Origin: Proteinivorax tanatarense
GTDB taxonomy: Bacteria; Bacillota; Proteinivoracia; Proteinivoracales; Proteinivoracaceae
Direction of reading: 5' to 3'
Length of the DNA stretch: 64,000 bases
Assembly: GCF_040267685.1 (NCBI RefSeq)
Contig: NZ_CP158367.1
Coordinates: forward strand, 2,480,001 to 2,544,000
Positions within the stretch are counted from its first letter, which is position 1. Every line of letters begins with the position of its first letter. Below, piece after piece: positions 1 through 64,000 of the stretch. Made by a program: the position numbers and the translations under genes. A model generated the notes under the pieces. That model had not been told where the DNA came from. It saw nothing but the letters and a program-made list of their open reading frames with translations, and ran no database searches.

Positions 1-415
1 TTGCATTAAGCGCCGAAATCTTTCCCATCGACAGATCATAAATAGGTTTATTTAAAGGCAGCTTAAATATAGAAGCTAAATCGTTGGCATAGTCTAAATC
101 AAAATTAGGACGAAAACTATTATTAAATTTAAAATAGTCAGCTACTAGTTCATTTTTATAATAAAAGTTATTGCCAAAGTATATATAAGGAATTATTTTT
201 TCATTTTCATAAACATTTTTATCACCCACCGTTACCGAACCTGTTGAAGGAGATAAAAATGATGCTAACAATGAAAGTAAAGTTGTCTTTCCAGCACCAT
301 TTTTTCCTAATAACCCATAAATTTTGCCATAATTAATTGTAAGATAAATATCCTTAAGGACTTCAGTGTTTTGATATTTAAGTGTTACATTTTCAAAACG
401 CACATCAAAATTCAT
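1..415 (-). CDS. ABC transporter ATP-binding protein (3' end outside window), YtrB-like
   Basis: Only the N-terminal ~138 codons lie in the window. The ATPase begins with ATG at 415, overlapping the stop of the upstream regulator by 11 bp, so the two are translationally coupled. The Walker A loop (GLLGKNGAGKTTLL) is visible near residue 35; the signature motif and Walker B would lie beyond the left edge. A YtrA-type GntR regulator directly upstream is the classic partner of YtrB-like ATPases, which energise small exporters answering to cell-wall or ramoplanin-type stress in Bacillus. The specific substrate cannot be told from this fragment. Confidence 0.85.
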   Translation of the reverse strand, partial: MNFDVRFENVTLKYQNTEVLKDIYLTINYGKIYGLLGKNGAGKTTLLSLLASFLSPSTGSVTVGDKNVYENEKIIPYIYFGNNFYYKNELVADYFKFNNSFRPNFDLDYANDLASIFKLPLNKPIYDLSMGKISALNA

Positions 416-788
416 CACATTCACACTCCTTTACTTTTTTAATCATATTAATTACTTCCTTATCAGATAAGCCTAGCTTTTCAGCTTCTTCTACCAGTGG
501 CAAAACATACTCTGTAGTAAAGGTTTTTTTTCTTTTTCTTAAAAGCCTATATCGCGCATTTTTAGCCACAAACATACCCACACCTCTTTTTTTGTAGATA
601 ATCCCTTCGTCCACTAATAAGTTAATACCCTTTGATATTGTGATATGATTAACCTTATAAAACTTAACCATTTGAGTGGTTGAAGGCACCTGTTCATGCT
701 CACCTAGCTGACGGTTTACAATCTGATCTTCTATTTTTTCTTTGACCTGTTTAAAAATAGGCTTATCTTCGTCAAAAAAGACGCTCAT
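405..788 (-). CDS. GntR-family transcriptional regulator, YtrA subfamily
   Basis: A 127-residue protein with an N-terminal winged helix-turn-helix (IFKQVKEKIEDQIVNRQLGE, then TTQMVKFYKVNHITISKGIN) and a short C-terminal tail without a ligand-binding domain. This layout is that of the YtrA subfamily, which represses a downstream ABC transporter operon. The ATG at 788 has a good ribosome site (AAGGTGGTG) at a normal distance. It overlaps the ATPase gene that follows and lies behind a promoter containing an inverted repeat, which suggests autoregulation. Confidence 0.9.
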   Translation of the reverse strand: MSVFFDEDKPIFKQVKEKIEDQIVNRQLGEHEQVPSTTQMVKFYKVNHITISKGINLLVDEGIIYKKRGVGMFVAKNARYRLLRKRKKTFTTEYVLPLVEEAEKLGLSDKEVINMIKKVKECECDEF

Positions 789-829
789 TTTAATTCACCA
801 CCTTTTAACTTCACTATACATTAAGAGTT

Positions 830-886
830 ATATACTTAACTATATGACCTTATAAGTAGTATATGTTTAATTTTCTGAATTGTCAA
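830..886 (-). promoter_or_regulatory. Promoter and putative operator of the YtrA-type operon
   Basis: On the minus strand there is TTGACA (881-886), a 17-bp spacer and TATACT (858-863), a near-consensus sigma-A promoter. Perfect 7-bp arms ATATACT/AGTATAT sit at 830-836 and 858-864, the second covering the -10 box. YtrA-type repressors bind inverted repeats at their own promoters, so this is the likely site; that assignment is inference. Confidence 0.55.
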
Positions 887-1193
887 CAAAGAAATAGCTA
901 AATATTAAACTATTTTCTGTTGGAGTGTTAAATCAAGAAAACCAACCTCTTCTACAGCTATTTAATCAATGGTTGTAAAACGCCGCAACATCTGATACAA
1001 CAGTGTTTTAATAATACTTATAAAATCCCTCAACTTAACTAGTAAAAATTTCATTCTGTTCCTCTAAGGCTAATAATCTTTGTTCACTTTCTATATCCAT
1101 GTTAGCACCAGGATTAAAGTCTGAACATTTTGCAATCTCCTGTGTTTATTTAATGTTTGCCAAAAAGATTGTTAAAAAAATCTCAAACAGTGG

Positions 1194-1223
1194 TTGACAG
1201 GTGTGTTCAAGGTAAATTATACT
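1194..1223 (+). promoter_or_regulatory. Promoter of the rubrerythrin gene
   Basis: TTGACA at 1194-1199 and TATACT at 1218-1223 with an 18-bp spacer, about 30 bp upstream of the ribosome site ACGGAGGTG of the gene at 1255. The remainder of 887-1193 shows no coding potential I can support. Confidence 0.6.
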
Positions 1224-1254
1224 TAATAGTAACAATTCCTACGGAGGTGCTTTT

Positions 1255-1704
1255 ATGGAAAATTATAAAGATATTTTAAAAATGGCTGTTGAAAATGAAG
1301 TTGAGGCATACGAGTTCTACAAAGATGCTGCTTCAAAAGTAACTGACAAAAACTTAAAATCCACTTTTGAAGAATTAGCAGAGGAGGAAACTAAGCATAA
1401 AGTTTTGTTAGAGGACTATTTAAAAAACGATTTAAAGAACATGAGCTTTAAAGAAAATAAAGACTATCAAATTTCTGAAACTGTGGAAGAAAAAGCTTTA
1501 TCTACTAGTATGAATTTTAAGGATGCTATAGCTTTGGCGATGAAAAAAGAGGAAGAAGCAATGAATATGTATAAGCAATTTGCTGAAGCCAGCGATGATG
1601 ATAAGCAACGGAAAACATTTGAAGAATTAGTAAAAATGGAACAGCAACACAAAACTAGATTAGAAGACATCTATGTTAACGCTGCTTACACAGAAGTTTG
1701 GTAA
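1255..1704 (+). CDS. Rubrerythrin-like ferritin-family protein without rubredoxin domain
   Basis: 149 residues made of two helical pairs. Each carries a carboxylate/histidine iron-ligand pattern: EVEAYEFYKDA with EELAEEETKH in the first half, and EEEAMNMYKQFAE with EELVKMEQQHK in the second. This is the di-iron four-helix bundle of the rubrerythrin/ferritin-like family, which in anaerobes reduces hydrogen peroxide. The C-terminal CxxC...CxxC rubredoxin domain of classic rubrerythrin is absent, so an external electron donor would be needed. Single-gene unit with its own promoter and a very strong terminator. Confidence 0.85.
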   Translation: MENYKDILKMAVENEVEAYEFYKDAASKVTDKNLKSTFEELAEEETKHKVLLEDYLKNDLKNMSFKENKDYQISETVEEKALSTSMNFKDAIALAMKKEEEAMNMYKQFAEASDDDKQRKTFEELVKMEQQHKTRLEDIYVNAAYTEVW

Positions 1705-1719
1705 AAACTTGTATAAAAA

Positions 1720-1772
1720 GGGGGGCTGCTTTAAACGGGAATAATTTCCTGTTTAAAGCAGCCCCCTTTTTT
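1720..1772. terminator. Strong bidirectional intrinsic terminator
   Basis: A 20-odd-bp stem (GGGGGGCTGCTTTAAAC... paired with ...GTTTAAAGCAGCCCCC) with a tiny loop, T-run on the right and A-run on the left. It ends the rubrerythrin gene on the plus strand and the convergent membrane-protein gene on the minus strand. Confidence 0.9.
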
Positions 1773-1833
1773 ATTGCTATTTATATTTAACATTACTTTC
1801 AATAGACAAGGCAATTAACTTTTCAAAATATGT

Positions 1834-2415
1834 CTAACCGGTTTGTAGCACTGCTATTATAAGGGCAAATATTGGAATAACGCTCCCCCAAACTAACTGG
1901 GATAAGGTATGACGTTTAGTTTTTATTGAAGCCCAAAATACAGATAAAAGAACAAGTAAACTAAGTAAAGCTTTGGTACCGATAAAATAAGTCAATATCA
2001 GAATTGGTCCTGCCACACCACAAGCATGCCCGCTTGCTCGTATTTTAAGTGCTTTGTTAAAAAGCAAAATTCCAATTCCCGAAAAAAAATAAATTAAATA
2101 CACCAATAGTAATTCTTCAGTTGTATGAGCACTGACCGCCCAGATAATCCCAAATAAATAACCCAAAACTCCCATTACAATAGCAAGATTACGCTGGCCC
2201 TCCCTACCCTTATGGCGAAATCTAGGTAATATTTTCTGTAATAGGTAAGCCGACAGCGGCAACGCAGTTAAAAATATTATAGACAGAGCATATTGATAAG
2301 TTCCCAAAAATATATCGGGATTAACTCTATATAGAGTAACCAAAGTAAATAGTGCCATTATCGGTACTACTGTAATCAATCGAATTATTTTTGCAACCTT
2401 AGCTGTTTCAATCAT
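1834..2415 (-). CDS. Integral membrane protein, PAP2-phosphatase-like
   Basis: 193 residues, almost wholly hydrophobic with about six membrane segments. RASGHACGV near residue 129 resembles the PSGH motif of PAP2 phosphatases, and KTKRHTLSQLVWGS near the C-terminus resembles their third motif (R-x5-H-x3-D), although the final acidic residue is not obvious. It may act on lipid phosphates, or be a degenerate relative. The assignment rests on motif resemblance only. It is a monocistronic unit downstream of the two-component system. Confidence 0.5.
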   Translation of the reverse strand: MIETAKVAKIIRLITVVPIMALFTLVTLYRVNPDIFLGTYQYALSIIFLTALPLSAYLLQKILPRFRHKGREGQRNLAIVMGVLGYLFGIIWAVSAHTTEELLLVYLIYFFSGIGILLFNKALKIRASGHACGVAGPILILTYFIGTKALLSLLVLLSVFWASIKTKRHTLSQLVWGSVIPIFALIIAVLQTG

Positions 2416-2548
2416 ATTAACTTCACCTACCTATTTTTTGTTAATTTACCGCAAAGCTAAAACTGTGTAATTATGCACCTTTACTATTTCGTCTTTTTTG
2501 TCCAAAACCCTTTTACATATAAAAGTACTTTATACTTGTGCTTTTTGA

Positions 2549-3334
2549 TTAATAAATCTCCCAATTTTTTAAATCACTTTTTTCTTTACGGTATTGCAAA
2601 GGTGTCGAACCAACGTTCTTTTTAAAAGTTCGGCTAAAGTAATGTTGGCTTTTATATCCTATCTTTCTTGCAATGTCATACATTCTCACATTACTTTGAT
2701 CTTGTTCTAACAATTCCTTTGCAGTATTAACCCTTACTTGAGTTAAATATTCAATAAAGGAATATCCAAGTTCCTCCTTCATTAGTTTTGATAAATAATC
2801 TTTATGGACATTCAGCAACTTAGCTGCTTTTTCTAATGATAGGTCGGGGTCACCATAATGATCTTTAATATATTCCTTACCTTGCATCACAATTTGTGAA
2901 CATCCACCACATCTTTGTTCTTCTCTTTTTACTGCTTTTACTGTCCGGTCAGGATAAATATCGCTTAACGTACTATTGGCTTTTTGCAACAATTTCAAAA
3001 AATCACTTTGAGGGACTGGCTTTAATAAATAGTCAAACGCTTGAACCTTGATAGCCTCATGGGCATATTCAAAATAATCATAACCTGTAATATAAACTAT
3101 AAGAGAATTAGGATTCTTTTTTTTTATTATTTTCCCTAGTTCAAGTCCATTTAGTCCCTCCATGTGTATGTCCAATAAGTATAGATCCACATGCATACTT
3201 TGAATATTTACCAAACATTCCTCTCCATTTTTTGCATCAAAAACCCATTCAAAGCATTTGCTATGCTCTATAATCCAACTTTTAAAACCTCGCCGGATTT
3301 TAGGCTCATCATCGACAATCGCTATTTTCCACAT
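2549..3334 (-). CDS. AraC-type response regulator (YesN-like)
   Basis: Receiver domain in residues 1-120 with the acidic pocket (IVDDEP) and phospho-acceptor in YLLDIHMEG, a linker, then two AraC helix-turn-helix units (SLEKAAKLLNVHKDYLSKL and MYDIARKIGYKSQHYFSRTF). I place the start at ATG 3334: it has the ribosome site GGGAGGCGG and overlaps the kinase stop as TAATG. An earlier in-frame start at 3352 lacks a proper site. It is the output partner of the kinase encoded just upstream and probably controls the flavoprotein gene or a related carbon-source response. Confidence 0.9.
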   Translation of the reverse strand: MWKIAIVDDEPKIRRGFKSWIIEHSKCFEWVFDAKNGEECLVNIQSMHVDLYLLDIHMEGLNGLELGKIIKKKNPNSLIVYITGYDYFEYAHEAIKVQAFDYLLKPVPQSDFLKLLQKANSTLSDIYPDRTVKAVKREEQRCGGCSQIVMQGKEYIKDHYGDPDLSLEKAAKLLNVHKDYLSKLMKEELGYSFIEYLTQVRVNTAKELLEQDQSNVRMYDIARKIGYKSQHYFSRTFKKNVGSTPLQYRKEKSDLKNWEIY

Positions 3335-5088
3335 TATTTTTCCGCCTCCCAACTCTCCTGCAAAATTGGATGCTTAATAGCTACTGCTGTTTTTCCTTCT
3401 ATACGTTCAAAACTTAAACCATAAGTTACGCCAAAAGCTAATTGTATTCTTTTATTCGTACTATAAAGTCCAAAACCTACCCCTTCACCCGGCTTCGACT
3501 CCCTTTTAAGACACTCTTGAATTTCCCTTAGTTTATCTGTAGATATGGCATCTCCTGAGTCTTCAACTATTATAATCAAATCTTTTTCACTTTTCTCTGC
3601 TTTGATATTAATAAAAAAAGGATTTTTACTTTTCTTTCTAAACCCGTGGATAAGAGAGTTCTCTACAATAGGCTGCAAAATTAATTTTAACACAGACTTT
3701 TGTAATAAAGTTTCATCATAGCAAATTGTGTAGTCTAGTTCTTCTTCATATCTAGCCTTTAATAGTTGAAGATAAGATTCGATATGGTCCAATTCTTTTT
3801 CTAAAGTAATCCTTTCTTCCCCTTGACTCAGTCCTATTCGATAAAAAGTGCTCAGAGCTTCTAAAAGTTCCACCGATTGTTGCGTTTCTTTTTCCAAAAC
3901 CGACCAACGAATACTATCAATAGTATTATAGAGAAAGTGTGGTTGAACTTGAGCATGAAGAATCTTAAGCTCTGCTTCCCTTTTTTCTTTTTGCTCTTTT
4001 TCAAATAAGTAGTTTAATCGCTTAATTTTTTTAATCATTCGATGAAAACTTCTTTCTAGTTGTCCTATTTCATCTTCTCTATTACTACTGTAGGATAAAT
4101 TTAAGTTCCCTGTTTCCACAACCTCCATTTTACGTTGTAATCCAATAATAGGTACAGTAATTGTCTTAGAAAGTATTAACGAAGTAAAAAACAACATCAA
4201 AAGAATAGCAGCACCTAATAAGAACACAGTGTAAATTAGTTTATCCGTATCCTCTGTCATTAGGGATTTTGAGTAATCAATGCCTAACGCCCAGCCATTT
4301 GTTTGAGGGATTGGTGCATAAACGACCATTCTTTTCCGACCGTCGGGAGTTTTAATTTCTCTTACCCCCTTATTTTCTTTTGCAATATCCTCCTTTAAAA
4401 AATCCACTTCAGAATTGTCTAAGCTCTTTAAATTAAGTAAATTCAACCACTCCTCATGGGGATTACCTTCCGTTGTAAATAAATTAGATTTTGAATCAAC
4501 TAACCAAGCTTTTCCATCATAGATTCTAATATCCTCCGCAATTGTTGAAAAATTTTCTAGATATATAGCGCCGTTAATGTATCCTACTAAATCCCCTTCT
4601 TCAGAAAAAATTTTATGAATAATAACGATAATCGGTGCCTGATTTGAATGAGAAAGAATAGGGTCACTAACAGCATAGTTTTTTTTTGTTTGTTGAATTT
4701 CTTGGAAATAAGGTCGCTCAGAAATGTCGATGTAAGTATCATTTGTAACCCAAGCACAACCTTCTAAGTCAACGATTGCAAAGGATTCATAATCACTTTT
4801 ATGCAACTTATCCATTCTTCGCATAAAGGGTTGATATTGGTTTTTATTCATCGATGAAAGTTCTGCCGTTTCCGTCAAAATTCTCAGTTCAGCAACTCTT
4901 TTGCTAATCCATCCCCCCAACTCTTCAGCCTTTACTGTAACCAGTTGTTGATTAAGGTCCTTAGTTAAAGGAATGTTAGTATTAGCAATCTGAGATTGTA
5001 TCAGAAAAATACCTATAGCAAATAACAGCGTCGTTACAACTCCAAAGTAAAGTAGTATTTTTCCTCTAAAAGATTTTTTCCACAGCAC
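3334..5088 (-). CDS. Sensor histidine kinase, YesM/LytS-type with dCache sensor
   Basis: 584 residues. Membrane segments near 10-30 and 287-310 flank an extracellular ~255-residue region whose pattern (FAIVDLEGCAWVTNDTYIDI, then YFQEIQQTKK) fits a double-Cache ligand-binding domain. HAMP follows (TVPIIGLQRKME), then the His_kinase domain with QPHFLYNTIDSIRW carrying the phospho-histidine, and an ATPase domain (QPIVENSLIHGF and GVGFGLYSTNKRI). Membrane receptor that phosphorylates the overlapping AraC-type regulator. The flavoprotein upstream suggests a ligand such as a dicarboxylate or enoate, which is inference. Confidence 0.9.
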   Translation of the reverse strand: MLWKKSFRGKILLYFGVVTTLLFAIGIFLIQSQIANTNIPLTKDLNQQLVTVKAEELGGWISKRVAELRILTETAELSSMNKNQYQPFMRRMDKLHKSDYESFAIVDLEGCAWVTNDTYIDISERPYFQEIQQTKKNYAVSDPILSHSNQAPIIVIIHKIFSEEGDLVGYINGAIYLENFSTIAEDIRIYDGKAWLVDSKSNLFTTEGNPHEEWLNLLNLKSLDNSEVDFLKEDIAKENKGVREIKTPDGRKRMVVYAPIPQTNGWALGIDYSKSLMTEDTDKLIYTVFLLGAAILLMLFFTSLILSKTITVPIIGLQRKMEVVETGNLNLSYSSNREDEIGQLERSFHRMIKKIKRLNYLFEKEQKEKREAELKILHAQVQPHFLYNTIDSIRWSVLEKETQQSVELLEALSTFYRIGLSQGEERITLEKELDHIESYLQLLKARYEEELDYTICYDETLLQKSVLKLILQPIVENSLIHGFRKKSKNPFFINIKAEKSEKDLIIIVEDSGDAISTDKLREIQECLKRESKPGEGVGFGLYSTNKRIQLAFGVTYGLSFERIEGKTAVAIKHPILQESWEAEK

Positions 5089-5144
5089 ATCATCACTACC
5101 TTTTTTGCACTCTTTTTAATTGTTCATTTTATCACAAACTTTGC

Positions 5145-5186
5145 TAAAAAAGTCAACACCCACTTCCTAAAAAGCAGGTGCTGACT
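5145..5186 (-). terminator. Intrinsic terminator after the flavoprotein gene
   Basis: On the minus strand GTCAGCACC pairs with GGTGTTGAC and is followed by TTTTTT. It lies between the flavoprotein and the kinase, so the two-component genes probably have their own or only read-through transcription. Confidence 0.75.
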
Positions 5187-5205
5187 ACATTATACCATTA
5201 TTTTT

Positions 5206-6981
5206 TTATTGGGCGGCATTTCTTCCGGCAATTCTGCCAAAAACTATCAGATCAGAAATAGCATTTCCTCCTAATCTATTTTTCCCGTGAATTCCTCCAG
5301 TTAACTCCCCTGCTGCATATAGCCCTTCTATCCATTCACCATCTGTTGAGATAACTTGAGTATCTCCGTTAATTTTTAATCCTCCCATGGTATGGTGTAT
5401 CGCTGGCACAACTTTTTGAATATAATACGGACCTTCTTCCAAAGCAACTAAACTCCCTCTACGTTGGAAGTCTTCATCTTGGCCCTGCTCTGCAAATCCG
5501 TTATATTTCTCAATGGTCTTTTTTAAAGTTTCCACTTCAATACCAAAGAATTCTGCAGCTTCTTCTATAGTATCAGCTTTTACAATTAAGTCCTGGTTTT
5601 CTAAACTTTCAAATTCTGTTAGATAGCTATCCATATTGCTATTTTGTCTAATAGTTTCATCCCACATTAGATATCCATAAGACTCTGTTTGCGCTAAAAT
5701 AGCCTCAGAAATTACATCCCTTCTGTCCAGTTCTTCCACAAATCGTTCTCCCTCTTTATTAACTAAAATAGCTCCATCAAACCTAGTGTCTGCAACATAA
5801 GATAAATGGCCTGTACGAGGATTGCAAGTTGGATACGTTTGTACATATTCCATGTCCCTTACATCAGCGCCAATGTCCTTAGCCATAATAATCCCGTCAC
5901 CAGTTGCTCCTTTTTGGTTTGTAGACATATACCGCTCATCGATAGTATCATTATGCTCTTGCACCATCTCTAAGTTTGCACCAAACCCTCCTGTCGTCAG
6001 CACTACTCCATTTACTCCATAGTAATGAACGCTCTCTCCTTCGGGGTTTTGCGCTTTAATTCCAACAACTCTTTCATTTTCATCTACCATGATTTCACTT
6101 GCTTCCATTTCCAAATAAAGTGGTATTTCCATTTCATAGATTTTTCTTTCTAATTTTTGAATTAACTCAATCCCTGATCCACCAATCGGATATATAGCTC
6201 TTGGTACAGAGTGTCCTCCAAAATGCATAAGATAATCTTCAATAAACTCAACCTCAACAAAATCCCTTAACCATTCTCCATCTTCTGTAATATTTTCCGC
6301 CATAATACGGACCAAGTCTTCATCGGCTTTATAATCACCACCGCTCAAAGTATCTTCGATATACTGTTCTACACTATCTTCAACATCCATTATTTCTTGA
6401 ACCCAGCTATTTGGTGCATTAAACTCTCCACCAGAAACTAAAGTGTTTCCACCAACAAATGGATTTTTTTCAATAATAGCTACTTCTGCTCCTTGAGATT
6501 TAGCCTCAATCGCCGCAATCATACCTGCTCCACCAGCACCTACAACAACAACGTCGTATTCTTTTTCTTCATCAGCAGCACCATAGTCTAAGCTTAAGTT
6601 CTTGCCTTGGTCAAAATACTCTTCTGTAGCACCTGCTTCTTCCATAGCTGCCTTTACTGCATTACGTAGACCCATTGAAGTTATGGTAGCTCCTGAAACC
6701 ATATCAATGTTTATACTATTATGCTCTACCATCATATCTTTTAAATCATTGAATACAGGATCCGATAAAACCGGTGTTTCCTCATGACTTACTATTTCAA
6801 TTCCTGCAATATCCCCTTCGTCAATCGTTACCTCAACTTCAATTTCTGCATTGTGACCTTGTGCAGTTCCCGTATAAAGCCCATCTTCCAGTTCACCTGA
6901 TGATGAATCACACCCTACAAATGTTGTTAGAGCCAACATAAAGATGAGGATAAAGCATATATTCTTTTTGAAATTTTTCAT
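5206..6981 (-). CDS. Secreted FMN/FAD flavoprotein, fumarate (or urocanate/enoate) reductase-like
   Basis: 591 residues. A lipoprotein signal ends in FVGC at Cys24. An FMN-binding domain (about 30-115) contains SGATITS, where Thr is flavinylated in Shewanella urocanate reductase and relatives. An FAD-binding Rossmann fold starts near 143 (VVVVGAGGAG) and ends with AAGELTGGIHGKNRLGGNA. The stretch FVEELDRRDVISEAI matches the active-site arginine region of soluble fumarate reductases, and HHTMGG fits the substrate pocket. Expected reaction: reduction of an alpha,beta-unsaturated carboxylate as electron acceptor outside the membrane. No heme-binding CxxCH is present. A sensor kinase and regulator follow on the same strand. 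Confidence 0.9.
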   Translation of the reverse strand: MKNFKKNICFILIFMLALTTFVGCDSSSGELEDGLYTGTAQGHNAEIEVEVTIDEGDIAGIEIVSHEETPVLSDPVFNDLKDMMVEHNSINIDMVSGATITSMGLRNAVKAAMEEAGATEEYFDQGKNLSLDYGAADEEKEYDVVVVGAGGAGMIAAIEAKSQGAEVAIIEKNPFVGGNTLVSGGEFNAPNSWVQEIMDVEDSVEQYIEDTLSGGDYKADEDLVRIMAENITEDGEWLRDFVEVEFIEDYLMHFGGHSVPRAIYPIGGSGIELIQKLERKIYEMEIPLYLEMEASEIMVDENERVVGIKAQNPEGESVHYYGVNGVVLTTGGFGANLEMVQEHNDTIDERYMSTNQKGATGDGIIMAKDIGADVRDMEYVQTYPTCNPRTGHLSYVADTRFDGAILVNKEGERFVEELDRRDVISEAILAQTESYGYLMWDETIRQNSNMDSYLTEFESLENQDLIVKADTIEEAAEFFGIEVETLKKTIEKYNGFAEQGQDEDFQRRGSLVALEEGPYYIQKVVPAIHHTMGGLKINGDTQVISTDGEWIEGLYAAGELTGGIHGKNRLGGNAISDLIVFGRIAGRNAAQ

Positions 6982-7317
6982 TGAAAAAACCTCCCTTTAT
7001 TATGATTTTTATTTAACATAGTCATTTTAACTAAAAATTAGATTCTTGTATTTACACTTAAAAGTGTTTTTTTGGCTTTTTCCATATAAAATAAGTTTAA
7101 AATGTTAATATTTCAATCACTAAAATATTCATCTAACGGAGTGTATTTAGTCCCAAAGCATATTACAACAAAACATAACCATAGCTACTTAGTGCTGTAA
7201 TAACAACATATATGGTCCTTTCAAATCAAAATTACTCTAAAAAAATAAATTGACAATAAATAGTTAGTATAGGAAAATATAAGTATAAAAATTCAATCAC
7301 AATAGGCGGTGAACTTA
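6982..7317. other. Divergent intergenic region
   Basis: AT-rich spacer between the divergent flavoprotein and chemoreceptor genes. TTGACA occurs at 7250-7255 on the plus strand, but no convincing -10 box stands at the right distance. No dyad or coding signal that I would defend. Confidence 0.4.
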
Positions 7318-8790
7318 ATGGATAAAGAGTATTTACTTCATAAAAAAAATGTACTAGTAGTTAGGTTACTTTGGTTTTCAGTAGGGTTAGGGGTCTTAGC
7401 CTCTATCTTATCAGATAGTTATCAAGAAGCTTTAATCCTTTCTGCCGTCGGCGGGGGTATTTCTATTATTACAACGGTACTAGTACTAAAAAAATGGGCA
7501 ACTATGTATATTCAATACATTTCAGCCGTTGGCATGGCAGTTTTAGTTTATTTTTTTGCCATAACAGCCCCAAATGTAAATTCCATTCTTCTTATTTTCT
7601 TTACTGTTTCTATCACATCTTTATATCATAATTATAAATCAATTATTTTTAGCGGAATCTTAGGAATGGGATTATGTTTTTTCTTATTTACTAACTATAG
7701 AGTTGAGGTCTTCAGTGGTATGGGCTCCACTGGATTTATATTTTTAAATATACTATTTGCCCTTATTATTACTATTTTAGCATTTCAAACTAGAATGGGA
7801 GAAAAGCTACAACAAGAAACAGAAGAAAAAGAAAGAGCCGCCCTATCAGTCCAAGAAAACTTACAAAAAGTCGTCGATGAAATTAAAAACTCAATAAACA
7901 CTTTAACAAATGTTGGAAACTCACTAGATCGAAATGTATCAGAGTCTCAAGAAATTTCAAACGAGCTCACCAAAACATTTCAAGAAGTATCTAGTGGAAT
8001 TTCATCCCAGACAAACAGCGTTAATGATATCAGCTCTTCAATTCAAGAAATTGATTCTAAAGTTATGACATCAAACCAAAATTCAAAACAAGTTATCAAC
8101 TTAGCAAAGCAAACCACAGGTTTAACAAGTGAAGGAAATGAAGAGATTAATCACTTAAATATTAAAATCAAACAAGTAAGCAAAACAATAGAGCATGTTG
8201 ACGATTTAATGAAAGGCTTGCAAGAACAAAGCAAAGATATCGGCAGCATTCTTCTACAAATCGGCGAAATTTCTAATCAAACAAATTTACTTGCTTTAAA
8301 TGCTTCCATTGAAGCTGCGAGAGCGGGAGAACATGGAAAAGGATTTGCCGTAGTTGCCAATGAAGTAAGGAATCTAGCTGAAATGACCAGCAATTCAGCA
8401 GACAAGGTAGAACAAATGATTACATCTATGGTAGAAAAAACCAATCAGGTTTCGTCCTATGTAGCGGAAAGTCAAGTTGAAGTAAATGAAGGTTTCCAAT
8501 CTACTGAAAGGGCAAATGAAGTATTCTCTGGCATTTTACAACAAGCAAAAGAAGTAGAAAATCAATCAAGTCAACTGACAGACATGCTCCAATCTCTACA
8601 AAAAGATACAAGTGTTATCGTAAATGAGTCTGTTTCCATTGCCAACGTAACGGAACAATCAAATGCAGCGGTACAACAAGTGCTGGCTTCTGCTGAGCAT
8701 CAAAATGAACGAATGGATACTCTAGCAACAAATTTTTCAGAATTAACAGCGGTGACAAAACAGCTTGAACAAGTTATGACAAAAAAATAA
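7318..8790 (+). CDS. Methyl-accepting chemotaxis protein without periplasmic sensor
   Basis: 490 residues. The first ~160 are a cluster of about six hydrophobic segments with no extracellular domain and no clear HAMP. The rest is the coiled-coil signalling domain with the conserved hairpin tip ([20 protein letters not shown], then [20 protein letters not shown]). The ATG at 7318 is preferred over GTG at 7309 because the GTG lies inside the ribosome site AGGCGGTGA. It may sense membrane or cytoplasmic state and signal to CheA/CheW encoded elsewhere. Monocistronic, ended by a terminator. Confidence 0.9.
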
Positions 8791-8824
8791 AACATCAACA
8801 ATCGTTGCATTCTTATTTATATAT

Positions 8825-8858
8825 AAAAAAGGAATTCGTGTTATGCGAATTCCTTTTT
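8825..8858. terminator. Bidirectional terminator between convergent genes
   Basis: GGAATTCG/CGAATTCC stem with a 7-nt loop, T-run to the right and A-run to the left, serving the chemoreceptor (+) and the amidohydrolase (-). Confidence 0.8.
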
Positions 8859-8877
8859 CCATTTATAACATTATTCA

Positions 8878-10446
8878 TCACCAAGATAGAAATTTACTTT
8901 TTAAAACGTGTAAGATTAGTTTGATGTTACTAATCTTAAAGCTGTTTTTTCTATAAAGTTCTCCTCCATAATAAACGGAATCTATGTTAACGTCTAATAA
9001 ATCTTCACAGTGAGTTATAGTAATATCCCTATCAAAGACAACAAAGTCAGCCACTTTTCCCACAGTGAGAGAACCCATTGTATCTTCCATATGTGCCAAC
9101 TCTGCGGTATGAAGTGTATGCATTTTTAAAGCTGTTAAAATATCAACTCTATACTTTTCATTGGGATGGTTACAACAGGAGTACAGCCCCATCAAGGGAT
9201 TAACCCTTGAACTTGGGTGGTCAGAACCATTAGCTACGGTAATCCCTGATTCCAGCATAAGAGGCAGAGGATGTTTTTGATAAGCCCTATCCCCAATGAC
9301 TTCTAGCAAATATTCCAGCGGCTCTTCAGGCCAAGTTAAAAAAGGGGTTTGAACTGCACAATACAATTTAAGCCGGCCAGCTTTTTGTATATATTCTTTT
9401 GGAAATAAATCACCATGAATAATTGCATGCCGATGATCTTTAGAAAGATCATCCTTCAATACTTTTTCAAACGCGTTTACAGCCTGCTCAACTGCTGCAT
9501 CACCAATAGCATGTAGGGCTAACTGTATTTCATTTTCGTGTGCTTTTTTAACAAAGTTTTCTATTTCTTCTTGACTATATACCAGCCAGCCATAGTTATT
9601 TTTTTCATCGTTATAGGGTTGTTTTAAAGCTGCATCTTTGGCGCCAAAACAACCATCCAATTGATTAACAAAACATCCCCCTACCCGTTTACATTTCTTT
9701 TTAATGGCTTTTTCAATATCCATAGTTTGCAAAAAAGGCAATACCCGTATTGGAGTTTGGCGGTCTAAAGCCACCATAAGATCATAACCACTATCATCAC
9801 CTTCTAATCCTTCTACTGGCATGATAAGGTTAATTCCTAATTGGGCTAATTGATCCATCAGCGATGGGATTTTTTTTAAAATCATAGAAGGTTCTATAAG
9901 CTTTATTTTTGCAGCAAACTGACATAGCTTTTGGAACGCTTCACCGGAACATTCACCTGTACTTTCATTAAGTTCCCCATGTTTTTTTAATTCTTGAGGT
10001 AGAATTTCTATAAATTTGGAGTTTAGAACTCCAGCATGTCCATCATACTTAACCAATAAAACTGGTCGTTCACTAATTATATCCAATTCATTTTTATGTG
10101 GTAGTCTTTTTTCTTTCATTATATGTTTTGAAATGCCAAATGCCCCAACAACTTTATCTTTTTTATTGTTATTTGCAAAATTCTTCATCAGATCTATCAC
10201 TTCAGGTATAGAACTGCAATCTCTCACATCAAGTGACAGTAAACATGCCGATGTAAAATGCAAATGTGTATCTCCAAAGCAAGGTGTAACACATTTACCA
10301 TACATATTAATATGCTCAAAGTTATTATATTCTGAGGGTATATCGTTACCTGTGTAGACGATATAACCATTTTCTTCAATCAAAACACTAAATATACTAT
10401 TTTCTTCCTCGCAAGAAATAAATTTCCCATTATAAAATACTCTCAT
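8878..10446 (-). CDS. Amidohydrolase family protein, YtcJ-like
   Basis: 522 residues. Metal-binding and catalytic motifs of the amidohydrolase superfamily occur in order: DTHLHF near residue 60, LHAIGDAAVEQA near 310, HRHAIIHGD near 335, and NGSDHPSS near 410, followed by the C-terminal beta-sandwich end (GKVADFVVFDRDI). This is the arrangement of the YtcJ / N-substituted formamide deformylase subfamily, which hydrolyses small amides. ATG 10446 has the ribosome site AAAGGAGAGG. The substrate is unknown and it stands apart from any pathway genes. Confidence 0.85.
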   Translation of the reverse strand: MRVFYNGKFISCEEENSIFSVLIEENGYIVYTGNDIPSEYNNFEHINMYGKCVTPCFGDTHLHFTSACLLSLDVRDCSSIPEVIDLMKNFANNNKKDKVVGAFGISKHIMKEKRLPHKNELDIISERPVLLVKYDGHAGVLNSKFIEILPQELKKHGELNESTGECSGEAFQKLCQFAAKIKLIEPSMILKKIPSLMDQLAQLGINLIMPVEGLEGDDSGYDLMVALDRQTPIRVLPFLQTMDIEKAIKKKCKRVGGCFVNQLDGCFGAKDAALKQPYNDEKNNYGWLVYSQEEIENFVKKAHENEIQLALHAIGDAAVEQAVNAFEKVLKDDLSKDHRHAIIHGDLFPKEYIQKAGRLKLYCAVQTPFLTWPEEPLEYLLEVIGDRAYQKHPLPLMLESGITVANGSDHPSSRVNPLMGLYSCCNHPNEKYRVDILTALKMHTLHTAELAHMEDTMGSLTVGKVADFVVFDRDITITHCEDLLDVNIDSVYYGGELYRKNSFKISNIKLILHVLKSKFLSW

Positions 10447-10514
10447 TAATTCCTCTCCTTTTAGAGCAAGTTAACTTATATTTCTTAAGCAAATAATAAA
10501 AAAGTACCCAAATA

Positions 10515-11513
10515 TTACAACTTTATTTCTTTGTTTTCTAGCAACTTTACAAACTTATATAAATCTTTTTTAACTGCAAATATGGTGATATAAAGTAAAA
10601 GTATACTTGATGAAACGGTTATTGCAATTATAGAAATTAATTGTACTTTATAAGTTAATAATAGCCAGGTGGAGAAAAGAAACATTCCAAAGAACAGGCT
10701 AAATAATAAAGGATTAGATATTATTTTTATTTCTTTTTTAATTTTCTCTACCATTTGTAATTGTGTAAGCGGCTCTTTTCCCTTTTTCACTTTCTTTTCA
10801 TTAATTTTGCTATACTCTTTACGGCATTCCTCTAATAAACCATCTTCAACTTCTTCACTAATTTCTGTAAAAAAACTTTTATTAAAAGGAGTAATGATTT
10901 TTACATGCATAGCAACATAAACCGTCATTATAACAACAGATAAAATTAACACCTGGCTAAGTGTTAGCTGAAAAAAGGTTACGGTTATTAAATCTTCAAT
11001 AATAAAAGCAAAAAGAATGAAAAGAAAATAATAGGATTTAGAAATAAGTATAACAGTTTTACTATGAAGCTTATGCTTACTAAAATGAACTGTTCTTACT
11101 ATATATAGAATCGAATTAACCACTAATTTTGAAATAAAAAATGTTAATAAAGTAGGACCAAGATTGTCTGCCAAATCACGGGTAAAGAGCATACTTGAAA
11201 TATAGTTATATAATCCCACCCCAAGGGTAAACGAAACACATAGAAAAATAGCATTTACTATTTTCTCTATATGCCAGTATGGTGCATAGGCATTTCTTAA
11301 ATTTTTGCAAAACCTTTCAAGATTTTTACCTAAAACCTTCTCTACAGGTCTTTCTGTCTTCTGAGCATTTATTAGTAAATCCCCAATTTCATTTAAACAA
11401 CCTTCCGTTACAGACTCAGCAATATTATTTAATTTATAATATAGTTCTGCATTCTCAAAAGACTCTAGGTATTCACCTCTAAGTTGTTTCTTAAATTCAT
11501 AAATCTTTTCCAT
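10515..11513 (-). CDS. PadR-associated membrane protein
   Basis: About 332 residues. The N-terminal ~75 are charged and helical (FKKQLRGEYLESF), resembling the HAAS/DUF1700-type domain that sits next to PadR regulators. It is followed by about six membrane segments in two clusters (residues ~85-210 and ~270-325) separated by a charged loop. ATG 11513 is preferred because GGAGGAA lies 6 bp upstream; an in-frame ATG at 11528 has no site. It follows a PadR gene on the same strand, an arrangement typical of envelope-stress or anti-sigma-like modules. Function unknown. Confidence 0.65.
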   Translation of the reverse strand: MEKIYEFKKQLRGEYLESFENAELYYKLNNIAESVTEGCLNEIGDLLINAQKTERPVEKVLGKNLERFCKNLRNAYAPYWHIEKIVNAIFLCVSFTLGVGLYNYISSMLFTRDLADNLGPTLLTFFISKLVVNSILYIVRTVHFSKHKLHSKTVILISKSYYFLFILFAFIIEDLITVTFFQLTLSQVLILSVVIMTVYVAMHVKIITPFNKSFFTEISEEVEDGLLEECRKEYSKINEKKVKKGKEPLTQLQMVEKIKKEIKIISNPLLFSLFFGMFLFSTWLLLTYKVQLISIIAITVSSSILLLYITIFAVKKDLYKFVKLLENKEIKL

Positions 11514-11639
11514 TTGCATTTCCTCCAATCTTCCAAATAAAATGAACCTTCCATCAGGAGTTCCCTCCAGCTAATTGTTAGTCAAATTAACCGGACTTAT
11601 TAGTAACTGTGAGCATATATAGATCAATTTACACAAAAA

Positions 11640-11960
11640 TTAAACCTGCAACAAAATTGAATCAGCTCGTTTTGTAATTGATTTATACACATCTATAAAC
11701 TGTGTTAAATATTGTTCTCCCTCAGCGTTTATTGAATAATATTTTCTTTTAGGACCTAGTGGAGACTTCCCTATTCTGCAATCGATTAAACCCTTCTTCT
11801 CCAGCCTTGTAAGTATTGGATATAGTGTTCCATCCTGGATATCAGCAAAGGAGTACTCTTCTAATTTAATTATGATGTCATATCCATAAGTCTCTCCCCT
11901 CGCTATTATTGCTAAAACACAACCTTCTAATATACCCTTTAACAATTGCCTCTCATTCAC
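11640..11960 (-). CDS. PadR-family transcriptional regulator
   Basis: About 106 residues with the PadR winged-helix pattern: LLKGILEGCVLAIIARGETY, then TLYPILTRLEKKGLI, and a C-terminal helix (YLTQFIDVYKSI). Family members usually begin MNxQLLKG, so I favour GTG 11960 over TTG 11999, which lacks a ribosome site; this choice is uncertain. It probably represses its own promoter (12152-12180) and the downstream membrane protein. Confidence 0.85.
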   Translation of the reverse strand: MNERQLLKGILEGCVLAIIARGETYGYDIIIKLEEYSFADIQDGTLYPILTRLEKKGLIDCRIGKSPLGPKRKYYSINAEGEQYLTQFIDVYKSITKRADSILLQV

Positions 11961-12111
11961 AATCCTATTTTCACTTCCTTCCTTATATAACCACGCCAAA
12001 ACCAGACACCTAACTAAATAAGCTTAATTCAATAACTCTGCTGATTGTTAGGCCAATCCACTAGAGCATTTTTATATCCCCTAAACTGTTGATGGGGTTG
12101 CCCTCCTGCGA

Positions 12112-12153
12112 TAAAACCACCCTACTTAGTATCACTTAGTAGGGTGGTTTTAT
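12112..12153. terminator. Hairpin between YitT and PadR genes
   Basis: AAAACCACCCTACT pairs with AGTAGGGTGGTTTT. On the minus strand it lies just after the PadR promoter, so besides ending the YitT transcript it could attenuate the PadR operon. The loop repeats the TACTTAGTA words of the neighbouring dyad. Confidence 0.65.
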
Positions 12154-12180
12154 GATATCAATACTACTTAGTATTGTCAA
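12152..12180 (-). promoter_or_regulatory. Promoter with embedded dyad, probable PadR operator
   Basis: Minus strand: TTGACA (12175-12180), 17-bp spacer, TATCAT (12152-12157). The spacer is almost filled by the perfect inverted repeat AATACTAAGTAGTATT (12160-12175). A repressor bound here would block RNA polymerase directly. Its position ahead of the padR-membrane protein pair fits PadR autoregulation. Confidence 0.6.
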
Positions 12181-12205
12181 GTAGTTTAAAAGTACTATCT
12201 TTATT

Positions 12206-13054
12206 TTATATTGTACGACTAAATCCTTCACCAGTAACTTCATGAACAACACCTACTGTTATAAATGCTTTTGGGTCAACATTGTTTACAAACTTCTTTA
12301 TTTTAACATACTCTTTTTTGTTTACAACTGTATTGATAATCTCTTTTTTACCTTTGGAGAAACCACCGTCAGCATAATAAACAGTACAACCTCGATCTAA
12401 CGTATTGATAATAAAATCGTTAATTTGTAAACTTTTATTACTTATGATATAAATATTCATTTTTTTATTTATTCCCTGTATAACATTATCAATGACAAAA
12501 GCATTAAGGATTACTCCTAACATAGCATACATGCCTAAAGTTGCCCCAAAGGAAATTCCAGCTAAAAACACAATAATGAAATCAGACAATAGTAATGCTT
12601 TGCCTATTTCAAGATGAAAATACTTATTAATTATTTTTGCTACAATATCCGTTCCCCCAGTTGATGCATTCTGATAAAAAATTATTGCCATACCTACTCC
12701 TTGTATAAGAATTCCATATATCAGATTGACCATTAGATCCTCTACCAAAGCTTTTTCCATAGGCGTAATAACTTCAAATAAATAAATCATTATAGACAAC
12801 AAAAAGCTTGCATAAATGGTATAGCCACCAAAGTCTCTCCCAATTATGATAAAGGCTAGAGTAAATAATATTAAATTGGAAACTATCATAACAACACCTA
12901 TTGGAATAACTGGAAAAGCATTGTTAATTACCATTGCTAATCCTGTTACACCACCTACCGCTAAATCTGCTGGTATAAGAAAATAATATAGTCCTATCGC
13001 CATGACCAATACACCTAAGTTTATCAATGCAAAGCGCTTTAGATCACTCCTCAT
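12206..13054 (-). CDS. YitT family membrane protein (DUF161 + DUF2179)
   Basis: 282 residues. About six membrane segments in the first ~200 residues include the family motifs GGVTGLAMV and STGGTDIVAKIINKYF, followed by the soluble C-terminal DUF2179 domain (INTLDRGCTVYYADGGFSKG, then VDPKAFITVGVVHEVTGEGF). Start ATG 13054 has GGAGGTG upstream; the in-frame ATG at 13069 overlaps that site and is rejected. Transport function is proposed for the family but the substrate is unsettled. A cobalamin riboswitch stands 323 bp upstream but two terminators intervene. Confidence 0.9.
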   Translation of the reverse strand: MRSDLKRFALINLGVLVMAIGLYYFLIPADLAVGGVTGLAMVINNAFPVIPIGVVMIVSNLILFTLAFIIIGRDFGGYTIYASFLLSIMIYLFEVITPMEKALVEDLMVNLIYGILIQGVGMAIIFYQNASTGGTDIVAKIINKYFHLEIGKALLLSDFIIVFLAGISFGATLGMYAMLGVILNAFVIDNVIQGINKKMNIYIISNKSLQINDFIINTLDRGCTVYYADGGFSKGKKEIINTVVNKKEYVKIKKFVNNVDPKAFITVGVVHEVTGEGFSRTI

Positions 13055-13224
13055 AATCCACACCTCCACATATCAATGGGGTTACCTTCCCCCGCTGATT
13101 GTTAGTTATCAAAATACGTTGAAGCTAAAGTGCTACGTACTAATACCTGCCAAATCTTCCTAAATTAATAGCATTTGATTAGTAAATGTAAAGAAAAGCA
13201 AACTGAAAGTTACCTTTAACTCCC

Positions 13225-13297
13225 AAAAAATAAACCCAGCCATTTGCTGAGTTATCACATCTCCATAAATAAAAAAACCTTCCTAAAAAGAAAGGGC
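13225..13297 (-). terminator. Two tandem terminator hairpins downstream of the B12 riboswitch
   Basis: On the minus strand, CCTTTC/GGAAGG with a short loop followed by seven T (13272-13297), then CTCAGC/GGCTGGG with AAAT loop followed by TTTATTTTTT (13225-13251). They close a transcript of about 250-300 nt that begins at the riboswitch. Confidence 0.65.
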
Positions 13298-13376
13298 ATT
13301 ATTAGTAGGTAGAATAAAGAATATCCTACACGTAAATAACACCTCCTCATCCTCGTGAGTAATTAACAGCATTGTT

Positions 13377-13542
13377 ACTATTGGCAGGTCTCCTGACTTA
13401 GGAAATAACGATTCTTATAACCTTCCCATATCTATGATACAGTGGTGTTCATAAGATTCTATCCATCACAGTGGCGGGACCGTGTCGGTATTTCACCGAA
13501 CTTCCCTTTTAAGCAAATATAAATAAAATTTGCACCAATAGT
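13377..13542 (-). promoter_or_regulatory. Cobalamin (B12) riboswitch
   Basis: The minus strand contains the conserved elements in order: the P1 strand ACTATTGG and GGTGC, AAAAGGGAA, the CGGTGAAAT/ACCG hairpin, ACGGTCCCGCCACTGTGATGG (B12-box core), and the 3' end AAGTCAGGAGACCTGCC followed by CCAATAGT, which pairs perfectly with the 5' strand. This is a class-I/II adenosylcobalamin aptamer. No B12-related gene follows; see findings. Confidence 0.93.
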
Positions 13543-13735
13543 CCTTATATTCAGTTTTTAACCAACCATAGTCTATCACTAAAGTTATTTATTGTCAATA
13601 AAATAACGTTGGGAGTAATTTTTTCCCTAAACAATAAAACCTAAATTTCAACAATTTAAGCACTAGCTCCGCCAACTTTTATTTATTAGCTGTAGTTTTT
13701 CTAGAGAATTTTTATTGCTGTTTATCTCAAGTTGT

Positions 13736-14338
13736 CTACTCTACTACTATATAAGTATTGCTATAAAGCGGTATGTGCAAACTCTTTATATCCCATATTT
13801 TTTTAAATTCATCGATTGAAACCTTGCGATTATAGCTATTTTTCCCAGCACTACAATTTATAAGTTCCCTTAAGGATTCTGCTATGTAGAAATAATTTTT
13901 ATCATATCCTGTTATCGGCACAAAATGTAAGGTGTTTTCATTTTTAGAGGTCTTAATAAAAACTATAACAGGATTACCTTTACTAACGTGATACTTTAAT
14001 GAATCGACATTGCCTTTATAATAACTTGTTTTAAATCCGCATTGTTTCAAATAAGTTCGTATTCCTTTAGGGTACACAAGCCCTAACTCCGTCTTAGACG
14101 GGAAATTCTTATAAATACCAAAGCCATCAGCATCTATGCCAAAATGACGCAATACATATGCTGTTGAAAACGCTGCACACTCATACTTGTTTTGTATGTC
14201 AATTTTATTCTTTCGTTTTATTTGATAGCTTACAGGATACTCTCTTTTTTTATAGAATGGCTTGGGTAAAGTCATTAAGTAAGCGTTAATAACAGTTGAT
14301 AAAATAAACCATATAATTATTCCCCTTATTATAAACAC
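13736..14338 (-). CDS. Membrane-anchored C39-like cysteine peptidase
   Basis: 200 residues with an N-terminal signal anchor (IIRGIIIWFILSTVINAYLM). The catalytic cysteine is likely in KYECAAFSTAYVLRHFG (residue ~54), with the histidine in TLHFVPITGYDKNYFYIAES (~133). This is the papain-like Peptidase_C39_2 pattern found in proteins that cleave or bind peptides outside the cell. Related proteins are the protease domain of bacteriocin exporters, but no exporter or double-glycine peptide is adjacent. It stands alone. Confidence 0.65.
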   Translation of the reverse strand: MFIIRGIIIWFILSTVINAYLMTLPKPFYKKREYPVSYQIKRKNKIDIQNKYECAAFSTAYVLRHFGIDADGFGIYKNFPSKTELGLVYPKGIRTYLKQCGFKTSYYKGNVDSLKYHVSKGNPVIVFIKTSKNENTLHFVPITGYDKNYFYIAESLRELINCSAGKNSYNRKVSIDEFKKIWDIKSLHIPLYSNTYIVVE

Positions 14339-14456
14339 ACCGTCTCCCCCTACCTCCGGAATTTTGTTCTAGCTTCTAATCTAAGTATCACCGCTAAGCA
14401 TTTACTACAGCATATAATATATAAAATAACTTGAAATGCTTTAATAAACTCTTTTA

Positions 14457-15299
14457 TCAATTAGAATTCAAACCAAACACTCTAGTACCTAGTTTTGCCT
14501 TAATTATCTGTTCAAGTTGTACTACTTGCCTACGTAGTGAAGTATTGGGGAGTACAGTCAATATACTAATTTGAAAATTTTTATACCTTAATGAATCCAC
14601 ATCCAACAAATCAATAAGAATTTTATTTCCACCATGCTTTGTTTGTACATAATTGCTCCATCTACCCCAAATACCGTCTTTGCCATAAGCTGAACCAACA
14701 TACTGCTGTCCATTGGTTTTATCCAGTATTAAATATACTCCATAAACGTTTGATAGCATCATTTTCCACTGCTTATTTACATCTGGGTAGTTAATAATTT
14801 TTTCTAGTTCATTGAATGTCAAAATAACATTTTCATATCCTAAAAACGCTTTTGCAAATCCCTCTGGTAAAATTTCTACCACGTCTTTATCAAGCTTTTT
14901 CTGGCACCATGATACTGTAGATTTGCCCCAATCGATAACTAGTCTCTCTTCTAAATCACATAATTTGTTGTTTTTCACAAGTTCATAGTGATAATAAGGT
15001 CCTGGCCCCCAGTTTTCGCTACTAATGATTGGCTCAAGCACCTCTGGAAGCTTAGCAATTTGTTGCACTTGATGTACCTTATAAACACCTTGTAAAAGTG
15101 CCTTCGTGCTCTCTAAAGCACGAAAAGCAATGATATATTCAGTGTCCTTAAAAACATTGGTTTTTTGATAAGATTGATATAGTTCAAAAGCATCTGCTTC
15201 TACTAATTTTTTTATTTCTTTTCTATCAGTAGTATGCCGAATAATTTTTACACCTGTAGTCTTAAATCCTTTTACTCGCAAAATATCTATTAGTTTCAC
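14457..15299 (-). CDS. GIY-YIG nuclease-domain protein
   Basis: About 280 residues. The C-terminal ~100 hold a GIY-YIG core: YGVYLILD, QQYVGSAYGKDGIWGRWSNY with the catalytic arginine, and a late glutamate (QLEQIIKAKLG). The N-terminal two thirds have no motif I recognise and are typical of stand-alone GIY-YIG proteins of unknown target. I prefer GTG 15299 (ribosome site GGAGGG six bases upstream) to the ATG at 15332. Confidence 0.75.
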   Translation of the reverse strand: MKLIDILRVKGFKTTGVKIIRHTTDRKEIKKLVEADAFELYQSYQKTNVFKDTEYIIAFRALESTKALLQGVYKVHQVQQIAKLPEVLEPIISSENWGPGPYYHYELVKNNKLCDLEERLVIDWGKSTVSWCQKKLDKDVVEILPEGFAKAFLGYENVILTFNELEKIINYPDVNKQWKMMLSNVYGVYLILDKTNGQQYVGSAYGKDGIWGRWSNYVQTKHGGNKILIDLLDVDSLRYKNFQISILTVLPNTSLRRQVVQLEQIIKAKLGTRVFGLNSN

Positions 15300-15609
15300 A
15301 CCATTCCCTCCACTTGGCCTTATTGTAGGCAATTACAAAATTCTACAGTTCCGACTATAATAACGTTTTTATAAATATTATCCCCCATCTAATAACAGAG
15401 CGTATAGGAGGGGGTGAAAATCTGTTCCTTTTTGCAATCACCTAAATCTTACTATATATTATTAAAAATCCCTTCTGCTTCTCGAATAAATATACTTTTC
15501 TATTAATTTTACATAACTTGATATTATAATATAACAAGTTTCCCTTATTCTCAAGTTAAGGTATAAGATTTCCCGACTCGTTGCAAAGTGTTTATTAAAT
15601 TAACGATAT
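15300..15609. other. Intergenic region without gene
   Basis: AT-rich spacer between the GIY-YIG gene and the terminator at 15610. Apart from a possible promoter for the leftward gene I see no coding or structural signal. Confidence 0.4.
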
Positions 15610-15650
15610 TAAAGAGCTAACCTCATTTTAGAGAGATTAGCTCTTTTTTT
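15610..15650. terminator. Terminator of the chemoreceptor gene
   Basis: AAAGAGCTAA pairs with TTAGCTCTTT; T-run on the right, shorter on the left. It lies just past the leftward chemoreceptor stop codon. Confidence 0.65.
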
Positions 15651-15663
15651 AAAATGGATATAA

Positions 15664-17703
15664 TTAAATTATAAACTGTTCCACTTTTTCTTTCATTTTT
15701 GCAGCTAGCTCAGAAAGATTTTCGCTTGATTGTGAAATCTCTTCAATTGAACTTGCTTGTGATTGCATGCTAGCAGAAACTTCCTCAGAGCTAGCTGCAT
15801 TCTCTTCCGAAATAGCTGATAAGTTTTCAATGATATCAGCTATTGCCTTTCTTTTTTGATCTATTTCCTCGCTAGAAGCATTAACATCAGTAATTATCTC
15901 TTCCATCTCATTTAGAGCACTTGCAATACTTTCAAACTTAGCATTAGTTTGCTCAACACTTTCCAGTTGAGTTGTCATAGTTCTTTCTAATTCTTTTACA
16001 GTACTTACCCCCATCTGGGATTCCTCGCTAAGTGTACTTATTACATTTGTAATTTCTTCACTAAATGAGGTAGATTGTTCCGCCAGCTTCCTAATTTCAT
16101 CAGCTACTACTGCAAATCCTTTTCCAGCTTCTCCCGCACGAGCTGCTTCTATACTTGCATTTAAAGCTAATAAGTTTGTTTGCCCCGCTATATCTCCAAT
16201 TTTTTGTATAGCTTCTGTTATAGTAATAGCACTATCATTAGTTTTATTTATAAGTTGACTTACATTTTGGGTTGCTTTTTCACTACCCTGAGCATTCTCT
16301 ACTAATGCAGTTACTGTTGTTATACCATCATCTTTCACCTCAGAAATTCTTCTAGCTGACTCATTTAATACCTCCATATTTTCTTTATTCTGCTCCATAA
16401 TTCTACCTAAATTTTGGATGTTTGATGCCCCTTTTTGAGTTTCCTCTGCTTGCTCCGATGCACTATGAGCAATTTGCTCCACTGATTTAGTTACTTCTTC
16501 AGAAGAATGTGAAAAGTTTTCACTTGTACCATCTAAAACTTTTGAAGACTCCGCTAGAGACCTAGAACTCTCAATGATATCCGAAATTATTTTTTTTATG
16601 CTATGCTGTGTACGATTTAATTCTTCAGCAATCTCGCCAAGCTCACTTTTATCCTTCAATAAAGATGCATCTATTTCTGTTTTCAGGTCTCCTTTTCCAA
16701 GTTGTTTTACATAGTTTTTTACCTTTTTCAATTTTTTTACAGAGTTGTTAGAAAAATATATTAAAGTTGCTCCCAATATAATAATTACTAGAACAGCTAT
16801 TATCATTATCAACATTAAAAAACTGCCTACAGTATTATTAATCCTATCCATTGAAAATCCTATATTTAATGCCCCTATAGCTTCATCATCTATTACAACT
16901 GGTACAATAACATCATATACTGGAATTTCATCTTCTGTATATAAAATTTGCTCAGCGGTCCTCTCTTGCTCTAATATTGCTTTTTTTATCCCATCGTCGC
17001 TCTCTATGTCTACTCCCACTCGCTCTTTATCACTATGAGCTGTTACTTGCATATCCAAATCTGCAAAATACACATACTCAATTTCCTCATCTAAAGCTAA
17101 TCCTTCAACTATTGATTGGTGACTGGAGCTTTCAGTTAAATCATTAATAACATCAGCCTCTATGCCAACTTGAATAACCCCATTGTTATCATTTAATAAG
17201 TACCCAAATTTAAAATGTTCAGCGTTATCACTATCCTCACCTTGGCTTGCTCTTACTTCTTCTATATATTGTGGAATATTGTCGTTCATCATTTCAAAGA
17301 TAACATGTTCTGGGGGCGCTTGAGTTCCTTCTCTGTTTGTCTCAAGATTTGAAAACACTACCTCTCCATTTGTATCAAACACATTTATGGCATAAACCCC
17401 TAAATCTTCTGCAATTTCTTCTAGTCTAGTGTTGTCCAAAGTATCTAACTCTCTATTTACTACAGTAGCAGTATTTAAAATCTCTTCTTCTAATAAGCTT
17501 TCTATAGTTTCAATACTTATAATAGAATCTTCTATCCGCTGTATATAATCTTCTGCCCTACTATACCCTTCTCTTTCCATATCGGCAAAAATCTGGTCTC
17601 TAACTAGATAAAATGACATGCCTGCTATAGCTGTTACACCCAAAATTACTACTAATAATGGAATAACTACTAATCTAAAATTTAGCGAATTAACTTTTTT
17701 CAT
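15664..17703 (-). CDS. Methyl-accepting chemotaxis protein with dCache-type sensor
   Basis: 679 residues. Two membrane segments (about 11-32 and 300-323) bracket an extracellular ~270-residue region with Cache-like strands ([32 protein letters not shown]). A HAMP linker is followed by the signalling coiled coil with tip sequence [20 protein letters not shown]. The start ATG 17703 follows GAGGAGG; the in-frame ATG at 17760 has no site. It senses an extracellular small molecule and feeds the chemotaxis phosphorelay. A GC-containing hairpin (17767-17792) lies in its leader. Confidence 0.92.
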
Positions 17704-18479
17704 TATTTTCCTCCTCATTGGTTGTAAAAGTACCACGAATTTTTTTATGTTCTTGGGCAATTTTAATACACCCCTTTCAACTTTAAGGGGTGTATTTAGA
17801 ATGCATAATATAAATATAAATTTTAATGTGACTATATTAGGATACCCTGCATACCGATAATAGAAATTAAACCTCGTTGCTACAGTTGTCCTTAGTTACA
17901 ATCCTTTGATTCCCCATGGGTTCAACGATAAAAAACTTATATTAAAAATTTACCCCTTTTTTATGTATTTATCTTAGCATACATTTCCCATGTTTACATT
18001 AGGTCAAAGTCCCTAATTCAGGTGGTTCGAAAGACTTTATCAACCTTGCTAAAACTTTTTATATAAATGAAAGTTTAATTATAAATTTTGTCTTTTGCTT
18101 AGTTAAAACACGCGATTTACAGAAAGTTGCCTTACAATGCTTGAGTTCTCTGCTGTTGAAGTAAAATTTACAGTAAGTAACCATGGTGTTAGTACACAAC
18201 TTTAAAAAAACAAGATTTTATTATCTAGTAATTGGCTTTAGTAGAAACTATTAACTGACAGGTACGTGAAGTAAGAACATATAATAAAGGATAGCACTTA
18301 TAACTAACTGAGCGGGCAAAACCCCATGCAAAGTAAAAAGGCTATCCTTAATAATACAATTACATACTATAGAATTTGTTATCAGCAAAATTTTGTCTGT
18401 ATACTCCCATATGATATGGGTCACAAACTTGAGCACAAATATTTGATAAAAGCTTATTAAAGTCAATAAAATTTTTTTA
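17704..18479. other. Long non-coding stretch with two structured motifs
   Basis: 776 bp without a convincing gene. A hairpin ACACCCCTT/AAGGGGTGT lies at 17767-17792 in the chemoreceptor leader. At 18287-18349 a 9-bp stem (AAGGATAGC/GCTATCCTT) encloses a 45-nt loop containing GGGCAAAACC and ATGCAAAG. A 71-residue frame at 18251-18466 crosses this structure but has neither ribosome site nor protein-like composition. Confidence 0.4.
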
Positions 18480-19589
18480 TTATTTCTTCATTATATCACG
18501 AAGTATGCTTTTCATTGTTTTTTCAAATTTAATCATGTTCGTTGTCAAAAAATAAATCATTCTATCCCAGTCTTCCTCATTAAAAACGCTAACATCTTTA
18601 AGCCAATATGCTACTCTACTGCCTTTTTTTTCGTCTAACCTTTGCCAATCAAGTTGGTCACCGAATGATAGTTCTATTTTATCTTTATGGGCATAGATAC
18701 TGTCAAAAAGAATTTTGTTCTCATCTTGCAATCCCCTGTTAATCCAAAGTTCAATTCTTGCGTAATTACCAGTAACAACGAACATATAAACAAGTCCACT
18801 GTATCCACTCCCACAACTTAACCAGTTGTCTTTTGATGGGCTTATATTTTTAAATAGATCCGATTTATCATTCATCTTTTGCAACATACGTGTCCAAAAA
18901 TCAATCCTGATAGTATGTCTAGTTTGCTTCCTCTCCTTGTTAATTAACTCCTCTTGCTTTTTGTTTGCTATCTTTATTAAATATTCTTCAGCATCTACAA
19001 TCGGAATAATCTGTTCGGTATCAAGAAGAATCTGGCCATCTAGCTCATAAGGTGTAACCTTAATACATTTTATCTTTATATTATGATCTAAAAGCCACAT
19101 AGCCGTGGAAGTCACTTCTTTTCTAAAATTAGCAGCAATCATAATAATTCTTTGAGCATCGTTATTGAGTTCTACCTCATTGAAGTCCTCAACTCCAAAA
19201 AAATCACATAGCAATTTCTCTGCATATTTTTGTTCACCCTGCTCATCAAGATATCTTTGATATATATCTTTAATATTTCTTTTTGTAAGCCCTGAACAAT
19301 AAGATGCATATTTTAAAGATTGCCATACAACATCTCTGCCACTATCATCCAGCTTATTTTCTATAATTACTAAATTCCCATTTTCATCAATTGCTAAGAG
19401 ATCTAACCGTTCCTTTGTATCATCAAAACCACTAAATTCTTTTTGAATAACAAGCAGTTTTTCTCCAAGTATGTCTGTGTTTTTACAAATCCACTCCTGT
19501 AAATGCCTTCTTTCTTTAAAATTTAGTTCTTGAAATGTTTTTTTACTTAAGGATATTGCTTCATTTTTTTCTCTGTCAATTAAAAACAT
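18480..19589 (-). CDS. PD-(D/E)XK nuclease-like protein with DUF4268 domain
   Basis: 369 residues. The N-terminal half has the restriction-like nuclease core RLDLLAIDENGNLVIIENKL (D-x(n)-E-x-K), close to NucS-type folds, followed by helices. The C-terminal ~150 residues (TRMLQKMNDKSDLFKNISPS, GYSGLVYMFVVTGNYARIEL) resemble DUF4268. Proteins of this build occur singly in bacteria and archaea and are often found in defence or mobile regions; their DNA target is not established. Ribosome site GAGGAGGG ahead of ATG 19589. Confidence 0.7.
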   Translation of the reverse strand: MFLIDREKNEAISLSKKTFQELNFKERRHLQEWICKNTDILGEKLLVIQKEFSGFDDTKERLDLLAIDENGNLVIIENKLDDSGRDVVWQSLKYASYCSGLTKRNIKDIYQRYLDEQGEQKYAEKLLCDFFGVEDFNEVELNNDAQRIIMIAANFRKEVTSTAMWLLDHNIKIKCIKVTPYELDGQILLDTEQIIPIVDAEEYLIKIANKKQEELINKERKQTRHTIRIDFWTRMLQKMNDKSDLFKNISPSKDNWLSCGSGYSGLVYMFVVTGNYARIELWINRGLQDENKILFDSIYAHKDKIELSFGDQLDWQRLDEKKGSRVAYWLKDVSVFNEEDWDRMIYFLTTNMIKFEKTMKSILRDIMKK

Positions 19590-19713
19590 TCAATACCCTC
19601 CTCAAAGACATTAAGTTAAACCTTTTACCTACCTTATTTACAAGCCTAAAACCTTAAAATCTTTTTACTAGATTAGCTAAGTTCTCTATACTTTAAAAAA
19701 TTGGTGATTAATT

Positions 19714-20232
19714 TTATTTTAAAAGTAAATATATCAAAATATAACTTCCAAAATAAACAACATAAAATACTGAAGTTAAAAATGGTTTAATCATCCATGC
19801 TCCACTAAAATCCCCATAGGGTCTTTTAACATATAATGTAAATACTACATCTATAGCTAAGTAAGCTAGTGACGTAAGAAACATTAAAAAAATAGATATG
19901 CGAACTGGAAATAAAGGGAATGCCTCGATAGATAACGCAAAAATACTCAAAACTAAAACTGTCATAAATTCAAATATATTTCCACCTATAATATAAAACC
20001 AAAAAGCTTTTTCTGTTGATATATATTTTTCCATAATTTTAAAATACTTTTCAAAGTTATCGACGGAAACTTTACCACCAGAATTATCTTTAAGTAGTAC
20101 TTGTGGGGGATATTTAAAAAGTTGAACTGACATCCTATTTGGAGGAATCCCTAAATACCAACCAGTTAAAAAATGCCCTAGTTCATGACTAGCTATCAAC
20201 AAAAAATACAATATCAAAATATAAAAGAACAT
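19714..20232 (-). CDS. M50-type membrane metalloprotease homologue
   Basis: 172 residues with three or four membrane segments. HELGH in the first segment (SHELGHFLTGWYLG, residues ~16-20) supplies two zinc ligands, and a late aspartate in YGDFSGAWM could be the third. Site-2-protease relatives cut membrane-embedded peptides. It starts 4 bp after the stop of a small gene that is now disrupted by IS21, so it was the second gene of a coupled pair. The protease itself is intact, but its promoter is probably cut off by the insertion. Confidence 0.7.
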   Translation of the reverse strand: MFFYILILYFLLIASHELGHFLTGWYLGIPPNRMSVQLFKYPPQVLLKDNSGGKVSVDNFEKYFKIMEKYISTEKAFWFYIIGGNIFEFMTVLVLSIFALSIEAFPLFPVRISIFLMFLTSLAYLAIDVVFTLYVKRPYGDFSGAWMIKPFLTSVFYVVYFGSYILIYLLLK

Positions 20233-20420
20233 ATAATTACTCCCAACTAAACTTTTCTTCTTGAATTTTTTCCCATAACAACAAATGCTTAAAACTAGCC
20301 CAAATTAAATGTTCCGTCGATGTTTCACAAATTAAGCTTAACCCAATTATCAAAAGTTCTGTAACTGGCAAGTAGAATTGGAGAAATTTTGGCAATTAAT
20401 TTTCCCTATCCTTTTTCCAG

Positions 20421-21182
20421 TTAAAACCTAGAATTTTCTTCAAAAAATGATTCTCTGTGTGCTAATCTATAACTTTTACCTGACATATTAAATAACTCAC
20501 ATCTATGAGTGATTCTATCTAAAACAGCTGTAGTTAAAGCTGGGTCACCCAATAGTTCAGTCCAGTCTTCTAGACCTTTATTTGAGGTAATAATAAGTGA
20601 TGCTTGTTCATGAAGTGCCGTTATGAGTTGGAAAAACAGGTTAGACTCTTCCCTAGATATCGGCAAGTAACCTAGTTCATCGATGATTAGTAAGCTAGAG
20701 GACAAAACCTTATTTATTTTGCCTTTACTTTTTCTTGATATCTCTTGGGTTTTTAAACAGTGCATAAGGTCGTTCATAGTAACAAAGCTAACCTTGTACC
20801 CCATCTCAACAGCCCTGTAGCCTAGTGCTATTGCTAAGTGAGTTTTACCGACCCCAGGAGGGCCCAAAAAAATTAAATTATACATACGGTCTATCCATTC
20901 CAATTCCGATAAACTGTTAACTTGTCTTTGAGTTATGGACTTTTGAAAATCTAAATCAAAATCTTCTATAATTTTAAGTGTAGGAAAACCAGCGTTTTTT
21001 AGCCTTCTTGCCTGTGCTTTTTCTTCTTTTAGTTTCATTTCTTCCTGAAGTATGTTTAACAAAAATTGCTGATATGAAATGCTTTTTCCATCTGCATCTT
21101 GAACGACTTGAGAAGCGTTTGTATTTAAGTAGTCAAGCTTTAATTTTTTAGCATTTTCTTTGATTAGCTCCAATTTCTCCAC
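20421..21182 (-). CDS. istB: IS21 helper ATPase IstB
   Basis: 253 residues. AAA+ ATPase of the DnaC/IstB class with Walker A GPPGVGKTHLA near 107, Walker B LLIIDELGYLPISREE, and sensor residues (LIITSNK). It assembles on target DNA and loads and activates the IstA transposase. It starts at GTG 21182 inside the 3' end of istA, the normal coupled arrangement. Full length. Confidence 0.95.
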   Translation of the reverse strand: MEKLELIKENAKKLKLDYLNTNASQVVQDADGKSISYQQFLLNILQEEMKLKEEKAQARRLKNAGFPTLKIIEDFDLDFQKSITQRQVNSLSELEWIDRMYNLIFLGPPGVGKTHLAIALGYRAVEMGYKVSFVTMNDLMHCLKTQEISRKSKGKINKVLSSSLLIIDELGYLPISREESNLFFQLITALHEQASLIITSNKGLEDWTELLGDPALTTAVLDRITHRCELFNMSGKSYRLAHRESFFEENSRF

Positions 21183-22737
21183 TGTGACTGTCCCCTTTCA
21201 AAGAATTAGTATACTCTTCAATACTTCTTATTTCAGGCTTTAAATCCTGATACTTTGAAGGGGTAGAAATGTCTGCCTTAAAGTACTTTTTATTAAGTTG
21301 TCGTTTTTCTTCCTCCTTAAAGTATTGGATTGTATCCTTAAGCATGCCAGCGCTGTAGAGTTTTCTTTCAACGCAGTAATCAATAGCTTTTTGTACAAGT
21401 GACGGGTTTTCAGATGTCACTGTTTTAATTATTAGGTTAGATTGATCTTTAAAGTATCTAGATTTTTCAGCCCTAATGATATCAACAAACGTTATTGCCT
21501 TATCAGTTTCTCCTAAACTTTTTAAAACTTTCTCACGCATTTCGTCGCAACTGTACTTTCTTGATTTTTGCCTATCTGGGTGGTCTATTGTTACTAGCTG
21601 ACCTTTTCCTTTAGCAATTTTATGTGTGATAATCAACTCATTAGTATCTTTATCAATTATTTCGATACAATCTTTTTTAACTGATAAATTAACTTCTTTA
21701 CCTGGTGAATAAGTCCCTATGGGTACTTGATATCTGTTTTGTTTGTAAAATACTGTATTGTTTTTTCTTACTAGATAGGTTAAAATTTTAGTATCAGTTG
21801 ATTCAGCAAAGAGGGTAGGTATTGGCATTAAGTGTTCCTTTTCCAGAGCAAACACTTCTGCCGGTACCTTCTTTGTTGTTTCATGGACTTTTTTATTGCC
21901 GGTTCTTTCTAGCCATTTTAGATTATCATCATTAAAGGATTCAATATCTACAAATTTTCTATGTTTAGCGAAGTTATTCTTGGCATACTTTACTACAGCT
22001 TCTACTTTGCCTTTGCTTTCAGGATCAGCCTTTCTGCAAAGGTACACTTTAAACTTAAGAGAGTTAAGATAATTTTGAAATCCTTCGGTATATAATATAT
22101 CTCCATTGTTTTCAGAAACTACTAGTACTTTATCTTGATCATAAACTATCTCTTTGGGTCTGCCGCCAAAGTACTCAAAAGCTTTGTTGTGGGCTTTGAT
22201 GAAACTTGATGTTGTAAATGGCTTGTCCGACCACCATACGAACTTGTATCTTGAATGGGATAAAACCATTCCAAAACAATATGCTTTTACTCTTTTATTA
22301 TCATGTGTCTTAAGCCATATCTCTCCTAGATCAACTTGAGCTTGATACCCCATAGGAAGATTTTCTATTTCTTCATACTGCCTAACTGATGTCACTTTGG
22401 GCAAGTCATATTCTTTTCTAAGCTTGTTTACATAGAGCCTTAGAGTTCTTTCCTTAAAATCTAGCTCACCATGTTTTTCTAAAAGCCAATCATAAATCTG
22501 AGCGGCTGACATATCTCGGTATTCTTTAATCCATTCTAAAATTTGCTTTTTGTATTTATCCACCTTCTTTCTCCGTGATTGAGCTGTATTATGGAGCTCT
22601 GAAAACTCATCAAACTCCATATCCCAGTACTTTGATACGGTCTTGTAGTCAATCTCTAGTAGCCTTGCAACTTGGGATTTATTTAATCCCCTAGACCTAT
22701 TTTCTTTAATTTTGGCAAACATATCCCACCTCTTCAA
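21148..22737 (-). CDS. istA: IS21 transposase IstA
   Basis: 529 residues. N-terminal helix-turn-helix (NKSQVARLLEIDYKTVSKYW), a second DNA-binding region, and a DDE integrase core with Asp in YQAQVDLGEIWLK, Asp in KEIVYDQDKVLVV and Glu in DPESKGKVEAVVKY, then the C-terminal beta-barrel. It joins element ends to target DNA with IstB. The frame is intact and full length for the family. Confidence 0.95.
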   Translation of the reverse strand: MKRWDMFAKIKENRSRGLNKSQVARLLEIDYKTVSKYWDMEFDEFSELHNTAQSRRKKVDKYKKQILEWIKEYRDMSAAQIYDWLLEKHGELDFKERTLRLYVNKLRKEYDLPKVTSVRQYEEIENLPMGYQAQVDLGEIWLKTHDNKRVKAYCFGMVLSHSRYKFVWWSDKPFTTSSFIKAHNKAFEYFGGRPKEIVYDQDKVLVVSENNGDILYTEGFQNYLNSLKFKVYLCRKADPESKGKVEAVVKYAKNNFAKHRKFVDIESFNDDNLKWLERTGNKKVHETTKKVPAEVFALEKEHLMPIPTLFAESTDTKILTYLVRKNNTVFYKQNRYQVPIGTYSPGKEVNLSVKKDCIEIIDKDTNELIITHKIAKGKGQLVTIDHPDRQKSRKYSCDEMREKVLKSLGETDKAITFVDIIRAEKSRYFKDQSNLIIKTVTSENPSLVQKAIDYCVERKLYSAGMLKDTIQYFKEEEKRQLNKKYFKADISTPSKYQDLKPEIRSIEEYTNSLKGDSHSGEIGANQRKC

Positions 22738-22939
22738 TTCTCATACCTCCTCTGATAAATTAACTCTTTAATTTTATCAGAAGGGGTATTTTTTTAGTAG
22801 ATAACTGGAAAAAATTCTCCGTTTCTATTTGCCAAAATCTCTCCATTTTAGTTTACCATTTACAAGTTCTTTTGGTAAGCTCCTAAGCTCACGCTCCGTT
22901 TGCTGAGCATTCATAATTTTTTTCACTTTCCTTAATCAT

Positions 22940-23278
22940 CTTTTCTCCTCCTTTTACTACTCTCACTTGATTCTCTCTTTGATTATAGTAGGTATTCAAC
23001 ATCACCTCTTTTATTCCTTTATTTTATATTTATATAAAGCGGTGTTATAATTTATAAAAAGTACCATGAAACTATGAACAGTTCTATCTACTTATCAACT
23101 GATTAAGTAACTTTAGAGCAAATATTGAGTTTAAAATAATTAAAACCACCTAGGATTTTTAATCTTAGGTGGTTTTAATCCCTTCTAATTCTTTAAGCTA
23201 TTTTTTCTTCACAATAAGGCACGTCGAAAAGTGCACGTCTGAATTTTTATTTTTTTTAAGTTAGCAAGTATCTTTGCT
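22940..23278. other. Leader region of the disrupted small gene and terminator
   Basis: Upstream of the split small gene on the minus strand, with an AT-rich promoter-like stretch near 23020-23060, and the terminator at 23142-23175. A frame of 37 codons starting at 23002 shares the stop of the short peptide but is weakly supported. Confidence 0.35.
23142..23175. terminator. Bidirectional terminator after murE-like gene
   Basis: AAAACCACCTAGGAT pairs with ATCTTAGGTGGTTTT, a long AT-flanked stem without bulges beyond one mismatch. Confidence 0.8.
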
Positions 23279-24769
23279 TTATATGTGAGCTAGTTTTTTA
23301 CTATCTTCAAATTCTAATTCCTTTAATGCTTGTTCTACTATTTCTCTTTCATTAAAATATATCGTTCTTTTTCCAAAAATTTGACGCTTTTCATGTCCTT
23401 TTCCAGTAATTATGATAGTATCATCTTCCCGACTATTTATAATTGCATACCTAATAGCCTCCTCTCTATCAAGTATCTCAATATAAGGCTTATTCCCCTC
23501 CGTAAAACCCTTTTTTATATCATATAAAATATCTTTGGGGTCTTCTGAACGGCAGTTATCCGTAGTAAGAACACATAAATCACAATACCGCTCTGCTATT
23601 TTACCCATTTTACTTCTTTTGGTATAATCCCTTTCTCCAACACATCCAAATATTATTATTATTCTACCTTTTGCATATTTACTTACAGTACCCAATACAT
23701 TTTCAAAACCATCAGGAGTATGAGCATAGTCAATAATAATATTTAGGTCTTTATTTGTAGGGATTACTTGAAATCTTCCAGGTATGTTGGTGACAGCTTC
23801 TATACCTTCTTTAATGCACTGCAATTTTATACCTAAAGAATAACCACAGGCTATTGCAGCTAGGCTGTTATAAATATTATAAGTGCCAGGGAGCCTAGTT
23901 TTTATACTTATTTTTTCTGTGGGAGTATGAATACTACATTTACTATAATCTTTAAAAAGAATAACATTCTTAGCATTTATATCAGCATCACTATTAATTC
24001 CATAGGTTAATAACCTTGCTCCACGGTTCTTTATTTCTTTAGCTAATCTGTACCCATAATAATCATCTATATTAACAATATTAAAATCATTGGTTTTATA
24101 AAACAACTGCTTCTTTGTGTTGTAATAATTTTTCATATTTCCATGAAAATCTAAATGCTCATGGGTTAAATTTGTAAATATTCCTATGTTAAAGTCACAA
24201 TCGTTCACCCTTGATAATTGTAAGGAATGGGAGGATACTTCCATGACACACGAATCAACTTTTTCTTGAAGCATAGACTTAAACATCCCTTGAAGGGTTA
24301 AAGACTCAGGGGTGGTATGGGAAGCTCTGAAGGACTTTCCATTTATAATTGTTTCTACAGTTCCTATTAGTGAAGTGTTTCTTTTGGAGGCTTCTAGCAC
24401 CGATTTCACAAAATAAATAGTCGTAGTTTTTCCATTGGTCCCCGTTACACCTATCAATTCTAAATTTTTAGATGGTTGTCCATAAAAGGCAGCTGACAAA
24501 TTACTTAATGCTACTCTTGTATTTTTTACTTTAATAACAGTTATATCTTCTGAAACCTTTAAATCTCTACTGACTACAATAGCCTTTGCACCCTTTGAAA
24601 TAGCATCATTAATATACTGATGTCCATCAACACGAAAACCTTCTATAGCCACAAAAATATAATCATCATTAACTATATTTGAGTTGCATTCTATGCCTTT
24701 AACGTCGAATTTAATATTTCCTTTTATATCTATTACTTCAAGGTGTTTTATAATATTTTCCAGCTTCAA
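23279..24769 (-). CDS. murE: UDP-MurNAc-tripeptide synthetase (MurE family)
   Basis: 496 residues with all Mur-ligase parts: N-terminal UDP-binding domain, P-loop GVTGTNGKTTT (108-117), the catalytic stretch VMEVSSHSLQLSRV with the carbamylated-lysine region after it, DYAHTPDGFENVL, and a C-terminal amino-acid-binding domain. MurE adds the third residue of the peptidoglycan stem peptide in the cytoplasm. The motif DNPR that marks diaminopimelate enzymes reads DNCRSEDP here, a Pro-to-Cys change. The gene stands alone, away from any division/cell-wall cluster, so it may be a second, specialised copy. Confidence 0.88.
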   Translation of the reverse strand: MKLENIIKHLEVIDIKGNIKFDVKGIECNSNIVNDDYIFVAIEGFRVDGHQYINDAISKGAKAIVVSRDLKVSEDITVIKVKNTRVALSNLSAAFYGQPSKNLELIGVTGTNGKTTTIYFVKSVLEASKRNTSLIGTVETIINGKSFRASHTTPESLTLQGMFKSMLQEKVDSCVMEVSSHSLQLSRVNDCDFNIGIFTNLTHEHLDFHGNMKNYYNTKKQLFYKTNDFNIVNIDDYYGYRLAKEIKNRGARLLTYGINSDADINAKNVILFKDYSKCSIHTPTEKISIKTRLPGTYNIYNSLAAIACGYSLGIKLQCIKEGIEAVTNIPGRFQVIPTNKDLNIIIDYAHTPDGFENVLGTVSKYAKGRIIIIFGCVGERDYTKRSKMGKIAERYCDLCVLTTDNCRSEDPKDILYDIKKGFTEGNKPYIEILDREEAIRYAIINSREDDTIIITGKGHEKRQIFGKRTIYFNEREIVEQALKELEFEDSKKLAHI

Positions 24770-25123
24770 TTGTTCATCCCCTTTCTTCCCTTTAGAAACC
24801 AGTATAGACCCTAACTATCCTTTTCATGCGATAAATTAAAATTTAAATATTATTGGCGCTATCTGTTACAAGCTAACCACTTAGGCTAGTAGATTTAATT
24901 TTTTTAACAACAGTTAAAAAAAAATGGCAAAAAATCTACTCATCAAATATATTAGCCCATATTAAATGACATTATACCTATGATAGTTCCTTATTTTATT
25001 GAAAGGTATACTTTAATAAAATAAGGAACTATCATAGATTACCACCAAATATAATATGATTTACTAGGATTAAGTAAAAACACTTTTTTAGTATTTCTTT
25101 TAATATAGTCTAAAAACAATCAT
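24770..25123. other. Intergenic region holding a 60-bp palindrome
   Basis: Non-coding. Besides the palindrome at 24978-25037 there is a weak hairpin (AGTAGATTT with AAATCTACT, around 24890-24945). No gene is supported. Confidence 0.4.
24978..25037. repeat. 60-bp near-perfect palindrome
   Basis: Arms of 23 bp (CTATGATAGTTCCTTATTTT... at 24978-25000 and its exact complement at 25015-25037) enclose a 14-nt centre that is itself almost palindromic (AAAGGTATACTTT). No T-run follows, so it is not a normal terminator. It could be a miniature element, a recombination or replication site, or a very strong RNA hairpin. Confidence 0.8.
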
Positions 25124-25181
25124 AAAAATACCCCCTTGTGTAGACAGCTTTATCATCTTGTCTATCTACCACAAGGGGGGT
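25124..25181 (-). terminator. Terminator of the small membrane-protein gene
   Basis: Minus strand: CCCCCTTGTG...TAGATAGACAAG with CTGTCTACACAAGGGGG forms a long stem followed by TATTTTTATG. Confidence 0.8.
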
Positions 25182-25190
25182 ATTTGATCA

Positions 25191-25454
25191 TCATATCTTT
25201 TTATTTCCTGCTATGTAAGCTACAATTATTAGTAATGCTATCAGTAACCCTAAAGGACCTAGAAATAAAAATAGTATTACAGGTATCGTTATTACAACAG
25301 TCATCAAACATCCACAATTATTCATTTTATCTCCAGCATTTTGCAGCTTTTCACCTATCTCACCCATTCTATCAGCCCGTTTCTTCCACTTATCCTCTCC
25401 CTGCTCCTCTATTCCTTTTCGCTGTTCCAGTTTATTTTTTTCATCTTTATCCAT
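25191..25454 (-). CDS. Small single-pass membrane protein, unknown
   Basis: 87 residues. The first ~45 are highly charged and helical (KNKLEQRKGIEEQGEDKWKK), followed by two cysteines (NNCGCLM) and one long or two short membrane segments (residues ~52-84). ATG 25454 has an ideal ribosome site (AAGGAGGTTATT) and a strong terminator follows, so the gene is real although I do not recognise the family. Monocistronic. Confidence 0.7.
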   Translation of the reverse strand: MDKDEKNKLEQRKGIEEQGEDKWKKRADRMGEIGEKLQNAGDKMNNCGCLMTVVITIPVILFLFLGPLGLLIALLIIVAYIAGNKKI

Positions 25455-25841
25455 AATAACCTCCTTTATGCAAGTTTTAACTTAAACCGCCTATTTGAGA
25501 TTAATCCCCCCCTTAAACTATACATAAAAAAACGTCTTTTATTACAAGTTAGTTTTACTTTTATCATAATAGCCTTGAATAATGACATTAAAACACTAAA
25601 TTTAATAGTAGCTATTACTCTATATTTCTTATAAGTGAAGATATACTTTTATTATTAATACTTTTTATTATAACAATCGATATTACTGTTAGAGAGATAA
25701 AAACTGTAAGTAAAGCTTTAATATAATAATTGAAGAGTAGGAATATGCTTGCTCCTGTCAAGTAAGGAGAAAGTATCGAAATAACTATGGTACTAAATAT
25801 TAATTTAATATATTTAGCTTATTTAGGCTGTTGTTTTATAA
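25455..25841. other. Intergenic region, possibly eroded 3' end of the ABC permease
   Basis: AT-rich with many stops. Short hydrophobic fragments in minus-strand frames suggest leftover membrane-segment coding from the decayed permease, but nothing can be annotated firmly. Confidence 0.35.
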
Positions 25842-26735
25842 TTACAAGGTAAAACTTTCTGTATTACAAGCAAATGGTGCTACAATAAAGAGTCTATATT
25901 TAGTTATGTTATTACAGTGTGGTATTATTTTTTTAGAACACACAATCCAAATTATAACTTGAAAAATCATTGTAACCCTAGAAATTACATAGCTATATAA
26001 CAATCCATCGTTTATTAATTTTTCATTTATGTACACATTTTCTAGTCCGTTGATGTGATACAGTTCAACTCCAAAATCGCTTATAGACTCTCTAGATCTT
26101 CTATTCGTGATAGATTTATTAATTGATACTAAAGCATGTGTGACCTGGTCTTCAAACTCTTCCAGTTCTTCTTTGCTGATAAAAATATTAGGATAATCAT
26201 TAACACCTTTGACTACACTAGGTGCAGCTGACCAATACATAGAATGATCTTCAACTATACCAACAATTTTATAAGTATTAGATTTATCATTTATTCCTAG
26301 ACTGATCTCATCACCTATAGAAAGATTTTGGGCTAAGTATGCCTCTATCGCAATTTCACCTTTATGTTTAGGGAAGTTTCCCTCTATTAACGATAAATGC
26401 CCTAAATCAAAGGTTTGTTCACTAAACCACCTATTGTAGCTGTATTATTATTTTTATTAAATAATGCGGTATCAACCAAGACATATTCGCTCATTACGTT
26501 AATATTTTTATCTTTTTCCAGCTGCTCAATTTCTGAAGCATTTATATCATTGACAAATAAATGGTGTGATCCGTACGTACTAAAGGCTGTTTGAGCTAAA
26601 TGATCATTTATATTTTTACTTGATATATCTATAGCTAAAATAGTAGCAATAGATATAACTAAAGAAAAATTATGATACTTGTGATTTTTATTTTACTTAA
26701 CAAAAATTTGTATGATAATTTTAATAAAAACATAA
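25842..26735 (-). pseudogene. Decayed MacB/FtsX-type ABC permease
   Basis: Read leftward across several frames, the stretch encodes pieces typical of the extracellular MacB core domain: HHLFVNDINASEIEQLEKDK, then NINVMSEYVLVDTALFNK, HLSLIEGNFPKHKGEIAIEA and IGDEISLGINDKSNTYKIVG followed by the open piece MYWSAAPSVVKGVNDYPN. Frameshifts and stops separate them, and the four-segment FtsX membrane domain is missing. It follows the partner ATPase, which is itself frameshifted. The exporter is therefore dead. Confidence 0.65.
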
Positions 26736-26739
26736 CCTA

Positions 26740-27419
26740 TCACTTCCTAATCAACTGAAGATTTCCATCTTCCATTTGGTATAAGTTGTCAGGACTTTGG
26801 ATCAGATCTTTATCATGTGTTACTAAAACTAGTGTAACATCTCTTTCTTTACACAATGTTTCTAATAATTCGCTAACCTTTGAACTATTATAACTATCAA
26901 GATTTCCTGTGGGCTCATCAGCAAATATTATATCTGGATGATTAATTAAAGCTCTTGCAACGGCGACTAGTTGCTGCTCACCGCCAGATAAAGTTGATGG
27001 TAGGCTCGTCAGCCTTTGCTCCACACCTAAAGTTTTTGCAATAGTCACAATGTCTTTTTCTTCTAAAGGTTCTTTAGTAAATTGAGTGGGCAAAGAAATG
27101 TTATCATATACTGAAAGCTCAGGAATTAAATGAAAAAACTGAAAAACAAAACCAAAGCGCTTACCCCGTATCATCGATTGTTCTTTATCATTCAGCTGAT
27201 ATAAATCTTTATTTTCAAACATTACCTTGCCTTGCGTTGGAGCATCCATTCCGCCCAAGATATTTAATAATGTAGATTTTCCTGAACCACTTTTACCATA
27301 AATAACATTTATAGTCCCCGAGTCCACTGTAAGTGAAGTAGGTTTTAGAGCAAAAAATGATTCATAATTGGAGTATCTTTTAGTAATATTTTAGCTACTA
27401 AGTTTTTTTTCATTTTCAT
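26740..27419 (-). pseudogene. ABC exporter ATPase (LolD/MacB-like) with N-terminal frameshift
   Basis: The main frame (195 codons from 27327) contains Walker A YGKSGSGKSTLL, the signature LSGGEQQLVAVARAL, Walker B DIIFADEPTGNLDS and the H-loop LVLVTHD. The missing N-terminus lies upstream in another frame: MKMKKNLVAK, then after about 27390 ITKRYSNYESFFALKPTSLT joins the main frame. One A lost from the run at 27388-27391 explains it. The normal ATG is 27413 or 27419, with GGGGAG upstream. Without the A-loop strand the protein is probably inactive. Confidence 0.7.
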
Positions 27420-27703
27420 CTAACTCCCCTCAATTTTTCCAGTCTAATTTATTTACTTTTTCTTTATAGTTAAAAAGAGATACTCATCACTTTAATACTA
27501 AACTTAGTTATGATAGAAATGAGTATCTCTTAAAAATATTTTTTATTGATTTATAGTCCCAGATCCTCTTACAGTATAATGTTCTGGCTTTTCCCTTTCT
27601 TGCTAAACTTATAGTATCAGTGTAAAAATAAATGTCAACCCACTCTTAAGCGTGTTGACATTAAGCTATATCTATGGTATATGAAGAGTTGCGAGGTGAT
27701 TTT
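27420..27703. other. Divergent promoter region between ABC remnant and HTH regulator
   Basis: Contains an inverted repeat AAGAGATACTCATCA ... GATGAGTATCTCTTAA-like (about 27474-27534), i.e. GAGATACTCATCA and ATGAGTATCTC 25-30 bp apart. It could be an operator for the regulator at 27704 or a terminator-like stem in the old ABC leader. Confidence 0.45.
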
Positions 27704-28981
27704 ATGAAAAACAACACAAAAATCTTAGGGATGTTGATAAAAAAAAATAGGCTGGAACAAAACATGAGCCAGGAAGGGCTTTGTCAAGGCATATGCGCTG
27801 TGTCTTATTTAAGTAAAATTGAAAAAGGAACTATAATTTGCAGTGAAGAGATTTTAAGGCAACTTTTAGATGTCTTAGGTATTAGTTTGCCTACTGATAT
27901 AGATCTCACAATATATGAAAACAAAATTAACGATTTTTTTCACTACTATTTTTTTGATAATAAAGATAAGGTTAAGGATATTATGAATGAACTAAAAGAG
28001 AAGTCTAGTGTTCTAGCACATTCGAATTTAGCTATAGACATGATGCTAGTGGAAGCATATTGGAGCTATCTTTTTGGAAGCAATGATAAAGAAAATATCA
28101 ATAATATAATAAGACAACTTTTGCCATTTAAACACTATATGAATGAAATCCAAACATACCGACTTTATATAATCATGGGACAGTTAGAAGGTTTTATTAA
28201 TCACGATTACCATTCGTCTTTAAACTATTTTACAAAAGCAAAAAATAACACCCCCGAGGGTTTCGCTCTTGCCGGGGTTGTAGCAGCCCATTATGGACTG
28301 GGGAATTATTTAGATAGTATAGTTTTAGGGGAAGAAGCTTATATTAAACTAACTCAAGAAGGAAATATAGAATTCGCAATCTATGTATGCAATATTATAG
28401 CTGCCTCTTATGCTAATTATAGGGATGTAGAAAAAATGGCGAAATACTTTAAAAGAGCAATCTCGCTAATAAAGTCAGATGTTAATTCAGCTAGGTTAGG
28501 ACATGTCTATTATAACCTTGGATCTGGATATTTAGTTACTGCCAACTATTCTGAAGCTATTAAATACTTCAACTTATCCTATGAAATTCTAAATCAACTC
28601 ATAAATTCTGATACCCGCTTTTACATCTATCTACTACAAAAACTTTTTCTTGCAAACTTCGCCATAGGCAAAAAGCAACAAGCTGGGTATTACTTAAAAT
28701 TATCTGAACAGTGCTATAAAGATTTTCCCGAACAGATAAACATAGCCTTAAAGGCTTCTCTTAAATGGCTACAGAAAATGTACACTATAGAAAATTACTT
28801 ATACAACAAGGAATATCTCAATGCCATAAAAGACCTCTATGAAGTTTCAATAAATGACACACATCGTGGATACACACTACTGTATGCAGATTACTTAGTA
28901 GATACATACAAGAAACAGCGTAAGTACAAAGAGGCGTTAAAAGTAACAGAATATCTGCATGTAAAGAGTCAATTTTCTTAA
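27704..28981 (+). CDS. XRE-type HTH regulator with TPR domain (Rgg/PlcR/RopB-like)
   Basis: 425 residues. An N-terminal helix-turn-helix (LIKKNRLEQNMSQEGLCQGI, then AVSYLSKIEKG) is followed by a long all-helical domain of tetratricopeptide-like repeats (for example NIIAASYANYRDVEKMAKYF and GHVYYNLGSGYLVTANYSEA). In Gram-positive bacteria such proteins are often receptors of short peptide signals. Start ATG 27704 has GAGGTG; the earlier ATG at 27674 does not. It lies between a dead peptide-type ABC exporter, an MFS exporter and a radical-SAM maturase with its precursor, so it is the likely regulator of that locus. Confidence 0.8.
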   Translation: MKNNTKILGMLIKKNRLEQNMSQEGLCQGICAVSYLSKIEKGTIICSEEILRQLLDVLGISLPTDIDLTIYENKINDFFHYYFFDNKDKVKDIMNELKEKSSVLAHSNLAIDMMLVEAYWSYLFGSNDKENINNIIRQLLPFKHYMNEIQTYRLYIIMGQLEGFINHDYHSSLNYFTKAKNNTPEGFALAGVVAAHYGLGNYLDSIVLGEEAYIKLTQEGNIEFAIYVCNIIAASYANYRDVEKMAKYFKRAISLIKSDVNSARLGHVYYNLGSGYLVTANYSEAIKYFNLSYEILNQLINSDTRFYIYLLQKLFLANFAIGKKQQAGYYLKLSEQCYKDFPEQINIALKASLKWLQKMYTIENYLYNKEYLNAIKDLYEVSINDTHRGYTLLYADYLVDTYKKQRKYKEALKVTEYLHVKSQFS

Positions 28982-29119
28982 ATACTATCCTTCTAAAGTC
29001 ACTAAAGATATCAACTCAGTGGTTATTTTCCCAATATCACCATATTCTTTTAACTGTGTTAAAATGCTAAACTATGATAAAGATGATATTTGACCACTAT
29101 AACTTTAGGAGGTACTTCC

Positions 29120-30394
29120 GTGAATCTAAAACTACTTAAAAACAAAAACCTAAGTTTACTATTATTAGGTAGGTTTGTGTCTATGTTTGGCAGCGGTGTA
29201 ATGCAATTTGCTTTCTCATTATATGTATTAAGGTTAACAGGATCCGCATCTCAATTTGCTTCAGTACTTGTTGTTGCTATGATACCCATGCTTCTTTTAG
29301 GTCCTATAAGTGGGGTTTTTGTTGATTGGTTTGACAGAAAAAAACTGATTGTATATCTTGATCTAATTTCAGGTCTTATAGTTGGCGTAATGTTTTTAAT
29401 TTCCGTAACTTCAACAATCACTATGTTTCATATTTACATCACAGTAATTTGTCTCTCCATAATTACTACCCTTTTTAACCCGGCTATCAACACAGCAATC
29501 CCGTCCCTTGTGGATAAAGATGATTTGCTAGAAGCAAATTCCTTAAATAGAGTCATAATGACCATCACCATGATGATAAGTCCCATGGTGGGGGGAGCTT
29601 TATTTGGTATATTTGGCATCTCCATCATTCTTTTATTGAATTTCGTTAGTTTTATTTTATCTGCTATTTCAGAAGCTTTCATTGATTTGAAAACCCCTAA
29701 TAAAAAGCACAATGATTTCTCTTTTAATTCCTTTTATAATGACCTCAAATCTGGTATAAACTTTATTTTAAACCATAATATAATGAAAAAAATAATTACT
29801 CTATCCTTTGTAGCCAATGCTTTCTTTAGCCCTGCCCTAAGTATAGGTCTAATTTATATAGCCAGCATGGTTATAGAAGTTAGCGACTTACAACTGGGTA
29901 TTCTACAATCCTCACTAATGGTTGGCTCACTACTAGGTCTTAGTATAACTGGAACGGTAGCAAAAAAAATCAAGTTGACCAAAGTCATTTATATGGCGTT
30001 AATTATAATGGGTACATTAGTCTGCTTGATAGGTTTTAGTTCTTTACCAGCCTACTTAAACCTCTTCAATAATAATCTAATACCTTACCTCACAATAGTA
30101 GTTTTAGCTTTAATTATAGGATCTGCTGCAGTTATTACAAATGTAGGAATGGCCACCTTAATGCAGAAGGAAGTCCCCTCTGATATGTTAGGTCGAGTAA
30201 GCTCAGTCAAAGAAACAGCATCTTTGTGTGCAACACCCTTTGGACAAATTATATTTGCCGGAATGTATGACACGATAGGAACTTTTATTCCTATAATGAT
30301 AAGCGGAACAGTCATGGTTATATCAGCGGTTTTGTTTAATTATTCTGTACACAAAACTCCAAAAGAAGCTGGAGCTTCCGGGTCAGGCTTTTGA
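29120..30394 (+). CDS. MFS exporter (MFS_3, macrolide/siderophore-efflux type)
   Basis: About 424 residues with twelve predicted membrane segments. The family motif between segments 2 and 3 is present as GPISGVFVDWFDRKK. GTG 29120 is chosen because AGGAGG stands seven bases upstream; the ATG at 29090 is upstream of this site. Members such as MefA and EntS export macrolides or siderophores. Beside a RiPP-type maturase it may export the product or give self-immunity. The last codons (GSGF-stop) come from a copy of the terminal repeat seen at 56754 and 58717, so the original C-terminus appears replaced. Confidence 0.85.
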   Translation: MNLKLLKNKNLSLLLLGRFVSMFGSGVMQFAFSLYVLRLTGSASQFASVLVVAMIPMLLLGPISGVFVDWFDRKKLIVYLDLISGLIVGVMFLISVTSTITMFHIYITVICLSIITTLFNPAINTAIPSLVDKDDLLEANSLNRVIMTITMMISPMVGGALFGIFGISIILLLNFVSFILSAISEAFIDLKTPNKKHNDFSFNSFYNDLKSGINFILNHNIMKKIITLSFVANAFFSPALSIGLIYIASMVIEVSDLQLGILQSSLMVGSLLGLSITGTVAKKIKLTKVIYMALIIMGTLVCLIGFSSLPAYLNLFNNNLIPYLTIVVLALIIGSAAVITNVGMATLMQKEVPSDMLGRVSSVKETASLCATPFGQIIFAGMYDTIGTFIPIMISGTVMVISAVLFNYSVHKTPKEAGASGSGF

Positions 30395-30404
30395 TATTTC
30401 AATA
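30380..30404. repeat. Solo copy of the GGGGTCAGGC terminal repeat
   Basis: GGGTCAGGCTTTTGATATTT followed by CAATA, identical over 25 bp to the terminal repeats of the miniature elements at 56754-56880 and 58717-59046. No partner end is found nearby. It supplies the final codons and stop of the MFS gene. Confidence 0.8.
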
Positions 30405-30416
30405 TTATTAATTAAC

Positions 30417-30455
30417 AAAAAAACCTATCCTAAAAAGTATGGATAGGTTTTTTTA
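30417..30455. terminator. Terminator of the MFS gene
   Basis: AAAAAACCTATCC/GGATAGGTTTTTTT stem, T-run on the right; usable in both directions. Confidence 0.85.
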
Positions 30456-30580
30456 CCTTTTCTAAAAACACACAAAGGCTATGTTGATGTAAGTAATTCA
30501 CTTATGGCTTCTTAGAAACACGTCTTTAAGGTTTTAACTTAGATTAGTTAATTTACAAAACTTTTATTACACACAACACA

Positions 30581-31930
30581 TCAAACGGTACTATTTTCTA
30601 TCTCCTCATTTTTTATAGCCTCTTCCCTTTCTTTATAAAGTACGGGTAACTCTTTGTGCAAAAGAGTTTTGATGGAATAGCACACGGGCTTAAAAAAATC
30701 CCCATCGTTATCTATTAATTTCAAAGGACAGCCGCCTCCACAAAGAAGAGAATATGTACAATCCCTACATTCAGGAATCGCTTCTATATTACGGTTACGT
30801 ATGGAATTTTCTTTATATTCTATCAAAGGGTGGTACTTTCCTATGGAAAAGTGCTCCTTGCCTACGCATCCCAAGCATGGATATATAGTGCCATAGGGGT
30901 CAAATACCATGCCATCTACATGGGCGTAACAATAAGAGTATAAAGGGTTTATGTCTCTACCATATACTAAGTGATCAAGTATAGAATTTTTTTTAGTTAT
31001 AAAATCATTTATTCTTTCCCTGTCCTCAAAAGAATGTTTATTATCTGAGGAATATATTTCACTCACTATATCAAGCCGCTCATTACTGGAGGCTCCAATA
31101 AGTGTGGATAACTCAAAGGATAAATTGTTCTTGTATCCCGAAAACATGTCAAGCAACTTTTCTCTTAAATCTATTCCTTCCTCATAGTTATTTTTGTCGA
31201 GGTTCATTCTTATTCGAACGTTTATACCATTCTTTAAACATTTTTCTACACCTTCCAAAATTTTTCTAAAGGTAGGTTTTCCGTTAGCTAAAAACCTCCT
31301 GCTATTGTGGAATTCTTCATTGCCATCTAAAGTAATTAAAACTTGAGAAATATTTATTGATAAAAGTAAATCAAGAAATTCCGTTAAGTAATATCCATTA
31401 GTAAAAATTTGATATGTTTTATCGGGGGCCTTATTGAAAAGATGTTCTAAAACTGGTCTGGTTTTGGGAAGCAAAGGTTCTCCCCCAAAAATACATATTG
31501 CCTCAAGACCATCACCGGCAAGGTTTAAGGCGGCATCAATTTGTTCTGGAGTTATAACCTCTTTTTTTAGATAGGCATCACCTTCAAAACAATAAGGGCA
31601 CCTGAAGTTACAGTCATAAGTCATAACAAATACCGCAGATCTTTGATTTTTTTGTCTTTCAAGATGATTGTCTCGAACCACCTCTAAAATTTCACTTTTT
31701 TTAGCTAGTTCCTCTTCATAGTTATTTACAACATACCCCCTAGCTTGAAGATTACTCAATAACTCAGCCTCCAAATCATTCTCTGTTACAATTTCTTCAC
31801 AGTCCTGCCACTTGGATAAAGTTTCATAAATAGGAGCATCTATTTCGTCCATAGTTCCTGTTAAAGAGTTTATTAAAAGCTTTTTGTTATTATGTATATC
31901 TACAAATATCATATGTTTTATTAATTTCAT
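30581..31930 (-). CDS. Radical SAM/SPASM peptide maturase
   Basis: 449 residues. An N-terminal ~90-residue region (NSLTGTMDEIDAPIYETLSK) resembles the peptide-recognition part of RiPP maturases. The SAM-binding [4Fe-4S] motif CNFRCPYC has Cys107, Cys111 and Cys114, and IFGGEPLL is the GGE motif. The C-terminal SPASM domain for two auxiliary clusters shows CYAHVDG, YPCLGCVGKE, ECRDCTYSLLCGGGC and a final VCY. Such enzymes install thioether or C-C bonds in small precursor peptides. The 39-residue Cys-tailed peptide encoded 227 bp upstream on the same strand is the obvious substrate. Cytoplasmic, oxygen-sensitive. Confidence 0.92.
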   Translation of the reverse strand: MKLIKHMIFVDIHNNKKLLINSLTGTMDEIDAPIYETLSKWQDCEEIVTENDLEAELLSNLQARGYVVNNYEEELAKKSEILEVVRDNHLERQKNQRSAVFVMTYDCNFRCPYCFEGDAYLKKEVITPEQIDAALNLAGDGLEAICIFGGEPLLPKTRPVLEHLFNKAPDKTYQIFTNGYYLTEFLDLLLSINISQVLITLDGNEEFHNSRRFLANGKPTFRKILEGVEKCLKNGINVRIRMNLDKNNYEEGIDLREKLLDMFSGYKNNLSFELSTLIGASSNERLDIVSEIYSSDNKHSFEDRERINDFITKKNSILDHLVYGRDINPLYSYCYAHVDGMVFDPYGTIYPCLGCVGKEHFSIGKYHPLIEYKENSIRNRNIEAIPECRDCTYSLLCGGGCPLKLIDNDGDFFKPVCYSIKTLLHKELPVLYKEREEAIKNEEIENSTV

Positions 31931-32062
31931 TACTTCCCCTCCTCTAAGCTGATTATTCTGTACTGAAATCTGCCTCTGCCCATAACATCAAACTCACATA
32001 ATTTCGCGATAAATACAATATCCACATGTAAAAAAAACAGAAATCTTAACGGGATATAACAA

Positions 32063-32106
32063 CCCTTCTATCACAGTACACTTTGAACAGTTGTGATAGA
32101 AGGGTC
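32063..32106 (-). promoter_or_regulatory. Hairpin between precursor and maturase genes
   Basis: ACCCTTCTATCACA pairs with TGTGATAGAAGGGT around a 16-nt loop. There is no T-run after it, so it is more likely a partial attenuator or an RNA-stabilising stem that keeps precursor mRNA more abundant than maturase mRNA. Confidence 0.6.
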
Positions 32107-32157
32107 ATGTAGCTTACTTAATTTAGTAAATAGGTAATCTAAACTACTTTGCTAATC

Positions 32158-32277
32158 TTAGCATGCACAGCAAAACTCGCTCCCAATTCCTATCATCGGT
32201 CCCATTTGTGCACTATTTTGACTCCTCTCAGTTTTTTGTAGATTCCAACCAGTTTTGACAATTGATTTCATTTTCAT
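32158..32277 (-). CDS. Putative RiPP precursor peptide, Cys-tailed (39 residues)
   Basis: ATG 32277 is preceded by an excellent ribosome site (TTAGGAGGTGAAAAATC). The peptide begins MKMKSIVKTGWNLQKTERSQ, continues NSAQMGPMIGIGSE and ends FCCAC. A basic/amphipathic leader, a Gly/Met-rich stretch and a terminal cluster of three cysteines fit a precursor whose cysteines are modified or cross-linked. It lies directly upstream of the SPASM radical SAM gene on the same strand, with a hairpin between them. I do not recognise the exact family; the MKxIVK start recalls the Clo7bot-type peptides, but that is a guess from memory. Confidence 0.75.
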   Translation of the reverse strand: MKMKSIVKTGWNLQKTERSQNSAQMGPMIGIGSEFCCAC

Positions 32278-32784
32278 GATTTTTCACCTCCTAAGTATGG
32301 CACGACTACTTTAATTTTTCGCCTGCCATGGTATATATACAAATTATATTAAAACAAGTCGACAAATATTATAGAAATTTATAATATTTTACAAAATAAT
32401 TAAACTTCTGTTTTGTCTGGCTAAAAAGCTACTGGCAACTATTATTGTTACAACTACTACCTTACACCTTTGCTCCTTTACTTTGTTGGCCTATATTTTC
32501 TTTCAGTAATTAAACAAATTTTATTGAAATACACTGGGAATGCTAACCTGAGCTAAACAGAATATAATGACAGTCTGTATAGTATTTCAATCTGATCTTT
32601 CGGATTTGATATATATTTATGTCATTTTTTCAACAAATTGTATTTATAAACAATAATAAAAGAATAGATAAACATATAACCTCAAAAAATACTAAAAGCA
32701 GGTAACTAATTTCCCCTTATTATTGACCTTTTAGTAACTTTTTCTTTCCTCTATAAAGTAATTGATAATTATTCCTAATTGCCC
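32278..32784. other. Divergent region between precursor peptide and ahpC
   Basis: About 500 bp. It holds the AT-rich promoter of the precursor with TATAAT-like boxes near 32340-32350 (minus strand) and the dyad at 32364-32389. The stretch 32400-32780 shows no coding or structural feature I can support. Confidence 0.4.
32364..32389. promoter_or_regulatory. Inverted repeat upstream of the precursor promoter
   Basis: AAATATTATA (32364-32373) and TATAATATTT (32380-32389), exact 10-bp arms with a 6-bp spacer, about 90 bp before the precursor start. This is a reasonable operator for the TPR-type regulator, although AT-rich DNA makes such dyads less telling. Confidence 0.4.
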
Positions 32785-32834
32785 TTGACAAAAAAAGAGC
32801 AGTGCTTTACTATGTAATTAGTAATGATTACTGT
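32785..32834 (+). promoter_or_regulatory. ahpC promoter with PerR/Fur-like box
   Basis: TTGACA (32785-32790), 17-bp spacer, TACTAT (32808-32813), then TTAGTAATGATTACTGT (32818-32834), whose core AGTAAT-G-ATTACT is a perfect 6-1-6 repeat. It matches the PerR-box layout (TTATAATNATTATAA) and covers the start point, as expected for peroxide-relieved repression. Confidence 0.7.
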
Positions 32835-32893
32835 TATTGTTTATTCTGCAATAACATAAAATAAATATATAAAATTTAAGGAGATGATTTATT

Positions 32894-33457
32894 ATGTCAC
32901 TTATCGGAAAAAAAGTAGAGCAATTTCAAGCGTCAGCCTATCAAAACGGTCAATTCATTGATGTTAGCGAGGAAAACTTTAAAGGAAAGTGGAGTGTAGT
33001 TTGCTTTTACCCTGCTGATTTTACATTTGTTTGCCCAACAGAGTTAGAAGATCTGCAAAATCATTATGAAGAACTTAAATCTTTGGGAGTTGAGGTATAT
33101 TCAGTATCAACAGATACTCACTTTACCCATAAAGCATGGCACGATAGTTCAGAAGCTATTAAAAAAATTACTTATATAATGGTCGGTGATCCTTCACAAA
33201 AAATCAGCCGTAATTTTGATGTGCTAGATGAAGAAACTGGGCTTGCCGATAGAGGCACTTTTATAATTGATCCAGATGGAGTAATTCAGGCTGTTGAAAT
33301 AAACTCTGGCGGTATGGGCCGTGATGCAAGTGTTTTAGTTCAAAAAATTAAAACAGCTCAACATATTAGAAATAATCCAGGTGAAGTTTGCCCAGCTAAA
33401 TGGGAAGAGGGAGCAGCTACTCTTAAGCCAAGTCTTGACTTGGTAGGAAAGATTTAA
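32894..33457 (+). CDS. ahpC: Alkyl hydroperoxide reductase subunit C (2-Cys peroxiredoxin)
   Basis: 187 residues, full length. Peroxidatic Cys47 lies in [13 protein letters not shown] and the resolving Cys in [11 protein letters not shown] near 165. It reduces hydrogen peroxide and organic peroxides in the cytoplasm, with electrons from AhpF encoded 7 bp downstream. The ribosome site is AAGGAGATG. Its promoter carries a PerR-like box. Confidence 0.97.
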
Positions 33458-33464
33458 GGATATC

Positions 33465-34991
33465 ATGGCACTTGAGAAAAACATCAAAGACCAATTAAAC
33501 CAATATCTTCAACTGATGGAACGGGATGTAATACTTAAAGTTAGCGTTGGAGAAGATGAGATTTCTAAAGAAATGCTAACTTTAGTAGATGAATTAGCTG
33601 CTATGTCCCCAAAAATATCTGTGGAGAGAACAAGTTTACCCAAAACTCCTAGTTTTAGTGTGAACCGTATAGGTGAAGATACCGGTGTTACTTTTGCCGG
33701 TATCCCCTTAGGTCACGAATTCTCATCTTTGATACTAGCACTTCTGCAAGTAAGTGGCAGGCCACCCAAAGTTGAAAAAAAGGTTATAGATGAAATTAAA
33801 AAAATAGAGGGTAAATATCATTTTGAGACCTATATAAGTTTGAGTTGCCATAACTGCCCTGATGTAGTGCAGGCCCTTAATCTAATGAGCATTTTAAACA
33901 AAGGAATATCTCATACTATGATAGACGGAGCTACATTTAAACAAGAAATAGAACAGAAAAATATAATGACTGTACCATCAATATATCTAAATGGTGAGTT
34001 TTTAGCTAGCGGACGTTTAGCTTTAGAGGATATTTTAGCTAAAATTACTAAACCTGCTGACCTCTCAGTGTTTAACGATAAAGACCCTTTTGACGTTCTT
34101 GTAGTAGGCGGTGGTCCCGCTGGAGCTAGCGCTGCTGTTTATGCTGCACGAAAGGGAATCCGTACTGGAGTTGTAGCAGAAAGATTTGGTGGTCAGGTAA
34201 TGGACACCTTAAGCATAGAAAATTTTGTTAGTGTTAAATCCACTGAAGGACCTAAACTTGCTGCAAGCCTAGAGGAGCACGTTAAAGACTATGATGTTGA
34301 TATTATAAAACAACAAAAAGTGCAAGGACTTAGTAAAAAAGATTTAATAGAAATAGAACTCGAAAATGGTGGTTTACTAAAAAGTAAAGCAGTTATTATA
34401 GCCACTGGTGCCCGTTGGAGAAATGTTGGAGTCCCTGGTGAGTTTGAGTTTAAAAATAAAGGTGTGGCCTATTGCCCACATTGCGATGGACCGCTGTTCG
34501 AAGGAAAGGATGTAGCTGTTATAGGAGGAGGTAACTCGGGAATAGAAGCAGCAATTGATTTGGCTGGTATCGTTAAGCACGTTACAGTTCTTGAGTATAT
34601 GCCAGAATTAAAGGCAGATAAAGTCTTACAAGAGCGCCTTTATAGTCTTTCTAACGTCACTGTTCTAAAAAATGTACAAACCAAAGAAATTACAGGTGAT
34701 GAAAAGGTCAATGGCATTACCTACATGGATCGAGATACAGAGGAAGTTAGGAATCTTAAATTAGAAGGTATTTTTGTACAAATAGGGCTGGTACCAAACA
34801 CCGATTGGCTAGATAATTTTGAAAAGACCCGATTTGGAGAGTTAATTATAGATAACCATGGAGAAACAAATATCCCAGGAGTATTTGCAGCAGGTGATTG
34901 TACTAATAGTCCATACAAACAAATTATTATCTCTATGGGTTCTGGAGCTACCGCAGCCTTAGGTGCTTTTGATTATCTAATAAGAAACTAG
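33465..34991 (+). CDS. ahpF: Alkyl hydroperoxide reductase subunit F
   Basis: 508 residues. The N-terminal double thioredoxin-fold domain has CHNC at 128-131. An FAD domain ([20 protein letters not shown]), the redox-active [10 protein letters not shown], and an NAD-binding segment ([19 protein letters not shown]) follow, ending with [13 protein letters not shown]. It moves electrons from NADH via FAD and two disulfides to AhpC. Operon with ahpC; full length; two terminators follow. Confidence 0.97.
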
Positions 34992-34998
34992 AGTAATA

Positions 34999-35092
34999 AA
35001 TAGTCGCCGACTACCAAGTAGTTAGCGACTATTTTGATAAAGAACCTATCAGCAAAGGAAATTAGAAATACCTTTGCTGATAGGTTCTTTAT
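34999..35092 (+). terminator. Two tandem terminators after ahpCF
   Basis: First stem AATAGTCGC...GCGACTATTTT (34999-35037); second, 18-bp stem AGAACCTATCAGCAAAGG with its complement and TTCTTTAT (35040-35092). Confidence 0.85.
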
Positions 35093-35168
35093 AGTCAAAG
35101 TAAAGGTTAAGATATTTTTTGTTTATACTACTTAAGCCAACATCCCTTATAACATGATATTAGTACCA

Positions 35169-35211
35169 CTTTAATTTTATCTGAAGGGGTATTTTTTAAT
35201 AGATAACTGGA
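35169..35211. repeat. Fragment of an IS21-type end
   Basis: TTAATTTTATCTGAAGGGGT followed by ATTTTTTAATAGATAACTGG closely matches 22768-22808, just inside the right end of the IS21 element (two or three differences). No transposase remnant accompanies it, so it is either a scar or a shared ancestral sequence. Confidence 0.7.
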
Positions 35212-35278
35212 GTTTTACTTTACCTAAACACTAAACTAAATTGGGTTTGAAAAATGATATCTACTCTATCGTATATAA

Positions 35279-35318
35279 AATAAGACCATCATTTCAAAAC
35301 ATGACGGTCTTATTTATA
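35279..35318. terminator. Terminator of the DUF1540 gene
   Basis: AATAAGACC-TCAT / ATGA-GGTCTTATT stem downstream of the leftward stop at 35322; A/T runs on both sides. Confidence 0.75.
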
Positions 35319-35321
35319 CTA

Positions 35322-35477
35322 TTATTTACCTTTAGGAAAGAAAGTTTTACAAGCAGTATCATCAGTATTACTAATTATATGATCTTTTGTTCTAGCCATT
35401 ACTTCAATTGTTGAAGCTTTGCAAAAATCATTTTCATTGTAATTACATTCCTCTACTCTACATTTAATTTCAGACAT
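35322..35477 (-). CDS. DUF1540 family small Cys protein
   Basis: 51 residues, MSEIKCRVEECNYNENDFCK then ASTIEVMARTKDHIISNTDD and a last TACKTFF. The spacing C-x4-C-x7-C with a later Cys is that of DUF1540, a short probably metal-binding domain common in spore-forming Bacillota. The ribosome site is GAGGAGGTGAC before ATG 35477. Function unknown. Confidence 0.88.
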   Translation of the reverse strand: MSEIKCRVEECNYNENDFCKASTIEVMARTKDHIISNTDDTACKTFFPKGK

Positions 35478-35659
35478 TTGATTGTCACCTCCTCAAATAT
35501 ATTTCTGTTATAATATCTGCAGTAAAATTAAAAGCTATGCAAATAGATAACTTTTTTACATTAACACGCAAATAGACACACTTTCGTGTGCCTATAAAAT
35601 CTAAATTAAAATAGATTCTTAAAAGTATTAAATATTTTTTTACAATGCAGACCTACTCC

Positions 35660-36316
35660 CTACTTATCGTGAGCATTATCTTGTTTTGGTGGTAAGCTAT
35701 ATATAACGTCTCCATTTCCATTCAAAAACTCAAGCTTTGGAACATCATTTTCATCAATTACCATTCTTATACGTTCATTCCCTTTGCTATCGCTTAGCTT
35801 AACCGACACTTCTCCATTGGAAGTTTTACCCATAAACATTCTTCGATGACTGTCTTTGCTTAATTCTTGCATTAATTCTTGTTTTTCAGGTCCAGCTTCC
35901 ATCTCTTCCATTTGTTTCATTAATTGAACTGTTTCTTTAATAGTATTTTTAGGTCTATCAAAAACATTTAGTCCATAATTTTGACAACCATTGTTATCAA
36001 CTACAGACATTTGTATTACTTGGTCTTGATTGTATTGGTCAAATGATAAAGATAATCCTGATTCATACTCACCATTTTCCTTTACTTTACTTCCAAAAAT
36101 TAATCCACCACATTCCGTACCATTACCGTTATAGAACATAATTCCTGCATTATTATCATCCTTTCTATGTCCGGGTAAAATATCCTCCCCTTCAAATATT
36201 GCTGATGGCATATTTTTGCTATTGAACAAGGACATTTTTACAGTTCCATCTTTTTCTACAATGTTCAATCTTTCTAAATCAACATTGGTAAATTTTTCAC
36301 TCTTTTTATCACACAT
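35660..36316 (-). CDS. Conserved beta-rich cytoplasmic protein, unknown
   Basis: 218 residues, no signal peptide. It starts with DLERLNIVEKDGTVKMSLFN and shows repeating strand-turn motifs (GIMFYNGNGTECGGLIFG; MVIDENDVPKLEFLNGNGDV), so it is probably an all-beta repeat fold. A short helical stretch rich in Glu/Met (residues ~127-150) splits the two halves. I have seen the opening pattern in widespread hypothetical proteins but know no function. ATG 36316 has AAGGGGG upstream. Monocistronic. Confidence 0.65.
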   Translation of the reverse strand: MCDKKSEKFTNVDLERLNIVEKDGTVKMSLFNSKNMPSAIFEGEDILPGHRKDDNNAGIMFYNGNGTECGGLIFGSKVKENGEYESGLSLSFDQYNQDQVIQMSVVDNNGCQNYGLNVFDRPKNTIKETVQLMKQMEEMEAGPEKQELMQELSKDSHRRMFMGKTSNGEVSVKLSDSKGNERIRMVIDENDVPKLEFLNGNGDVIYSLPPKQDNAHDK

Positions 36317-36496
36317 TATATTTCCCCCTTAAGTTGTACAATATTTTGCGATTGTAACACTACACACCTTATAATAAAAAGTTTTAATAGTAGTAGTTTT
36401 AAAGAAACCCAAAGCTAAATATGAATACATGTATGGCTTCCGCCACCAAGGTTTTGCCAGAGGGTCCACCCCAAATAAACACTACTTTATTCTTTT

Positions 36497-37231
36497 TTAT
36501 AGAGGCTCTAAGTTTAGCTCCTTACTTTCCCATAAATCGAATATCAAAGGCATAATGTCATCACATGCCTTGATTAGAGTACAAACTTGTTGTTGCGTTA
36601 GTTTCTCTCTGCCCCATGTTAGCCACAAGTCATAGATTACATTAATTTTCTCATTAAGTAACTTTCTAGCCTTAAATCTTTTATTGCAAACTGTCACCAC
36701 ATCTTTTTTAGAGCTTACATATATCCCTTTTCCACTTAAAACTATGCAAAAAGTTCTAAAAGTGGCACTAAAATATCTTCCTATAACTTCTTCCTCATAA
36801 TCTTTATAATTAGCCTCAAAAAACTTCAAACATTGATCTGCAGTTTTAATTTCTTCCTCCCTTGTAGGCTTGGGTATTCTTTCCTTAATCTCCTGGCCAT
36901 AAATCAATTTTCCTTCTCTTATAAAGTTATTATATTCAAAACCGCTACCTAAAAATGATTGTCCGCCTATTACTTCCTTTTTAGTAGTATAGGCCACACT
37001 AATCGGTTTTTCCTTACTTTTAATCTTCTCTAACTCCATCTGGATTTTATGTTGAACTTTATTACTTTTTAACACAACATATAAATCAATATCACTCCTT
37101 CCCGGCACAAAGTCTCCTCTTGCCACACTTCCTCCTACATATACAGAACATACCTTATCGCCAAACTTAACTTTACATATGTTTTTCACTTCATCTAATG
37201 CCTCAAAATAACTCTCTCGATTTCCCAGCAC
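36497..37231 (-). CDS. Nucleotidyltransferase (aminoglycoside adenylyltransferase-like)
   Basis: About 244 residues. The Pol-beta-type nucleotidyltransferase motif GGSVARGDFVPGRSDIDLYV holds the two catalytic aspartates; the helical C-terminal part resembles the substrate domain of ANT-type enzymes. It overlaps or follows the stop of the metalloprotease-like gene. GTG 37231 with GGGGGTGG upstream is preferred over GTG 37255. The target could be an antibiotic or another nucleotide-accepting molecule; the context does not tell. Confidence 0.75.
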   Translation of the reverse strand: MLGNRESYFEALDEVKNICKVKFGDKVCSVYVGGSVARGDFVPGRSDIDLYVVLKSNKVQHKIQMELEKIKSKEKPISVAYTTKKEVIGGQSFLGSGFEYNNFIREGKLIYGQEIKERIPKPTREEEIKTADQCLKFFEANYKDYEEEVIGRYFSATFRTFCIVLSGKGIYVSSKKDVVTVCNKRFKARKLLNEKINVIYDLWLTWGREKLTQQQVCTLIKACDDIMPLIFDLWESKELNLEPL

Positions 37232-37248
37232 ACAACCACCCCCTTTTA

Positions 37249-38349
37249 TTACCACTCAATTTTCTTTACATCAAAAATGTGCTTTCCAATTAAAGCTTTG
37301 ATCGGTCCTTTAATTACTTGCTCGGAGCTGTCTATTTTTACTTTTAAAAAGTTCTTATGAATTATTTCTTGATCTCTTTTTACTATGTTCATTGGATCAA
37401 ATCCTGTTATTTGAAAACCATCTTCTAAAGTTTTCCGTTTGGTTTTTCTTTCAAACTCATTAAATACCAAGTCCCTTTGTTCTTTCCAATTAGCAATACA
37501 ACCCTCTATTTCTTTTAGATTTTCATGTTTATAATCAAGCTTAATCTCATTAATTTTCAGTTCACTTAGTATAAAATCACTTAAGAATTGTGTGCTATTG
37601 CTAAATCTTTCTTTCCAATTTGGGATATATTCATCAGCAATTAACCCTAATAGTAACCCTTGATTATAGCTACTATGTCTTATGTTTAAATTTTTTTCCG
37701 TTATATCTGTGAATCCTTTTATATACTCTGCTAAGTTTATGCTACTTCTGGACATTAATTGTTCAAGAGCCTTATATTCTACATATACAGCAGCCCCCTC
37801 TATGGTTTCTATTGCTTTCTCATATTCAATAATGTTACCTATGACCTGCTCCCTTCTTTTCCTTGTATTATAAAATAAAGTTATTAATTTCATCTTTTTT
37901 TCTTTGTCTATTTCATGGTTTGCATCGAAAAGATACTGCCTTTCTAGAGTGCGTAAGTTAATATTCTCAATTGTCATGGGATAACTTATACCTAGAAGTT
38001 CATTTGCAAATCTACTTTCGTCATTTGCCAGCTGAAAGCAGTGAAACATCTCATGTATGATAAGCGATGCTAATTTTTCATTGCTCATACCCTGACGTAT
38101 ATTCTCTTCATTCCAAATTGCTATGTAATTATTATCAATTTTTATCGCTGTATTCCCCGCAAATCGCTCATCTGTCTTTCCAATATAACAAAAATCATCT
38201 TTTATTAGCTCTAGCTCTAAACCCTCATTATCATTAACATAAAAGTTCTTGTCGTTATAAATTGCATATTTTGTTTTGTTAAAACCATCCCACAGTTTAT
38301 TAAAACTAACTGATTCTATAATGTTATTCAATTCTTTTAATCTCCGCAT
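37249..38349 (-). CDS. Putative zinc metalloprotease (HEMFH)
   Basis: 366 residues without signal peptide. LASLIIHEMFHCFQLANDES gives an HExxH zinc site near residue 90, and ETIEGAAVYVEYKALEQL about 80 residues later offers a gluzincin-type third ligand (Glu). The rest is helical. I do not recognise a named family. It is coupled to the nucleotidyltransferase gene, which starts at or before its stop; the two probably act together. Confidence 0.6.
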   Translation of the reverse strand: MRRLKELNNIIESVSFNKLWDGFNKTKYAIYNDKNFYVNDNEGLELELIKDDFCYIGKTDERFAGNTAIKIDNNYIAIWNEENIRQGMSNEKLASLIIHEMFHCFQLANDESRFANELLGISYPMTIENINLRTLERQYLFDANHEIDKEKKMKLITLFYNTRKRREQVIGNIIEYEKAIETIEGAAVYVEYKALEQLMSRSSINLAEYIKGFTDITEKNLNIRHSSYNQGLLLGLIADEYIPNWKERFSNSTQFLSDFILSELKINEIKLDYKHENLKEIEGCIANWKEQRDLVFNEFERKTKRKTLEDGFQITGFDPMNIVKRDQEIIHKNFLKVKIDSSEQVIKGPIKALIGKHIFDVKKIEW

Positions 38350-38450
38350 TTTGAAAACTTCCTCCCACAGTTAATGGTTCTAGTGATCTCGTCTGTAAAA
38401 GCAATAGTCTTTTTTAGATAAAAGAGAAACTATTAACTCCAATTAGAAAA

Positions 38451-38482
38451 GAAAAATCTACCCACGAAGGTAGATTTTTTCT
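38451..38482. terminator. Bidirectional terminator
   Basis: AAAAATCTACC/GGTAGATTTTTT with a 6-nt loop in the gap between the methyltransferase (38640) and metalloprotease (38349) genes. The remainder of 38350-38639 is featureless. Confidence 0.8.
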
Positions 38483-38639
38483 TGTAGTCAAAAAATTTAA
38501 GTAATCAGCTTATCCCTACCAGTACACTTATATCGAACATATTCCATTGTAATTCCTATTTGAGGGGTCTAGAGGAAAACGATTGCTCAGTCTTCTTTTA
38601 TTCGTTTCTAAATCGACTAAAAAGTGACCCAATTTATGA

Positions 38640-39452
38640 CTACTTGTCGATTTTTTTACCTATATACAGTAAATGCTCACAGCTAGCCCAAGTTAAAGGG
38701 TCTGTGGAGGTATGGAATATTAAGTTTACCCATTTATCAAAGGCTTCTTTTGAAAGGTTATTAAGCTTAGGCTCACTTTGAGCTGCTAATCCTTCTATTG
38801 CAGCTATAACCTGTTTATTTAACCCAAATTTTCCCATAAATAGTTCAATTTTATCAGGCTTTTCAAAATAGGCAGTTGTAAATCCTGGGTTTGAATCTGA
38901 AACTATATTTTTTCCATCTTGTAAGTATCGTAAAAGGGCATCCTCACCATAGTTTTCTAGCTCTTCGGGATAGTTTTTTAGTAGGTCGATAATAGGCGCA
39001 TAAGCTGAAATAAAAGCGACAAATATGCTGCCATCTTTTTTGAGCTTTTTTAAGCATTCTCTTATGGCTCTTTTTCTGTCACCTTCTTCTGTTAGGTGAT
39101 ACATCGGACCCATACATAGCACTACATCATAGCTTTGATCTTGTAATTTACTTAAATCTAAAACATTTCCATGTATGTAGTTTGATAGCGAAACTCCTCT
39201 TTCTTCAGCTTTTTGTTTTGCCAAGCTTATGTTGTTAGATGAAAGGTCTAACAAAGTCACATCATGACCTTGCTGTGCTAAATAAATAGAGTATCTGCCA
39301 GGGCCTCCTCCAACATCTAAAATCTTTGCCCCCTTTTGAATATACCTGTCTAAATACCTTTTAGTTATTTCAAACTCTATCTTGTGCTTGTTTAGCCTCT
39401 CCCACTCGTAGTTTGCTGAGCTGTCGTAAAACTCTTCCACTTCCTTAACCAC
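38640..39452 (-). CDS. Class I SAM-dependent methyltransferase
   Basis: 270 residues. SAM-binding motif I is AKILDVGGGPGRYSIYLAQQ, motif II VTLLDLSSNNI, and motif IV YDVVLCMGPMYHLTEEGDR. This fits the small-molecule/ubiquinone-type methyltransferase group; the C-terminal ~100 residues form the substrate cap. The acceptor is unknown. ATG 39452 follows GGAGAGGA. Alone on its strand. Confidence 0.85.
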   Translation of the reverse strand: MVKEVEEFYDSSANYEWERLNKHKIEFEITKRYLDRYIQKGAKILDVGGGPGRYSIYLAQQGHDVTLLDLSSNNISLAKQKAEERGVSLSNYIHGNVLDLSKLQDQSYDVVLCMGPMYHLTEEGDRKRAIRECLKKLKKDGSIFVAFISAYAPIIDLLKNYPEELENYGEDALLRYLQDGKNIVSDSNPGFTTAYFEKPDKIELFMGKFGLNKQVIAAIEGLAAQSEPKLNNLSKEAFDKWVNLIFHTSTDPLTWASCEHLLYIGKKIDK

Positions 39453-40360
39453 CTTTGTCCTCTCCTTTATTGTTTTTCCTTTGGTACGCCTTACTTCTGA
39501 AATTCGTTTTCTCCTTCTCTAACGACAATTCTTTTCTGGTTCGAGTACCTTTTTAATGCAACCATCCTCTGCATGATTACTTGTCTTTTTCACGTTATTT
39601 ACTTTATAGTGGGAGTTGTTTTATGCTCTTCATTAACAGTTCCATCACTGGTAAATCTAAGCAAGTATCCGTAAACTTATATGGCTGAATTTTTCAATTA
39701 TACTAATTATTCAATGTAAAACCATCATAACCCTTTATTTTATGTTTTATTTTTAAGATGTAGAAAATTCAGGCCAAGCTGCCATATCGGTTTTTAGGTA
39801 GAACAACCTAGGGTAAAGCATCAAATCCATAGTTGTGGTTGTGTTGGTCCCACTGCGTAGAGGGGAATTCATTCCCCGGATGTGGTAGCGAGCATGAAGG
39901 CTGTCCCATTTAGTAGCCATGTGCGCAGGCAATAAATTACCTGCTACGGTGGTTAATGGGAGTGTTGTTTTCTCTGGCTCGTTGTATTGTAGTTGTTTGC
40001 TGCTTCCCCCTGCGTAGAGGGGAATTCATTCCCCGGATTGTGGTAGCGAGCATGAGGACTATACCATTTCAGTTGCCATGTGCGCAGGCAATAAATTACC
40101 TGCTACGGTGGTTAATGGGAGTGTTGTTTTCTCTGTCTCGTTGGATTGTGGTTGTGCTGCTTCCCACTGCGTAGAGGGGAATTCATTCCCCGGATGTGGT
40201 AGCGAGCATGAGGCCTATACCATTTCAGTTGCCATGTGCGCAGGCAATGAATTACCTGCTCCACTCCGTTCAAGATGACAGCTCCACACATCAATATGGC
40301 TACTTCTCACAAATGCATTTTGTAATAGAGCAAGCACAATAAACGCAAACCATTTAATCT
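39453..40360. other. Non-coding region dominated by a tandem repeat
   Basis: Apart from the 157-bp repeat at 39841-40262 this stretch has no gene I can support. Short frames crossing the repeat simply repeat with it and lack ribosome sites. Confidence 0.5.
39841..40262. repeat. 157-bp tandem repeat with internal palindromes, about 2.7 copies
   Basis: Units recur every 157 bp: AGGGGAATTC occurs at 39861, 40018 and 40175. Each has two dyads, GGGGAATTCATTCCCC and GCAGGCAATAAATTACCTGC, joined by TGGTAGCGAGCATGA. The units differ at a few positions. Their GC content is higher than the surrounding DNA. It looks like a structured intergenic repeat family or a tandem non-coding RNA. Confidence 0.85.
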
Positions 40361-40882
40361 TTACTTTTCAAATTCTTCATATATTAAGCTTTTTTGAATT
40401 CCTCTATTGTTTTGATATTTACCACTAGAATATTTATCATAATCTCCTTCAATACTATGATAATATATTTGGCATATTTCCACATCTGGATATATTTTAA
40501 CAGGCTGTACGCAAAATATTTCTAAAGTCCAATAACCACTGAAACCTATATCTCCAAATCCAGCAGTTACATGTATAAACAACCCTAATCTCCCAATGGA
40601 AGATCTTCCTTCAAGCATTGGAACATATTGATTTGTTTTAGTATATTCAACTGTCCGTCCTAAATAAAGTTTCCCTGGTTCAAGGACTAACCCTTCTGGC
40701 GGAATAAAAAAGTTTTTAGTTTTGTTATCACTTTTCATGTCTAAAGTTTTATTTTCATAAACAAGTAATTCATTATGTAATCTTAAATTATAGCTGTTTG
40801 GATTAACCTGTTTTTCTGAAAACGGTTCAATAAAGATCTCTTTTCCTATCTTATTTTTTATTTCTTTTCCTGAAAGTATCAT
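40361..40882 (-). CDS. dcd: dCTP deaminase (possibly bifunctional dCTP deaminase/dUTPase)
   Basis: 173 residues of the trimeric dUTPase fold. GRSSIGRLGLFIHVTAGFGD then IGFSGYWTLEI contains the catalytic glutamate and the nucleotide-binding loop. The TAG-x-D-x-GF stretch resembles the archaeal bifunctional DCD-DUT more than the E. coli form, so it may convert dCTP to dUMP in one enzyme; that is inference. ATG 40882 follows AGGGGG. It keeps dUTP low and supplies dTMP synthesis. Confidence 0.88.
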   Translation of the reverse strand: MILSGKEIKNKIGKEIFIEPFSEKQVNPNSYNLRLHNELLVYENKTLDMKSDNKTKNFFIPPEGLVLEPGKLYLGRTVEYTKTNQYVPMLEGRSSIGRLGLFIHVTAGFGDIGFSGYWTLEIFCVQPVKIYPDVEICQIYYHSIEGDYDKYSSGKYQNNRGIQKSLIYEEFEK

Positions 40883-41223
40883 AATTTATCCCCCTTATTG
40901 TAGTTTTAGTGCCGATAACCTTATAATGAAATTGTTTTTGAAAAATAGCTTGTTTATTTTTTCTTGTTTTTTCATTTTGACACTTTCCCTTTAATGGAAC
41001 AGTTGTTTAACAATCTACTTTAATGGTCATTTTTTCTTTTTTATATTTGTCGTAATTAGTTATATATAATTTATAACAATATTTCCTCTTGTCAACCCCC
41101 TTTTTTACAAATAAAATAATTGTTTCATTAATAAAAATGTTGATGCCACACTATCATTGCTATACTCCAATTACTGCTTCAAGCTGCTCTCTTTTCACAT
41201 TAACAACAGGTAAGATTAGAATT
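40883..41223. other. Intergenic region without gene
   Basis: AT-rich leader of the dCTP deaminase gene. No further structure beyond weak promoter-like boxes. Confidence 0.4.
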
Positions 41224-41273
41224 GTAAAAGATAGGGTAGGCATGCAATACTGCAAGCCCACCCTATCTTTTAC
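41224..41273. terminator. Terminator of the methyltransferase gene
   Basis: GTAAAAGATAGGGTAGGC pairs with GCCCACCCTATCTTTTAC around a 13-nt loop; usable in both directions. Confidence 0.8.
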
Positions 41274-41315
41274 ACCATTTCCAATAAATTTATTAGTTGA
41301 TTTTCTCTAAAACTT

Positions 41316-41936
41316 CTAACCTATCTCTAGCACTCCAGCACAGAAAGAAATTTGAGTATAGCTTACGTCCATCCCTAATTTAGCTAATCTATCAATTATT
41401 TCATCACCTGCTAGGTAGAATTCCTCATCATCCCATTCTTGTCCTACCTCACTTCTGCATTTATCTAGTATCTCTTTATTTTCAAATCCAATATCTGCTA
41501 TAACTATTTTCCCATCTGGCTTTAGCTGTTTTCTTAGGTACTTCAGCAGCTTTACTTTTTTATCATTTTCAATATGATGAAGGGCATAGGATGAAACTAT
41601 ATAATCAAACTTTAAGTTTTTAAGGTCATTTGGAAGTCCTTTTGAAAAATCAAAATAGTAAAAACTAGCTTTTGGCATTTTTAACTTTGCTTTTTCAAGC
41701 ATATTTTTAGAAAAGTCTGCTCCATAAATTTTAGCGCCTTTTTTGTAAAGCTGGTAAGTTAACAGTCCTGTACCTACTCCTAAGTCAAGAATCTTAGCAT
41801 GCTGTTTAGATTTAATTAAGTTTTGTACAAATCCTAAAACATTATAATAACCTTCAAACGGATAACCGCCGCTATTTTCTGCAATACTGTTGTCGTATTC
41901 TCCCGACCACTTATCAAAGCCTTTGCTATTTAGCAT
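41316..41936 (-). CDS. Class I SAM-dependent methyltransferase
   Basis: 206 residues. Motif I is AKILDLGVGTGLLTYQLYKK, motif II KIYGADFSKNMLEKA, motif IV FDYIVSSYALHHIENDKKV. Start ATG 41936 follows GAGGGGGG; the in-frame ATG at 41975 overlaps the end of the small Cys-rich gene and has no site. The substrate is unknown. It follows the Cys-rich mini-protein on the same strand, so they may form one transcript. Confidence 0.85.
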   Translation of the reverse strand: MLNSKGFDKWSGEYDNSIAENSGGYPFEGYYNVLGFVQNLIKSKQHAKILDLGVGTGLLTYQLYKKGAKIYGADFSKNMLEKAKLKMPKASFYYFDFSKGLPNDLKNLKFDYIVSSYALHHIENDKKVKLLKYLRKQLKPDGKIVIADIGFENKEILDKCRSEVGQEWDDEEFYLAGDEIIDRLAKLGMDVSYTQISFCAGVLEIG

Positions 41937-41962
41937 ACATCCCCCCTCAATTTTGCAGCCTG

Positions 41963-42082
41963 CTAAGCTAAGCATTTAGGTAGGTTGCCCTGTTTTCTAT
42001 GATGCTCTACGCACTCACAACATTTTCCATGTCTAGGACATGATTTACTATTACAGGCACACGTTTCTTTTCTACAGCTAAT
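41963..42082 (-). CDS. Cys-rich mini-protein with apparent ATT start
   Basis: 39 codons: ISCRKETCACNSKSCPRHGK, then CCECVEHHRKQGNLPKC. Eight cysteines and several histidines spaced as in small metal-binding proteins (I recall similar CPxHGxCxxC...PxC mini-proteins in many Clostridia). No ATG, GTG or TTG exists in frame; a stop (TAA) lies five codons upstream. AAGGGGGG stands exactly six bases before ATT 42082, suggesting translation from ATT as in infC. A degraded start is the alternative. Confidence 0.55.
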   Translation of the reverse strand: MSCRKETCACNSKSCPRHGKCCECVEHHRKQGNLPKCLA

Positions 42083-42262
42083 TATAATCCCCCCTTAACA
42101 TGATGGAATGAACATTTTAAGTGACCTCTCTCAACCAATATATTTAACTTTATTAAAAAGTAAATTACCGAACAAATTTGGATGCAGCATAGAATCTTAA
42201 ATCCATGTTATGTGATTGTGTGTGCAGCTGCTATAGTTTATCAATATGTTTATTTTTTTTAA

Positions 42263-42520
42263 CTAATCATTCCATTTTTTACATTGTTCTATTCTTAATC
42301 CATTATCTCCTTGTTTTTTATCATATGAAAATTGTTTAAGTAAATCACATGGAAAGGTTTCACATTCTCCACAGTGATTTAGCTTTTTATTTTCACAACA
42401 TGATTTGACTGGACAATTCTCACCCCAAAAAGGCTTTTTAATGCTAATACAACCTTTACAATCCATTTCCTCTTTATAATCACATTCACTGCATAAAATT
42501 CCACATCTTGATTCAATCAT
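42263..42520 (-). CDS. DUF3795 family Cys-rich protein
   Basis: 85 residues with ten or so cysteines: CGILCSECDYKEEMDCKGC, NCPVKSCCENKKLNHCGEC, FPCDLLKQFSYD. The pattern is that of DUF3795, probably a zinc- or cluster-binding fold of unknown role. ATG 42520 lies inside the last codons of the upstream gene (ATGATTGA), with GGTGAT as ribosome site, so the two are coupled. Confidence 0.85.
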   Translation of the reverse strand: MIESRCGILCSECDYKEEMDCKGCISIKKPFWGENCPVKSCCENKKLNHCGECETFPCDLLKQFSYDKKQGDNGLRIEQCKKWND

Positions 42521-42884
42521 TTTTATCACCATTTTTTATAGCATTTTGCATTTTCTTACTTAATTTGTTAATGACCAATTCATATGAATGGTCAATCATA
42601 TTCTTTATGACTTCATCAGACACTTCACCTTCTAGATATACAGAATTCCAATGTACCTTATTCATATAATAGCCGGGTATAATATCTTTATACTGACTAC
42701 GTAATTTCTTAGCAAATACCGGTTCGCATTTTAATGTTAATATCTCTTTCCCGTTCTTATCAGTACATAAAGCAGAAATCATCTTACCCTTTAACAGATA
42801 CCTATCCCATTCCCATTCTTCTTTAAATTCCTTAGTTACTTCTGGTTTTGACAATAAATATCCATCCACCCATTCATAGTTCAT
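42513..42884 (-). CDS. MmcQ/YjbR family protein
   Basis: About 123 residues. WDRYLLKGKMISALCTDKNG then EILTLKCEPVFAKKLRSQY and GYYMNKVHWNSVYL are the diagnostic YjbR (CyaY-like fold) strands. The family is annotated as DNA-binding from structure only; function unproven. ATG 42884 is favoured because AGGTAGG lies six bases upstream. First gene of a two-gene unit with DUF3795. Confidence 0.88.
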   Translation of the reverse strand: MNYEWVDGYLLSKPEVTKEFKEEWEWDRYLLKGKMISALCTDKNGKEILTLKCEPVFAKKLRSQYKDIIPGYYMNKVHWNSVYLEGEVSDEVIKNMIDHSYELVINKLSKKMQNAIKNGDKND

Positions 42885-43521
42885 GCTCATCCTACCTTTC
42901 ACAACTTGTTTTGGTTAGCTGACACTTTCAAAGAACATTGTATTTCCATATAAGGTACGTCTTATCAATATTAATTGATGGTTTCAAACTGTAGTTCGGT
43001 TATATTTGCTCCTTTTGAATATTTAAGCATATACTTTTACTTTGCTTACTAGCAATCAATGTAAAGTCTTTTGTATTTTGCTAAGACTATTAGTGTTTAT
43101 ATGGAGTATATGTTTGTGTCGTTTTAAAGCTCTTATATCCTAACAGTTTTTGTATATATTTTAATCTGCTCCCCCTTCCAAGAAATGTGTAGAAAAAGAA
43201 TGTCTTTCTTAAAGAATATCCTTAACAGGGTGAATATGTTAATAAAAAAGATAAAGTACTAGTGTTATGTGAATGTTTCTTACTTTCTTTGAAAAAACCT
43301 TTTTATTTCCAAAAATTCACCCTAAAATTGGGGTGAATTAGAAGAAAAAAATAATAAAAGTCTGACCCTCTTCCTGGCTGGCAAGTGACCAAGCTCTACC
43401 TCTGAGAGGAAATGCAGTAAAGTGGGCTAAGATTTTCCTCGGCCATGACCCTGCTACGCAAAAATCTGGTGAGACTATGCTCACCAGATTTTTTCCCTGT
43501 CAACTGTACAACTACCCCTCA
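42885..43521. other. Non-coding region with two hairpins
   Basis: 637 bp with no supported gene. A stem ATTCACCCTAAAATTGGGGTGAAT lies at 43315-43341 and a strong terminator AAATCTGGTGAG/CTCACCAGATTTTTT at 43462-43494, which also ends the leftward ABC-F gene. Between them is a GC-richer stretch (43366-43460) that might be part of a small RNA. Confidence 0.45.
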
Positions 43522-45413
43522 TCACCCACTCATCTGAACCCATTGTTCTAGTAGGGTGTCTCTTTTTTGTTTTAGGGTTGTTTTTTCTATTTCTATTTGT
43601 TGTAGTTTTTTGTGGTCTGTGGTATGGGTTTGGGATTGGGTTTGTTTTTGTTTTATTTGAATTTCTAGTTCTTCTATTTTGACTTCTATCTCCTTTAGTT
43701 TAAAGGTGTTTTGTTTTTTAGCTTCCTCGCTTCTATTTGGACCGGTGTTGCTAGCTTGTTTTTTGATTTGGTTTTTTGATTCTTTTTGATGCAATTGTTG
43801 GGTCTTTTTTTGTTTATAGTAGTCGTAGTTTCCTGGGTATTTTGTTAGGGTTTTGTTATTTAGATCTAGGGTTTGGGTAGCTATTTTGTTTATGAAGTAG
43901 CGATCGTGAGAGATGAATAGGATGGTGCCTTTGAATTCTTTTAATGATTCTTCTAGCATTTCTATGGCGTCTATGTCTAGGTGGTTTGTTGGTTCATCTA
44001 GTACTAGGGTGTTTATATCTTGTTGTATTAGGAGACAGAGTTTTAGCCTGCTTCTTTCTCCTCCTGATAAGTGGACTACCTTTTTAAATACTTCGTCTCC
44101 GTAGAACAAGAAACTTCCCAAGGTATTTCTGGCCTCTTGTTGGGATGATGGACATTTTTCTCTATAGGTTTCTAAGATGGTTTTTTGTTCATTATCAAAT
44201 GCTATTTGTTGGTCGTGGAAGCCTAGTTTTACTCTGGTCCCTATTTTAACCTTTCCTGAATGAGGCTTTAGCTTTTGTTTTAGTATTTTAATGAGGGTTG
44301 ATTTTCCGCAGCCGTTTTTGCCTACCAGAGCTGTTCTATCGCCGTAGTTTATCTGGAGGTTAATGTTGTTTAGAAGTAGGTTGTTATCAAAACCAAAGTT
44401 TAATTCCTCTGCACAAAAACTTCGTTGCTGGAGCGACCTCCGTCAGAGAAGCCTAGGTTTACTTTTCGCTGCTCTAGGGCAACTTTTTCTATCTTTTCCA
44501 TTTTATCTAGACGTTTTTGCATACTAGCTGCTCGTTTGTGAAATTTGGGGTTTTCGGCTCTGTTTCCCCAGTCTTTGAGGTCTTTAATTGTCTTTTCTAT
44601 AGCTTTAATTTTCTTCTGTTGGTTTTGGTATTGTTCAAACTGTTCCATAAGACGGCGTTCTTTTTCTTTCATGAAGTAGCTGTAGTCGCCATGGTAAACA
44701 TTACATTCACCGCTTTCTACTTCTATAACTCTAGTGACTACTTGGTCTAGAAAGTAGCGATCATGAGAGATGATGCAAACTGTTCCTTCATATTGCTTTA
44801 GGTATTCTTCTAGCCATTCTAGTGATTCTATGTCTAGGTGGTTTGAAGGTTCATCTAGTAGCAATAGGTCGGGCTGCTTAAGTAGCAGCTGGGCTAGAAT
44901 AGTTGTTGTTTTTTCTCCACCACTTAGAAGGTTGAATTTCCTTTGTCTAAGGTCTCTAGATATATTTAGTCCGTTGCATATTCTGTTTATGTCTAATTCT
45001 ATTTGGTAGCCTCCCATTTCTTCAAATGTTTGTTGTAGTTTGCCATAGTCTCTTATTGTGTTTTCTAGGTTGGAACTAGATTGTGATGTCATTTGGTGTT
45101 CAAGTTGATTAAGTTTTTGTTGTACCTTTTGATGTTCAGCAAAGGATGTGTTTAACACATCTTCTACTGTGTAGCCATCTGGGTAAACAGGGATTTGCCT
45201 AAGGCAGCCTATTTTTAGATCTTTTCTTTTGTTTATTTCGCCGCTATCTTGTGGTTCTTCTCCTGTTATTATTTTAAAGATGGTTGTTTTGCCTGTGCCG
45301 TTGGCGCCTATTAGGCCTACTCTTTCTTTTGTTTTTAGTTCAAAGCTTATATTTGAAAGTATTTGGTGAGCACCGTAGTATTTACTTATATTTTTTAATG
45401 ATAATTCAATCAT
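43522..45413 (-). pseudogene. ABC-F family ATPase, frameshifted in the middle
   Basis: Two ABC domains normally joined in one ~630-residue protein. The first part (from ATG 45413, AAGGAGG upstream) has Walker A GLIGANGTGKTTIF, signature LLSGGEKTTTILAQ and Walker B LLLLDEPSNHLD, then the inter-domain helices. It stops at NEVFVQRN. The second part resumes in another frame as AEELNFGFDNN with VGKNGCGKSTLIK, HLSGGERSRLKLCL, LVLDEPTNHLD, and ends in a coiled coil. One missing base near 44411-44416 explains the break; sequencing error or recoding are alternatives. ABC-F proteins act on ribosomes. A leader peptide and terminator precede the gene. Confidence 0.8.
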
Positions 45414-45440
45414 TGGAAAGTCCTCCTTGTTTTTAAGCAT

Positions 45441-45475
45441 AAAAAAATCCAGATAAGAAAACCTTACCTGGATGC
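45441..45475 (-). terminator. Attenuator terminator before the ABC-F gene
   Basis: Minus strand CCAGGTAAG/CTTATCTGG stem followed by seven T, ending 28 bp before the ATG. It lies between the leader peptide stop and the gene, where transcription would end unless ribosome stalling on the leader alters folding. Confidence 0.8.
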
Positions 45476-45513
45476 TTTTTTAGCATTTTGGATTGGTAAA
45501 GATGATTTCTTAC

Positions 45514-45612
45514 TTAGGTTGACGGTCTATTAATTTTGGACGCAAATCTCCCGTTGTTTTGAGAGTTTGGTATTAAAATTGGTAAGTTGATGGAAATGTC
45601 AACCGTCATCAT
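45514..45612 (-). CDS. Leader peptide (uORF) of the ABC-F gene, 32 residues
   Basis: ATG 45612 (MMTVDISINLPILIPNSQNN then GRFASKINRPST-stop) follows the strong ribosome site AGGAGGAAAGAAAG. The peptide has no homology I know. Its first and last codons contain complementary words (GGTTGAC and GTCAACC), so a translating or stalled ribosome would change RNA pairing just ahead of the terminator. This is the arrangement of ribosome-mediated attenuation known for vmlR, lmo0919 and related ABC-F resistance genes. Confidence 0.7.
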   Translation of the reverse strand: MMTVDISINLPILIPNSQNNGRFASKINRPST

Positions 45613-46104
45613 CTTTCTTTCCTCCTGAATTTTATATATAATTGAATTATAGCATAATTATGGTTTTTTGGCAATTGTAAATGTTTTAAATTGTTTTTGC
45701 AGTGTTTAAAGAAAGGTCCAAATCTATTTCGCACTAAAAATGCTGTAGGTCCTTAAGGGCTTTAATTTACTATTTTTGCTACATTGAAACAACGATTACA
45801 GCTACATAAAAAAAGGGCCTATCTCATGTTTCCATGGCAGACCCCCTTCCCTCTTTCAGGTAATTTAACCCTAGCATCATCAACAATAATATAGGTAAAA
45901 GCTTCATGGTTAGTTAGCTTTAAGATGCGGTGCTCGAATCTTATTTAAGCAAAAAACTAGCGTATTTTTTCAATTTATTTAACATTAAAAACCGAACCCA
46001 TAGGAGGTAAATAACTCTTCTATGGGTTCGGTTCTGTTTTACAAAATCTTATCATCCCAGACCATCAACCTAAACTATGAACAGTTCCTATCCAACCATC
46101 CTAA
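45613..46104. other. Intergenic region with terminator
   Basis: Promoter region of the ABC-F transcript on the minus strand, then a long stem AACCGAACCCATAG/CTATGGGTTCGGTT at 45991-46033 that terminates the leftward DUF5692-like gene. No gene is supported. Confidence 0.5.
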
Positions 46105-47028
46105 CTACAGGTTATTTTCCGCTAGATTTTTCTTGTATGCGTTTGTATGTGTAAAAATCTCTTCTTTTAGTGGGTTCTTTTTGTTCTTGCCCATGGTATA
46201 AATCATATAAACAAAAACACCCAAGTTAAAGATAAAAGAAAATACACTAAGCCCTATTAACAAGTTTTCTTGGTATGTTGGAAAGATTTGAAAGTAGGAG
46301 GACTGTTGATAATCTACAGCCAAAGCAAACATGGCAAAAAACGCTAATATTTGTGCTCTATGTTGTAGCCACGCACCTCTTTTAAATACATATTCTGCTA
46401 TTATGGCTGCGGTTAGTATAGCAAATCCCGCATACAAAGATCTTGTGGAAATGCAATTGTAAACATATGCAAAGTTCCATAAGGTATAACCTATAATATA
46501 CATCCATGTCATATCAGGCCAAATCATATCTTTAGTTTTATCTTTTGATACTCTTATGCCTGCAAATCCTGTTAGTGTGAGAATACATAGAATCCCCGCA
46601 AGCCCGTTAAAAATATTCCATGGACCACCTAAAACAAGGATGCCAGCTGGGTCAACAGTGGGAGTATTATAAGTCATAAATACCTCAAATTCTTTATACA
46701 CTGCTTCTGCAATATTTAGCGATAGTATTGCAACTGGAAATAACGCTGCAAACTTTCTACCTCCAAACTTGGTGAATCGAATCAACATAAAACCATACAC
46801 ACCTGCTAATGCAGATATAACTTTAACCCATCCAAACCATGTTTGGCCTGATGGTGATCCTAAGATATCCATATAGACACCAATGGCTAACAAAACTGGA
46901 AGTACACAAAATACAATAATTGATACCTTTATTGACCTTCTTGTGATTTCATTCACGAACACAACCGCAGAAATTAACAAGATGAGACCCATAACGCTTT
47001 CAAAAGTTAAACCTTCATAAAAGAGCAT
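46105..47028 (-). CDS. Multi-pass membrane protein, DUF5692-like
   Basis: About 307 residues with nine or ten membrane segments. The stretch WPDMTWMYIIGYTLWNFAYV YN-type motif near residue 175 is, from memory, typical of DUF5692; no function is known. ATG 47028 is preferred (GGGGG seven bases upstream). It lies downstream of a HypA-like gene and a large Fe-S flavoprotein on the same strand, which suggests a shared role at the membrane. Confidence 0.7.
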   Translation of the reverse strand: MLFYEGLTFESVMGLILLISAVVFVNEITRRSIKVSIIVFCVLPVLLAIGVYMDILGSPSGQTWFGWVKVISALAGVYGFMLIRFTKFGGRKFAALFPVAILSLNIAEAVYKEFEVFMTYNTPTVDPAGILVLGGPWNIFNGLAGILCILTLTGFAGIRVSKDKTKDMIWPDMTWMYIIGYTLWNFAYVYNCISTRSLYAGFAILTAAIIAEYVFKRGAWLQHRAQILAFFAMFALAVDYQQSSYFQIFPTYQENLLIGLSVFSFIFNLGVFVYMIYTMGKNKKNPLKEEIFTHTNAYKKNLAENNL

Positions 47029-47274
47029 TTTCATTCCCCCTTAATATAGTAACAAACAGGCAATTGCAAAACTTTATACACCTGATATAACAGCGTTTTT
47101 ATAAATAACTCCAAAGCTCCCCAAACTAATGACAGGCTAAGCTTAAGGCGAAGAATCTTGGTTTTCTTTCTAAGTTTAAAGCCATAGATCCTTCACCATC
47201 GCTTAAGATGACATGTTGTATAGGGAATTAAAACCTGATCGTTTTGCAATTACCTAAAAGTAACAAAACAGTCG

Positions 47275-47616
47275 CTAGTAACCGGCAATCTCCTTAATTC
47301 TAAATTCTTTTCCTGAAATCAAAGTAAAATCTTCACCCTCACAATTGGGACAAATTTTCCTGTTATCAATTATGTTGTAAACTTCTTTGCATAGATTGCA
47401 TTTACCGTTAGCTGGTAAAATAATAATCTCAAGTTTTGTCTGTTCGTAAGGTGTTTCAGTTACAGCTGCAGGATAGCAATCTTCAATATACCTTGGTATT
47501 GCTTGAGATAATTGTCCAATTTCCAAAACTATCTTTTCCACTTTTTCAACATTATTTTCTTTTGCAAAATTATCTACGATTTTTATAACTTCGTATACAA
47601 TTCCCAATTCATGCAT
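47275..47616 (-). CDS. HypA/HybF-like nickel metallochaperone
   Basis: 113 residues beginning MHELGIVYEV, the nickel-binding Met-His-Glu N-terminus of HypA. The zinc site is CNLC...CPNC near residues 75-95. HypA delivers nickel for hydrogenase (or urease) maturation. I start at ATG 47616 because MHE must be N-terminal for nickel binding; GAGGGATT is the site. No hydrogenase or other hyp gene lies in this window; instead it follows a large Fe-S/FAD oxidoreductase. Confidence 0.88.
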   Translation of the reverse strand: MHELGIVYEVIKIVDNFAKENNVEKVEKIVLEIGQLSQAIPRYIEDCYPAAVTETPYEQTKLEIIILPANGKCNLCKEVYNIIDNRKICPNCEGEDFTLISGKEFRIKEIAGY

Positions 47617-47676
47617 AACATAATCCCTCATTTTCCTATGATGGTTTGTTCTTGGATGATAAGAAAATCTAATTAA

Positions 47677-50451
47677 CTATCTGGTTTTCGTAAAAGGGTT
47701 TATTTTATTTAAAGCAATTTTAGCTTTTCTAGAGACTGCTTTTTTGATTACTTTTTTAGGTAAATCATCAATTTCGTAGCCAATAACATCGTGAACCCTT
47801 TCTAAGTCGATTGCATCAAACTTACATCTTAAGGTACAGGCACCACAACCAACACATAAGTATTCGTCTACTTTGGTTGCGCCACAGCCTAAACATCTAG
47901 CTGTCTCCTTTTCTATTTCCTCTTCTGTGAAAACTCCTCTCAAATCTTTAAAAGTAGTTTTAGAAACCTCTCCATCTATATGCTTGATTCTTTGACGCTC
48001 AGTTCCGTCGTAATCTATTAAATCCGCTAGATTTTCCTTATCAAGCGCTATATATGAGTGGGTATCCCTTCCAAACACTAAAGATTGGCCATTTTGAACA
48101 AATCTGTGGATAGAAACAGCAGCTTCCTTTCCAGCAGCTATGGCATCAATTGCAAGCCTTGGTCCACTAACAACGTCTCCACCTGAGAAAATATCGTTCT
48201 TTGAAGACTGTAATGTTATAGGATCAACTTTTATAGTGTTTCTATTAGTTAAAGTAACATCTTCACCTTTTAATAAATTGCCATAATCAAAGTTTTGCCC
48301 TACTGACATTAAAACATAGTCACAAGGAACTACCTTCTTATCAGATTCGTCAAACTTAGGGTTAAAGTTTCCATTCTGATCAAATGTTGATATACAGCGT
48401 TTAAACTCAACTGCCTTTACCTTGCCATTTTTCGTTATGATTTTAGAGGGTCCCCATGAGTTGTTAATTCCTACCTGCTCTTCTAAAGCTTCCTCCACTT
48501 CCTCTTTATGAGCTGGCATGTTGTCTCTATCTTCAAGACAGTATATATCAGTTTCAAGAACATTTTTTAGCCTAACTGAACTCCTAGCCACATCAATAGC
48601 AACATTACCACCACCAATTACTACTACCTTACCTTGGACTTTGGTTTCTTCACCTAAGTTAAGTGTTTTAAGGAACTTAACTCCACTAAGTACTTCCTTT
48701 GATTCTTCTCCCTCTAAGCCCAGTTTCCTACCTGACTGAGCGCCAATAGCTACATAAAAAGCATTAAAACCTTGATTTCTAAGTTCCTCAATAGTAAGAT
48801 CTTTTCCTACTTCTACTCCCGTTTTAAATTTCACGCCCATTTTTCTAATCACGTCAATCTCTGCTTCTATAACGTCTTTTTCTAACCTGTATGAAGGAAT
48901 ACCTAAACTTAACATACCACCTAGCTTTTCCTCTTTTTCAAAAACTGTGATGTCGTATCCATCAATAGCAAGGTCATAAGCACATGTAAGCCCTGATGGT
49001 CCAGAACCGATAATTGCAATCTTCTTGTCCCCATAGTTATGTCTTTTTGTAGGGATGTATCTAGTCTCCGTATCTAAATCCTTCTGAGCAATAAACTTTT
49101 TGATATCATCAACAGCTACTGCTTCATCTAAATCACCACGGGTACAGTCTTCCTCACAAAGTCTTGGACATATACGTCCACATACTGCTGGAAGTGGATT
49201 ATGTTTCTTTATAAGCTCAAGAGCATCAGTGTACTTTCCTTGTGATGCTAACTTAATATAGCCTTGAACTGGAATATGAGCAGGACAGCTTGTAATACAA
49301 GGGGATGTGCCAGAATCTAAAGTGTTTTTCCGATTTTCTCTGTAGTCGGTGTTCCATTTGTCTTCTAACCATTCAGTGTCTCTTGGAGTAACTTTTGTAA
49401 TGGTTTCGTCTATTGGATTTTCTGAGCATAGCTTTTGACCAAGCCTTAATGCGTTAGTTGGACATACATCAATACACTCCCCGCAAGCCACGCAGTTTGA
49501 TTCGTCCACTACAGATTTATAATTAGACCTTACAATATCATTGTTTAAGTACTCATTTGCCAGTCTCATGGCAAAGCATCCACATCCACAACAGTTACAT
49601 ATAGCGTGAGTGTGACCAGGTCCGTCCAAATTAGGAATAGAGTGCATTAATCCATTATCTTCCGCCCTTTTAATAATTTCAAAGGCTTCTTCCCTTGTTA
49701 TTTCTCGACCACGGCCAGTTTTTATGTAATATTCTGCGGCGTGGTCTAGCTGGATACACATTTCTTCTTTTAAGTGTCCACAACCTTCTCCCATAGCCTC
49801 TCTAGATGTTCTACATGAACAGTCTGATACTGTAAAAACGCTAGCTTCATTTAAATACTTAGATAGTTCTTCAAAAGATGCTCTTCTTGTATTGGCATCA
49901 ATAGATCTTTCAATAGGTATTACTCTCATAGGGCCTCCACCAATAGGCATAATTCCTGCCGCCATTGGCCCCCTTTTACTGCCGAAGTAATAAAAAGCTT
50001 CAGCAACTTCAGGGTGTTTTTCAACGATTTCCTTGTTATTGTTAATCGTTTCTAGATGGCCGGGAACAAAAATATCCTGCCAATACATATCTACTCCATC
50101 AACAGTATTAACAAAGGCAACACCAGCCCAAGCAATATGATCTAGTGCAGCTTTGACTTTTTCATAAGGTTCTCCCGCTGCTTTTGCAACATCGTCAGCG
50201 CTAAGCTTTTTCCTAAATTCTAAGTGCATTGCGATTTTAGCCTGATAAGAGTCTAAAAGCGGTTCAAGAGCATAATACTCTGGTCCAAATGGTATAGCTT
50301 CTCTACTTGTTCCAGCTTTGGTTCTTCCTATTTTATTGGCAAGATCAAGAATCTCTTGCCTATACGGGCGGCCATCAACATCTGCCCATGTTAAAGCAAA
50401 ATTAAAGCGCTTAGACTTATTAAAGTTTGTTTTTTCATTTTTTTTAGCCAT
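47677..50451 (-). CDS. Fe-S/FAD NAD(P)H oxidoreductase, GltD-like with extra N-terminal cluster domain
   Basis: 924 residues. Residues ~1-150 look like a winged-helix region. A Cys-rich part (CSCRTSREAMGEGCGH; ICNCCGCGC) and a ferredoxin site CVACGECIDVCPTNAL follow near 325. The centre is a GltD-type module: CPAHIPVQGYI and CGRICPRLCEEDC bind clusters, IAIIGSGPSGLTCAYDLA binds FAD, VVVIGGGNVAIDVA binds NAD(P). The C-terminus has CLGCGA and CVGCGACTLRCKFDAIDL. Likely a cytoplasmic electron-transfer or bifurcating-type enzyme; partner unknown. First gene before the hypA-like gene. Confidence 0.85.
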   Translation of the reverse strand: MAKKNEKTNFNKSKRFNFALTWADVDGRPYRQEILDLANKIGRTKAGTSREAIPFGPEYYALEPLLDSYQAKIAMHLEFRKKLSADDVAKAAGEPYEKVKAALDHIAWAGVAFVNTVDGVDMYWQDIFVPGHLETINNNKEIVEKHPEVAEAFYYFGSKRGPMAAGIMPIGGGPMRVIPIERSIDANTRRASFEELSKYLNEASVFTVSDCSCRTSREAMGEGCGHLKEEMCIQLDHAAEYYIKTGRGREITREEAFEIIKRAEDNGLMHSIPNLDGPGHTHAICNCCGCGCFAMRLANEYLNNDIVRSNYKSVVDESNCVACGECIDVCPTNALRLGQKLCSENPIDETITKVTPRDTEWLEDKWNTDYRENRKNTLDSGTSPCITSCPAHIPVQGYIKLASQGKYTDALELIKKHNPLPAVCGRICPRLCEEDCTRGDLDEAVAVDDIKKFIAQKDLDTETRYIPTKRHNYGDKKIAIIGSGPSGLTCAYDLAIDGYDITVFEKEEKLGGMLSLGIPSYRLEKDVIEAEIDVIRKMGVKFKTGVEVGKDLTIEELRNQGFNAFYVAIGAQSGRKLGLEGEESKEVLSGVKFLKTLNLGEETKVQGKVVVIGGGNVAIDVARSSVRLKNVLETDIYCLEDRDNMPAHKEEVEEALEEQVGINNSWGPSKIITKNGKVKAVEFKRCISTFDQNGNFNPKFDESDKKVVPCDYVLMSVGQNFDYGNLLKGEDVTLTNRNTIKVDPITLQSSKNDIFSGGDVVSGPRLAIDAIAAGKEAAVSIHRFVQNGQSLVFGRDTHSYIALDKENLADLIDYDGTERQRIKHIDGEVSKTTFKDLRGVFTEEEIEKETARCLGCGATKVDEYLCVGCGACTLRCKFDAIDLERVHDVIGYEIDDLPKKVIKKAVSRKAKIALNKINPFTKTR

Positions 50452-50853
50452 TTTTTAATCTCCTCCCTTTTTTAACCCAGTTTTACCCATTGTCCTATGC
50501 CCCTTTTCCCCTACTCCTAGCTTTAAGTTGATTATAGCAATACCGAAAACTCCCCGGCAAGAAAGGCTTATCTAATAAATCAAGGGATATTTTACTTTAC
50601 ATTTGTGTTTACACTTAGATTCATTTCGCCAACAGCTTAATTTTTTGATAATAATTTGATTATTACATAGATATTGTAAACAAAAACCTAAAGTAAAATA
50701 TTTTTCTTTTGGAGAAAACATAATAGAAAAACCTATAGCTTAGGTAAAAATCAAAATATTGTAAACCCATCGTATGTATGTTAAAATTTTAACATACATT
50801 AAAGCTTTGCGATTATACATTTTTAGTACGTTTAGGTGGGGGCCGGGGGCGCT
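50452..50853. other. Divergent promoter region
   Basis: About 400 bp between the leftward oxidoreductase and the rightward transposase-like gene. It contains the palindrome at 50774-50799 and an unusual G-run (GTGGGGGCCGGGGGCG, 50836-50851) directly before the ATG. Confidence 0.45.
50774..50799. promoter_or_regulatory. Perfect 26-bp palindrome, probable operator
   Basis: ATGTATGTTAAAA followed by its exact complement, 55 bp before ATG 50854. The only DNA-binding protein nearby is the HTH protein encoded immediately downstream, so autoregulation is plausible. Confidence 0.65.
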
Positions 50854-51831
50854 ATGGATAAACAGTTAAAGTTTGAAATAATTATCGAAGGGCAAAAATA
50901 TGGTGTCACTGCAACCTGTAAAAAGCATAACATCTCAAGGACACTTTATTACCGTTGGTTAAAACGATATAAAACCCATGGCATTGAAGGCTTAGGTAAG
51001 ATAGAAAAGAACTTCACTCCGGTTAATAAAACTAAACCAGAAATAGTTTCTACTATTTTAAATCTAATAAAAAAACACCCAAAGTTTGGGCCAAGGGAAA
51101 TCAAATATTTTTTAGAAGAGATAGGCTATGATATAAGCGAATCTGCTGTGTATAATGTTATGAATAGAAATAATCTAACAAGAAGGGCTAAAAGACTCAA
51201 ATTTGCAAATAAGTCAGAGAAAAAGGCAAACAGGAATTACCCCGACTTTGAAAGGATAAAAAGTGGTGAATGTTGGTTGTGTTGGACAACATTCTGTGGA
51301 GAGTTTGAAGCTTTAGGCTCAATATATGCTTACACTATATTTGATTACAAAAGTAAAATTGCTTGTACTAGGCTATACAATCAGCTGTCTATGAAAAATT
51401 TTGAAGACATTCTAACAGGCTTGGCAATCCCTGTTGCTCAGAGCTTGGGGGCCGAGTGTAAACATTTGTGCTTTTTTGATAATGACATCATAGAAAAACA
51501 AAAAGGTTCTCTCTTGTCTTACACCACTGTTCAACATTTCGGATATGATATAAATGTTCATATGTTAAAAGAAAGCGATGATTTAACTGAAGCTAACGAA
51601 TTAAGAAAAGAATATACTCATCAGTGTTTATCGTTTCTAATGCCTCTTATTTATAAAGGAGTATCGTTTAATAAACTTAAAATTGATCTGCAAAGTTATA
51701 TCAGAGATTACAACATTAAAAACAAATTATCGTATAACGGTGAGTTTTACTCACCTGTTGAGTACCATGCTAAGTCAACAAATGCTGAAGTGATTTTGCC
51801 CCTATGGGCTTATATAGAAAGACAATATTAA
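50854..51831 (+). CDS. Transposase-derived HTH protein with degenerate integrase core
   Basis: 325 residues. N-terminal helix-turn-helix regions (YGVTATCKKHNISRTLYYRW; KKHPKFGPREIKYFLEEIGY) are as in IS481/IS3 transposases. In the integrase-like core the expected WxxDxT is ECWLCWTTFCGEFEA without Asp, and no clear second Asp or final Glu stands at the right place. So it should bind DNA but not transpose. No terminal repeats flank it. It shares an operon with an FAD oxidoreductase (12-bp gap) behind a 26-bp palindrome, suggesting a domesticated regulator. ATG 50854 or GTG 50836 are possible starts. Confidence 0.7.
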   Translation: MDKQLKFEIIIEGQKYGVTATCKKHNISRTLYYRWLKRYKTHGIEGLGKIEKNFTPVNKTKPEIVSTILNLIKKHPKFGPREIKYFLEEIGYDISESAVYNVMNRNNLTRRAKRLKFANKSEKKANRNYPDFERIKSGECWLCWTTFCGEFEALGSIYAYTIFDYKSKIACTRLYNQLSMKNFEDILTGLAIPVAQSLGAECKHLCFFDNDIIEKQKGSLLSYTTVQHFGYDINVHMLKESDDLTEANELRKEYTHQCLSFLMPLIYKGVSFNKLKIDLQSYIRDYNIKNKLSYNGEFYSPVEYHAKSTNAEVILPLWAYIERQY

Positions 51832-51843
51832 GAGGTGATAAAG

Positions 51844-53034
51844 ATGCGCTATGCCATAATAGGAGCAGGGTTCAGTGGCATGTTAGCAGCTTATCTTTTA
51901 GAAAAAAAAGGTGCAGATGTCACTGTATATGAAAAACAAGAATATATAGGTGGCCACTGTAGAACCATTGTTAATAAATATATGTACATTGAGCTTGCTA
52001 CCGTATTTTGCTTTTCTCAACATATCAAAGAGCTTTTAATAGAACTAGATGTGGGATATACTGAGCGGTTTACTTACAGAAATTTTTTAGATGAGAATTT
52101 TTCCAAAGTTGAACATATGCCCAGAGATAGGGTAGAAGTACTGATGGAGGAGCTAATAAAATTAAATGATATATTGAAAAGTTATCGGCCTTACTTAAAT
52201 GATGTTAATTATGGGTATATCCCTGAAGATCTTACGGTATCCTTGCATGAATTTCTTACAAAGAACAAGTTAAATAATATTAGTGAAGTAATAGCTCCCC
52301 ATCTCTCGTCATTTGGTTTTGGAAGTATATACGAGATTCAAGCATACTATGCTTTTCATATCTTTGATATGGATACTATTTACTCATTTATTCAGAGTAA
52401 TAAGCTTTTATTTGTAGACAAGGGAATGTCTGAGGTAATACATAAGCTGAGTCAGAATATATCAGATATTCGCTATTCAATCGAGGTAATAAATATCGAA
52501 AGATTAGATGACAAAGTCAAGGTTGAATCGGAATATGGCTCTGATTTATATGACAAGGTTCTTATTACAACTAAGTTGCCTGATGGTGTGATAAAAGATG
52601 ATTTATACAACCAAGCAATGAATAAGATTGATACAAATCCATATATCACCTGTGCTTATGAGGTAGATAGTAGAAATGTTGTCACAACATATTATAAGGC
52701 CAATTTAGGGAAAAAAAGAAAAATCCAGTTTTTCCATACCTTTAACCATAATAACAAAAATATATTGGTTGCTTATGCCTACGGTTATGTCAATAAAGAA
52801 CTGGTCAACAGCATTACCCATGATATTGAAAATTCAGGTATCCAGGTGAAGCACTTAATTACAGCGAAACAATGGCATATATTTCCACACTTAAAAGAGC
52901 AGAACTTAACTCAGAGCTTTTATAAGGACATCCTAGACAGACAAAAAACGAGCAATATATGCCTTATCGGTTCATTAGTTTCAAAGCCGTCAATTTCAAA
53001 TTTATATGCTTCTATTAAGCAGTTTATAGGTTGA
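51844..53034 (+). CDS. FAD-dependent amine oxidase/protoporphyrinogen oxidase-like protein
   Basis: 396 residues. The N-terminal dinucleotide site is MRYAIIGAGFSGMLAAYLLE, followed by the GG motif region YIGGHCRTI. The C-terminal FAD contact (NICLIGSLVSKPSISNLYAS) replaces the usual AGD motif. It belongs to the NAD(P)-binding Rossmann/flavin amine oxidase superfamily; substrate unknown. GAGGTGATAAAG is the ribosome site for ATG 51844. It is translated together with the transposase-derived HTH protein. Confidence 0.75.
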   Translation: MRYAIIGAGFSGMLAAYLLEKKGADVTVYEKQEYIGGHCRTIVNKYMYIELATVFCFSQHIKELLIELDVGYTERFTYRNFLDENFSKVEHMPRDRVEVLMEELIKLNDILKSYRPYLNDVNYGYIPEDLTVSLHEFLTKNKLNNISEVIAPHLSSFGFGSIYEIQAYYAFHIFDMDTIYSFIQSNKLLFVDKGMSEVIHKLSQNISDIRYSIEVINIERLDDKVKVESEYGSDLYDKVLITTKLPDGVIKDDLYNQAMNKIDTNPYITCAYEVDSRNVVTTYYKANLGKKRKIQFFHTFNHNNKNILVAYAYGYVNKELVNSITHDIENSGIQVKHLITAKQWHIFPHLKEQNLTQSFYKDILDRQKTSNICLIGSLVSKPSISNLYASIKQFIG

Positions 53035-53789
53035 ATAATATAGTATGGTGCCCCTGCTTACAACTGACTGTTGAATTACCCTCGAGTTTTCTGAAGTTGG
53101 GGTCTTTAACCTGCGATAAAAAAGATGTTCCAATCATCAAGAATCGATGATCGGAACATCTTTTTGACATAATAGTAATCCTGCCTCTCACCTAACTGCC
53201 GTTCTATGTTCTCCAAGACCACCTTCCATCTTCCATGCTCTTCGTTGTTCACTTCTTTCTCTATTATTTTAAGTATATCATAAGCTATAAGGTCTGCTCT
53301 ATTCTTTTACATACTTTGTAGCGCGTCTCTCTGTAGGTTATCCCGTCTTGTTCATATCTAATATTACTTATCAACTTACCCGGTTCGCTTGCGGACGCTG
53401 ATAAGCTGCTGGCAAAAACCACCGCCGTGGTTTATAATCCGTAAATGCTATTTTGAATGTCTTTTTCTTGTTCCCGAAATAAATCTATACCTATATATAA
53501 CTTAAGTTATTTATTTTTTCAGAAGAAATACTTCCTAAAAAAAATCCAATACAGATATAAAAGCTATAACAAAAGAGCATTAGTGCTCCCTTTGAGTCAG
53601 GCCTTTGACGTTTCAATATGACAAAAAACCATTTTCGTAATAATCCTATAATGGCTCCAAGTTAGTAACCTACTTATCCCTTTGGTATAATTAGGAAATA
53701 CATCTAGTTAAACAATATACTGTTTTTTACATCTTATACACTACTTATTCATATATTAGGAAGGATATATGAAATTAGTTAGGGAATTA
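53035..53789. other. Intergenic region without gene
   Basis: After the terminator at 53117-53166 the stretch to 53760 carries no supported gene. A GC-richer piece (53380-53440) has short dyads but no recognisable RNA family. Confidence 0.4.
53117..53166. terminator. Terminator of the transposase-like/oxidoreductase operon
   Basis: AAAGATGTTCC-ATCATC pairs with GATGAT-GGAACATCTTTTT; T-run on the plus strand. Confidence 0.85.
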
Positions 53790-53855
53790 ATTAAGAGGGA
53801 AGGATTAAGCGTGGGAAAAATAATTAAGAGGGGAGGATTAAGCGTGGGAAAAATA
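53790..53855 (+). repeat. 33-bp direct duplication covering ribosome site and start codon
   Basis: Two copies (53790-53822, 53823-53855) of ATTAAGAGGG-AGGATTAAGC followed by GTGGGAAAAATA, differing at one base. Each contains a ribosome site and a GTG. The unit is eleven codons, so frame is kept. Confidence 0.85.
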
Positions 53856-54287
53856 ATTAAAGTTAATGATCGATCCATAGATAGCGTAACAGAACTAGCC
53901 ATGAAGCTATGGCCAGACAATGATTATCAAGAGCTAAAAGAAGAATTTGCTAAAATGCTACATACCGATAACAATAAGGTTTTTCTTTACCTAGTTGACG
54001 GCAATCCCATAGGTTTTGCTCATTTTTCCATAAGAACTGACTATGTAGAAGGCTCTGATAGCTCTCCAATTGGTTACATCGAAGGAATATATGTTGAAGC
54101 CGAATACCGAAGGCAAGAGGTATCAAAAGAGCTGCTAGCAAAGGGGGAGCAATGGGTAAAGGAAAAGGGCTATTCAGAAATTGCTTCATCTTGTGAGTAT
54201 GACAATACAACAAGCTATCATTTCCACAAGGGAATAGGCTTTAAGGAAGCCAATAGGATTATCTGTTTTATAAAGGATGTTAAGTAG
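53844..54287 (+). CDS. AAC(6')-type aminoglycoside N-acetyltransferase (GNAT)
   Basis: 147 residues from GTG 53844. The order of segments is that of AAC(6') enzymes: LAMKLWPDNDYQELKEEF, then FLYLVDGNPIGFAHFSIRTD, YVEGSDSSPIGYIEGIYVE, the acetyl-CoA loop YRRQEVSKELL and HFHKGIGFKEANRIICFIK-like end. They transfer acetyl to the 6' amine of aminoglycosides; chromosomal copies may have other natural substrates. In the CoA loop the usual Gly (RxxGxG/A) is Glu. Upstream GTG 53811 or ATG 53769 would add a tandem-repeated N-terminus. Confidence 0.8.
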   Translation: MGKIIKVNDRSIDSVTELAMKLWPDNDYQELKEEFAKMLHTDNNKVFLYLVDGNPIGFAHFSIRTDYVEGSDSSPIGYIEGIYVEAEYRRQEVSKELLAKGEQWVKEKGYSEIASSCEYDNTTSYHFHKGIGFKEANRIICFIKDVK

Positions 54288-54330
54288 GATAAAAAAATCA
54301 GAGGAGATGAAAGGAGAGAGTTGACTACCT

Positions 54331-54402
54331 AAAAGTCCACCGAGATACTATTTTATAACAGATCCCGATGGTTATGAGATAGAAGTTATTAGAATAAAGT
54401 AG
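54331..54402 (+). pseudogene. Glyoxalase-family C-terminal fragment
   Basis: The frame reads KSPPRYYFITDPDGYEIEVI then RIK-stop, which matches the end of lactoylglutathione lyase/VOC proteins (TDPDGY-x-IE holds the metal-ligand Glu). The rest of the gene is missing. Confidence 0.65.
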
Positions 54403-54421
54403 AGGAGAAGGAGGAATGTAA

Positions 54422-54991
54422 ATGAAGGGTTCAGGGAATGAAGCTAGATATGAAAGGGCTGTTTTTGCAGGAGGATGTTTTTGGTGTATGGTATCTCCCT
54501 TCCATGTTTTTGATGGGATAATAGATGTGGTATCAGGCTATATGGGAGGACATAAAGAAAATCCAACCTATGAAGATGTGAAGTCTCAAACATCAGGTCA
54601 TTATGAGGTTGTGCAAATTACCTATGACCCAGATAAGATAGACTATGATAAGTTACTAAAGGCTTTTTGGATGCAGATAGATCCAACAGACCCCGATGGT
54701 CAGTTCCATGACAGGGGACCATCTTATAGATCTGCTATTTTCTACACCACAGAGGAACAGAAAGAGAAAGCTGAAGCATCAAAAAAAGCTTTAGATGCCT
54801 CAGGCAGATTTTCCGATCCAGTTGTAACGGAGATATTACCTGCATCAACCTTCTACAAAGCTGAGGAATATCATCAGGATTACCATGAAAAAAATCCTAC
54901 CCATTATAAAGAAGATAGGAAAATATCAGGAAGAGATGAGTTTATTAAAAAGCATTGGGGAGAAGAATTCTGGGAGCTATTTAATGAATAA
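54422..54991 (+). CDS. msrA: Peptide methionine-(S)-S-oxide reductase MsrA
   Basis: 189 residues. The active site GGCFWC has Cys19, followed by VVSGYMGGHKENPTYEDV, GHYEVVQITYDPDKIDYDKL, and the conserved DRGPSYRSAIFY and AEEYHQDY. It repairs oxidised methionine in proteins using thioredoxin. In place of the common FWC-x-E the motif continues MVSPFH. AAGGAGG precedes ATG 54422 and a long terminator follows. No MsrB domain is fused. Confidence 0.95.
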   Translation: MKGSGNEARYERAVFAGGCFWCMVSPFHVFDGIIDVVSGYMGGHKENPTYEDVKSQTSGHYEVVQITYDPDKIDYDKLLKAFWMQIDPTDPDGQFHDRGPSYRSAIFYTTEEQKEKAEASKKALDASGRFSDPVVTEILPASTFYKAEEYHQDYHEKNPTHYKEDRKISGRDEFIKKHWGEEFWELFNE

Positions 54992-54997
54992 AGACAA

Positions 54998-55047
54998 GCA
55001 GAATTAACAGAAGGAGGCCCAGTAGGTCTCCTTCTGTTAATTCTGCT
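54998..55047. terminator. Terminator of msrA
   Basis: AGCAGAATTAACAGAAGGAG pairs with its complement CTCCTTCTGTTAATTCTGCT around a 10-nt loop; a 20-bp perfect stem without a clear T-run. Confidence 0.75.
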
Positions 55048-55206
55048 AGAGCAAAAATTCATTTTCATTACATATATTGAAAAAAAATTTTTGTTACAAC
55101 TAACTTTTAAAAATAGAGTATAAAACCTTAGTACTACTTACCCTCAACTTTTAGAATTATAAAAAACTTTTTATTATTTCCTAGCTAATTCAAGTGAAAT
55201 ATAATT

Positions 55207-55850
55207 TTAGTGTTCATTATTTTTTATTGATAGCCTTTCTATTTTTGATTTTCTTTTAACATATTTATTAAAAGCAACCTTCTCTTTTTTATCATGTTGC
55301 AAACTTGCATAGTATAATTCTTCATGTATAAAGACTGTAGGTCTGTTTCTAATAAGGGGCCGATAACGATCAATAACTTAAAGAAATTTATTTGCACCAC
55401 AGCTTTCATACATTTTTAACTTGTTATCTATTTTTTTATTATAACGCTTGTCCCATGGTTCATACTCGTCTAGCACTGGTATTGAGTTAATCTTACAAAG
55501 GGATTGACCAGCTGTATATCCCATTTTATACCGTTTTTCTTTTGAGTAATTATTTAAAGCTATATCTGCGTCTTCACCATCTATCCATGTGTAAATTATG
55601 TAAGTAAGCTCTTCCTTTAAACAACTGCCAAAAGCAAGGGGTGTTGAAGCACGAATTTTTGGATCCATATTACTTAAGTGTTGGAACTCTTTATGTTTTC
55701 GTTCTTTTTCTTTAATATTTGAAATGCGGAGCAGTAGCTTCTTACCTGAATTAGTTGTAACTTTATATTTTTCATCAGCTGACCATCCCTTTTTAATCGG
55801 GGTAACCGATTTAAACTATTCGATCCTTCTATGCCATAGGTCCTAAGTTT
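55207..55850 (-). pseudogene. Aminoglycoside phosphotransferase-family gene, decayed
   Basis: Read leftward in pieces: SFKSVTPIKKGWSADEKYKV, LLLRISNIKEKERKHKEFQH, then NMDPKIRASTPLAFGSCLKE, YIIYTWIDGEDADIAL, and LDEYEPWDKRYNKKIDNKLK, all typical of the N-terminal kinase lobe of APH-type enzymes. A stop after GANKFL, a frameshift, then YRPLIRNRPTVFIH follow. The catalytic HGD-x4-N loop is lost and a foreign tail (ASLQHDKKEKVAFNKYVKRK) replaces it. No functional kinase can result. Confidence 0.75.
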
Positions 55851-56030
55851 TTCCCTCATAATTCACCTCCTAAAGTACCTTTTTATTCTGACATAAATTT
55901 CTCAGCATTATTTAAATCTTTTGCCATAACACTAGGATTGTGCTCAAGTGCACTCTTATGCAAATACATTGTTATAAGATGTGGATACACTCAGCTTTGC
56001 CCTCACACTAACATCATGTAGAGACTTCTT

Positions 56031-56570
56031 TTAAACCCATTCTTCTCTTAATACACTATAAACTATATGATTAACATAATTTCCATACAGATTTTCTACG
56101 TTCCTACAAACTCCCTCTTTGGTAAATCCTAGCCTTTCAGGTATAGCTTGACTCTTGAAATTTTTATCTGCACACCTAATTTCCACTCTCTCTAATCCCA
56201 AAGTTATAAAAATATATTCTATAACAGCCCTACATGCTTTTGTCATTATGCCCTTTCCTTGAAATCCTTCTGCTAACCAATACCCAATACTTGTGTTTTT
56301 ATGATACCAACTTAATTGATGCAATCCAATTATTCCTACAATTTTATCCATATACCATATTCCAGCTTGAAAACCATTATTAGCTCCGTATTGATTCATA
56401 CTACTCTTAATAAAATTCTTTGTATCTTCAACAGATTTAGTACCATCAACCCATGGTAACCACTCTCGTAGGTGTGTTCTATTGCTATCTATTAAATTAA
56501 AAAATTCATCACTATCTTCCATACTTATTAATCTTAATTCTAAGTCTTCATCAATTATATATTTGAACAT
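56031..56570 (-). CDS. GNAT acetyltransferase, RimL/RimJ-like
   Basis: 179 residues. ELRLISMEDSDEFFNLIDSN, LPWVDGTKSVEDTKNFIKSS, the acetyl-CoA site GYWLAEGFQGKGIMTKACRA, and ALERLGFTKEGVCR-type end (IPERLGFTKEGVCRNVENLY) identify the ribosomal-protein N-acetyltransferase group. Many such Bacillota proteins have unknown targets. ATG 56570 follows AAGGTTGAT. Alone between intergenic repeats. Confidence 0.88.
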   Translation of the reverse strand: MFKYIIDEDLELRLISMEDSDEFFNLIDSNRTHLREWLPWVDGTKSVEDTKNFIKSSMNQYGANNGFQAGIWYMDKIVGIIGLHQLSWYHKNTSIGYWLAEGFQGKGIMTKACRAVIEYIFITLGLERVEIRCADKNFKSQAIPERLGFTKEGVCRNVENLYGNYVNHIVYSVLREEWV

Positions 56571-56753
56571 CTTTATCAACCTTTCTTTCTTATGTATGTA
56601 TTAACGATATGAATATAATGCCATTACTCAGTTCTCTTTTACCTAAAATAGCAACCCTGAAATGAGTGATCCAATGTTAGATAGCGTCCCTGGGCTTCGC
56701 GACGTCTGGCCTACTTCCGATATTACATCTTTTATAAAACATTGGGGTCAGGC

Positions 56754-56880
56754 TTTTGATATTTCAATATAGGGAATAAGCCGTTTAAAAAACCTTGTTC
56801 AGTATGAAAAGAATAAGAAAAGGAGCAGGCTTATAAGTTGGGTGGATGAAAAGTATTGAAATATCAAAAGCCTGACCCCC
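56754..56880. mobile_element. Miniature inverted-repeat element (MITE), 127 bp
   Basis: 26-bp terminal repeats: GGGGTCAGGCTTTTGATATT at the left and the exact complement ending GCCTGACCCC at the right. The inside (about 75 bp) is non-coding. A second, longer copy with the same ends and subterminal words (CTTATAAGTTGGGTGG) lies at 58717-59046. No transposase for it is in the window. Confidence 0.85.
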
Positions 56881-57090
56881 TTCCTTCTTATATTATTGAG
56901 TTGCTATTTCTAATAATTTCTATAGGGCTTTTCCACACAACAACAAAAGTACTTCTAGCCTTTCCAATTGCACATATACCAGCATCAATAGTACTCTAAT
57001 TTATAATTGAATTTCCTTGTGAGATAGTTTCCCAACACTCCTGCACCTTGCCCTAAGATCTATAAATCTCATATCTGAACTATATTTCTC

Positions 57091-57681
57091 CTAAGATTTT
57101 TTTGTTTTTTTTAATTTCTTTTGGGCATAACTCATATCCTTTTTTATAGCCATAAACACAAAGTAACCATTAATTTCCCATATTATTACACCTCCAAATA
57201 TAGAAATTAATTTTTTCTTATACCATTTTTTACGTTTGGTAACCATATACATCTTTCCACCCAATTTAAGCCTATTAAAACCTTTCTCTATAAATCCTTT
57301 AGGTACTGAAAAATCCTCATGATATGGTGGATTCGATAGTATAGCATCAAAGTAAGACCATTCAATTTCTCTGAATCCATTACTTTGCACAATATTTTCC
57401 GTACTAAAACCATTTATCTCCATATTTTTCCTAGCTAATTTTACAGCGTTTGCATCTATATCTGACATGAAAACATTCTCTACACCAACAATGCTTGCAC
57501 AATAAACTCCAACTACACCATATCCACATCCTAAGTCCAGAACTTTATTTCCATGTTCAAGTTCCAATTTTGATAACATAGCTAAGGTACCTTTATCTAT
57601 TCTGTTAGGTGAAAATACGTTCTCATCTGTTATAAATTTATATTCATTGCCATTAATTGTTATATTCAATTTCTTATTCAT
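57091..57681 (-). CDS. RsmC/RlmG-like methyltransferase (MTS domain)
   Basis: 196 residues. KVLDLGCGYGVVGVYCASIV is SAM motif I, and ILSNPPYHEDF the NPPY motif that marks N-methyltransferases of nucleic-acid bases. The fold matches the C-terminal catalytic half of RsmC (16S rRNA m2G1207); single-domain forms are common in Bacillota. ATG 57681 follows AAGGAGAG. Confidence 0.88.
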   Translation of the reverse strand: MNKKLNITINGNEYKFITDENVFSPNRIDKGTLAMLSKLELEHGNKVLDLGCGYGVVGVYCASIVGVENVFMSDIDANAVKLARKNMEINGFSTENIVQSNGFREIEWSYFDAILSNPPYHEDFSVPKGFIEKGFNRLKLGGKMYMVTKRKKWYKKKLISIFGGVIIWEINGYFVFMAIKKDMSYAQKKLKKTKKS

Positions 57682-57724
57682 TTAATCTCTCCTTAAATTT
57701 TGGAGTTATGTCAGTATAGTAGAC

Positions 57725-58130
57725 AATTTTTCTCGAACAATTTTATGCAACTCTCTTAGCTTTGTCTTCCCACTCTTGAGAGTAATATCGCCTAAGGAGC
57801 TATGTATTTTTTTCCATGTTATACCATGACTCTATACAAGCATTATCATAGGGGTTTCCTTTACCGCTAAAGAAGTGAATTAGCCTGTGGTCTCTAATAT
57901 ATTGACTAAATTCACTGCTTGTGTATTGGCTTCCTAGATCACTATGAAGAATTAGACCCTTGAAGGTTTCTGAATCTTAAAGGCATTGTCTAAGACTTTT
58001 ATAGCCAATGTAGTATTTATGTTTGTAGACATAGAGTACCTAACTATCTTTCTACTGTTAGGATCCATCACAGAAGCAAGGTATCACTAGTCATCTTTAA
58101 TTGTGTGAATGTAAGGGTGGACTAAAGGAA
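57725..58130 (-). pseudogene. IS3-family transposase (OrfB) remnant
   Basis: Leftward, in broken frames: YLASVMDPNSRKIV-like start, ALAIKVLDNAFKIQKPS, LILHSDLGSQYTSSEFSQYI, IHFFSGKGNPYDNACIESW. These are the second Asp and the Glu regions of IS3 DDE transposases. Stops interrupt it, the N-terminal part is missing and no ends are visible. Confidence 0.8.
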
Positions 58131-58268
58131 TTTCACCTTCTAAAAATTTATTTTCAATACTTCTTTATATGATATAATATCCCTGCCAGAAAGTAAATAA
58201 CCCTCAAAATGGGTGAAATTCTCATGCACAAAATAATAGATTTATTTCCTCTATCTCTATTAACTTTT

Positions 58269-58704
58269 TTATGCTTTATGCAGTATTTTACAATTGTCGG
58301 TAATTTTTTTCTCCCAATCCCATGCTGTTTTTATAATATCACTCAAGCTATCAAATTGTGGTTTCCAATTAAGTTTATTAATTGCTTTTTGATTATCTGC
58401 AATTACTTTATCCACATCCCCTTCTCTTTGTCCTGTTATCATTACTGGTACTTTTTTACCCGTAACCTCTTCACTAACATTTACAACCTCTAAAACCGAA
58501 TATCCTCTTCCGTATCCCAAATTAAATATATCACTTGTTTTATTTTTAATTAAATATTCCAAAGCTTTTATATGTGCTGACACTAAGTCTGATACATGTA
58601 TGTAATCTCGAATACAAGTACCATCATGAGTCAAATAGTTTGTCCCATAAATCTTTAGATTATCATATTTACCATTTAGTACCTTTAGTGTTCTTGTTAT
58701 TAGG
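58269..58704 (-). pseudogene. galE: UDP-glucose 4-epimerase (galE) 3' fragment
   Basis: About 145 codons equal to the last 40 percent of GalE: KIYGTNYLTHDGTCIRDYIH, VSDLVSAHIKALEYL, DIFNLGYGRGYSVLEVVN, and the C-terminal LNWKPQFDSLSDIIKTAWDW. The NAD-binding half and the catalytic YxxxK are gone. The break lies a dozen bases from the left end of the miniature element at 58717, so that insertion or a deletion beside it truncated the gene. Confidence 0.88.
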
Positions 58705-58716
58705 TATTAAAACATT

Positions 58717-59046
58717 GGGGTCAGGCTTTTGATATTTCAATATAGGGAATAAACCATTAAAAGAACCTACCCAAAATTTGGGGTAGGTTCTTTTAATCAT
58801 CCTTGTTCAGCAGATTATTGATCCTTAAATTTGCTTATTCTCTTTTCATTTCCCTTGCTAATTCAGATAATTCATCACTAGCTTCGGATACTTCTTGTAT
58901 AAAGGTGAACTAAGACTCCATGTTAGCAGATACTTCTCGGTGCTTGCCGCGTTCTCCTCCGATACAGCAACAAACCCTTTGCCACTCTCACCCACCTTAT
59001 AAGTTGGGTGGGTGAAAAGTATTGAAATATCAAAAGCCTGACCCCC
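58717..59046. mobile_element. Longer MITE-like element enclosing a chemoreceptor gene fragment
   Basis: Same 26-bp terminal repeats as 56754-56880, 330 bp apart. Inside are a terminator hairpin (GAACCTACCC/GGGTAGGTTC, 58763-58791) and a decayed chemoreceptor 3' end. Either the element picked up host DNA or two solo ends bracket it by chance. Confidence 0.7.
58835..58995 (-). pseudogene. Chemoreceptor (MCP) C-terminal fragment
   Basis: Leftward: GESGKGFVAVSEENAAST then, after a frameshift, FIQEVSEASDELSELAREMK RE-stop. The first piece fuses the hairpin-tip motif GKGF-V to the SEENAAS motif found ~80 residues later in intact receptors (compare 15664-17703), so an internal deletion has occurred as well. 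Confidence 0.7.
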
Positions 59047-59080
59047 TTCCTTCTATGAGGTAACAAAATATTCCTGCCTA

Positions 59081-62000
59081 AGATCACCCCCGCTTGCGCG
59101 GGAAAGACAGATCAAATTAGAGCATCAGAAGAATTCCAAGAGGATCACCCCCGCTTGCGCGGGAAAGACATACACCGAATCCTAAAGTATGACTTAACCA
59201 TGGGATCACCCCCGCTTGCGCGGGAAAGACTTTAGGGGCGTTTCTGTTCCCGCGTTGTTATAGGGATCACCCCCGCTTGCGCGGGAAAGACTTGACTGAT
59301 GTATTGAGCATTGTTTTAGCGTTGGGATCACCCCCGCTTGCGCGGGAAAGACCCATTTCTCCTGTAGAATACCATTTGTAAATCAGGATCACCCCCGCTT
59401 GCGCGGGAATGACTCAAAACAGCTTGCCCTTCTGGCATACTTTCAAGGATCACCCCCGCTTGCGCGGGAAAGACCCCTCTCACCGAGATTGTTGAAATTG
59501 TTACTAGGGATCACCCCCGCTTGCGCGGGAAAGACAGATTGTTTCATCTCTGCGTCTAGGGAGTACAGGGATCACCCCCGCTTGCGCGGGAAAGACCAGA
59601 AAAAGCTTTTGAAATGATGCCATATTTTGGGATCACCCCCGCTTGCGCGGGAAAGACATAGGCGAAACCTTCATTATTAGCTTGTATGTAGGATCACCCC
59701 CGCTTGCGCGGGAAAGACCGAGCATGTAGGAGGGCGGGGAACCCCTGTTTAGGATCACCCCCGCTTGCGCGGGAAAGACTAAATTCCTTTATGATAACAA
59801 ATTGACCCGGCAGGATCACCCCCGCTTGCGCGGGAAAGACCTTGATACAGCTTTTGATAGTTTTGAAAGGGAGGGATCACCCCCGCTTGCGCGGGAAAGA
59901 CCAGCCGCAAAAGCATAACAGGAATGTCACTAGGGGATCACCCCCGCTTGCGCGGGAAAGACTGACCCTAGCTTGGGGAAACAATGCAAATCAAAGGATC
60001 ACCCCCGCTTGCGCGGGAAAGACATCCAATGAACACATCAAGGATTCCTATGATTAGGATCACCCCCGCTTGCGCGGGAAAGACGTCTACAAAGTTTACA
60101 GTTGTTGTAGCTTCACAGGATCACCCCCGCTTGCGCGGGAAAGACCCTTTAAATGAAACCATTCCATTTTCATCAATAGGATCACCCCCGCTTGCGCGGG
60201 AAAGACTTTCTACCAAAAAATCATAGAATAGGCTTGATGGGATCACCCCCGCTTGCGCGGGAAAGACGGCGTCATTGCTAACGTTGATTTTCCGCATGAG
60301 GGATCACCCCCGCTTGCGCGGGAAAGACGTAGGACTGTAATAAGAACCACGTCAAACAAAGGGATCACCCCCGCTTGCGCGGGAAAGACTGTATATAAGT
60401 CTCGCCATTTCCTCTGTGGCTAGGATCACCCCCGCTTGCGCGGGAAAGACACTCCCCGAAGCGGCAAAACAACAGCAGGAGTAGGATCACCCCCGCTTGC
60501 GCGGGAAAGACTCTGTGACTTGGAAATTTTCGGGGATAGTGATGGGATCACCCCCGCTTGCGCGGGAAAGACTGTCATCCCACGAAAACCACTTTTCTCC
60601 GTCTGGGATCACCCCCGCTTGCGCGGGAAAGACTATCATTTCATCTACAATATCTCGAATCTCCCAGGATCACCCCCGCTTGCGCGGGAAAGACTGTTGA
60701 GCTTCTTGCACTTGCTGATTACTGCCAGGATCACCCCCGCTTGCGCGGGAAAGACTGCATCCTGATTCAAATATTGAATTTGTACTTAGGATCACCCCCG
60801 CTTGCGCGGGAAAGACGATGAGGTTGGCAAACTAGCAGAGAGCTTTGTAGGATCACCCCCGCTTGCGCGGGAAAGACAATATTTGACACACAAGAAGAGC
60901 ATGAACGAGCAGGATCACCCCCGCTTGCGCGGGAAAGACAGCACAAAAGAAAATAAGTGCAAGACAAGCTAAGGATCACCCCCGCTTGCGCGGGAAAGAC
61001 AACGATGGCCCATTTAAGGACCAAATGAAACAGGGATCACCCCCGCTTGCGCGGGAAAGACGTACATGACATTTAGCAGCGACTATCTATTTGCGGATCA
61101 CCCCCGCTTGCGCGGGAAAGACCAGGTTTCCCTCCTTTCAGCCTGGGTCATTTTAGGATCACCCCCGCTTGCGCGGGAAAGACTTTTCCAGCCGACTTCT
61201 ATAATGCCTATATCCAGGATCACCCCCGCTTGCGCGGGAAAGACTGCGCCAACTGTCGCAGGATTGAAAAAGTATTAGGATCACCCCCGCTTGCGCGGGA
61301 AAGACCAGAACAGATGGTTACAAATCAAGGGGATGTAGGGATCACCCCCGCTTGCGCGGGAAAGACTAGCGGCATAGGAGTTATACAAAATGCCTGGTAG
61401 GATCACCCCCGCTTGCGCGGGAAAGACAGAAGCAATAGTTAAAAGGATATACTCTTTATAGGATCACCCCCGCTTGCGCGGGAAAGACTGTCATACCTTC
61501 TACGTCTGCCTGTGCTGCTTGGGATCACCCCCGCTTGCGCGGGAAAGACATACAAATTCAAAAGTACCTTTCAGCCAATTAGGGATCACCCCCGCTTGCG
61601 CGGGAAAGACAGAGAAAAGTAATATTCCCAAAGGAGTATTAAAGGATCACCCCCGCTTGCGCGGGAAAGACCGACATTTTAATTAACAAAGGTTTGGAAA
61701 GTTGGGATCACCCCCGCTTGCGCGGGAAAGACAAAATTAAAGGGGTGATAGTATGTTAGAGTTTAGGATCACCCCCGCTTGCGCGGGAAAGACTCTCATT
61801 CATTTTTGCGACAAATTTCGACTTTTAGGATCACCCCCGCTTGCGCGGGAAAGACTCAGTTCCTGGGGCCAATCTAAAATCAAACTCAGGATCACCCCCG
61901 CTTGCGCGGGAAAGACGGTAGCTGCAACGAACAAGGCCATATATCACAGGGATCACCCCCGCTTGCGCGGGAAAGACGCTGCTGGTGCTACCGGTGCTGC

Positions 62001-62221
62001 TATGTTTGCAGGATCACCCCCGCTTGCGCGGGAAAGACTAAGACAAAAAGACAGCGGTTTTCAGCTTGTCAGGATCACCCCCGCTTGCGCGGGAAAGACA
62101 ACGCTTACTTCCTTTATCGAACAAGAGTTTTAGGATCACCCCCGCTTGCGCGGGAAAGACTTAAGCCATGAAGCATGACCAGAAGCACCAGCGGGATCAC
62201 CCCCGCTTGCGCGGGAAAGAC
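59081..62221 (-). CRISPR. Type I-E CRISPR array, about 52 repeats and 51 spacers
   Basis: 28-bp repeats at a 61-bp period; in the reading direction (minus) they start GTCTTTCCCGCGC, continue AAGCGGGGGTG and end ATCC, with the GC-rich palindrome CCCGCGCAAGCGGG. Spacers are mostly 33 bp. Orientation is set by the I-E consensus ending GTGATCC and by the cas1-cas2 genes to the right. The oldest (left) end has variants: the first repeat reads AGATCAC instead of GGATCAC and the sixth GGGAATGAC instead of GGGAAAGAC. All others look identical. I saw no repeated spacer. Confidence 0.97.
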
Positions 62222-62244
62222 ACTTAAAGATCCCTTTAATAATC

Positions 62245-63147
62245 CTATTCTTTATTTATTATTTTTAAAAATTTGTTCACTTTGGTCGATAATTGATAAA
62301 TAAGTTTGGCATCTGCTAAAGCTCTGTGAGGTACTCTATCCCCTATTTTATAAGCTGATAAAACAGTATCTAATTTATAATTTTTAAGATTTATTTTTTC
62401 TCTTTTGACAAATTTATTCAAATCAAAAACCTTATTAGTTAGGATTTGCATGTTTGATTCACTTAATGTCCTATTTAAAAAGCGAAGATCAAAATCTACT
62501 TCAAATCCAACTAAATCGAAGTCCTCTATAAAATCAATAAATTCCTTTAATCCTCGCTCCATTGATATACCTTCTTTTTCTAACAACTTCTGAGTTATGC
62601 CGGTAAGTTTGGTAATTTCTGCTGGTATATTTTTTTCGTATTCGATCAGTCGCTGAAAGTGCGAAATTTTATCACCTTCAGCTTTAACTGCCCCAATTTC
62701 AATGATTTGATTTTCTTTATAATTCAACCCATCCGTCTCTATATCAATTACTACATAATTAAGACTTTCTATTGGACCCTTTGCTTTTGGAGCAAATTTC
62801 TTTGCTTTCCGAAATTTTGCCGCATTACTATATCCCTTCTTATGTTCATTTTCTTCTATAACCTGATTTATTTTAGGTAATGCTACTAGTGGGATGCCAT
62901 CATATTCAACAACTTGTCGCTGAGCATTTAACGTTTCAAAATGATACCCTATTTCATTTTGAATGGCATAGCTCATTGTCGCTTCACCAGTACTAGAACT
63001 TTGAACAACTCGCTCCCAAAGTTGTGCGCGAATTTTCGTATTAAAGTTTCCTACATAAACACCTGTTGCAATCTCTTGCATCCATTTGCTTAAGTCACCC
63101 CGAAGTGAAGGCGGAACCTTTTTCAAAGTGATTACAGTAAGTGGCAT
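62245..63147 (-). CDS. cas2: Cas2e fused to a DnaQ-like DEDDh exonuclease
   Basis: 300 residues. Residues 1-95 are Cas2e (MPLTVITLKKVPPSLRGDLS, KWMQEIATGVYVG). After a basic linker, residues ~128-295 form a DEDDh 3'-5' exonuclease: Exo I VVIDIETDGL, Exo II VGFEVDFDLRFLN, Exo III HRALADAKLIYQL. Such fusions are known in type I-E systems (for example Streptococcus thermophilus), where the exonuclease trims prespacer ends for Cas1 integration. It starts 2 bp after the cas1 stop and ends 23 bp before the first repeat. Confidence 0.95.
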   Translation of the reverse strand: MPLTVITLKKVPPSLRGDLSKWMQEIATGVYVGNFNTKIRAQLWERVVQSSSTGEATMSYAIQNEIGYHFETLNAQRQVVEYDGIPLVALPKINQVIEENEHKKGYSNAAKFRKAKKFAPKAKGPIESLNYVVIDIETDGLNYKENQIIEIGAVKAEGDKISHFQRLIEYEKNIPAEITKLTGITQKLLEKEGISMERGLKEFIDFIEDFDLVGFEVDFDLRFLNRTLSESNMQILTNKVFDLNKFVKREKINLKNYKLDTVLSAYKIGDRVPHRALADAKLIYQLSTKVNKFLKIINKE

Positions 63148-63149
63148 CG

Positions 63150-64000
<851 letters not shown>

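Follow-up and report, generated by a model that had tools for sequence, protein, structure and literature searches.

Cobalamin riboswitches can control RNAs that are not messages. EutX, of the Rli55/EutX type, is shortened by B12, and the EutV site is thereby absent, as set out in a part of PMC5821096. Sections of PMC3369931 and PMC8934654 describe the ANTAR motif as a pair of hexaloops, each carrying A at its first position and G at its fourth. AspocR of Listeria, a subject of PMC8079631, is a promoter-driven RNA with a full-length RF00174 aptamer. Rli55 and AspocR were named as precedents in a sequence-only reading of a 64,000-nucleotide stretch of the Proteinivorax tanatarense genome (the window), which placed a complete cobalamin riboswitch with no B12 gene behind it at 13377-13542. 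A lost gene and, listed last, a B12-controlled YitT were given as alternatives.

The aptamer matched the Rfam cobalamin model RF00174 at 13554-13366 on the minus strand (116.4 bits, E 1.7e-28), covering model positions 1-189, which is all 189, and scoring above the gathering score of 31.5 bits over the whole model. The claim of completeness therefore held; the span first given lies within the riboswitch but is slightly short. The source genome (3.09 Mb, one contig) contains six cobalamin riboswitches, with scores from 131.4 to 101.8 bits. As the window aptamer ranks third of the six, it has no sign of decay. The other five precede a methyltransferase/oligopeptide-type transporter cluster, hemA, cobT, cbiA, and btuF (names by sequence reading). 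Upstream of the window aptamer is a promoter-like site, TTGACA-17-TAGACT, with an extended -10 (TG before the second hexamer; 13570-13598, minus strand, as are all features below unless stated), identified by consensus match alone. A phage origin for the unit was rejected, as blastn against a phage collection gave no match and a 33-base core had no exact match in viral contigs. The window element is an ordinary riboswitch class in an unusual position.

Folding predicted an expression platform next to the aptamer. The 3′ strand of a P13 hairpin, CUCA[CGAGGA]UGAG (13346-13359, -2.9 kcal/mol, loop in brackets), overlaps the 5′ strand of a putative antiterminator, GAGGAGGUGUUAUU (13335-13348). The antiterminator 3′ strand, AAUAAUGCCCUUUC (13290-13303), overlaps the 5′ half of a terminator, T1 (13278-13295, -7.5 kcal/mol, 7-T tail). 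The antiterminator region folds at -20.4 kcal/mol, with the pairing read from sequence. Since P13 and the antiterminator share one strand, and the antiterminator and T1 share another, the structures are predicted to be mutually exclusive. As modelled, this order is what is usually seen in attenuators that B12 turns off, and a comparable hairpin order occurs in genic riboswitches of the source genome and of its congener, G001. With B12 bound, P13 would keep the antiterminator strand, T1 would form, and the RNA would end near 13270, giving a product of about 290 nt. When B12 is absent, the antiterminator would open T1, and polymerase would continue to a second terminator, T2, which consists of AACTCAGC[AAATG]GCTGGGTT followed by TATTTTTT (13233-13253, -10.0 kcal/mol). 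Transcripts that pass T2 would enter yitT. That two terminator hairpins follow the aptamer had been claimed, and a terminator scan placed both on the same strand, at 13295-13278 and 13253-13233; the 2-kb region contained 5 terminator-like sites, compared to 0.7 in shuffles.

The window unit resembles the other five riboswitches of the genome, which act by attenuation, in its complete aptamer, its order of P13, antiterminator, and terminator, and its promoter-like site. It differs in that no gene lies between T1 and the second terminator and the next gene is yitT, about 224 nt past T1.

Since the source genome encodes EutV and EutW and has an ANTAR leader, the Rli55/EutX idea was worth testing. 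According to this idea, the window encodes a B12-controlled RNA whose long form, made without B12, traps EutV and silences the eut operon. The genome is alone among 13 of its class in encoding an ANTAR protein; by sequence and gene order, this protein is EutV, and its gene stands next to that of a histidine kinase, EutW, in a eut operon. The eut leader carries an ANTAR dual hairpin, GTTGCAC[AACGGC]GTGCAAT and AAGC[GATGAA]GCTT, which is the sole match of the pattern in the genome. In both the Rli55/EutX loci and the window, a cobalamin riboswitch unit lacks a gene of its own and the genome encodes EutV/EutW. In contrast to those loci, the window unit is not at the eut locus but 213 kb from it (2.49 Mb vs 2.28 Mb).

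We scanned the region from 13376 to 13055 for ANTAR-target hairpins and found only two A1/G4 hexaloops with at least 3 pairs, AAC[AATGCT]GTT and TTGGGAGTT[AAAGGT]AACTTTCAG. The first, which is closed by C-G, extends to one P1-type hairpin, TAAC[AATGCT]GTTA, at 13377-13364, for which the background is about 0.005-0.01 per 150 nt of source-genome DNA. However, this lone hexaloop precedes T1 and would thus be present in both RNA forms. The second follows T2 and is closed by U-A, and in the minimum-energy fold both are tetraloops. As positive controls, we examined 15 riboswitch loci from the order of genome G294. Six had at least two C-G-closed A1/G4 hexaloops within 300 nt past the aptamer, and five of these six have EutV in the fetched DNA; eight lacked a hexaloop, and one had a single hexaloop 284 nt away. 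Aptamer scores in the six hexaloop-bearing loci were 29-41 bits, compared to 116 bits in the window, where no hexaloop pair follows the switched terminator. The strict form AC[AANGNN]GT was found within 350 nt of none of 102 riboswitches in EutV-bearing genomes, while looser forms were present at three (AC[ANNGNN]GT) and seven (GC[ANNGNN]GC) of them. Judged against the genomic background and the 15 control loci, the defining hexaloops downstream of the switched terminator are absent, and we rejected an EutV sponge as the best reading. We regard it as very unlikely, and the Rli55 precedent does not carry over to this locus.

Two features of the eut region are of separate note. In the second ANTAR hexaloop of the eut leader, GATGAA (L106:10284-10230), position 1 is G instead of A. 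An IS21-like istAB pair, recognized by eye (L106:10540-12825, at 2.28 Mb of the genome), lies immediately before the eut leader and eutS and may supply or disturb the eut promoter.

The unit shares with AspocR a full-length RF00174 aptamer and an RNA driven by a promoter, and as a self-contained promoter-to-terminator unit without a gene it could produce a B12-controlled antisense or other trans-acting RNA. Unlike at AspocR, there is no opposite-strand gene to silence; the opposite strand downstream bears only a 53-aa ORF, no long complementary match was found in the source genome, and the ends of the two predicted RNA forms are only about 45 nt apart. We therefore rejected the AspocR mechanism, to which we give next to no credence. 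Loci L349, L350, and L355 carry a 294-aa gene (PocR by reading) on the opposite strand downstream of the riboswitch. From this gene we take them to be AspocR loci, probably from Listeria, and the gene name is likewise only probable.

The 320 bp behind the aptamer had been described as free of genes, and we found none before yitT. There is no minus-strand ORF of at least 50 aa between the aptamer and yitT, and the plus strand has one 53-aa ORF (13163-13002), which overlaps the yitT start. Two ORFs of 31 and 32 aa matched no Pfam family at E<=5 and have poor Shine-Dalgarno spacing, and we rejected them as small genes. What the stretch does contain is a Shine-Dalgarno-like stub, by our reading, TATGGAGATGTGATAAC (13251-13267), with no start codon at a usable distance. 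The GGAG of this stub (13264-13261) comes soon after T1 and is followed by TGATAA and T2. This order would fit a riboswitch that once led another B12 gene, now deleted, of which T1, the stub, and the lost gene's terminator, T2, remain, with yitT a mere neighbor. But no coding remnant was found: the best tblastn match between T1 and yitT scored 22.3 bits, a value equalled in 17 of 30 shuffles, and a decayed gene in this stretch was rejected. The lost-gene alternative, which we return to below, is in our view unlikely.

The leader from the switched terminator to yitT is interrupted by T2 at 13253-13233, which is 178 nt from yitT. Within this spacer, we noted by eye a weak promoter-like site for yitT, TTTACA-16-TATTAA (13165-13192), which falls below the rule of our promoter scan. 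Together, T2, the 178-nt spacer, and the promoter-like site suggest that the coupling to yitT may be weakened or broken. T2, which has the appearance of a good intrinsic terminator between T1 and yitT, is the strongest fact against present control.

The yitT leader also includes a hairpin element, AACAATCAGCGGGGGAAGGTAACCCC (13078-13103), with diverged copies elsewhere in the source genome and in G001. Within the window, the first part of this element is repeated at 12040-12051 and 11570-11581. In the btuF leader of the source genome (L011), the distance from riboswitch to gene is about 440 nt, compared to about 80-100 nt in G001, which suggests an insertion.

The yitT gene (12206-13054) encodes a 282-aa protein with a YitT_membrane domain (PF02588, 187.2 bits) and a DUF2179 domain (PF10035, 67.9 bits), both above cut-off, in agreement with its naming as a YitT protein in the sequence-only reading. 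It is followed by an inverted repeat, I4, that is a probable terminator (12111-12153). No NCBIfam model matched the protein, Pfam labels both domains uncharacterised, and the source genome encodes a second YitT that is 35% like the first. We predicted the structure of the window YitT (pLDDT 88). Its DUF2179 domain (residues about 196-282, window 12206-12466) aligned, at Z about 10-11 across 71-86 residues, with 3hlu, itself a DUF2179 structure, and with PII-like proteins such as PstA/DarA and SbtB, hinting at a possible regulatory domain on a membrane protein. As the listed matches span only residues about 190 to 282, the membrane part was barely probed, and we claim no transport fold. In a part of PMC4944035, the DUF2179 domain of YitT is linked to structure 3HLU, and the related YczE proteins are described as membrane proteins of unknown function.

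We searched for other B12 connections of this protein. The 80 nearest YitT loci listed (more exist), obtained with a profile of three sequences, were all scanned with Rfam, which identified seven cobalamin riboswitches in five loci. In four of the 80 (L127, L133, L136, and L173), a cobalamin riboswitch lies on the same strand as yitT and no more than 0.81 kb upstream of it, so that members of the same subfamily stand behind cobalamin riboswitches in other genomes. Given that 27 genomes totalling about 75.9 Mb (rounded sizes) contain 125 riboswitches, about 0.053 would be expected within this limit (Poisson P 3e-7), and 0.16 within the whole 2.5 kb upstream (P 3e-5); because the 0.81-kb limit was set post hoc and the loci share ancestry, both P values are indicative only. 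As the remaining 76 of the 80 have no such riboswitch in that interval, the association is not a general one. No cobalamin riboswitch was found in 29 other YitT loci of the phylum sample (19 + 10; 1.5-kb flanks).

Two of the four loci provide the closest comparisons, as in each a YitT of the same subfamily is preceded by an RF00174 aptamer. In L136 (Clostridium tagluense A121), the aptamer (2147-2334) is followed by a terminator (2405-2430), a Shine-Dalgarno sequence, and then directly by yitT; cbiM and a cbiN-like gene are upstream. Unlike the window, this locus has a single terminator and passes directly into yitT. In L133 (Fusibacter sp. 3D3), a 15-nt stretch at the window P13, ACTCACGAGGATGAG, is also present after the riboswitch, but a truncated sucD of 153 aa separates riboswitch and yitT. 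A BtuC/BtuD-like pair, below NCBIfam cut-offs, is upstream. The window arrangement resembles L127 and L173, in both of which riboswitch and terminator-like hairpin precede a stretch without a recognised gene, 606 and 529 nt long, respectively, and then yitT; the gene-free stretch of L173 contains a RAGATH-18 RNA.

Other loci connect yitT to B12 through gene order. In L135, yitT follows cbiM-cbiN-cbiQ (CbiN and CbiQ named by eye). In the near relatives L139 and L153, it ends a cobU-cobS-AIR-synthase-like-lspA-like-yitT row (CobS and LspA by eye), and in both its start overlaps the preceding gene. It also follows sucC-sucD in L115 and the gene for the succinyl-CoA:acetate CoA-transferase ScpC in L114. 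By riboswitch or by a cob, cbi, or btu gene, seven of the 80 nearest loci listed are linked to B12. When the 29 phylum-sample YitT loci and 29 EutV loci were searched with 17 cob/cbi/btu and succinyl-CoA proteins, neither set gave a match (1.5-kb flanks, vs 2.5 kb for the 80 loci).

Because relatives of the window YitT lie behind cobalamin riboswitches or in cbi/cob operons, we favor a linkage to yitT. Our interpretation, which we hold at a probability of roughly 0.68, is that the riboswitch serves, or once served, as leader to a yitT belonging to the B12 regulon, in a subfamily tied to B12 in several Clostridia. This value combines two parts. Some present B12 control of yitT is quite possible, if short of an even chance; that the leader was uncoupled from yitT only recently is a more doubtful proposition. 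From the sequence comparisons, a B12-regulon yitT with its own leader would be the simplest account that covers the data, and such riboswitch-linked loci make a chance yitT neighbor, as the lost-gene alternative entails, unlikely. The B12-controlled YitT that had been listed last is thus the best supported of the earlier proposals as a present or former linkage, while T2 and the gene's own promoter-like site leave present control open. YitT had also been placed outside the known B12 regulon. Our literature search returned no paper joining YitT with a riboswitch or with "cobalamin riboswitch", and in part of one source YitT and cobalamin co-occur in a proteomics list; as an irrelevant neighbor, though, YitT fits poorly with the loci of its relatives.

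More tentatively, the YitT subfamily, with its DUF161 membrane part and PII-like DUF2179, may be an unrecognised member of the B12 regulon, with the window riboswitch still gating yitT through two serial terminators. If so, these proteins could, for example, be transporters that serve cobalt, a corrinoid, or the succinyl-CoA/methylmalonyl-CoA pathway. Since YitT proteins are common and the window YitT has no assigned function, the B12 context is a concrete, testable functional lead. This lead rests on the repeated occurrence of yitT downstream of B12 riboswitches or of cbiMNQ, within cobU-cobS rows, and adjacent to genes for succinyl-CoA ligase or ScpC. It also carries a warning, in that a seemingly gene-free riboswitch may belong to the next, unrecognised gene.

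To place the protein, we built a quick YitT tree (110 rows, 109 different). The window YitT joined the 80-locus subfamily and was separate from the YitT proteins of its class relatives; L127 and L133 fell together with it in a clade of 17 rows (support 98). The five riboswitch-linked rows were scattered rather than in one clade, requiring 5 changes, and 500 of 500 shuffles were as low, which counts against our reading; with such scatter, the link was gained or lost more than once.

The aptamer has a different nearest relative. Among 122 others compared by local alignment, the closest was the cobU riboswitch of G001 (score 139, listed twice), followed by that of L133 (126.5), and in a tree of 22 aptamers that of the window and that of G001 cobU formed a pair (94/87), under a long-branch warning. 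The G001 riboswitch (L091:6958-7143) lies upstream of cobU within the cob operon. In the source genome, this operon (L103) has no riboswitch there, and the gap directly before cobU is about 55 nt. Since the nearest aptamer is that of G001 cobU and the source-genome cobU lacks one, the window riboswitch may derive from a cob riboswitch of the lineage rather than have traveled with yitT. The sequence likeness would fit such descent as well as co-inheritance with yitT. A cob origin counts against co-inheritance, not against regulation of yitT. The same pattern also favors a leader marooned by the loss of its gene. We looked for a gene at this place in relatives G001-G004, of which G001 is the one other genome of the genus in the sample. 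There was no synteny around the site, which also favors the marooned leader, and the ancestral state thus cannot be read from these four.

Riboswitches with no near gene also occur elsewhere. In the 21 EutV-bearing genomes, 25 of 102 riboswitches (of 105 counted) lacked an ORF of at least 100 aa within 330 nt; by eye, most of these 25 are accounted for by long leaders, by tandem aptamers, or by contigs that were cut. One cobalamin riboswitch, in L266 (G192:C37:312860), has no same-strand ORF of 80 aa within 1 kb. At the far end of the window, ORFs at 60436-62133 contain repeated ITPACAGKT and GSPPLARER motifs, and by eye these ORFs resemble a CRISPR array read as protein, next to cas-like genes at 62245-63932.

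Follow-up and report, generated by a model that had tools for sequence, protein, structure and literature searches.

Among the described RiPP maturases of the radical SAM/SPASM type, the SCIFF enzyme CteB has an Aux I cluster with an open site able to bind a substrate Cys, and a bound Cys has been seen there (PMC6231123, PMC8326336); in SuiB, the first Aux I Cys comes from the linker (PMC6231123). In the NxxC ranthipeptide NxxcA, Cys23 is linked to Asn20 (PMC8326336). Here we compare with these systems a peptide gene and a radical SAM/SPASM gene from the window, the whole 64,000-nucleotide stretch of Proteinivorax tanatarense contig NZ_CP158367.1 that was analyzed (Table 1). With moderate confidence, we read the two genes as a horizontally mobile RiPP module in which thioether-type crosslinking proceeds via a Cys-Cys (CC) doublet.

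Table 1. Features of the peptide–maturase locus and its neighbors (gene positions are those of the window; residue numbers are those of the proteins).
Feature	Position	Strand	Details and sources
Precursor peptide gene	32158..32277	-	39 aa; ORF with AGGAGGTG ribosome site upstream
Precursor leader			contains Trp11
Precursor C-terminal core			...MGPMIGIGSEF-CC-A-C
Stem-loop, precursor–maturase intergenic	32059..32108	-	alignment, RNAalifold
Radical SAM/SPASM maturase gene	30581..31930	-	449 aa; Pfam/NCBIfam, alignment of 26 relatives, AlphaFold2, PDB fold search
Maturase RRE-like N-terminus	residues about 1-90
Maturase CX3CX2C	C107/C111/C114
Maturase SPASM Cys	C334, C352, C388, C391, C397, C401, C417
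MFS transporter gene	29090..30394	+	NCBIfam/Pfam
HTH_3 + TPR regulator gene	27704..28981	+	RRNPP-like architecture; Pfam

Peptide Conservation and Pairing With the Maturase

The sequence-only reading had proposed a RiPP precursor and SPASM maturase, and the coordinates, strand, and sequence that it gave for the 39-codon ORF and for the radical SAM/SPASM gene were correct, as was the good ribosome site claimed for the short gene. The encoded peptide, MKMKSIVKTGWNLQKTERSQNSAQMGPMIGIGSEFCCAC, has zero matches among Pfam and NCBIfam models. A genome scan returned close maturases, 81–85% identical to that of the window, in Tissierella simiarum, T. sp. P1, T. pigra, Alkaliphilus transvaalensis, and a Clostridia MAG. 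More distant maturases came from termite-gut Defluviitaleaceae, Anaerosalibacter, and others, and a second, Tissierella-centered search added four further close loci. A homologous peptide of 35–42 residues lies upstream of the maturase in 13 of the 13 other single-enzyme loci (L006–L011, L014, L015, L035, and L041–L044; hosts Tissierella, Alkaliphilus, the Clostridia MAG, and termite-gut Defluviitaleaceae), and each of these short ORFs has a strong ribosome site. Orthologous maturases without the short frame were looked for, and there were none among these 13 loci. With a peptide beside every single-enzyme maturase, the RiPP reading is strongly supported; the locus combines a CX3CX2C motif and a SPASM domain with a conserved adjacent precursor.

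The conserved unit is the precursor, the stem-loop (at most loci), and the maturase. It consists of two genes and lacks a protease, exporter, or immunity gene of its own; none of these is conserved with the pair across the compared loci. Three termite loci (L014, L015, and L035) share a third gene 3′ of the maturase, RCC1-like and lipoprotein-type, whose product is a possible partner of the peptide.

Known distinct precursors number 13, nine of them close relatives, and all 13 were aligned (L044 was excluded, being identical to L043). Met1, Trp11, Cys36, and Cys37 are invariant, and nothing else is. Phe, Trp, or Tyr directly precedes the doublet in 11 of the 13 peptides. The three terminal cysteines described earlier therefore stand only in part: the CC doublet is invariant, but the last residue (Cys39 in the window) may be C, W, Y, M, or L, being Cys in nearly all close-clade peptides and Tyr, Trp, Met, or Leu elsewhere. 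Position 33 is Ser in the window, and close relatives have N, S, D, or G there, the Gly of L009 having no beta carbon; the termite loci, with V, V, and F, do not conserve it. The check on codon conservation that the sequence-only reading had called for was passed, with dN of 0.19–0.35 vs. dS of about 0.9–1.5 where computable between the window peptide and its relatives. Since dN is far below dS, the reading frame is under purifying selection, and these values, together with the homologous short ORFs upstream of all single-enzyme maturases, place the 39-codon ORF beyond chance.

The Maturase Resembles CteB

The maturase exceeds the Pfam/NCBIfam cutoffs for Radical_SAM (PF04055) and TIGR04085. 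Its ten motif Cys, three in CX3CX2C and seven in the SPASM domain, do not vary across 26 relatives, one of which is the SCIFF maturase of the same genome, and profile alignment gives the enzyme and CteB an identical C...C...CX2CX5CX3C...C pattern; no extra linker Cys is conserved in the alignment of 26. Because this seven-Cys pattern is CteB-like, an open Aux I site is predicted for the window maturase too, and the pattern favors, without proving, Cys-centered thioether chemistry. An AlphaFold2 model (pLDDT 89) predicts a strand-strand-strand-helix-helix arrangement for residues 7–63, which would be RRE-like, and a PDB fold search with this model returned RRE-bearing CteB (5why/5wgg) as the best match, with TigE and SuiB close behind. 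The window maturase very probably acts on the 39-residue peptide.

Other maturase loci were encountered. The same genome has a true SCIFF pair (L003, 856255–857583) and a Clo7bot-like maturase (L002, 2411163–2412428; 337 of 600 bits) accompanied by an HTH regulator and by two Cys-rich precursors that resemble each other. In L019 and L020, the neighbors of a maturase relative (31%) are an arsenite-methyltransferase-like protein and a peptide of 39 aa that has two CC doublets, e.g., MRPVTKANLGQTKICCTSVALKVAQCCSKSSKVVSGCHD, and fits no curated model.

Intergenic Stem-Loop and Neighboring Genes

The precursor and maturase genes of the window are 227 bases apart. In the window, as in its close relatives, a stem-loop lies between the genes, and ten loci share an unchanged 12-bp stem core (alignment, RNAalifold); the window copy folds much better than shuffled sequence (z = −4.8), and the motif recurs in relatives with no further copies elsewhere within the window. 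Its U-tract in the window is weak (TTGTT), and the hairpin was not picked up by a simple terminator scan with a loop limit of 8. A simple scan of the precursor's strand gave no convincing promoter. The stem-loop is a probable partial terminator or processing/stability element that sets the peptide:enzyme ratio; a partial terminator, which would give more peptide than enzyme, is its natural reading. Two other RNA candidates were rejected: the only Rfam match in the region was a sub-threshold Thr_leader 3′ of the maturase, and a structured RNA outside the stem-loops, in the maturase 5′ region, showed little covariation, with 40–50 nt missing from the window. Two repeats also occur in the window, a bidirectional-terminator-like one 3′ of the maturase (30380–30455; many genomic copies) and a 44-nt element at 35169–35212 (at least nine other genomic copies).

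A stem-loop between ORF and maturase, with a stem that varies less than some parts of the ORF do, would also suit a short ORF that is never translated and acts as a conserved leader or attenuator of the maturase gene, the substrate being encoded elsewhere. We consider this very improbable: dN lies well under dS, the ribosome site is conserved, length changes are in frame, and the peptide is kept both in L011, which has a different hairpin in the equivalent position, and in the termite loci, which have no copy of the window-type stem. The unit might, alternatively, be larger than two genes. The TPR-HTH regulator and MFS exporter that the sequence-only reading had placed next to the maturase both exist, but on the opposite strand and convergent with it (the MFS gene has a GTG start codon at 29120 preceded by an AGGAGG site, the TTG at 29090 being the start set mechanically for its ORF). 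Both lie no more than about 4.5 kb from the precursor and could complete an operon for quorum sensing or a bacteriocin, with the TPR protein as sensor of the mature peptide and the MFS protein as its exporter; a TPR regulator is divergent from the precursor gene in L011, a TPR protein lies nearby in L009, and SCIFF-derived ranthipeptides reportedly act in clostridial quorum sensing, going by a title cited in PMC8326336. Besides the opposite strand, the locus comparison makes such an operon improbable and ruled out both genes as conserved parts: no related locus has an MFS homolog (and in the phylum sample such neighbors are rare), the one TPR regulator match beside related maturases, near L011, is only 26%, neighbors of the close loci vary between genomes, and most Tissierella loci are flanked by unrelated genes. 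A conserved HTH-TPR regulator, as expected of an RRNPP-regulated RiPP operon, was thus not seen, nor was any consistent neighbor, and the regulator probably lies outside the conserved module.

Origin and Transfer of the Module

Deeper relatives of the maturase (L012, L013, L016, and L045–L049) occur in larger clusters with a second radical SAM enzyme and an ABC exporter, and most also have an M55 peptidase (D-aminopeptidase-like, PF04951). One of the two enzymes is 34–53% identical to the window maturase, and the precursor leaders likewise have a Trp near the start, whereas the precursors are longer and their core is different. Leader homology between the window peptide and these precursors reached an hhalign probability of 12%, which is suggestive only. 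The clusters are uncurated, and the Cys/Gly cores of their precursors are varied. In the maturase tree, single-enzyme loci are interspersed with two-enzyme ones, L012/L013 being nested beside the clade of L011 and the window; the placement of L014/L015 is unsupported (0.20). Because the deeper relatives are larger clusters, the simplest reading of the two-gene module is a reduced, exporter-less derivative of them.

The window maturase is 80–85% identical to those of Tissierella and Alkaliphilus, vs. 65–67% for RpoB, and no further member of its family was found in other sampled genomes of its own genus, family, order, or class (12 others in the class sample). The excess of maturase over RpoB identity and this absence from sampled relatives together indicate horizontal transfer. 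Carriage by a virus or plasmid was considered and rejected, the matches being one distant viral hit and plasmid hits all <60% identical. A block encoding HypA, a 924-aa oxidoreductase (81% identical), a transposase-like HTH protein, and a flavin amine oxidase is found in both the window (47275–53034) and L043 (10830–17213); its distance from the module is 15 kb in the former, in the latter the two adjoin directly, and the block may have travelled together with the module. Farther along, the window contains a Type I-E-like CRISPR array of about 50 repeats (GGATCACCCCCGCTTGCGCGGGAAAGAC, 61-nt period; 59070–62240), next to cas1 (62245–63147) and a fusion of cas2 with a DnaQ-type 3′-5′ exonuclease (63150–63932).

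Proposed Mechanism and Alternative Chemistries

The most likely product is a leader-dependent thioether peptide, ranthipeptide- or sactipeptide-like, that uses the CC doublet. The leader (MKMKxIIxxxWxLQ) would dock on the RRE-like N-terminal domain of the maturase, which would generate 5′-deoxyadenosyl radicals and crosslink the C-terminal core (about residues 25–39) at one or two places. Invariant Cys36-Cys37 would be the sulfur donors, and the likeliest bond would be a thioether to a residue further upstream, for which position 33, three before the first Cys, is a candidate. Leader removal and export would fall to proteins encoded elsewhere, and the stem-loop would probably hold the peptide in excess over the enzyme.

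The doublet could have another role, e.g., metal binding or a disulfide. A possible, though unlikely, alternative to the thioether is a different change near the aromatic-Cys-Cys tail, namely crosslinking of the aromatic residue by a C-C or C-O bond (streptide- or cyclophane-like), an epimerization, or cyclopropylglycine formation at Ile/Val-Gly, with the Cys serving metal binding, a disulfide, or recognition. The aromatic residue so frequent before the doublet is in keeping with it, as are the ranks of TigE and SuiB just behind CteB, maturase scores well under the cutoffs of all thioether families, and the resemblance of the close-clade Ile/Val-Gly to the TVGG motif of TvgA (PMC9062424). Against it, some members have neither the Ile/Val-Gly stretch nor the aromatic while CC is invariant, and the seven-Cys SPASM aligns with that of CteB, the SuiB-type linker Cys not being conserved here. 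We regard as doubtful a more speculative proposal, suggested by the absence of a dedicated exporter, protease, and immunity gene, in which the peptide is an intracellular agent or a released cofactor or signal, made by an undescribed radical SAM reaction on the aromatic-Cys-Cys tail in a streamlined, horizontally spreading offshoot of the two-enzyme clusters.

Comparison With Described RiPP Families

The peptide–maturase pair is a compact, testable substrate–enzyme system outside all curated maturase families. Only three residues beyond the start Met are invariant (the leader Trp and the doublet), so few mutants suffice to address leader binding and bond chemistry, and the natural tails CCAC, CCEY, CCEW, CCLDDWAW, CCAGDQYL, and CCNGDQHM are a ready specificity series. 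Kinship with the two-enzyme, exporter-bearing clusters would make the module an example of how a RiPP pathway is pared down and passed from one lineage to another.

By score, the closest curated maturase models are Clo7bot (TIGR04334; 120 bits vs. a 600-bit cutoff), the CefB Cys-every-fifth family (NF038107; 127 vs. 600), and TIGR04463 (118 vs. 525), all of which the window maturase fails to reach, as it does those of the PapB ranthipeptides (NF047865; 101 vs. 340) and SCIFF (TIGR03974; 77 vs. 425). As the sequence-only reading had anticipated in naming no class, neither peptide nor maturase reaches a SCIFF, Clo7bot, PapB, CefB, or TIGR04463 model. The three closest models imply by name a Cys-rich or Cys-every-fifth pattern, whereas the window peptide has a C-terminal CC, with Cys at 36, 37, and 39 only. 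TigE and TvgB, of the cyclopropylglycine type, are likewise SPASM RiPP enzymes, and TigE is among the top fold matches, but the window peptide has an invariant CC and no repeated TVGG-type core. We found no paper describing the two-gene CC-peptide family in the open-access literature.

SCIFF (TIGR03973 precursor; CteA/CteB) shares the arrangement of a short Cys peptide adjoining a radical SAM-SPASM enzyme with an RRE (predicted in the window maturase), the identical seven-Cys SPASM pattern, and the best solved-structure match, although the window peptide does not have six Cys in forty-five residues and does not match TIGR03973. PapB-type (freyrasin) and NxxC streptococcal ranthipeptides have a Cys thioether to a residue a few positions away, and an NxxC-like spacing, with N, S, or D at i−3 of the first Cys, is seen in 9 of 10 close and L011 peptides; the i−3 residue is not conserved in the termite peptides. 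The CC-peptide family is uncurated and probably new within the known radical SAM/SPASM RiPPs, and a peptide–maturase pair that distantly related anaerobes share outside the named families is probably a new natural-product family.
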